Below are positions 1 to 33,540 of a stretch of 33,540 bases of DNA, piece after piece. A model generated the notes under the pieces. It saw only the letters and a program-made list of their open reading frames with translations, was not told the DNA's origin and did not search any database. Source of the stretch: Flavobacteriaceae bacterium (GTDB lineage: Bacteria; Bacteroidota; Bacteroidia; Flavobacteriales; Flavobacteriaceae); NCBI GenBank assembly GCA_028825365.1, contig JAPKAF010000016.1, positions 1 to 33,540 of the forward strand, given 5' to 3'. Each line of letters opens with the position of its first letter. Within the stretch, counting starts at the first letter, position 1. The position numbers were made by a program, and so were the translations under genes.

Positions 1-131
1 ATGAGGCTATTGATACCTCTGATATTATTTACGAAAACATTAACTAAACCCTAGGTATATCTTCTCGAGAGATTCGGATAAACTAAGCGCTTTATCAATA
101 GCCAATTCAAGGTTCGAACTATTTAATGTTA

Positions 132-1151
132 TCAAATTAAGTTCCGTAGTCTTTTGGCTGCTTGTTCTGCTGTAATATCTCGTTGGGGTGAACCAAACAT
201 TTCATATCCAACCATAAATTTTTTAACCGTTGCACTTCTTAATAATGGAGGATAAAAACTCATGTGCCAATGCCAATAATCATTAATTTTTCCATTTGTA
301 GGAGATTGATGAATTCCACTTGAATAAGGAAACGAACAATCAAATAACTTATCGTAAGCTTTAGTTATTTTAGAAATAGCGTCAGCAAAGTTTAAACTTT
401 CTTGTTCAGAAATTTTTGTGATGTTTGTAAATTGATTTTTAGGAACTATCATAGTTTCAAAAGGCCAAACTGCCCAAAAAGGGGTTAGTACCACAAAATC
501 ATCATTCTGATAAATGGTGCGCTCATTTGCTTCTAGTTCTTGCTTTAAGTAATCTCCTAATAAACTACTATTGTTCTTACTGAAATATGCCCTTTGTTGT
601 TGATCTTTTTTATCTACTTCATTTGGTAATGTAGATTGACTCCATATTTGTCCATGAGGATGTGGATTACTGCAGCCCATTACAGATCCTTTATTTTCGA
701 AAATCTGAACATAATTAATCATATCATTAGCACCTAATTCTGTGTATTCATTTTGCCAAGTTTTAACAACTTTATCAATATCTAGAACTTCCATATCCGC
801 TAAACTCTTAGAATGATCTGGACTAAAACAAATAACCTTACAGATACCATGTTCACTTTCAGCTTTAAATAAACCTTCAGATACATTAAATGTTGGCGAA
901 GTTGTTTGTAGTGCAGCAAAATCATTAGTAAAAACAAAAACATCCTTGTAAACTGGGTTTGTTTCACCATTGATTCTGGTATTACCTGAGCATAAGTAGC
1001 AACTAGGGTCATGTGTAGGACGTTTTTCGTTAGCGATTTCTTCGTTTTGTCCTTGCCAAGGTCTTTTTGCTCTATGAGGCGAAACTAGAACCCATTCTCC
1101 TGTTAGTATATTAAACCGCTTATGCGAATAGTCTTGCAAATTTGTATTCAT
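132..1151 (-). CDS. galT: UDP-glucose--hexose-1-phosphate (galactose-1-phosphate) uridylyltransferase
   Basis: 339 aa; N-term 'RFNILTGEWVLVSPHRAKRPWQGQ', 'NPHPHGQIW' HxH active-site motif; adjacent to galK. Confidence 0.97.
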   Translation of the reverse strand: MNTNLQDYSHKRFNILTGEWVLVSPHRAKRPWQGQNEEIANEKRPTHDPSCYLCSGNTRINGETNPVYKDVFVFTNDFAALQTTSPTFNVSEGLFKAESEHGICKVICFSPDHSKSLADMEVLDIDKVVKTWQNEYTELGANDMINYVQIFENKGSVMGCSNPHPHGQIWSQSTLPNEVDKKDQQQRAYFSKNNSSLLGDYLKQELEANERTIYQNDDFVVLTPFWAVWPFETMIVPKNQFTNITKISEQESLNFADAISKITKAYDKLFDCSFPYSSGIHQSPTNGKINDYWHWHMSFYPPLLRSATVKKFMVGYEMFGSPQRDITAEQAAKRLRNLI

Positions 1152-1162
1152 CTTAGATTATT

Positions 1163-2314
1163 TTATTTTTTAACGATTTGTGTTCCTCTAGATAATTTTA
1201 CAGTATACACAGAACAATCATATTCAAATGCTGCTTCAAATTTTTTAGAGATCTCTTTTTTAAAGGTTTTAAACGCGTCTTTTTTGACGAGGTTAATAGT
1301 ACAGCCACCAAAGCCCCCTCCCATCATACGAGAACCTAAAACATTAGGATTTTCTTTTGCTCTATCCACAAGAAAATCTAATTCTCTGCAACTGACTTTA
1401 TACTTAGTGCTTAAACCTTCATGAGATTGGTATAACAAAACGCCTAAAGCTTGGATATCATCTTTTTCTATAGCTTCAGAAAACTGTTTTACACGATTAT
1501 TTTCATTAATTACGTAAAGCGCTTTTTGATAATCTTCGCCTGAAATGTCATTTTTTATGCGATCTAAATCTTCTTTAGAAGCATCTCTCAAAGCATCAAG
1601 ATGTAATAAACCCGATACTCTTTCGCAGACTTCACGTCTATCGTTATATTCACTTTCAGATAAATCGTGCTTTACGTTTGTATTAATAATCATCAATTTG
1701 TAATCCTTAAAATCTATTTTGTAAGGTTGAGATTCTATAGTTCTGCAATCTAATAGAAGCGCACTCTTTTTTAGACCAAACATACTTGCGTACTGATCCA
1801 TTATACCACATCTTACACCAGCAAAATTATGTTCGGCTTTTTGAGAGACTAAAATCATATCGTGCTTTGATAAGCCTAGATGAAACAATTTATTAAGTCC
1901 ATACACAAAACCATTTTCTAATGCAGCAGAAGAGGACATGCCAGCTCCACCTGGAATATTTCCAGCGAAAACAGCATTAAAGTTTCCAACTTGTTTTCTT
2001 AATATTTGCAATTCTGCTACAACACCAAGTATATAATTTCGCCAACCTCCATCTTTTAAAGGTCTTATATTTTCTGTATTGAAGTTGTGAATTTCATTCT
2101 TATTTAAAGCACAAACGTTACTGGTTTTAGCATCACTTTTGCTTATAGCAACTGCAATCCCTTTATTGATGGCAGCAGGAAATGCAAAGCCATCATTATA
2201 ATCGGTATGCTCACCAATAAGGTTGATTCTGCCAGGAGAAAACACAATAAGAGGTTTTGTTTTAAATTGCTCTTTAAAACTACGCTTTACTTGTTTAATT
2301 AATTTTTTGTTCAT
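1163..2314 (-). CDS. galK: Galactokinase (GHMP kinase family)
   Basis: 383 aa; 'PGRINLIGEHTDYNDGFAFPAAI' signature, 'GGAGMSSSAALE' ATP loop, 'MMGGGFGGCTI'. Confidence 0.97.
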   Translation of the reverse strand: MNKKLIKQVKRSFKEQFKTKPLIVFSPGRINLIGEHTDYNDGFAFPAAINKGIAVAISKSDAKTSNVCALNKNEIHNFNTENIRPLKDGGWRNYILGVVAELQILRKQVGNFNAVFAGNIPGGAGMSSSAALENGFVYGLNKLFHLGLSKHDMILVSQKAEHNFAGVRCGIMDQYASMFGLKKSALLLDCRTIESQPYKIDFKDYKLMIINTNVKHDLSESEYNDRREVCERVSGLLHLDALRDASKEDLDRIKNDISGEDYQKALYVINENNRVKQFSEAIEKDDIQALGVLLYQSHEGLSTKYKVSCRELDFLVDRAKENPNVLGSRMMGGGFGGCTINLVKKDAFKTFKKEISKKFEAAFEYDCSVYTVKLSRGTQIVKK

Positions 2315-2319
2315 AATTA

Positions 2320-3966
2320 TTATGTAAAATAAACATAGATACCTATTACAATGACGCAGATTACTATACTAGCATGTTTTACATATTTCCAAGGTGTAAT
2401 ATCTACCTGTTTTGTGTATTGTTGTACAAAAGGCTCCTCTCTTGGTTTTATTTTTCCGATAATGAGCATAATCACTACGTTGAGGATGAATAGAATTGCC
2501 ATAACATCTAAGAAGTGAGGATAAGCTTGCACTTTTACTAGGGCTAAAGCTGCCTGATCAGTTACTCCTGATGCTTTTGCTGTTTCTAATGCTTTATTTA
2601 TAAAATAGTCTTTCATAAAAAATTGACTTACAATATATAGTAAACATCCAGAAACTAAGCCGATTTTTGCTGCAATTGCAGGCACTCGTTTTGTTAAATA
2701 ACCTACAATAATAATAGAGAAAATAGGAATACTGTAAATACCATTTATTTCTTGTAGATAGTCAAACAGACTTCCTGCATTTGCAATAAGTGGTGCTATA
2801 AACATAGAAGCTATTGCTAAAAAAACACCAAAGGTTTTACCATATTTTACAATCGTTTTTTCATCTGCATTTTTATTAATGTGTTCTTTGTAAACGTCAA
2901 TTCCAAATAAGGTTACAGAGCTATTTAAAACACTATTAAACGAACTCAAAATAGCTCCAAACAATACAGCCGCAAAGAAACCAACCCAAGCACCTGGTAA
3001 TACTTTTTTCACCAACATTGGGTAAGCACTATCTGCACTTTCTAAATTCCCTTGAAATAAGTGATATGCAATAATACCTGGTAATACCACAATTAATGGT
3101 CCTAATATTTTTATAAACGATGCTAATATTAAACCTTTTTGTCCTTCTTTTAAATCCTTAGCTCCAAGTGCTCTTTGAATAATTTGTTGGTTTGTTCCCC
3201 AATAAAATAATTGTACTAACATCATACCAGTAAATATGGTATAGAATGGTACTGGATCTGTTGGTCCTCCCATAGATTTAAACTTATCTGGGTTTTCAGT
3301 TGTTAGCGTAGAAAGTCCATCTAAAATGCTCCCATCACCAATCATCATTAATCCAAATATTGGAATTAAAATTCCACCAATTAACAAACCAACTGCGTTA
3401 ATAGAATCGGAAACCGCAACGGCTTTTAATCCACCAAAAACAGCATAAATAGAACCAATGATTCCAATTCCCCAAACGCATATCCAGATGGATTGTGTAT
3501 GTGTAACACCAAGTAATTCTGGAATATCAAACATACCGCTTATAGCTAAAGAACCTGAATATAAAATTACAGGAAGTAAAACCACTACATAACCGGTTAG
3601 AAATAAAACAGAGGTTAATGTTTTTGTAGTAACATCAAAACGTTTTGCTAAAAACCCAGGTACTGTTGTTAATCCCCCTTTTAAATACCTAGGTAGTAAA
3701 AACATAGCAGTGACTACCATTGCTATTGCGGCTAAAGTTTCCCAAACCATGACAGATAAACCACTTGCGTAAGAAGCCCCATTTAATCCAACAATTTGCT
3801 CGGTAGATAAGTTAGTTAATAATAGTGATCCAGCAATTACACCAGCGGTAAGGCTACGACCACCAAGGAAGTAACCATCTGAAGACGATTCTTCAGTATT
3901 TCTTGTTTTGTAATAGGATATTATAGCTACTAAAGCTGTAAATCCAATAAATGTTAAGAATTGCAT
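2320..3966 (-). CDS. Sodium:solute symporter family (SSS/SLC5-like) sugar transporter, probably galactose
   Basis: 548 aa multi-TM protein; 'GRSLTAGVIAGSLLLTNLSTEQIVGLNG' SSS-type N-terminus; 5 bp from galK. Confidence 0.9.
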   Translation of the reverse strand: MQFLTFIGFTALVAIISYYKTRNTEESSSDGYFLGGRSLTAGVIAGSLLLTNLSTEQIVGLNGASYASGLSVMVWETLAAIAMVVTAMFLLPRYLKGGLTTVPGFLAKRFDVTTKTLTSVLFLTGYVVVLLPVILYSGSLAISGMFDIPELLGVTHTQSIWICVWGIGIIGSIYAVFGGLKAVAVSDSINAVGLLIGGILIPIFGLMMIGDGSILDGLSTLTTENPDKFKSMGGPTDPVPFYTIFTGMMLVQLFYWGTNQQIIQRALGAKDLKEGQKGLILASFIKILGPLIVVLPGIIAYHLFQGNLESADSAYPMLVKKVLPGAWVGFFAAVLFGAILSSFNSVLNSSVTLFGIDVYKEHINKNADEKTIVKYGKTFGVFLAIASMFIAPLIANAGSLFDYLQEINGIYSIPIFSIIIVGYLTKRVPAIAAKIGLVSGCLLYIVSQFFMKDYFINKALETAKASGVTDQAALALVKVQAYPHFLDVMAILFILNVVIMLIIGKIKPREEPFVQQYTKQVDITPWKYVKHASIVICVIVIGIYVYFT

Positions 3967-4040
3967 AGTTTATGAATTAGTTGGTTAGTTCTAAGTAGTA
4001 TAATCCTTCGGTTTCTATTTCTTTTAGTGTGTACAAATCC

Positions 4041-5039
4041 TTACAGTGATTTTCTAAGTATTAAACTGTTAGGGTTTTCAACTTGAGCGAATTCATTATT
4101 TAAAATCATTTCGGCTAAGCGTTCTCCCATTAAGTTAAAATCGGTTGATATAGTTGTAATTCCGCCTTCTACAATTTCTTTTAAAAGTGTATCGTTGTAC
4201 GAAATAATGCCAATATCTTTAGCAAGAGTTAAATGCTCATCCTTAATTCTCTTTATGATTCGGATTAAATTTTTATCATCTAAAACGATGTATAATTCTC
4301 CTTTGAACAATTCTCTATCATTTAAAGTATCAATAATTTTATTTTGAATACCATTGTGAGCGCAAAACAAATTGAAGCCGTCTAAAATCCCCTTAGGTTG
4401 ACGCTCTTCGTTATACAATAAAATTATTTTTTGATATTTCTTTATTTGCTTCAATCCGGCTTGTAAACCTTTATATATATCTTTCTTAAAATTTTGATAG
4501 ATAGACGGATAATCTATTAGTTCTGAATGGATTTGGTCTAATATATAGACTTTACCATCTGGGAGTCTATTAATTACAGTCTCGGTTCCTTTTAAATTAG
4601 CAGGCATTATAACATAATAACTGTAACCACCAGCATTATCATTTATAAGTTTGTTAAAAACATCTAGGTTAAAATGATGGAAAAATATATTCACTTGAAC
4701 ATTCTCTCCCATACAAGTTGTAAAGGATTTGTATAAATCTTCTTTAAAAGAATTGAACTCATCAAAAAGTAAAAATATTTTTTGATTAACATCAATATCT
4801 TCGCTCAATACATAATAACCTTTACCAACAATAGATTGAACAATACCTCGAGTTTTTAATTCGTTGAATGCAGTAAGTACAGTATCTCTAGATAGGGAAT
4901 GTTGGTTTTTAATGCTATTCAAGGAAGGTAGTTTATCTCCTTTTTTTAGTGTACCATTTACTATAGCACTTTCAATAGAAATGACAATTTGTTTGTACTT
5001 AGGTATGCCAGATTTTTCTTTAATAGTTACAATTCCCAT
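4041..5039 (-). CDS. GntR-family transcriptional regulator with LacI/periplasmic-binding-like sensor domain
   Basis: 332 aa; winged-helix N-term 'KYKQIVISIESAIVNGTLKKGDKLPSLNSIKNQHSLSRDTVLTAFNELKTRGIVQSIVGKGYYV'; C-terminal sugar-sensor-like domain; divergent from susC. Confidence 0.92.
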   Translation of the reverse strand: MGIVTIKEKSGIPKYKQIVISIESAIVNGTLKKGDKLPSLNSIKNQHSLSRDTVLTAFNELKTRGIVQSIVGKGYYVLSEDIDVNQKIFLLFDEFNSFKEDLYKSFTTCMGENVQVNIFFHHFNLDVFNKLINDNAGGYSYYVIMPANLKGTETVINRLPDGKVYILDQIHSELIDYPSIYQNFKKDIYKGLQAGLKQIKKYQKIILLYNEERQPKGILDGFNLFCAHNGIQNKIIDTLNDRELFKGELYIVLDDKNLIRIIKRIKDEHLTLAKDIGIISYNDTLLKEIVEGGITTISTDFNLMGERLAEMILNNEFAQVENPNSLILRKSL

Positions 5040-5071
5040 GCTGCAAATGTAGGGTAAAATTTTAAATAAAT

Positions 5072-5091
5072 AAACCGGTAGGTACTGGTTT
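5072..5091. promoter_or_regulatory. Candidate operator: inverted repeat AAACC-n-GTA-nn-TAC-n-GGTTT
   Basis: AAACCGGTAGGTACTGGTTT; 8-nt matched arms, in the regulator/susC divergent intergenic region. Confidence 0.6.
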
Positions 5092-5119
5092 GTAAATTAG
5101 TTTTAAAATTGTATATTTC
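5089..5119 (+). promoter_or_regulatory. Candidate Bacteroidota-type promoter of the susC operon (-33 TTTG, 19-nt spacer, -7 TATATTTC)
   Basis: TTTG at 5089-5092, 19-nt spacer, TATATTTC at 5112-5119; close to TTG / TAnnTTTG consensus; -33 overlaps the palindrome. Confidence 0.5.
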
Positions 5120-5175
5120 ATTTTTTAATATAGTATTTAAAGTTCTAAATTAGAAAAACTAAACTAACAAAAATC

Positions 5176-8100
5176 ATGAAAAAAAAATCATTAAGCTTTA
5201 TAATAAATGCTCCTAGGTTGCTTCTATTTTTTTTGCTTTTCGTCTGTCATAGTTTTTCGCAAAATCAAATTACCATTTCTGGTAGTGTGAAAGACACAGA
5301 AGGTGTTCCTCTTGCTGGAGCAAACATTTTAATAGCTAACTCAAGCGTTGGTACTTCAACAGATTTTGACGGAAATTTTCAGTTAAATAATGTTTCGCCT
5401 AATGCAAAATTAGATGTTAGTTATATGGGTTACATCAATAAGGTAATCTCTGTAAATGGTAAGGTTTTATTTAATATTTTACTGGAGTTAAATAATAGTT
5501 TTTTAGATGAAGTAGTTGTTATTGGGTATCAAACCATTAAAAAGAGAGATTTAACTGGCGCCACATCTTTAATTGATCCTGATATCTCCAACAAAAACAT
5601 CACAAACTCTTTAGCAGAATCGTTACAGGGCTTAACTGCTGGAGTTACTGTAAGAAATGGTGGTCAGCCTGGACAAAACTCTCAAATAGAAATAAGAGGA
5701 ACATCTAGTTTCGTTAATTCTAATCCTCTTTATGTTATAGATGGGATGATTGCAGATGCCAACCAAACTATTAATAATAATGATATAGAATCTATACAAA
5801 TTTTAAAGGATGCTTCGGCTGCAGCTATATATGGATCTAGAGCAGCAAATGGAGTTGTTATTATTACCACTAAATCAGGGAAAGCAGGTCCTCTTAAATT
5901 ATCAATTTCATTTAATACGGGGGTTCAAAATATTCCTAAGACTTGGAGCTTAATGAATAGTAGACAGTTTGCCGATATGCAAACTACTAGTTTTATTAAT
6001 TCTGGGCTTACGCCTCCGCTTTCTGTTGGCGCAAATTTCAATCCAAATATTGATACTGATTGGCAGGATGAAATTATTAGAATGGGACTTACAAAAGATT
6101 TTAATATCTCAGCATCTGGTGGAGGGGAAAGTAGCTCTTATTTTCTATCTGGAAGTCATTTTGAAAATAAAGGTGTACTCATTGGGCGTTCTTTCAAAAG
6201 ATCTACTTTAAGGGTAAATACTGAACTATCAAGAGGTAAGGTGACTATTGGAGAAAATATATTATTATCAAACTCCAATACAAAACAACCCTTAGGGTCA
6301 TTTGATACAGGAAATCCTTTTTTCGACATGACTGTAATGTTACCAGTTATTCCTGTTCGTGGAGATGATTTTATTAATGATTTAAACCCAGGAGGTTGGG
6401 GGATAGGGAATAATGATGCTGTTACTTTTGCCAAAAATCAAGTAGCGGTTGCCGATATTTTACGAGAGAAAATAAATTTTGCAAAAATTATTGGAAACGC
6501 ATTTGTAAAAGTCGACTTCCTAAAAGGCTTAAGTTATAAGTTTAATGTAGGTGTTGAAGCTAGTTATGATTTTTCCAAAGGAATAAGACGCAATGGAGTT
6601 ACTCAGTTTAATGCAGCACAGAGACCAAGTTTTATTGCAGATAACAGATCTGGGTTTAAAAGCTTTTTAATTGAGCATACTCTTAATTTTAATAAGCGCT
6701 TAGGAAAACATAATATTAATGGTGTAGTTGGTGTTTCAGACCAACAAACAAAGCGAGATTTTTCTTTAGCTGTTAGAACTGATATCAGTGAGGTTAATGG
6801 TCAAATATTTACAGAAATAAATTCAGCTACTGGAACATCAACAAGTGAAGGCGGTATTACAGACCATTATAGAACATTTGGTTATTTAGGAAGAGTTAAT
6901 TATGATTATGATAATAAATATTATTTAACATTAACAGGAAGATTAGATAGCGATAGTCGTTTTAGTAAAGATAATAGAACTGGTTTTTTCCCATCAATTG
7001 CTGGTTCATGGAGAATAATTAAAGAAGATTTTTTTGACGTACCATGGATAAATGATTTAAAATTTAACGCATCCTATGGAGAGTTAGGTATTGTAACACT
7101 AGGGTCTTTTGACTGGCAAGGAACAATTAATAATAACACTATAGCTATTTTAGGAAATATACCACAAGTAGGTTCCTATCAAGCATCACTAGTTAATCCA
7201 GATTTAAGATGGGAAAACAGAAAAACTCAAAACTTTGGACTAGAAACCTCTTTATTTGATAATTCTTTAAAGGGATCAATGGCATATTATAATACCCTTT
7301 CAGAAGATGCGTTGGTAACTAATCTGCCAATTGCACTGTATCTAGGTAATTTAGGAGGAACTCCACCTGTAAATGCAGGGTCTATTAGAAATACTGGATT
7401 TGAGTTTGAAGCCTCTTATAAAAATACAGTTAACGATTTTAAATGGAATGTAGGCTTTAATTTAACAACTAATAAAAACCGTGTTGAAGAAGTAGGAAAC
7501 CGAGGAGAAGGTATAGATTATATACAAACAGGTTTAACCAGATCAAAAGTTGGGCAGCCTTTAGGGCAATGGTACCTGCTAAAAACAGATGGCATTTTTC
7601 AAAATGAAGCAGAGATTGATGCTCATAACTTAAATGGAAATCTTATTCAGCCTTTTGCTCAACCAGGAGATATTCGTTTTACAGACGTTGATGGAGATGG
7701 AAGTATTACTGATGAAGATAGAGACTTTAGCGGTTCATCTCCTTGGCCAACATTACAAACAGGACTACAATTTGGGGCTAACTATAAAGGTTTTGATTTG
7801 AGTTTACAATTTGTGGGGATATTTGGTAATGAAATATTTAATAGTGTTAGGAGAGAACTTGATTCTTATCAAAATACAAACTTTAGAAGTGATATTAATC
7901 CTTGGACACCATCTAACACAAATACTAGTGACCCTAGAATCGGCGTTTCTTTAAATGATCAAGGATTAGTGGACAATGCTAGATTTGCATCAGATAGATG
8001 GTTAGAAGATGGCTCATACTTAAGATTGAGAAACATTCAACTAGGGTATTCTTATAATGATGCTTTATTAAATAAACTTGGAGTGTCTGGTTTAAAAATT

Positions 8101-8250
8101 TACGCTAGTGGACAAAACCTATTTACCATAACAGACTATTCTGGATTAGATCCTGATGTACAAGGAAATGGAATTTTAGAAAGAGGTGTAGACAATGGAA
8201 ATTGGCCTTCAAGCAGAATTATTTCAATTGGGTTAAACGTAGAATTTTAA
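5176..8250 (+). CDS. SusC-like TonB-linked outer membrane protein
   Basis: 1024 aa; signal peptide, carboxypeptidase-like regulatory domain ('ISGSVKDTEGVPLAGANILI'), plug ('EIRGTSSFVNSNPLYVIDGMI', 'ILKDASAAAIYGSRAANGVVIITTK'), barrel ending in F. Confidence 0.97.
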   Translation: MKKKSLSFIINAPRLLLFFLLFVCHSFSQNQITISGSVKDTEGVPLAGANILIANSSVGTSTDFDGNFQLNNVSPNAKLDVSYMGYINKVISVNGKVLFNILLELNNSFLDEVVVIGYQTIKKRDLTGATSLIDPDISNKNITNSLAESLQGLTAGVTVRNGGQPGQNSQIEIRGTSSFVNSNPLYVIDGMIADANQTINNNDIESIQILKDASAAAIYGSRAANGVVIITTKSGKAGPLKLSISFNTGVQNIPKTWSLMNSRQFADMQTTSFINSGLTPPLSVGANFNPNIDTDWQDEIIRMGLTKDFNISASGGGESSSYFLSGSHFENKGVLIGRSFKRSTLRVNTELSRGKVTIGENILLSNSNTKQPLGSFDTGNPFFDMTVMLPVIPVRGDDFINDLNPGGWGIGNNDAVTFAKNQVAVADILREKINFAKIIGNAFVKVDFLKGLSYKFNVGVEASYDFSKGIRRNGVTQFNAAQRPSFIADNRSGFKSFLIEHTLNFNKRLGKHNINGVVGVSDQQTKRDFSLAVRTDISEVNGQIFTEINSATGTSTSEGGITDHYRTFGYLGRVNYDYDNKYYLTLTGRLDSDSRFSKDNRTGFFPSIAGSWRIIKEDFFDVPWINDLKFNASYGELGIVTLGSFDWQGTINNNTIAILGNIPQVGSYQASLVNPDLRWENRKTQNFGLETSLFDNSLKGSMAYYNTLSEDALVTNLPIALYLGNLGGTPPVNAGSIRNTGFEFEASYKNTVNDFKWNVGFNLTTNKNRVEEVGNRGEGIDYIQTGLTRSKVGQPLGQWYLLKTDGIFQNEAEIDAHNLNGNLIQPFAQPGDIRFTDVDGDGSITDEDRDFSGSSPWPTLQTGLQFGANYKGFDLSLQFVGIFGNEIFNSVRRELDSYQNTNFRSDINPWTPSNTNTSDPRIGVSLNDQGLVDNARFASDRWLEDGSYLRLRNIQLGYSYNDALLNKLGVSGLKIYASGQNLFTITDYSGLDPDVQGNGILERGVDNGNWPSSRIISIGLNVEF

Positions 8251-8261
8251 AAATAATAATA

Positions 8262-9773
8262 ATGAAAAATTTGATAATAATAATTGTACTAACATTTGGG
8301 TTTTTCTCATGCGAGGATGAGTTAGATATAGTAAACCCTAACGCATTAACAAACGAAAGTTTTTGGCAAAATGAGTCAGACGCCATTAAGGGAATAAATA
8401 GCTGTTACAGTACTTTGCATAGACCAGGTTTTTCAAGATGGCAACCCATGGCTTATGACTTACGTTCTGACGTAGGGGCAAGTTTTAGCCCATGGAGTGA
8501 TCTTGCAAACGCTATGAATAATTTTATCCAGTCAGATTCTAACTTTGGTCCAATTGTAGATATTTATTTTGATAACTATGCGGGTATATTTAGGGCTAAT
8601 CAAGTAATTGCCAATTTACCAGATATAGAAATGGATGAACAACTAAAATCAAGAATTTTAGGCGAAGCTTATTTTTTTAGAGGGATGCATTACTATCATT
8701 TAGCAAGTTTATGGGGTAATGTTGCTTTACAACTAGAGCCATCTAGCCCAACTGATTTACCATTAACATCTCCTGAAGCTGATGTTTGGGTTCAAGTTAT
8801 TAGTGACTTATCTGAAGCAGCCAGTAGGTTACCCTACAGTTATAATGATTACAATGATCAAGGAAGAATTACAAAAGGAGGAGCTTCTGCTTTGTTGGGT
8901 AAAGCATACATGCAGATTCAAGACTACTCAAATGCAAAATTAGCATTAGATGACATAGTTGTTGGAAGCGGAGCAAGTAATTATGACTTAATGCCAGATT
9001 ATTACGATAATTTTAAAATAACATCTGAATTTAATATAGAATCAGTTATTGAGTGGAGCTATATTGATAACCCTACAGAAGTTACCGACAATGATGTTGC
9101 GACAGCTAATCATAATTATGGAACATCAATCGGACAGTTTTATGGGCCTCCTGGAATAGGATTTACAGATGGTGAAGCGTTAAGATGGGTCGTTGGAGAA
9201 TTTGAAATAGAAACAACGGTAGCAAATGAAAGAGACCCTAGATTACCAGTAACGTTTCTCTATGATTATACAGATGAATTTGGGCCAGCTTCCACATTGG
9301 TTTATGGTCAGACTTTTCAGCAAAGATATGGTAATAACAATCGTGTGTTTCTTAGAAAATTTCTTCATGATCATATAAGAGACTTTGAAGGATTTAGAGG
9401 TATAAATAACTATAGGTTTATAAGATATTCAGATGTCCTTTTAATGTATGCAGAGTGTTTAAATGCTACAGGAGCTACTGGTGATGCTTATCAATATGTT
9501 GATAGAGTTAGAGATAGAGCAGGTTTGGCACCATTGCCTACAGGAATGTCTCAGCAGGATTTTTTAGAACAAATTAAGCATGAACGCCTTCTAGAATTAA
9601 CAGGAGAGGGGCACCGTTTTAATGACTTAAAAAGATGGGGTGATTTAAATTCTTCATTGAGTTCTAAAGATTCAGGTTTTAATAATTTTCAAACGGGAAA
9701 ACATGAATTATTGCCTATTCCTCAAATAGATTTAGATATTAACCCTAATTTGGAACAAAATCCAGGATGGTAG
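8262..9773 (+). CDS. SusD/RagB-like outer-membrane glycan-binding lipoprotein
   Basis: Start corrected from 8202 to ATG at 8262 (MKNLIIIIVLTFGFFSCEDELDIVNPN, lipobox FFSC); SusD features incl. 'AYFFRGMHYYHLASLWGNVAL', 'IKHERLLELTGEGHRFNDLKRWG', 'LLPIPQIDLDINPNLEQNPGW'. Confidence 0.96.
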   Translation: MKNLIIIIVLTFGFFSCEDELDIVNPNALTNESFWQNESDAIKGINSCYSTLHRPGFSRWQPMAYDLRSDVGASFSPWSDLANAMNNFIQSDSNFGPIVDIYFDNYAGIFRANQVIANLPDIEMDEQLKSRILGEAYFFRGMHYYHLASLWGNVALQLEPSSPTDLPLTSPEADVWVQVISDLSEAASRLPYSYNDYNDQGRITKGGASALLGKAYMQIQDYSNAKLALDDIVVGSGASNYDLMPDYYDNFKITSEFNIESVIEWSYIDNPTEVTDNDVATANHNYGTSIGQFYGPPGIGFTDGEALRWVVGEFEIETTVANERDPRLPVTFLYDYTDEFGPASTLVYGQTFQQRYGNNNRVFLRKFLHDHIRDFEGFRGINNYRFIRYSDVLLMYAECLNATGATGDAYQYVDRVRDRAGLAPLPTGMSQQDFLEQIKHERLLELTGEGHRFNDLKRWGDLNSSLSSKDSGFNNFQTGKHELLPIPQIDLDINPNLEQNPGW

Positions 9774-10042
9774 TTGTTAAAAACATAACTAGAATAGTTG
9801 GTTTTGTCATTTTACTTCTATGCTCAACCATTAGTTCTTGTGTGTCGTCTAGCGATAATGGCAACCTTAATGAGGAAACAGAAGATTCTTCCATCGTTGA
9901 CACGACAATTGAGTCGGCCACTTTCAAGAACCCAATATTAAATGAGGGAGCAGACCCATGGGTTTTTAAAAGTGGAGATGAGTATTTAGTTACGTATACA
10001 ACAGGCAACAATATTACTTTGTTGAGAACCAATAAAATATAA
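9767..10042 (+). pseudogene. Lipoprotein carrying only the first blade of a GH43-type beta-propeller (truncated GH43)
   Basis: 91 aa; lipobox 'ISSC', then 'FKNPILNEGADPWVFKSGDEYLVTYTTGNNITLLRTNKI' and stop; ATG overlaps the susD stop (ATGGTAG); next gene starts 2 bp after the stop. Confidence 0.75.
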
Positions 10043-10044
10043 AA

Positions 10045-11109
10045 ATGAAGAAAAAAATATTTTTGGTAATTGCTATATTATTAGCAATTAATGTTTGTAT
10101 TTCGCAAGAGAATAATAAATGGTCAATAGAAAAGGTAGGTAATTGGTATAACAATCATAAGTGGATTACAGGCGCTAACTTCAATCCAAGTTCAGCTATA
10201 AATCAACTAGAAATGTGGCAGTCAGATACATTTGATCCTGAGACTATTGATAGGGAATTGGGTTACGCAGAAGCTATCGGATTTAATACCATGAGGGTTT
10301 ATCTTCACAGTCTTGCATACAAAGCAGACCCAAAAGGGTTTAAAGAAAGAGTAGATTCATATTTAAAAATTGCCGATAATCACGGTATCAAAACTATTAT
10401 TGTACTGTTTGACGATGTTTGGGGAGCGACACCTAAAATAGGAAAACAGGCAGTACCAAAACCAGGTATACATAACTCAGGTTGGGTTCAAGATCCTGGA
10501 GATCCTGCATCAAAAGAAGCGAAAAATTTCCCTGAGCTAGAAGTATATGTTAAAAATATTATTAACACATTTAAAAATGATAAAAGAGTTTTATTATGGG
10601 ATTTATACAATGAACCGGGTAATTCTGGAAAGTTTAAGGAATCAGTTCCTTTATTGGAAAAGGTATTTATTTGGGCAAGAGAGGTAAATCCGAGCCAGCC
10701 TTTAACTGCTGGAATTTGGAAATGGAGTAAAAAGTTTCAGGAAGTTAATGAGATTCAAGCACTCAATTCGGATGTTATTACATACCATCATTACGGAGAA
10801 CCTGAAGATCATTTAAAAGTTATTAATTTACTTAAAACACATGGACGTCCATTAATTTGTACTGAGTATATGGCAAGAACAAAAAATAATCGTTTTTCAA
10901 ATACGCTTCCATTATTAAAAGATGAGAATATTGGAGCGATAAACTGGGGTTTAGTTGCCGGGAAGTCTAATACAATTTATCAATGGGACACCCCAATTCC
11001 AAGTGGTGATGAACCGACCGAATGGTTTCATGATATTTTCAGAAAAGATGGGACTCCTTATCGTCAAGATGAAGTTAATTTAATTAAAAAATTGAATTCT
11101 AAAGATTAA
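10045..11109 (+). CDS. Exported GH-A clan glycoside hydrolase (cellulase/xylanase-like TIM barrel), specificity unknown
   Basis: 354 aa; signal peptide; 'LLWDLYNEPGN' (acid/base Glu after Asn) and 'PLICTEYMAR' (candidate nucleophile Glu). Confidence 0.8.
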   Translation: MKKKIFLVIAILLAINVCISQENNKWSIEKVGNWYNNHKWITGANFNPSSAINQLEMWQSDTFDPETIDRELGYAEAIGFNTMRVYLHSLAYKADPKGFKERVDSYLKIADNHGIKTIIVLFDDVWGATPKIGKQAVPKPGIHNSGWVQDPGDPASKEAKNFPELEVYVKNIINTFKNDKRVLLWDLYNEPGNSGKFKESVPLLEKVFIWAREVNPSQPLTAGIWKWSKKFQEVNEIQALNSDVITYHHYGEPEDHLKVINLLKTHGRPLICTEYMARTKNNRFSNTLPLLKDENIGAINWGLVAGKSNTIYQWDTPIPSGDEPTEWFHDIFRKDGTPYRQDEVNLIKKLNSKD

Positions 11110-11138
11110 TCGGTTACAATAAAGTTTAAATAATAATA

Positions 11139-12314
11139 ATGAGGTACAAGATATTTTACAATTTTATAGTTCTTTCTGGATTGTTGTTAGTAACATCATC
11201 TTGTAAGAATATAAAAACGCAAAACAGTGAAGAAAAAGCTGAAATAATAACAAAAGATACTTTAACCTATAAGAATCCACTTGATGTTAAGTTTGGTGAC
11301 CCCTATATTTTGGATGATCAAACTGGCACTTATTACTTGTATGGAACAGGTGGAGGTGCAGTAGATGGATTTTCAGCATATTCTTCAACGAATCTTGTAG
11401 ATTGGAAATATGAAAAACAAATTTATTTTGGAAACAAAGAAGATAGCTGGTGTATAAGTGCATTTTGGGCTCCAGAATGCTATAAATTTAATGGTAAATA
11501 CTATTTATTTTACAGCGCAAATTGGAGAGAGAACCCAAATAACGAATTAGAAAACTTTCATATTGGAGTTGCTGTTTCAGATAGCCCAATTGGACCTTTC
11601 GAAGACATTAAAAATAAACCACTTTTTGAACCTGGTTACCCAATTATTGATAGTAATGTTTTTCAAGATGAAAACGGGAAATATTATTTATATTATTCAA
11701 GAGTTTGTTATAAGCACCCCGTAAAAAGCGAATTGGCTCAATGGGCTAAGGACAAGGGTCTTTTTAATGAAATAGAAGAAAGCTGGATTTATGGTGTTGA
11801 ATTAAGCCCAGATTTTAAATCGGTAATTGGAAAACCTGTCTTATTGTTGCAACCTCCTAAAACATTAGATGACAAAAATTCAGAGTGGGAAAACCGCTCC
11901 GTTACCTTGGATAGTGTTAACAGGCGTTGGACTGAAGGCTCATACCTTTTTAAAAAGAACGATCTTTATTATATGATGTATTCAGCCAATCACTATGCAG
12001 GCGAAAATTATGCTATTGGTTATGCCACTTCAAAATCTCCTTTAGGACCATTTAAAAAGTCAGATAGCAACCCTATATTAGAAAAGAACTCTAATAAAGG
12101 AGGTGATGTAACTGGGACTGGGCATAACAGCGTTTTACATTTAAAAAATGCTGATAAAATGTTCTGTGTTTACCATGGAAGAACCTCTAAAACTGGCGAG
12201 AAAAGAGTTGTATTTATTGACGAAATGAGAATTTTAAATGATGGTTCCTTGAAGGTTTATGGTCCAACCACTAGTCGTAAAACAATGCCATTGTTAGAAA
12301 ATAAAAATAAGTAA
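11139..12314 (+). CDS. GH43-family glycoside hydrolase lipoprotein
   Basis: 391 aa; lipobox 'VTSSCKN'; 'FGDPYILDDQTGTYYLYGT', 'FWAPECYKFNGKYYLFYSA', 'PIIDSNVFQDENGKYYLYYSR', 'RWTEGSYLFKKNDLYYMMYSAN', 'TGTGHNSVLH'. Confidence 0.92.
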   Translation: MRYKIFYNFIVLSGLLLVTSSCKNIKTQNSEEKAEIITKDTLTYKNPLDVKFGDPYILDDQTGTYYLYGTGGGAVDGFSAYSSTNLVDWKYEKQIYFGNKEDSWCISAFWAPECYKFNGKYYLFYSANWRENPNNELENFHIGVAVSDSPIGPFEDIKNKPLFEPGYPIIDSNVFQDENGKYYLYYSRVCYKHPVKSELAQWAKDKGLFNEIEESWIYGVELSPDFKSVIGKPVLLLQPPKTLDDKNSEWENRSVTLDSVNRRWTEGSYLFKKNDLYYMMYSANHYAGENYAIGYATSKSPLGPFKKSDSNPILEKNSNKGGDVTGTGHNSVLHLKNADKMFCVYHGRTSKTGEKRVVFIDEMRILNDGSLKVYGPTTSRKTMPLLENKNK

Positions 12315-12338
12315 CACTAATCTATAAAATTCAATAAC

Positions 12339-14075
12339 ATGAAAAAATTTACTAAAAAATCCGTTAAATTTATGGCGATTTGTATCGCTCTGTTGTATTT
12401 TCAAAGTGGAAACTCACAATCTTTTACGAACCCAGTTGGAGACTTATCTGACCCTCATATTACATATATAGATGGGTTTTATTACTATACTGGTACAGTT
12501 GGTAATAGGGTAGCACTTAAAAGAGCTACAACATTAGAAGGTCTAAAACATGTAGGATTAACAACTATTTTTCAACCTGGAGATTCAGGTGCCCAGGAAG
12601 ATCATTATTGGAGTTCAGAAGTACATAAGTTAGATGGCATATGGTACGTTTATTATACAGCCGCTTCTGAAGGTACCGATAATAATACTCAAAGAAACTA
12701 TGTTATTGAGTCCTCTGATTCTAATCCATTAACAGGAACATGGACTTTTAAAGGGCAACTTTTTGATGCTTCAGCAAATCATTATGCAACAAATCCCACT
12801 GTAACCGAGATTAATGGCACACGTTATTTCATTTGGGCAGGTGTGTCAGATTCAGGAATTTCTCCTTTGAATCTATATATTTCTGAAATGACTAACCCAT
12901 GGACTTTATCAGGGTCAAGAGTTGAAATATATACTTCTGGAGATCTAACAGAAACAATAAGTGGTGATGCACCAAATGCCTTAGTTAAAGATGGTAAAGC
13001 ATTTCTAACATATACGGTAAACGGTTGTGGTACTTCTGAAGGTAAAACAGGATTAATGTATATGGACGATGATACAAATAACCCATTATTAATAGCATCA
13101 TGGACAAAAGAAGTTTCAGCTGTTTTTGATGATAATCCAGATGTTTCGTCATATAACCCTAATCATCAAACTTTTTTCAAATCTCCAGATAACACAGAAT
13201 ATTGGTTTTCATTTACTACAAGATTTGATGATGGTCCTTATTGCGATAACCAAAGGTCAACAAGGGCACAAAAGTTTACTTTTAATGAAAGTGGTATTCC
13301 ACAATTTGGAACCATTTCAGCAATAGGTGTACCAATTGCAGCACCAAGTGGAGAACCTACATTATCTGCAGGTACTCCTGTTCAAAATGGTCTTTATAGA
13401 ATAAGACCAATAGCAGCATCGGGGAGTGAAACATTGGAAATAGGAGGTATTGAAATTTGGGGAGGATCAAATGTAGGACAATGGTTTGATGATTCAGATG
13501 AGATTCATCATAAATGGTATTTACAAGCTACAAGTGTTGCAGGAGAGTATATAATTATATCAGCTTTTAATGGTTTAGCAATAGAGGTTGGAGGTTGTAG
13601 TACTGACGATTTTGCTAATATTAATATGTGGTATCCATCTGGTGCACCTTGCCAAATTTGGGAGATAGCTGATTTGGGTTCTGATGAATATAGACTTACC
13701 AACAAGAATAGTGGTATGGATATGGAGTTAGAGAATGGAGGTAATAATATATATCAAAATACCGCTAATGGTTCAGATTTTCAGAAATTCAAATTAGAAT
13801 TTATAGAATCAACATTTAGTGTTGCTGATTATGATTTATATAGTGATATTAAAATTTTCCCTAATCCTGCCAAAGATTATTTTACCATAAGAGGATTAGG
13901 TACAAAAAAAACGGAGATAATAATTACTGATATGCGTGGAAGGGTTGTTACAAAGCAACAAAATATTAAAGACGAGATTCAAGTTGATGCTACTTTTCTT
14001 AATTCTGGCTTATATATCCTTTCAATTAAAACTGAAGACAACAACATAATAACTAAAAAATTAATAATTGATTAA
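12339..14075 (+). CDS. GH43-like protein (altered active site) + ricin-type/CBM13-like domain + T9SS C-terminal sorting domain
   Basis: 578 aa; signal peptide; GH43 scaffold, ricin-like region ('HHKWYLQ','CQIWEI'), tail 'IKIFPNPAKDYFTIRG...LNSGLYILSIKTEDNNIITKKLIID'. Confidence 0.9.
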   Translation: MKKFTKKSVKFMAICIALLYFQSGNSQSFTNPVGDLSDPHITYIDGFYYYTGTVGNRVALKRATTLEGLKHVGLTTIFQPGDSGAQEDHYWSSEVHKLDGIWYVYYTAASEGTDNNTQRNYVIESSDSNPLTGTWTFKGQLFDASANHYATNPTVTEINGTRYFIWAGVSDSGISPLNLYISEMTNPWTLSGSRVEIYTSGDLTETISGDAPNALVKDGKAFLTYTVNGCGTSEGKTGLMYMDDDTNNPLLIASWTKEVSAVFDDNPDVSSYNPNHQTFFKSPDNTEYWFSFTTRFDDGPYCDNQRSTRAQKFTFNESGIPQFGTISAIGVPIAAPSGEPTLSAGTPVQNGLYRIRPIAASGSETLEIGGIEIWGGSNVGQWFDDSDEIHHKWYLQATSVAGEYIIISAFNGLAIEVGGCSTDDFANINMWYPSGAPCQIWEIADLGSDEYRLTNKNSGMDMELENGGNNIYQNTANGSDFQKFKLEFIESTFSVADYDLYSDIKIFPNPAKDYFTIRGLGTKKTEIIITDMRGRVVTKQQNIKDEIQVDATFLNSGLYILSIKTEDNNIITKKLIID

Positions 14076-14099
14076 TATTTGTTATTGAAAATATTAGAT

Positions 14100-15866
14100 A
14101 TGACCTCACATATAGTTAAGTTAACAAGATGTATTTGTTTGATGGTGTTTATTTGTTGTTCGCAGCTCATAATGTCCCAATCATTTACTAATCCAATAGG
14201 CAGTATGGCCGATCCGCATATTACTTATATAGATGGATATTATTATTATACAGGAACAACAGGCGATGATGTTTCAATGAAAAGGTCATTGACTCTTGAA
14301 GGTCTCAAGCAGACAAGCTTAATTAGATTATTTGGACCAGGTGATACAGGAGCCCAGGCGGGAAATTACTGGGCTCCTGAACTTTTTAAATTAGATGGGA
14401 ATTGGTATATATATTACACAGCCCCTCAAACAGGAACAAATACAGATACTCAAAGAACTTATGTGTTAGAGAACACCAGTCCCGATCCTCTTTCAAATAA
14501 TTGGGTATTTAAAGGTAAAGTATCTTCTCCTGGATCTGATTATTGGTCTATAGACGGTACAATTTTAGAACTTTCAGGTAATCGATATTTTTTATGGTCA
14601 GGTATAAGTGCAACTACTCATTATGAAGGATATAATAAGCCACAACGAATCTATATATCATTAATGAGTAACCTTTGGACTTTATCAGGAGCAAGAACTT
14701 TATTGTTAAGTCCAGGTGAATTATCAGGAAGTAATATTGGTAATGTGGTCGAAGCTCCATCAATTCTTATAAAAGATAATAAAATATTCCTGACCTACTC
14801 TGCTAATGGATGTTGGACAAGCGAATATAAGTTAGGTATAATGTCTCTAGATATTTCTGAAGATCCATTAAATATTAATTCTTGGGCAAAAGATCCAGAT
14901 CCAGTTTTTGTAAGTAACCCCGTAAACAATAGCTATGGTCCAGGGCACAATTCTTTTTTTAGTTCTCCTAATGAAACTGAATTTTGGCTAGCATACCACG
15001 CAACTCCAAACCCGTCTGGTGAATGTGGCGATACAAGAACTACAAGGGCACAAAAGTTAACATTTAATAGTAATGGTATTCCTCAATTTGGAGAAGTAAG
15101 AGTTGTAGGAGAGCCTTTAGAAGCTCCTGCAGGAGAGCCTAATTTGTCAACAGGAATTATTGCAAACGGATTATATAAAATTAATCAAAAAAACACAACC
15201 AAATTAGTAGAAATAAGTGGTGCCGTTAATATAAATCCAGCAGATATTGTTCAGTGGGAAGATAACGGAGGATTACAACAGCAATGGTGGATTCAATCTA
15301 CAGGAGATGGTTATTACACCATAATATCTAACTTAAGTGGTTTAGCTATGGAAGTAGGAGCTTGTGAGCTTAATGAATTTGCTAATATTAATATATGGAC
15401 ACCCAATGGTGCTAGTTGTCAATTATGGGCAATAGAAGACCTAGGCTCTGGAGACTATAAATTTATAAATAAAAATAGTGATAAAGTTATGGAAGTAACT
15501 GCAGCAGGAATAGATAATAATGGCTCTAACATACAGCAAAGTACTTGGGAAAATTCCAATAACCAAAAATTTAATCTTGAGCTAATTGGAGAAGCTCTAA
15601 ATGTTGATACCTTAAACTTCGATGCAGATATTATTGTTTACCCCAATCCTGCTAATAATAAATTCGCTGTTTCGGGACTCAATTCAGTAGGAAAAAAACA
15701 TATTAAGATTTTAAGCATGCTAGGAAAGATAGTAGGTGAATATAAAACCAATAAGAGTAGCTTGAATATAAATACTAATCATATTCAGTCTGGATTGTAT
15801 ATCATACAGATAGCTTCCGAGAGTTATAAAACAGTTTTTAAGAAAATAGTTGTAAATAAAAAATGA
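14100..15866 (+). CDS. GH43-family glycoside hydrolase + ricin-type/CBM13-like domain + T9SS C-terminal sorting domain
   Basis: Paralog of previous gene; ATG at 14100 preferred over TTG at 14079; intact 'DPHITYIDGYYYYTGT', 'YWAPELFKLDGNWYIYYTA', 'SIDGTILE', 'VVEAPSIL', 'YGPGHNSFF'. Confidence 0.93.
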   Translation: MTSHIVKLTRCICLMVFICCSQLIMSQSFTNPIGSMADPHITYIDGYYYYTGTTGDDVSMKRSLTLEGLKQTSLIRLFGPGDTGAQAGNYWAPELFKLDGNWYIYYTAPQTGTNTDTQRTYVLENTSPDPLSNNWVFKGKVSSPGSDYWSIDGTILELSGNRYFLWSGISATTHYEGYNKPQRIYISLMSNLWTLSGARTLLLSPGELSGSNIGNVVEAPSILIKDNKIFLTYSANGCWTSEYKLGIMSLDISEDPLNINSWAKDPDPVFVSNPVNNSYGPGHNSFFSSPNETEFWLAYHATPNPSGECGDTRTTRAQKLTFNSNGIPQFGEVRVVGEPLEAPAGEPNLSTGIIANGLYKINQKNTTKLVEISGAVNINPADIVQWEDNGGLQQQWWIQSTGDGYYTIISNLSGLAMEVGACELNEFANINIWTPNGASCQLWAIEDLGSGDYKFINKNSDKVMEVTAAGIDNNGSNIQQSTWENSNNQKFNLELIGEALNVDTLNFDADIIVYPNPANNKFAVSGLNSVGKKHIKILSMLGKIVGEYKTNKSSLNINTNHIQSGLYIIQIASESYKTVFKKIVVNKK

Positions 15867-15891
15867 ATACTTAAATAAACACAAAATAAAT

Positions 15892-17037
15892 ATGCATACA
15901 AGAAAACTAATCTTACTATTACTTATATTTTTTAAAGTTAGTACAAGTTATGCACAAAATTTCAGCATGAATGAGCATCAGATTAATCTATTAGATAGGA
16001 GTCAGTTTGAAAAAAAAATAAACGGAAAGGATATTAGCCTATATGTACTAAGTAATCAGAATGGGTTGGTATCAGAAATAACTAATTACGGAGGAAAAGT
16101 TGTTTCGCTGTGGGTGCCAGATAGATTGGGTAATTATGAAGATATAGTACTAGGACATCCAAATATTGATGATTATTTAATCTCTAAAGAAAAATATTTT
16201 GGTGCTTTAATTGGACGTTATGGGAATAGAATTGCTAATGGCAAATTTTCTTTAGAAGGTAAAGAATATTCTTTGGCAAGAAACAATGGAGACAATCATC
16301 TTCATGGAGGGAATCGTGGTTATGATTCTGTAATTTGGGATGCAAAGCAAATTGATAATCAAACTTTAGAATTAAGGTATATTTCTAAAGATATGGAGGA
16401 AGGGTATCCAGGAAACCTTACTATCTTGGTTATATACAAACTAACTGATGCAAATGAACTGAAAATTGAATATAGAGCATCTACAGATAAAACAACTGTC
16501 GTTAATCTAACTCATCATTCTTTTTTTAACTTAAAAGGAGCAGGAAAAGGAACCGTCAACAACCATTTATTACAAATAAACGCTGCTTATTATACGCCTG
16601 TTGATGAAGGTTTGATCCCAACTGGAGAAATTACCAGTGTAAAAAATACACCCTTTAATTTTCAAAAGCTAACAGCAATTGGAGAAAGAGTTAATGATAA
16701 TCATAAACAATTAAAACATGGGTTAGGTTATGATCATAATTTTGTACTCAATCAAAGTTTAGAAGGTCTTAATTATGCAGCAAAAGTTATTGAGCCTATT
16801 TCTGGCAGAACAATGGAAGTTTATACTAACGAACCGGGTTTACAGTTCTATGGAGGCAATTTTTTAGATGGTAGCGTTATTGGAAAGAATAAAAATAAAT
16901 ATAAGTACAGAACCGCTTTTTGTTTAGAAACTCAGCATTTTCCTGATAGTCCAAATCAACCAAATTTTCCTACAACAAAATTAAACCCAGGAGAAGAATA
17001 TTATTCTGTCTGCATATATAAATTTTCAACTTTTTAA
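15892..17037 (+). CDS. galM: Exported aldose 1-epimerase (mutarotase)
   Basis: 381 aa; signal peptide; 'EITNYGGKVVSLWVPDRLGNYEDIVLG', 'FGALIGRYGNRIANGKFSLEGK', 'NLTHHSFFNLKG', 'EPGLQFYGGNFLDG'. Confidence 0.93.
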   Translation: MHTRKLILLLLIFFKVSTSYAQNFSMNEHQINLLDRSQFEKKINGKDISLYVLSNQNGLVSEITNYGGKVVSLWVPDRLGNYEDIVLGHPNIDDYLISKEKYFGALIGRYGNRIANGKFSLEGKEYSLARNNGDNHLHGGNRGYDSVIWDAKQIDNQTLELRYISKDMEEGYPGNLTILVIYKLTDANELKIEYRASTDKTTVVNLTHHSFFNLKGAGKGTVNNHLLQINAAYYTPVDEGLIPTGEITSVKNTPFNFQKLTAIGERVNDNHKQLKHGLGYDHNFVLNQSLEGLNYAAKVIEPISGRTMEVYTNEPGLQFYGGNFLDGSVIGKNKNKYKYRTAFCLETQHFPDSPNQPNFPTTKLNPGEEYYSVCIYKFSTF

Positions 17038-17206
17038 TGATTTATATTGATAATATAAAGAGCCAGTAGATATTAGGGTTTAAGAGACTCCGAGTATTAT
17101 AAAATTAAAAATTATTGAACCATTATAATAATTACAGTGTAGAGCATGCTTTTTCTTGGAGTATCAACCATAGTTTTAATTCTATTAATATGCTATTGTT
17201 ATTTAT

Positions 17207-17344
17207 TTAGATACTTCTAAATCTCCTTAATCCCGTCCATGCAACTCTTTTAGTTCTTCCTAAATATGATTTAGTTACAATTCTGTCGTTAAATTCATTT
17301 CTTGCTGAATTTATTTGAGCATTTCCGTTGTCTTGATTTTTCAT
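17207..17344 (-). CDS. Putative 45-aa microprotein, MKNQDNGNAQINSARNEFNDRIVTKSYLGRTKRVAWTGLRRFRSI
   Basis: Not in ORF track; continuous 45-codon ORF with basic C-terminus in an AT-rich intergenic region; consensus -7 TATCTTTG upstream (17383-17376, minus). Confidence 0.5.
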   Translation of the reverse strand: MKNQDNGNAQINSARNEFNDRIVTKSYLGRTKRVAWTGLRRFRSI

Positions 17345-17375
17345 TATATAATGTTATTAAAAAATAATTCGGGCG

Positions 17376-17383
17376 CAAAGATA
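17376..17383 (-). promoter_or_regulatory. Candidate -7 element (TATCTTTG) for the 17207-17344 microprotein
   Basis: Plus-strand CAAAGATA; exact TAnnTTTG match about 32 nt upstream of the ATG. Confidence 0.45.
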
Positions 17384-17995
17384 ATATCAAGAATTGAATT
17401 TATAAGCTTTTTTTCAATAAACTTTAATTAATAATTGTCTTTTTTTTTATAATTAAAAAACCACCTCCAAAAAGTTCTACAGATTATAGTAAATGCACAG
17501 TTAGGGCTCTTGTTTTTTGTAGCAGTATTATATCTTCTACTTCATAAATTACATGAAATATAATTCCATAATTTGGGTATCATCTATTTAACTCATATTT
17601 ATAATCATTATATTTATTTTTTGTAATTGTTATATTAAAAAAAAGATTTAATCATATTTTATTTATGTGGAATAAAATTATTTATAGGTGTACTAAATTA
17701 ACTGTTGATGGTATATATTTCGATATTAGTTATAAGCGTAAACATTACATCAGGATACGTCTATTATAATATCTTAAAAACACTATTTGTATCCTTGTAA
17801 TTATTAATTTTCTCTTCAAAACATAAAATCAGCTTATTTAGAAATTCTACAGTTTTTTTTAACTAATTATTTTAGTTTCCATCTATTTATTAATTCGTCT
17901 TATAAATACACATCTAATTTCGCATTGTTTCTTATTTTTACCGCTTGTTAAATTATGGTAGTTAAGGCAAATGCAATTTTAAAAAATTTAAAAAA

Positions 17996-20200
17996 TTGAA
18001 TACTAATATTTCAAACAAAACATTACAAGATTTAGAGTTTACAACAGTTTTGCAACAAGTTGCGGAACATTGTATTACAGGTCTTGGTAAGAAGCGTGTT
18101 TTATCAACTGTCCCTATTATTTCTAAAAAGGAGCTACTTAAGGAGCTTAAATTAGTGGATGAATATTTATCTTCTTATGAGAGTGAAAACATAATCCCTA
18201 ACCACGGCTTTGATGATATTACTGAAAGTGTTAATCGAATAAAAATTGAGAATAGCTTTATTGAACCTGAAGCCTTTTTAAAGTTGGCTTCTACATCGCT
18301 AATAGTAAATCAACACATTAAGTTTTTTAAAAAATTTAAAATTCATTTTCCAGTATTTTTTACTGTTTCACAAAAAATAGAATTCACTACTTACATAAAT
18401 GATGAAATAAAAAATATAGTCGAAATTGGGACTGGTGTTAAGAATAATGCTTCGCCAGTATTAAAACAAATTCGTAAAGACATCAACCATGTAAGGGGTA
18501 GAATAGGAGCAAGCTTCAACAGTGCTTTATCTAAATCTATCGCTGCTGGGTTTTTGGATGACATTAAAGAAACTGTAGTAGATAATCATAGAGTTCTAGC
18601 AGTAAAAGCTATGTATAGAAAGAAAGTTTCTGGTAGTTTACTAGGTTCTTCTAAGTCTGGTAGTATTGTATATATTGCCCCACAAGCTACACTCTCATAT
18701 AGTAGGGAGTATCAAAATTTAGTATACGAGGAAAAGCAAGAAATTGTAAATATTTTACGTGATTTAACAACAATTATCCGACCTATGGTTTTTGTTTTAG
18801 AGCAGTATATTGAGTATTTAGTGCATATAGATGCAATTGGTGCTAAAGCAAAATATGCAAAAGAAATAAATGCTATTTTGCCTAAGATCTCAACAGAAAA
18901 AAGGATTTATTTTAAAAATGCTCTTCATCCTGTTTTATGGAGAAAAAATAATGAACAGAAACTACTAACGATCCCGCAAACCATAGAGCTAAATAATAAA
19001 CAGCAAATTATTGTAATATCTGGGCCAAACGCAGGTGGTAAGAGTATAGCTTTAAAGACTGTTGGTTTATTACAAATAATGTTGCAAAGTGGTATTCTAA
19101 TTCCTGTTGGTGAACACAGTGAAACTTATATTTTCAAAAACATACTTACTGATATAGGAGATAATCAATCTATTGAAAATCAATTGAGTACTTATAGCTA
19201 TCGTTTGAAAAACATGCGCTCTTTTCTTAGAATGTGTAATGAAGAAACTTTGTTTTTAATTGATGAGTTTGGTACGGGTTCCGATCCAGAATTAGGTGGA
19301 GCTTTAGCTGAGATTTTCTTAGAAGAATTTTATAACAATGGAGCTTTTGGAATTATAACTACTCACTATTCAAATTTGAAAGTGCTAGCAAATGAGTTGG
19401 ATAATGTTACTAACGCAAATATGCAGTTTGATGAGGGTTCTTTAGAGCCATTGTATAAGTTACTTATTGGTCAGGCTGGTAGTTCTTTTACTTTTGAAGT
19501 AGCTCAAAAAAACGGAATTCCTTTTAGTGTAATAAATAAAGCTAAAAAGCGTGTTGAGACAGACAAAATTAGATTAGATAAAACTATTTCTAAACTGCAA
19601 AAAGAAAGAAACAGATTACATAAAAACTCTGATAGTCTTGAAAAACAAAAAGCTAAAGGGCAGGAGCATTTAGATAGTCTACAAGAAAAAGAATTTAAAA
19701 TACAAGCTAAGTTAGCAGGTTTTCAAGAGTTGTATGATAGTAATCAGAAAATGCTATCTCTTGGCAGGAAGTTAAATGAATTATTAAATAAATACTTTCA
19801 AACTAATAATAAAAAAGAATTTACAGCTAATTTTAACAAGTGGATCGAAGAAGAAAAAGTAAAGCGAGCCAAAAAAATCCTTGAAAAAGCAGGCTCAAAA
19901 TCTCAAAAAAAGAAAGCAAAGATTGTAGAAAAACAAATGCAGCAAGTTATTGAGAAAGTTGAGAAAGAGGTATTGAAGAAAGTAGTTCAGGTCAGAAAAA
20001 ATAAAAAAGTAATTGCAGCTAAAGTTATTAAACAAAGAGCTGAATATGTATACAAAATAAATGATCGTGTTAGAGTTTTAGAATCAGACTCAGTAGGGAC
20101 TATTGATAGTATAGACAAACAAAAAGTGACTATTAATTATGGTTTTTTCACGACAAAAACAACTATTGATAAACTAGAGCTAGTTGAAGCTATTAAATAG
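17996..20200 (+). CDS. mutS2: MutS2-family DNA-binding ATPase lacking a C-terminal Smr domain (TTG start)
   Basis: 734 aa; 'LEFTTVLQQVAEHC', Walker A 'GPNAGGKSIALKTVGLLQ', 'LIDEFGTGSDPELGGALAE', 'TTHYSNLKV'; ends after a KOW-like region with no LDLHG motif. Confidence 0.9.
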   Translation: MNTNISNKTLQDLEFTTVLQQVAEHCITGLGKKRVLSTVPIISKKELLKELKLVDEYLSSYESENIIPNHGFDDITESVNRIKIENSFIEPEAFLKLASTSLIVNQHIKFFKKFKIHFPVFFTVSQKIEFTTYINDEIKNIVEIGTGVKNNASPVLKQIRKDINHVRGRIGASFNSALSKSIAAGFLDDIKETVVDNHRVLAVKAMYRKKVSGSLLGSSKSGSIVYIAPQATLSYSREYQNLVYEEKQEIVNILRDLTTIIRPMVFVLEQYIEYLVHIDAIGAKAKYAKEINAILPKISTEKRIYFKNALHPVLWRKNNEQKLLTIPQTIELNNKQQIIVISGPNAGGKSIALKTVGLLQIMLQSGILIPVGEHSETYIFKNILTDIGDNQSIENQLSTYSYRLKNMRSFLRMCNEETLFLIDEFGTGSDPELGGALAEIFLEEFYNNGAFGIITTHYSNLKVLANELDNVTNANMQFDEGSLEPLYKLLIGQAGSSFTFEVAQKNGIPFSVINKAKKRVETDKIRLDKTISKLQKERNRLHKNSDSLEKQKAKGQEHLDSLQEKEFKIQAKLAGFQELYDSNQKMLSLGRKLNELLNKYFQTNNKKEFTANFNKWIEEEKVKRAKKILEKAGSKSQKKKAKIVEKQMQQVIEKVEKEVLKKVVQVRKNKKVIAAKVIKQRAEYVYKINDRVRVLESDSVGTIDSIDKQKVTINYGFFTTKTTIDKLELVEAIK

Positions 20201-20332
20201 TTTTATTGTTTCCCTTATTTTTTCTTAATAAATGTTAAATAATTGTTAATAAAGTTTTGATGTTTTTTTTTTAAAATAGAAAATGTGGTTTTATTTTAGC
20301 TAATCAAATACATTAATCAAAACTCATATATA

Positions 20333-23300
20333 ATGAAAAAAACAACTATTTTTTTACTCATGTTTATTACAAGTGCGATCTCATTCTCACAAGTAACTAC
20401 ATCTGGTATAAAAGGAAGTATCTCTGACGAGACGAATTCCGAATTACCTGGTGCAAATGTTATAGCTGTGCACAATCCAACAGGGACTACCTATGGAGCA
20501 GCTACTAATATTGATGGAAGATTTAATTTAGTAAACCTTAGAGTAGGTGGACCTTACACAATTACTGTTAGTTATGTAGGATACAAAGACCAAACTTTTA
20601 CTGATGTCTTTCTTAATTTAGGTCAAGCAGAAAGTGTGTCACTAAGTTTAGTTCCAGACTCGGAACAACTTGATGCAGTAGTAATTCAAGGAAATACATC
20701 AAGAAGTGTGTTTAGCAGTGGAAGAACTGGTGCTGAAACTAGTGTTGGTCGTAGAGAGTTAACTACTCTTCCTTCTATTTCTAGATCTGCAGCAGATTTT
20801 ACAAGACTTGAACCTACAGCTAGTAATGGATCTTTTGGAGGTCGTAATGATCAATTTAATAATTTCTCTTTAGATGGTGCAATATTTAACAATCCTTTTG
20901 GATTAGATGCTGCAACTCCTGGTGGGCAAACGGATGCTCAACCAGTTTCTTTGGATGCAATAGATCAAATCCAAATATCTACAGCTCCTTATGATGTTAC
21001 TCAATCTGGATTTACAGGAGCAACTGTGAATGCTGTTACAAAAAGTGGATCTAATGAACTGAAAGGAACTGTTTATAATTTTATGAGAAATGAAAATTTC
21101 ACAGGATCTAAAATTAATGGGGAAGATGTTTTTGTTCCAAACTTATCACAATCTCAAAGAGGTTTTAGTGTAGGTGGACCAATTATAAAAAATAAATTAT
21201 TTTTCTTCACAAATTTTGAGCAAGATGATAGAGAAGATTTAGGTCAATCATGGTTACCTAATAGAGGTACTGGAGCGATTAATGAATCTAGAGTTGATGA
21301 AAGTGATTTAATATTAGTTCAAAATACTTTATTGGGTATTGGATATGATCCTGGTGCTTATGAAGGTTTTAATCATAAAACTGAATCAACGAAAGGAATA
21401 TTTAAATTAGATTGGAATATCAATGAAAAGAACCAATTAGCAGTTATATATAACTGGTTAGATGCTTCAAAAGATAAGCCAGCTCACCCAACTGCTTTAG
21501 GCTTTAGAGGGCCTAATGCTTCGGTTTTACAATTTCAAAATTCTGGTTACCAAATTAATAATAAATTAAATTCTGTTCAGGTAGAGTTAAATTCATCTAT
21601 TTCTGATGCAGTATCTAATAAATTTCAAGCTGGATATACGCATTTTGAGGACTTTAGAAATCCAATGTCTTCTCCTATGCCAGCAATTACTATTCAAGAT
21701 GGAGCAGGATCAAACTATATTATAGCAGGTCATGAGCCATTTTCAATAAACAATGTATTGGATCAGAAAGTTTTCCAATTTTCAAATAATCTAACTTATA
21801 CAAAAGCAAACCACACTTATACACTAGGTTTCTCTTTTGAAAAATTTGAATTTGATAATTCATTTAATTTAGGTACTTACGGTTATGGTAATGAAAATGG
21901 TTATGTAGGCGCATTTGGAGCTTTTGCTTCAGTTGGAGACTTTGTAGCTGCTGGAAATAATGGTTTATTAGCGGAAGCATTAGCGAACGCTCAAGGAGTT
22001 GCAGATGCAGATACTTGGTCATTAGCTGAAACAAATGTTGGTCAATTAGCATTTTACTTACAAGATGAAGTAGATGTGAATGAAGATTTCAAATTAACTT
22101 ATGGTATAAGATTTGATAAGCCTTTATACTTTGATACTGCTGAAAAAGCAGGAGATGTTATAGCTGGGACTGGTGATTATGCACCAAACACTCCTTATAT
22201 CAATCCTAACAGTGGCAATACACAGTTATTGGATAATACTCAAATGCCATCTAGTTCATGGTTAATCTCTCCTAGAGTTGGATTTAACTATGATGTTAGT
22301 GGTGATAGTACTATGCAATTAAGAGGTGGATCAGGATTATTCTCTGGTCGTATTCCTTTTGTTTGGTTAGGAAACCAAATAGGGAATCCAAACTGGTGGT
22401 TCCACCAAATGGTTGACCCTGATTATAAGTACCCACAAGTTTGGAGAACAAATTTAGGACTTGATCGTAAGTTGGATAATGGACTAATCTTAACTGCAGA
22501 TGTATCTTATTCTAAGGATACAAATGGAGCTCATGTTCAAAATTGGGGTTTAACAACTCCTTCAGGAACTTTAGGTGGAGTTGATAATAGACCTGTTTAT
22601 ACTGCTGCTGATCATGTTTTAGTGAACGGTGATGGATTAGGTTTCGGAGCTCAAGCTAATGGTTATGTGTTTAGTAACTCGGACAAAGGTAGAATTTGGA
22701 ATGTAGCTTTTAAAGCTCAAAAAACTTTTGAAAATGGTTTATACACTAGTTTCGCTTATAGTTATTTAGATTCTAAAGATGTTAATTCAATCGAAGCTGA
22801 GATTACAGGTGATGCCTTTGCATTTAACCCTGTAGTTGGAGATGCTAATGCAGATGTTTTATCATACTCTAAGTATGGTGATTCACATCGTTTTATTGGT
22901 GTAGCTAGCAAAAACTGGAGTTATGGTGATGACGATAAGTGGGGTACAACAATTTCAACTTTCTTTGAATATAGTAGAGGAGGAAGATTTAGCTATACTT
23001 ATGGTGGAGATATTAATGCTGACGGTTCAGGTTTAAATGATTTAATTTATGTGCCAACATCTTCAGAAATTAACCAAATGAGTTTTACTGGAGCTGGTCA
23101 AGCTGCTGCATTTGATGCTTATATTAATCAAGATGATTACTTAAGTGATAGACGTGGACAGTATGCTGAGCGTTACGGTGCTTTATCTCCTTGGAGAGGT
23201 CGTTGGGATGTTAAATTTCTTCAAGACTATAATATCAAAAGAGGTAACGGAAAAACTAATACAGTTCAGTTTAGTATTGATTTCTTGAATATTGGGAACT

Positions 23301-23482
23301 TTATAAGTTCTGAATGGGGTCTGGTTCAACAACCAAATGCTGTTCAGCCAATCGGTGTAAGTGTTGATGCTGCTGGAGATCCAACCTATACTTTTAGTCC
23401 AAACCTTCAAAATACATTTGGATATGATTCTAGTTTAATGTCTAGATGGCAAATGCAATTTGGATTACGTTATATTTTCTAA
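20333..23482 (+). CDS. Oar-like TonB-dependent receptor / outer membrane protein
   Basis: 1049 aa; signal peptide, carboxypeptidase-regulatory-like domain, plug region 'DQFNNFSLDGAIFNNPFGLD', 'TKSGSNELKGTVYNFMRNENFTGSK', terminal 'MQFGLRYIF'. Confidence 0.9.
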   Translation: MKKTTIFLLMFITSAISFSQVTTSGIKGSISDETNSELPGANVIAVHNPTGTTYGAATNIDGRFNLVNLRVGGPYTITVSYVGYKDQTFTDVFLNLGQAESVSLSLVPDSEQLDAVVIQGNTSRSVFSSGRTGAETSVGRRELTTLPSISRSAADFTRLEPTASNGSFGGRNDQFNNFSLDGAIFNNPFGLDAATPGGQTDAQPVSLDAIDQIQISTAPYDVTQSGFTGATVNAVTKSGSNELKGTVYNFMRNENFTGSKINGEDVFVPNLSQSQRGFSVGGPIIKNKLFFFTNFEQDDREDLGQSWLPNRGTGAINESRVDESDLILVQNTLLGIGYDPGAYEGFNHKTESTKGIFKLDWNINEKNQLAVIYNWLDASKDKPAHPTALGFRGPNASVLQFQNSGYQINNKLNSVQVELNSSISDAVSNKFQAGYTHFEDFRNPMSSPMPAITIQDGAGSNYIIAGHEPFSINNVLDQKVFQFSNNLTYTKANHTYTLGFSFEKFEFDNSFNLGTYGYGNENGYVGAFGAFASVGDFVAAGNNGLLAEALANAQGVADADTWSLAETNVGQLAFYLQDEVDVNEDFKLTYGIRFDKPLYFDTAEKAGDVIAGTGDYAPNTPYINPNSGNTQLLDNTQMPSSSWLISPRVGFNYDVSGDSTMQLRGGSGLFSGRIPFVWLGNQIGNPNWWFHQMVDPDYKYPQVWRTNLGLDRKLDNGLILTADVSYSKDTNGAHVQNWGLTTPSGTLGGVDNRPVYTAADHVLVNGDGLGFGAQANGYVFSNSDKGRIWNVAFKAQKTFENGLYTSFAYSYLDSKDVNSIEAEITGDAFAFNPVVGDANADVLSYSKYGDSHRFIGVASKNWSYGDDDKWGTTISTFFEYSRGGRFSYTYGGDINADGSGLNDLIYVPTSSEINQMSFTGAGQAAAFDAYINQDDYLSDRRGQYAERYGALSPWRGRWDVKFLQDYNIKRGNGKTNTVQFSIDFLNIGNFISSEWGLVQQPNAVQPIGVSVDAAGDPTYTFSPNLQNTFGYDSSLMSRWQMQFGLRYIF

Positions 23483-23500
23483 GATTATTAAAATTAAGTA

Positions 23501-23534
23501 AAAAAAAAGCACCCATTACGGGTGCTTTTTTTTT
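23501..23534. terminator. Bidirectional intrinsic terminator
   Basis: A-run, AGCACCC-ATTAC-GGGTGCT hairpin, T-run, between convergent genes. Confidence 0.9.
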
Positions 23535-23552
23535 ACATTTTTTTTAACTTTA

Positions 23553-24050
23553 TTATTTTACCGGCAATGAGAATTGTTTCCATAAAACAATTTTATTGTC
23601 AATAATATAATACTGCTCGTGTATTTCTCTTACAAGACTGTCTCCAGATTTAACATTGAAACTTGCTTGTACGTGTTCACCACCCATACTAGGATCGAGA
23701 TCTACAGAATATGCGCTAATAAAATCCCAATCAGTATTGCTATTTTGTTCATCAGTACTGATTTTATTGATAAAATCAGTTGTGTTGTTTACGAATTTAC
23801 CGTCTCTGAAATAAAACTTTGCAGTATCAGCAAAAAACTTTCTCATTTCTGAGTAGTTTTGTTTTGACCAAAATTTGTCTAAATCTACTACTAGATCTAC
23901 TGCTGTATCGGTACCTAAGTGCCATTTGTAAATTTCACCATTATCAGACCAGCTAGTAAAGCCAATCGCTCTATCATTAGGTTTTGTATCACATGAGAAA
24001 TTTAGAGATACCATGATAACTAGTATTGTCGCTAATTTAATGTTTTTCAT
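23553..24050 (-). CDS. Lipoprotein with SnoaL/NTF2-like domain
   Basis: 165 aa; lipobox 'NFSC'; 'FWSKQNYSEMRKFFADTAKFYF...VREIHEQYYIIDNKIVLWKQF'. Confidence 0.65.
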   Translation of the reverse strand: MKNIKLATILVIMVSLNFSCDTKPNDRAIGFTSWSDNGEIYKWHLGTDTAVDLVVDLDKFWSKQNYSEMRKFFADTAKFYFRDGKFVNNTTDFINKISTDEQNSNTDWDFISAYSVDLDPSMGGEHVQASFNVKSGDSLVREIHEQYYIIDNKIVLWKQFSLPVK

Positions 24051-24156
24051 AATATTAGTTTTTTTTTAAGTTTTTTCAAAAATACAATCTAATATTGCTA
24101 TTTTTCTATAATTATTTTATTATTGATTATGAATATTAATTATAATGTTTTAACTT

Positions 24157-25365
24157 TTACTTTAATGTAAAAGTTAAACCTGCATTATCTTCAAGTCTTT
24201 TTAGTAAGGAATCACCCATAGCCACAGATGGGGTTATTACTCCGTTATAAACAGTTAAATCATCTTTTGCTAGGCAAATTGCTGATTCGGCAAGCATTTT
24301 GGAAGTTGATCCATAACCTGGATCCATATCTCCTATAACTCTTGCTATCCTTTGTCTATCGTCCTTAGTTTTTATAAAAAATTTAAGATTGAAGTAGCCG
24401 TTTTCTCTTTGTGTTTTAGTAGGTCCCTGTCCTGGGTTTGGTAGCATTGCATTTGCTATTTTCTTCAACATTGAATTAGGTTTAGCTGCAACAAAAATTA
24501 ATGGTATAGCGCTTAAATATCCTCTTATCTTCCCTTTAAACCCCTTTCCTGAAAGAGTTGCTTCACTATAACTAAAATCTGTTCCATATGAAAAATTAGT
24601 TAATGCATTACTTCGTCTAACCACTTTGGTATTAATAGATGCCATAACAAATGGACCTATCCAATTTTTTGATATTTTATCAAAGACTACTTTCATAAGA
24701 TCTTTTTTGTCTTTTCCAGTTTGTTGACCCTCTGGATTTAATCCGTATGGGTTAGATAATATTTTATAGATACCTTTATCTTTGTAAGATTCCTCGATTA
24801 CATTGCTTAGACTAGCGTATGTTCCACCACTTATTCCTCCTTTAATCCCAGCAACGCGCATGTCTATGCTTTTAATTGCTAGATTGTTTTTCTTTAATTC
24901 TCTGTTGATGAAGTAGACTCCCATGTCCGATGGAATTGAGTCAAATCCACAGGTATGTACAATTTTTACTTCATTTTTTTGAGCAGAATCATGATGTTTA
25001 GTAATCATTTTATGCATCCATTGTACTTCTCCAGCTAAATCACAATAATGGGCTTTATTGTCGATGCATGATTTAACGAGCTTAGATCCATATTTTGCAT
25101 AAGGCCCAACAGTTGTACATATTACTCTTGTATTTTTTGTTAATTCATTCAAGCTGTCTATGTCATCACTATCTGCTATTAAAATGGGAATAGTATTATT
25201 TGCAAATTTTTCTCTTATTTGTTTAAGCTTATTAAGGTCTCTTCCGGCCATAGCCCATTTTAAATCACTTCCTTTTTTAGTATAATTTTGATATATATAC
25301 TCGCAAACTAATCTACCAGTGAATCCACTAGCGCCCCATACTACAACATCATATTTTTTACTCAT
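24157..25365 (-). CDS. Saccharopine dehydrogenase-like NAD(P)-binding oxidoreductase (trans-acting enoyl reductase type)
   Basis: 402 aa; 'YDVVVWGASGFTGRLVCEYI', 'WAMAGRDLNKL', 'VICTTVGPYAKYGSKLVKSCIDNKAHYCDLAGE', 'HTCGFDSIPSDMG'. Confidence 0.9.
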   Translation of the reverse strand: MSKKYDVVVWGASGFTGRLVCEYIYQNYTKKGSDLKWAMAGRDLNKLKQIREKFANNTIPILIADSDDIDSLNELTKNTRVICTTVGPYAKYGSKLVKSCIDNKAHYCDLAGEVQWMHKMITKHHDSAQKNEVKIVHTCGFDSIPSDMGVYFINRELKKNNLAIKSIDMRVAGIKGGISGGTYASLSNVIEESYKDKGIYKILSNPYGLNPEGQQTGKDKKDLMKVVFDKISKNWIGPFVMASINTKVVRRSNALTNFSYGTDFSYSEATLSGKGFKGKIRGYLSAIPLIFVAAKPNSMLKKIANAMLPNPGQGPTKTQRENGYFNLKFFIKTKDDRQRIARVIGDMDPGYGSTSKMLAESAICLAKDDLTVYNGVITPSVAMGDSLLKRLEDNAGLTFTLK

Positions 25366-25368
25366 ATT

Positions 25369-25683
25369 TTATTTTTTTAAATTATTCCATAAATTTTTCC
25401 AATCCTTTTCTTTGAAATCCTGAAATTTCTTTGATTCTATTGTAGGTTCGATTTTCTCAATTGGCTTAATAATACTAATATTCTCTAAATCTAGGTAAAA
25501 TAATTTATTTATATCTAACTCTAACACATGAGCCATTTTTAGTCCAAGTTCTAGACTAGGTTTGTATCGATATCTTTCAATAGAAATTATAGTTTGTCTA
25601 CTAACTCCTACTAAATCTGCTAATTCTTGTTGGGTTAAGCTTCTTTTTTGGCGCTTCTCTTTAATTGAGTTTTTTAATTTCAT
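25369..25683 (-). CDS. XRE/Cro-type HTH transcriptional regulator
   Basis: Start moved from 25731 to ATG at 25683 (MKLKNSIKEKRQKRSLTQQELADLVGVSRQTIISIERYRYKPSLELGLKMAHVLELDINKLFYL). Confidence 0.92.
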   Translation of the reverse strand: MKLKNSIKEKRQKRSLTQQELADLVGVSRQTIISIERYRYKPSLELGLKMAHVLELDINKLFYLDLENISIIKPIEKIEPTIESKKFQDFKEKDWKNLWNNLKK

Positions 25684-25687
25684 ATAC

Positions 25688-26137
25688 CTATGATGTTCTA
25701 TATAAGTATAGTTGATACGAAGATTTAACAATTGAAACTCCTGTAATCACTATTAAAAGAATAAATATTATTGAATCATCAAATTCTAAACCATTATTTT
25801 TAAAAGAGTTTCCGTCTAAATAATGTCCAATTATCCAAAATAAACAAATGTTATAAATTAAATAACTTAGTTTATATGTTTTAGAGCTTATTAAATAATC
25901 TCTTTCATCTTTAATTATTTTTCTCTTAAATTTTATCTCTAAGAGTGCGTAGGTTGTAGTAAAAAATATGATACTAAATATCATAACTTGAATTACTTTA
26001 CTTATAACTTCAGAATTAGTTAGATGGTTAATACTGTTGTTGTAAAAGAATGGCAAAAAAATAATTATAAACAATATAGAAAATACTATATCTATAATGA
26101 TGTAGATTTCTTTTTTTGAAATATTAATTGATGTCAT
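25688..26137 (-). CDS. Membrane protein with KDERD motif (DUF2178-like)
   Basis: 149 aa, about 4 TM; 'KIIKDERDYLISSKTYKLSYLIYNICLF'; next to XRE regulator. Confidence 0.6.
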   Translation of the reverse strand: MTSINISKKEIYIIIDIVFSILFIIIFLPFFYNNSINHLTNSEVISKVIQVMIFSIIFFTTTYALLEIKFKRKIIKDERDYLISSKTYKLSYLIYNICLFWIIGHYLDGNSFKNNGLEFDDSIIFILLIVITGVSIVKSSYQLYLYRTS

Positions 26138-26555
26138 GACTATTTTTTTGAATTATTCTTAAAATAAGCATACCTATTCTACAAACTGCGAATGTAAAAA
26201 GTCCAAAAAGAGGGGATAAAAGTCCGACTTTAATACCTCCAGCTAAAATTGCAGGTTCTGCATTTCCAGATGCTTCGATCGCATCAAAGCCTGAGATTAA
26301 ACCTAAATACCCTCCCAAGAATCCAAGGGTTAAACCTAAAATGCTACTATCATTAATTAGTCTTAGCATTTTATTAGATAGGCTTGGGTTGGTTTTAATA
26401 TTTATAAAACCTCTTAATGTAAAATAAATAGATAGTAAAAAACAAATAAGAATTAATGACATAAACAATGCGCCACCCTCTAAAAATCTATTCAATAATG
26501 TTGCTCCTAATAATCCTGTAATTATTGCCATAATTCTAATTGTTTTTAGTTTCAT
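26124..26555 (-). CDS. Small MotA/TolQ/ExbB-like membrane protein
   Basis: 143 aa; 'GLTLGFLGGYLGLISGFDAIEASGNAEPAILAGGIKVGLLSPLFGLFTF' resembles ExbB/MotA core; 14-bp overlap with downstream gene. Confidence 0.55.
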   Translation of the reverse strand: MKLKTIRIMAIITGLLGATLLNRFLEGGALFMSLILICFLLSIYFTLRGFINIKTNPSLSNKMLRLINDSSILGLTLGFLGGYLGLISGFDAIEASGNAEPAILAGGIKVGLLSPLFGLFTFAVCRIGMLILRIIQKNSHDIN

Positions 26556-26569
26556 TGATTAATAATAAT

Positions 26570-26585
26570 GTAAAGTTTGTTTTAC
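26570..26585. promoter_or_regulatory. Candidate XRE operator site 1, GTAAAGTTTGTTTTAC
   Basis: Imperfect palindrome; 14/16 identical to site 2; covers predicted transcription start of the minus-strand operon. Confidence 0.55.
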
Positions 26586-26592
26586 AAATATA
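26585..26592 (-). promoter_or_regulatory. Candidate -7 element TATATTTG for the 26555-24157 operon
   Basis: Plus-strand CAAATATA; exact TAnnTTTG match. Confidence 0.5.
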
Positions 26593-26607
26593 TGAAATAT
26601 TTATAAA

Positions 26608-26623
26608 GTAAAGCTTGCTTTAC
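26608..26623. promoter_or_regulatory. Candidate XRE operator site 2, GTAAAGCTTGCTTTAC
   Basis: Perfect 6-bp arms GTAAAG/CTTTAC; falls where the -33 region is expected. Confidence 0.55.
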
Positions 26624-26657
26624 ATAAAATGTTATTATTTTTTGTTTTCTTTGTATT

Positions 26658-27176
26658 ATGAAATATTTACTAAATTCTCATCTAGAATTAAACAGAATAA
26701 AGATTTTTGCATCCATTTTAAAAATAAACTCCTCTGATTTAAATAATCATTTTAAGGGTTGGTCAATAGCTCAGCATTTATATCATTGCTGGCTAGTAGA
26801 GGAGCTAACGGAGAATTATATTAGAAAAAAGATTCTTAACCCTAAATCTATTAATAATGTTTCTGTCATTACTTATATCCGATCTTTTTTGCTCCAGCTT
26901 TTTTTTAAATTAGGTTATAAGGTGAAAGCTCCAAAGCCAACTGCCATTTTTCCTCATACTATTGATATTAATCAGTTAAACTTGGATTGGGAGAATTCCA
27001 GAAAATCTCTAGATAATTTGATAATTATTTTACATGAAATGAAATTAGAGAAAAAAGGTTTCTTCAATCATCCTGCTATTGGACGACTAAATTTATGGCT
27101 TGTCCTTAATTTCTTAGAATTTCATCTAATTCATCACATTAAGCAAATCGATAAACTCATTACTAAAATAAATTAG
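26658..27176 (+). CDS. DinB-like four-helix-bundle protein
   Basis: 172 aa; 'GWSIAQHLYHCWLVEEL', 'PAIGRLNLWLVLNFLEFHLIHHIKQIDKL'; DinB-type spacing of histidines. Confidence 0.65.
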   Translation: MKYLLNSHLELNRIKIFASILKINSSDLNNHFKGWSIAQHLYHCWLVEELTENYIRKKILNPKSINNVSVITYIRSFLLQLFFKLGYKVKAPKPTAIFPHTIDINQLNLDWENSRKSLDNLIIILHEMKLEKKGFFNHPAIGRLNLWLVLNFLEFHLIHHIKQIDKLITKIN

Positions 27177-27982
27177 TTAAGTTGTTTTTTTTTATCATAT
27201 CTACCTGGAGCTAGAACCTTTACTAGTAGAGAAAATATGGTTAGCGGTGCTACTTTTAATATAAACGCAAAAACTTTGTAGGTTTTAGTAGGTATGCTAA
27301 TTGATTTTCCTTTTAATGTATCTTCTACTGCTTCAGTTGCTACTCGTAAGGCTGTTTTCTTTAAAAATACTGGTACACGATCAAATTCTTTTTTAACCCC
27401 ACTAGAGATATGAAACTCTGTGTGTGTAAAGCCTGGACAAACAGCAGTTGAAGTAATACCTTTTCTGTTATAGTTAGAATTGATAGAATCACTAAATCTG
27501 TTCATAAACGTTTTAATTGGACCATAGAGTGATTGAATTGAAGAAGGTGGCGCAAATGCTGCTACAGAAGAAATTATCATAATCCTACCCTTTTTCCTTT
27601 CTATCATTGATGGTAAAAAAAGTTTAGTTAGGGCTATCACTGAAATACCAAGTACTCTCAAGAAATTTTCCTCATCCTCCATGCTAGTTTCAGTAAAAGT
27701 TGAAGGAATTGCATATCCTGCATTATTAACTAACATTTCAACGTTATAATTATTTTTTACACAAAAGTCATAAATTTGATTTGGAGCACTTTTTTCACTT
27801 AAGTCACAGCTGATAAGATCGCATTTGACTTTGTAATCTAAAATGATTTTTTTTGAAATTTCTTGTAATCTTTCTTTTCTTCTGGCTGTTAGAATTATAT
27901 TATAGCCTTTAGAAGCTAATATTTTAGCAATTTCTAATCCTATTCCTGAAGATGAACCTGTAATTAATGCGAATTTTTCCAT
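27173..27982 (-). CDS. Short-chain dehydrogenase/reductase (SDR)
   Basis: 269 aa; 'LITGSSSGIGLEIAKIL', 'LVNNAGYA', 'IISSVAAFAPPSSIQSLYGPIK' (Tyr...Lys). Confidence 0.93.
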   Translation of the reverse strand: MEKFALITGSSSGIGLEIAKILASKGYNIILTARRKERLQEISKKIILDYKVKCDLISCDLSEKSAPNQIYDFCVKNNYNVEMLVNNAGYAIPSTFTETSMEDEENFLRVLGISVIALTKLFLPSMIERKKGRIMIISSVAAFAPPSSIQSLYGPIKTFMNRFSDSINSNYNRKGITSTAVCPGFTHTEFHISSGVKKEFDRVPVFLKKTALRVATEAVEDTLKGKSISIPTKTYKVFAFILKVAPLTIFSLLVKVLAPGRYDKKKQLN

Positions 27983-28016
27983 TCTATAAATTTATACAAT
28001 TAAATATTGTTAAAAT

Positions 28017-28481
28017 TTATTTTCTCCAATTTTGACCTTTTATTTTTAAAGCTGCTGTTATTATATCCGATCTGCTTATAATTCCGAGTATTTTATCTCC
28101 ACTCATTACTGGGAATCGTTTTCTGTTTAAGTCTAGAAATCTTGACGCCGCATCGAAAATAGTCTTATTAGGAGTTATGGTATCAACAGTTTTAGTCATA
28201 AAATTACTTACAGAGTTCTTACTAGTTGGCATATTAAAATATCTACTCTCTAAAATATGTTTCATTATGTCAGTCTCTGAAATTACTCCTACTAGTTTAC
28301 CAAATTTATTTATGACAGGTGCACCAGATATCTTATTGCTATGAAGGGTACTCATAACTAAATATATAGATTCATAGTTAAAAAATGTTATAACATTTTC
28401 ACTCATATAATCTTTGACTAATATTTGAGAATTAGTTTTTTTATGTTCTTTTTTTTTTGGACTTATGTAGTTGATAACCAT
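28017..28481 (-). CDS. CBS-domain pair protein
   Basis: 154 aa; 'VKDYMSENVITF...GAPVINKFGKLVGVISETDIMKHI' and 'VSNFMTKTVDTI...RFPVMSGDKILGIISRSDII'. Confidence 0.93.
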   Translation of the reverse strand: MVINYISPKKKEHKKTNSQILVKDYMSENVITFFNYESIYLVMSTLHSNKISGAPVINKFGKLVGVISETDIMKHILESRYFNMPTSKNSVSNFMTKTVDTITPNKTIFDAASRFLDLNRKRFPVMSGDKILGIISRSDIITAALKIKGQNWRK

Positions 28482-28618
28482 GTATATAAGTTACGAAATA
28501 ATTTAATAATATGCAAAAAGTTTAATTATAGTTATGCAGAATATTATTTATAGTTGCTATTTGAGTTTTATATTTACTTTAATTAATTAATTTTGTCTTA
28601 TTAATTTTTTACTCATTT

Positions 28619-28864
28619 ATGAATAATTTTAGTCATTACAAATTAGATCTACATGGTACATTTTACAAAGATGTAAGCACAAAGGTAGATAGGTTTATTA
28701 GTAAATGTATAGTAGAAAAGGCCCTAGAGGTTGAGATTATTACAGGAAATAGTGATCGCATGAAAGAGCTGGTTAATGAAGTTTTGTTAGAGTATAATTT
28801 AAAGAGTGAAACTCCAATCTATAACAACGGAACTCTACTAATTAATATGTTAATTAAGTTGTAA
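28619..28864 (+). CDS. Stand-alone Smr-domain protein
   Basis: 81 aa; 'YKLDLHGTFYKDVSTKVDRFI' LDLHG motif, 'LEVEIITGNSDRMKELVNEVLLEYNL'. Confidence 0.75.
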   Translation: MNNFSHYKLDLHGTFYKDVSTKVDRFISKCIVEKALEVEIITGNSDRMKELVNEVLLEYNLKSETPIYNNGTLLINMLIKL

Positions 28865-28911
28865 GTCAAGATACTTAAAGTAGATGTTAGTATATTTATA
28901 AAAAAAACATT

Positions 28912-29040
28912 ATGAGTAGCGAATTCTTTGGTAATAAGAGTAAAGATAAATCCCTTGAGAAAAAAGGGGTTAAACAAAAGTTTAAAAATAGTACTTCTTT
29001 TAAAACTTCAGCAGTAAGAAAGACTGGTAGAGGTAAATAA
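28912..29040 (+). CDS. Putative 42-aa basic microprotein, MSSEFFGNKSKDKSLEKKGVKQKFKNSTSFKTSAVRKTGRGK
   Basis: Not in ORF track; ATG at 28912, TAA at 29038-29040, packed between Smr gene and esterase gene (5 bp). Confidence 0.6.
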   Translation: MSSEFFGNKSKDKSLEKKGVKQKFKNSTSFKTSAVRKTGRGK

Positions 29041-29045
29041 TAAAA

Positions 29046-30137
29046 ATGAGAAATTATCTCCACTCATTATTATTTATAACCTCTTGTAATTTTGTTTTTT
29101 CACAAAACTGTGATTCTGTATCTCTTGATAATATTAGTAACCCTGGGCCTTACAATTATGAGGTTATTTTAGAAAGTGACGGAATGAGAGATGGTCCAAA
29201 TTATTATGGAGCAACTTTATACTATCCAACTAATGCCGATGGTCCGTTTGCTAGTTTAGTCCTAGTTCCAGGTTATGTTAGCCCTGAGTATACTGTTTCA
29301 TTATGGGGTCCTTTTTTGGCATCCCATGGAATTATTGTTATGACTATAGGCACTAATTCACTTACTGATTTACCTCAAGATAGGGCCGTAGCACTTTTAG
29401 ACGCTGTTCAAACACTTCAAGAAGAAAATAATCGTGAAAACTCTCCTGTTTACCAAAATATTGATTTAGATAAATTTGCCGTTGGTGGGCACTCTATGGG
29501 TGGAGGTGGAGCTCAAATTGCAGCTACTTTAAATAATAATCTAAAGTCTGTGATTAGCTTAACTCCGTGGATAGAGCCTTGGCTTATTAGTTCTGATTAT
29601 TTAAATCACTCTGTACCATTATTAATAATTAGTGGAGAAAATGACTCAACTGCTAATCCAGAGGAGCATGCGAATCTACATTATCAATATACCCCTATGT
29701 CTACTCCTAAAGCTATTTATGAAGTTCAAAATGGTAGTCACTCTGTTGGTAATTATCCTACATCAGCTAATAACTATATGGGAAAAATTGTGCTAGCGTG
29801 GTTAAGTAATTTTTTAATAGAGGATGAGTGCTATTATCCTTTATTGCTAGAAACTCCGGAGTTTGCATCTCAATATATAAACAACCTAGATTCATTCAAT
29901 TTAATTCAACAGAATTTTATCGATATATCATTTTATCCAAACCCAGTAGTTGATATCTTAACTATAAAAAGTGATTATGCATTCTCAATTAGATATAAAG
30001 TAATAAATACTCTTGGTCAACAGTTATTAGATGGCCACATAGCTCGAGGTATTTATGAAATGGATTTATCTGATCTTAAAAGTGGTTTGTATTACATTAT
30101 TATTAAAGAAAATATTTATAAATTTTTAAAAAATTAA
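29046..30137 (+). CDS. Secreted PET-hydrolase/cutinase-like alpha/beta hydrolase with C-terminal T9SS sorting domain
   Basis: 363 aa; signal peptide; 'LVPGYVSPEYTVSLWGPFLASHGIIVMTIGTNSLTDLPQDRA', 'GHSMGGGGAQ', 'IISGENDSTANPEEHA', 'NGSHSVGN'; tail 'DISFYPNPVVDILTIKS...LKSGLYYIII'. Confidence 0.88.
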   Translation: MRNYLHSLLFITSCNFVFSQNCDSVSLDNISNPGPYNYEVILESDGMRDGPNYYGATLYYPTNADGPFASLVLVPGYVSPEYTVSLWGPFLASHGIIVMTIGTNSLTDLPQDRAVALLDAVQTLQEENNRENSPVYQNIDLDKFAVGGHSMGGGGAQIAATLNNNLKSVISLTPWIEPWLISSDYLNHSVPLLIISGENDSTANPEEHANLHYQYTPMSTPKAIYEVQNGSHSVGNYPTSANNYMGKIVLAWLSNFLIEDECYYPLLLETPEFASQYINNLDSFNLIQQNFIDISFYPNPVVDILTIKSDYAFSIRYKVINTLGQQLLDGHIARGIYEMDLSDLKSGLYYIIIKENIYKFLKN

Positions 30138-30152
30138 TACTTAATATTACAT

Positions 30153-30701
30153 ATGAAAACTTTATTCTTTTTACTTATACCTTCGATTATGTTTAGTCAA
30201 ACTTATGAAACTCAGAAATACACCCTAGTATCCAAATCAGATAATTTTGAAATTAGATATTATCCAAAATCATTAAAAGCGAGAGTAGTTTCAAACGCAA
30301 ATTCTAATAATAACTTCATGAAACTATTTAGGTACATTAGTGGGAATAACGAAGAGCAAAACAAGATTTCAATGACTACTCCAGTGTATATGAATAATGA
30401 TTCTGTTGGTAGTTCAATGGACTTTGTAATGCCTAGTAAATTTGATTTAAATAATATATATAAGCCCAGTGATAATGATGTTAAAATTATAGAATCTAAA
30501 GCTGGTTATTTTGCAAGTTTTAAATATGGGGGGTACTCTAATTCCTCTAAAGTTGAAAACTACACTAACAAGTTATATAAAATATTAGAAGATAAAAATA
30601 TAGAACACAAAGGGAATCCATCATATGTCTCGTACAACAGCCCTTACAAATTTTTTAGTAGAAGGAATGAAATTATTGTTGAAATAAAATATACAGAATA
30701 G
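30153..30701 (+). CDS. Exported SOUL family (heme-binding-like) protein
   Basis: 182 aa; signal peptide; 'YTLVSKSDNFEIRYYPKSLKARV', 'FRYISGNNEEQNKISMTTPVYM', 'VEIKY'. Confidence 0.88.
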   Translation: MKTLFFLLIPSIMFSQTYETQKYTLVSKSDNFEIRYYPKSLKARVVSNANSNNNFMKLFRYISGNNEEQNKISMTTPVYMNNDSVGSSMDFVMPSKFDLNNIYKPSDNDVKIIESKAGYFASFKYGGYSNSSKVENYTNKLYKILEDKNIEHKGNPSYVSYNSPYKFFSRRNEIIVEIKYTE

Positions 30702-30711
30702 CTTTTTATTA

Positions 30712-31116
30712 TTATTGACTAGATTTCATTTTAATAACTATAGCTCCTCCTCGCCCTTGTCCTCCGTATCTGTTTGCAGCACTCATTGATTTTAAAATCA
30801 CAATACTTTTAATATTTTGTGGATTAATAAAACTAGGATACTGTGTGTAGACTTGTCCATCTATATCGAATATTGCATAAGCTGGATTATTTATAGACAT
30901 TGTTCCTCCCCTGATAACAAACCTTGGGTTTGAATTTACCATATTAGCTCCCTCTACTTTTACACCAGGAAATTTACCTATAATTACATCTGCTAATGTG
31001 GTGGCGCCAGGAGAAATCCCAAAACCAGAGCTTTTAATTCTATTTGAAGTATCAATTGATGAGGTTTTACAACTAAAGAAAAATGTTAGTATAGAAATTA
31101 GTAATATTCTTTTCAT
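30712..31116 (-). CDS. Lipoprotein consisting of an isolated TonB-dependent-receptor plug domain
   Basis: 134 aa; lipobox 'FFSC'; 'TTLADVIIGKFPGVKV...NPRFVIRGGTMSINNPAYAIFDIDGQ...NIKSIVILKSMSAANRYGGQGRGGAIVIKMK'; no barrel. Confidence 0.8.
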   Translation of the reverse strand: MKRILLISILTFFFSCKTSSIDTSNRIKSSGFGISPGATTLADVIIGKFPGVKVEGANMVNSNPRFVIRGGTMSINNPAYAIFDIDGQVYTQYPSFINPQNIKSIVILKSMSAANRYGGQGRGGAIVIKMKSSQ

Positions 31117-31118
31117 AA

Positions 31119-33540
31119 TTAATTTTTTATAATTTTCATTGATTTAGAGATGTTATTAACTAAATCTGTAATCTTAATGATATAAATACCAGCACTTAAC
31201 AAGCGTAAGTTAATATTTTTTGAATTACTTTCTAATACTTTTTTTCCTGTTATATCGTATATAATTGAATTAACTTGATTTACACTTTTTATATTAAGTA
31301 TGTTGTTAACTGGGTTTGGATAAATTTTAAAATCTGTAGTATTTATAATTTCATTTTCACTTAGTGAAAAATCACTCCATTTCCATATTCCGCCGGCTAA
31401 TTCTCCATTAAATGAACCTGCCCATCCCATTGTTGAGTTTAAAAATTCAACTCCTAAAAAAGTTTCATTGTCAATGGGATTCCATGTCAATCCACCATCA
31501 AAACTTTGCGATGACCCAGATTGAGATGTAGAGAAAATCGTTTCAGTTCCTTCAACATAAGATACTCCAATGGTATTAACTGGGCCGTTAGGGTCTATTT
31601 GAGACCAACTTTGTCCAGAATCATATGTTCTGTATACATTTGTTCCACTTACTATTATGCCATTATTAGCATCACTAAATGATATTGCACTTCCACTAAA
31701 ATCATTTACTGGGCATTGGTACGCTTGCCAATTATTTCCTCTGTCAGTTGAATGATATAGTGTAGTTGAATTTGTAGTATACCATACATTATCCCCAACA
31801 ACTTCTATTTGAGCAACATATCCATATTCACCTCCACCTGGGTTAGGGATATTAGCAGCTGGTACAGCTTCCCAATTATCACCTCCATCAGAAGTTACAT
31901 ATAGTTCGTATTCTCCACCAATTGGATCTCCTTGAGCAAATCCATAATTCTCATCCCAGAAGTAAACTACATTAGTAAAAGAACCAGTTGAGTTGTATGA
32001 AGCAGAATCTTGGCGTGTCCAACTATTACCTCCATTAGTTGTTTTCCATATACCTCCTACATCTCCACCTATAGTAGGATATCCTACAGCCCATGCTGTA
32101 GTAGAGCTAATAGCAGATACCATAGCAACTCCTAAATCAGTATTTCCTAAGTTAATAGTTCCGCTATTCCAAGTTGAACCTCCATTAGTAGTTTTTGTAA
32201 ATACTTGATAATTTTCACCATCTCCACTCCCATTATATCCAGAAGCCCATACAATGTTTTCATCCACAATTGAAATATTTCTAATTCCTGTGCTAACATT
32301 ATCAAAAGAGGTGTTTTGACTAATCCAAACTCCTGAGGGTTCCTCAGATACAATGATATGAGAATCTTTTGATAAGGTTTGTGTACTTTGAGAATTAGTA
32401 ACCTCTAAGCTTACATCATAAACTCCTTGTGTTGAGTAAAATACTTCTGGTGGATTTTGTCCTGAATATGATGAAGGATTTCCACCTTCAAAAGTCCATT
32501 CCCAATTTGTAATTTCATTTCCACCACCAATTGAATTATCGGTAAAAGTTACATTACCACCCTCATACACATTTAATTGTGAAGTATTGAACCATGGAAT
32601 TGGATCACCTGTTAAAGTAGATTGGACACACTCTAATGCAGCATGAGCATCTATTCTATTTCCAATATTTTGATCTATTTCAACTCCTGTAGACTGTAAA
32701 CAATTTAAAATTTCATCATGATTTAAGCTTGGATTAAGACTTAGCATTTGTGCTACTAATCCTGCAGCAAATGGTGCTGCCATTGATGTTCCACCGAATT
32801 TAGCATAATCATCTCCATCAGCCGTATAAACAGAACTAAGTAATCCTCCAAATGTATATCCGCCAGGTGCTGCAATATCAACCCATGCAACTAAGCCTGC
32901 ATTATAATTTGAAAAAGAAGATTTTAAATCGTTGCCATCAACCGACCCTACGCCGATTACATTTTGATAACCCGCTGGATAAAATATGGTATTGACATTA
33001 TCATTTCCTGCAGCAGCAATAAATATAACTTCTGGATAGTTATTTATTAGGTTTTGTATGGACGCTGATTCATTTGCAGAGCCATAGGACATACTTACAA
33101 CATTAGCGCCATTCTCACAAGCCCATTGAATTCCATTATAGCTATTGTATATAGATCCTCCATCGGCAGAGCTAGGAGTAGCTTTAACGGCTATTATCTC
33201 TGCATTTCCACCAAGTGAGGCAATCCCAATTCCATTATTAATATCTGCTGCTGCTAAACCAGCACAGTGTGTACCGTGAGACCAGCCTGAGCTTTGATTG
33301 TAATAAACTGCTGGATTAGCATCGTTATCATTGTCAGAAACATCCCTTTGTTTATATATTGTTAAATCACTATGGTTATTAGCAACCCCATTATCAATAA
33401 TTGCAACTTTAATATTGCTATTCCCTAATGTTATGTCCCAGGCCTCTTCTGAATCTACTTGAGTATGGTACCATTTATTATTTCCATAATGTTGAGCATC
33501 GTTAGGTATAAAGTCTAGTTTATAAATTGGTTCTTTTTCT
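31119..33540 (-). CDS. S8 (subtilisin-like) protease, PKD domain, YCF48/BNR-like propeller, T9SS C-terminal domain; N-terminus outside window
   Basis: Frame stays open from 33092 to the window edge: ...HTQVDSEEAWDITLGNSNIKVAIIDNGVANNHSDL...SSGWSHGTHCAGLAAADINNGIGIAS...; catalytic Ser in 'FGGTSMAAPFAAGL'; PKD 'NVTFTDNSIGGGNEITNWEWTFEGG'; repeated 'TTNGGSTW/TSDGGDNW/STDRGNNW'; tail 'FKIYPNPVNNILNIKS'. Confidence 0.92.
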   Translation of the reverse strand, partial: EKEPIYKLDFIPNDAQHYGNNKWYHTQVDSEEAWDITLGNSNIKVAIIDNGVANNHSDLTIYKQRDVSDNDNDANPAVYYNQSSGWSHGTHCAGLAAADINNGIGIASLGGNAEIIAVKATPSSADGGSIYNSYNGIQWACENGANVVSMSYGSANESASIQNLINNYPEVIFIAAAGNDNVNTIFYPAGYQNVIGVGSVDGNDLKSSFSNYNAGLVAWVDIAAPGGYTFGGLLSSVYTADGDDYAKFGGTSMAAPFAAGLVAQMLSLNPSLNHDEILNCLQSTGVEIDQNIGNRIDAHAALECVQSTLTGDPIPWFNTSQLNVYEGGNVTFTDNSIGGGNEITNWEWTFEGGNPSSYSGQNPPEVFYSTQGVYDVSLEVTNSQSTQTLSKDSHIIVSEEPSGVWISQNTSFDNVSTGIRNISIVDENIVWASGYNGSGDGENYQVFTKTTNGGSTWNSGTINLGNTDLGVAMVSAISSTTAWAVGYPTIGGDVGGIWKTTNGGNSWTRQDSASYNSTGSFTNVVYFWDENYGFAQGDPIGGEYELYVTSDGGDNWEAVPAANIPNPGGGEYGYVAQIEVVGDNVWYTTNSTTLYHSTDRGNNWQAYQCPVNDFSGSAISFSDANNGIIVSGTNVYRTYDSGQSWSQIDPNGPVNTIGVSYVEGTETIFSTSQSGSSQSFDGGLTWNPIDNETFLGVEFLNSTMGWAGSFNGELAGGIWKWSDFSLSENEIINTTDFKIYPNPVNNILNIKSVNQVNSIIYDITGKKVLESNSKNINLRLLSAGIYIIKITDLVNNISKSMKIIKN

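Follow-up and report, generated by a model that had tools for sequence, protein, structure and literature searches.

The window analysed here, a 33,540-nucleotide stretch of DNA from a Flavobacteriaceae bacterium, encodes an esterase that adds to the PET27/PET30 family of Bacteroidetes. Members of this already described family, T9SS-tailed flavobacterial proteins included, are promiscuous, secreted and cold-active esterases whose activity on PET is weak. The best explanation of the new protein is very probably the same: a secreted, T9SS-exported promiscuous serine carboxylesterase. Its serine would attack the ester bonds of short-chain lipids and aliphatic polyesters (e.g. algal or bacterial polyesters), with BHET and polycaprolactone likely accepted as substrates. 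Amorphous PET might also be hydrolysed slowly, as a promiscuous and not a selected role. With it, the known T9SS-exported polyester esterases extend to a further lineage, marine Flavobacteriaceae with small genomes. Potential plastic-degrading enzymes are numerous; this is one of them, and its prior is modest.

29046–30137, plus strand: PET27/PET30-type secreted serine esterase of 363 amino acids (open reading frame, profile searches, PDB match and model).
29142–29849, plus strand: alpha/beta-hydrolase catalytic domain, residues 33–268 (profile, model and Foldseek).

The reading frame opens with ATG at 29046 and its stop codon ends at 30137, and the reverse strand across this interval carries many stops and is not open. 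The Pfam PETase profile PF12740 matches residues 53–275 with 179.5 bits (E 1.1e-52), passing its curated cut-off of 28 bits; the model for the BHET hydrolase BdeA (NF051441) reaches 144 bits, below the 520 required. By sequence, the top solved relative is by a wide margin PET30 of Kaistella jeonii, which aligns from residue 14 to 362 (E 1.7e-89), followed by a Burkholderiales cutinase and then by Ple629, AdCut and forms of IsPETase. The strength of these two matches, together with purifying selection within the genus (dN/dS of about 0.14–0.24 in within-genus pairs), leads us to dismiss chance resemblance. The AlphaFold2 model, based on a 74-sequence alignment, has a mean pLDDT of 89.9, with the catalytic domain mostly above 95. 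Its top folds in a Foldseek comparison with the PDB are PET30, Ple629, the cutinase 7cwq, IsPETase (rmsd 1.7 A) and LCC (rmsd 2.5 A). The rmsd to PET30 itself is large (10.8 over 318 columns), presumably because the alignment extends into the linker and tail region and the target is a tail-less construct.

A sequence-only reading of this DNA had placed the protein in the PETase/cutinase lineage, and had named kinship with enzymes of Aequorivita and Kaistella. Both proposals hold: the PETase profile, the full-length PET30 match and the nearest folds (PET30, Ple629, IsPETase and LCC among them) agree, and Aequorivita loci share about 54% identity with the catalytic domain. The protein could instead be a relative of dienelactone hydrolases or PAF-acetylhydrolases that merely resembles PETases, since these belong to the same clan and their profiles do match weakly. 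Yet those matches reach 13–17 bits against 179.5, the closest structures are without exception PETases or cutinases, and the nucleophile is a serine in GHSMG as opposed to the cysteine of classical dienelactone hydrolases. Best hits to these two families, the outcome that the reading had named as counting against itself, were looked for and did not occur, and we consider this alternative extremely improbable. Where the reading went astray was in overrating how unusual the candidate is: a scan of one genome collection confirmed at least 138 related loci, nearly all from marine or aquatic Bacteroidota.

Residue counts were taken from 82 aligned family sequences with duplicates removed, the genome-collection relatives being the best 80 of 138 loci. 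The predicted active site comprises the following residues, together with the clamp residue W175 discussed below.

29274–29276, plus strand: Y77, oxyanion-hole and clamp aromatic (alignment; the column holds Phe in 67/82 and Tyr in 12/82).
29487–29501, plus strand: nucleophile elbow GHSMG, residues 148–152, with S150 as nucleophile and M151 as oxyanion residue (alignment).
29643–29645, plus strand: D200, catalytic acid (conserved in 82/82).
29739–29741, plus strand: H232, catalytic base (conserved in 82/82).

From alignment and model, we assign the esterase a predicted alpha/beta-hydrolase fold with the triad S150-D200-H232, an oxyanion hole made by Y77 and the backbone of M151, an aromatic clamp (Y77/W175) above an open cleft, and a type II-like extended loop behind the base histidine. 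S150 is as invariant as the other two triad residues (82/82), M151 is found in 81/82 sequences, and the W175 column is aromatic in 82/82 (W in 62, Y in 16 and F in 4). Alignment to the IsPETase variant 8d1d pairs Y77 with Y87, H149 with W159, S150 with S160, M151 with M161, W175 with W185, D200 with D206, H232 with H237 and S233 with S238. That is, every residue named from sequence (Y77, S150, M151, W175, D200 and H232, as well as H149 and H208) is at its stated position and in a column homologous to 8d1d, and the serine noticed after the base histidine is indeed the one of the Ideonella enzyme. The two histidines described as cutinase-like are likewise present, but only one is unusual: H208 is the family norm (68/82), and histidine at elbow position 149 is a minority state (18/82, with Trp in 62/82).

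The putative substrate motif of the esterase is thus Y77-M151-W175 (aromatic-Met-aromatic), with Tyr where Phe is reported for the PET27/PET30 esterases, whose motif is given as Phe-Met-Trp/Tyr/Ala. The combination of Tyr-Met-Trp with the elbow histidine occurs in the window protein alone among the 82 sequences. This motif lends some credit to the possibility of a true PET hydrolase, that is, an enzyme whose cleft carries the Tyr-Met-Trp of IsPETase and LCC tuned for aromatic polyesters. Y77-M151-W175 matches IsPETase, LCC and PET93/94, histidines at the elbow and after PEE are found as in thermophilic cutinases, and PET degradation is known for family members. We nevertheless regard a true PET hydrolase as quite unlikely, as the mutants and surveys of characterised relatives point the other way. 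In PET30, F80Y, Y178W and the two exchanges combined each abolished activity on BHET and PET (PMC8767016). PET28 and PET29 share the motif of PET27 and have no measurable PET activity (PMC8767016). Even the active members are modest, as PET27 is 4.7-fold and PET30 about 250-fold less active on PET foil than IsPETase, and their authors judged neither to be a PET esterase in the strict sense (PMC8767016).

A motif-based ocean survey with in vitro tests adds to these doubts, as PET activity was confined there to proteins bearing the M5 signature, with none in motif classes M1–M4 (PMC12224614). This signature, DxDxR(Y)xxFxC after the base histidine, is absent from the window protein, from PET30 and from all 82 relatives; given that PET30 is weakly active without it, M5 is not an absolute requirement. 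Taken together, the PET30 clamp mutants, PET28 and PET29, and the M5 survey show that residue hallmarks are weak predictors of PET activity.

The same survey assigned Flavobacteriales sequences to motif classes M2–M4 (PMC12224614). The inactivity of the members tested is what speaks for the converse alternative, a lipase or short-chain esterase at the cell surface that does not act on polyesters (a 'pseudo-PETase'), as does a longer loop by W175, which may partly cover the cleft. Against it, PET27–30, the four close T9SS-tailed relatives that have been characterised, all cleave polycaprolactone and Impranil, and the predicted fold has an open cleft, 1.7–2.5 A from cutinases. An enzyme inactive on polyesters is, in our judgement, unlikely. 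For the promiscuous esterase that we favour, the closest guide is the activity of PET27–30 on PCL, BHET, Impranil and p-nitrophenyl esters (PMC8767016), from which we infer polyester activity here. By this analogy, hydrolysis of BHET or polycaprolactone would be expected with reasonable confidence, and measurable hydrolysis of PET film would be possible, if rather doubtful. A selected role in PET use is very unlikely.

The clamp itself differs from that of most relatives in the loop that follows it.

29568–29609, plus strand: clamp residue W175 with the elongated loop up to residue 188 (WIEPWLISSDYLNH), which exceeds that of PET30 by five residues (alignment).

From W175 to the next strand, the window genus has 17 residues (175–191); PET30 and most relatives have 12, and IsPETase has 13. 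W175, the clamp tryptophan already proposed from sequence, is the homologous position; a second tryptophan in the following loop, W179, has to be added to that description. W179 aligns without gaps from the right and was weighed as the clamp residue, but it falls within an insertion and no other sequence has it, whereas W175 directly follows the invariant P174 in the column that is aromatic throughout. A long loop is present in 17/82 sequences, with Trp as the clamp residue in all 17. It accompanies Tyr77 in 11 of 12 cases and occurs in 6 of the 70 other sequences (Fisher p 1e-8, which is not a fair test as the sequences are related). The tree needs seven changes for Tyr77, suggesting that the link between Tyr and long loop arose more than once, with the qualification that deep branches are poorly resolved and relatedness inflates the contrast. 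A speculative reading, which we think improbable, is that a clamp tyrosine may be tolerated only with the five-residue longer loop, so that the window genus would have a compatible Tyr-Met-Trp cleft along with a re-wired disulfide. If true, it would account for the failure of PET30 F80Y, and clamp and loop transplanted together would restore or raise polyester activity. A natural Tyr-Met-Trp with a longer clamp loop in any case offers a direct test of why the clamp swaps in PET30 failed.

Disulfides set the window genus apart as well.

29109–29111, plus strand: C22, family-invariant cysteine by the mature N-terminus (80/82).
29829–29831, plus strand: C262, family-invariant cysteine and proposed partner of C22 (81/82).

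These are the only two cysteines of the mature window protein. The active-site disulfide of IsPETase is absent, as its C203 and C239 correspond to G197 and V234. A PET30-type C-terminal disulfide is absent too. In the PET30 crystal this bond joins C262 and C285 in PET30 numbering (PMC8767016), and counting on the PET30 sequence shows the cysteine to be the second of the DCYC motif, i.e. the C264 column of the window protein, two residues past C262. That column is Cys in 77/82 sequences and Tyr in the window protein, which has no later second cysteine. Because the C-terminal disulfide is reported for PET27–30 and not for PET57–59, we take it as common in the family but not defining. The window protein and three congeners have lost the second cysteine and its partner, whereas C22 and C262 are retained (the contig of one congener stops short of the N-terminus and does not cover the C22 position). 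The only other sequence without the second cysteine, L095, also lacks C22 and C262; it is encoded on a contig labelled Gammaproteobacteria, possibly through transfer or misbinning. The earlier cysteine survey was therefore right that both IsPETase-type pairs are missing, but it overlooked the conserved C22. Co-conservation of the two cysteines leads us to propose that C22 and C262 may form a disulfide, possibly the only one in the protein. Such a bond would anchor the N-terminus of the mature enzyme where the catalytic domain ends, replacing the C-terminal disulfide lost in the genus.

By disulfides and loops, the esterase as read from its sequence fits none of the described PETase types. Type I (LCC: a single C-terminal disulfide and no extended loop) does not apply because the disulfide is missing and the loop is present. 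Type II (IsPETase and PE-H: two disulfides and an extended loop) fails on the disulfides, both missing, even though the loop is equally long. Type III (HaloPETase1: GHSQG, no clamp and two relocated disulfides) is at odds with the GHSMG elbow, the clamp and a cysteine complement of only C22 and C262. The protein instead mixes known states within a known family, namely a type II-like loop and serine, a type I-like elbow histidine and no type-defining disulfides.

Comparison with individual enzymes conveys the same picture. PET30 (PDB 7PZJ, PMC8767016) shares the full length including the T9SS tail, the triad, the lack of an active-site disulfide and a 16-residue extended loop after the base histidine. 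It differs in sequence (51% catalytic-domain identity), in its F-M-Y motif and elbow Trp, in a clamp loop shorter by five residues and in its C262-C285 bond. PET27 and its Aequorivita relatives (PMC8767016) are similar in the tail, the F/Y-M-W clamp and the missing active-site disulfide, but have Phe at the oxyanion position and, in the Aequorivita homologues, a C-terminal disulfide. IsPETase (type IIb) resembles the window protein in fold, Y-M-W, the serine after the base histidine and the length of the extended loop; it differs at about 38% identity (IsPETase variant) and by its two disulfides, elbow Trp, M5 signature and lack of a T9SS tail. LCC (leaf-branch compost cutinase, type I) shares the fold, Y-M-W and GHSMG, whereas the type II-like loop, the serine, the tail and the missing type I disulfide distinguish the window protein from it. 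Finally, PET93 and PET94 of Maribacter and Arenibacter are also flavobacterial, secreted and Y-M-W, but are reported without a PorC tail and outside the PET27/PET30 cluster (PMC13188925). What is new here, for the window genus, is the loss of the C-terminal disulfide, the retained C22/C262 pair and the longer loop after the clamp tryptophan.

Two further features bear on export.

29046–29102, plus strand: predicted Sec signal peptide, residues 1–19, probably cleaved before Q20 (by eye, from relatives ending in xA/S|Q).
29934–30125, plus strand: T9SS type A C-terminal sorting domain, residues 297–358 (PF18962, 1e-8; TIGR04183).

The model is disordered at the predicted signal, with residues 1–3 and 9–19 below pLDDT 50. 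C14 was weighed as the mark of a lipoprotein signal, but this cysteine is missing from the congeners, whose signals all finish in a cleavage site of the Sec type; judging by eye, we therefore prefer a Sec signal. The sorting domain, already recognized in the sequence-only reading, scores 28.6 bits with TIGR04183 (cut-off 23), and the genome encodes the T9SS translocon protein SprA (2756 bits) and 23 T9SS tails. The precursor would cross the inner membrane via Sec, and the T9SS would then carry the enzyme through the outer membrane and cut off its tail, leaving it surface-bound or free. A literature search for further PETases with a Por_Secre_tail returned nothing beyond the works cited here.

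Relatives at 1e-20 occur in 15/400 genomes of Flavobacteriaceae, including two genomes of the same genus, and the gene is present in 4/5 genomes of the genus. In the tree, the window protein lies inside the bacteroidetal group, on a genus branch with 100/100 support and outside the core Aequorivita/Kaistella clade, with the deeper order poorly resolved. Being ancestral to the genus and common to many marine lineages, the gene most likely predates plastics, a further point against a true PET hydrolase. A mobile origin was rejected, as plasmid matches are distant (at most 38% identity) and the locus is conserved across the genus. One related locus (L071) holds tandem, diverged PETase-family genes (4971–6107 and 6189–7421), the second with Leu for the oxyanion Met.

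The genome measures 1.43 Mb and is 73% complete. The esterase gene is flanked by a 42-amino-acid ORF (28912–29040) and a SOUL haem-binding gene (30153–30701), with SDR, CBS, DinB, HTH and subtilase genes around them. This order is retained in MED-G126, in FRAM18_bin211 and, up to the contig limit, in SI036_bin70; none of the other relatives shares it. The SOUL gene, on the same strand and 15 bp downstream, adjoins the esterase in all four genomes of the genus but at no locus elsewhere, and we therefore see at most a local arrangement and not a functional partner. Nothing about esters can be read from the neighbouring genes (CBS pair, Smr domain, SOUL and subtilase), and a promoter scan found sites no more numerous than in shuffles. 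Neither a tannase-type MHETase nor a Rieske ring hydroxylase was found in the 73% complete genome, and there is thus no sign of terephthalate use; this absence is weak evidence given the incomplete genome, the one Rieske protein encoded by each of two congeners and a tannase search that was also without a match in any control genome.

Several other genes in the window can be described. The upstream 42-amino-acid ORF is basic, conserved in two congeners and without a Pfam match. A short Smr-domain ORF (28619–28864, 81 amino acids) is divergent from the CBS-pair gene, and a subtilase with a PKD domain and a T9SS tail occupies 31119–33540, its N-terminus beyond the contig end. A polysaccharide-utilisation-like block at 4041–17037 comprises a GntR-type regulator, SusC, SusD, a TIM-barrel glycosidase, three GH43 proteins, two of which carry ricin-type lectin domains and T9SS tails, and an aldose epimerase. 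Beside it are a galactokinase, a galactose-1-phosphate uridylyltransferase and a sodium:solute symporter, and the block suggests the use of arabinose- or galactose-containing glycans.
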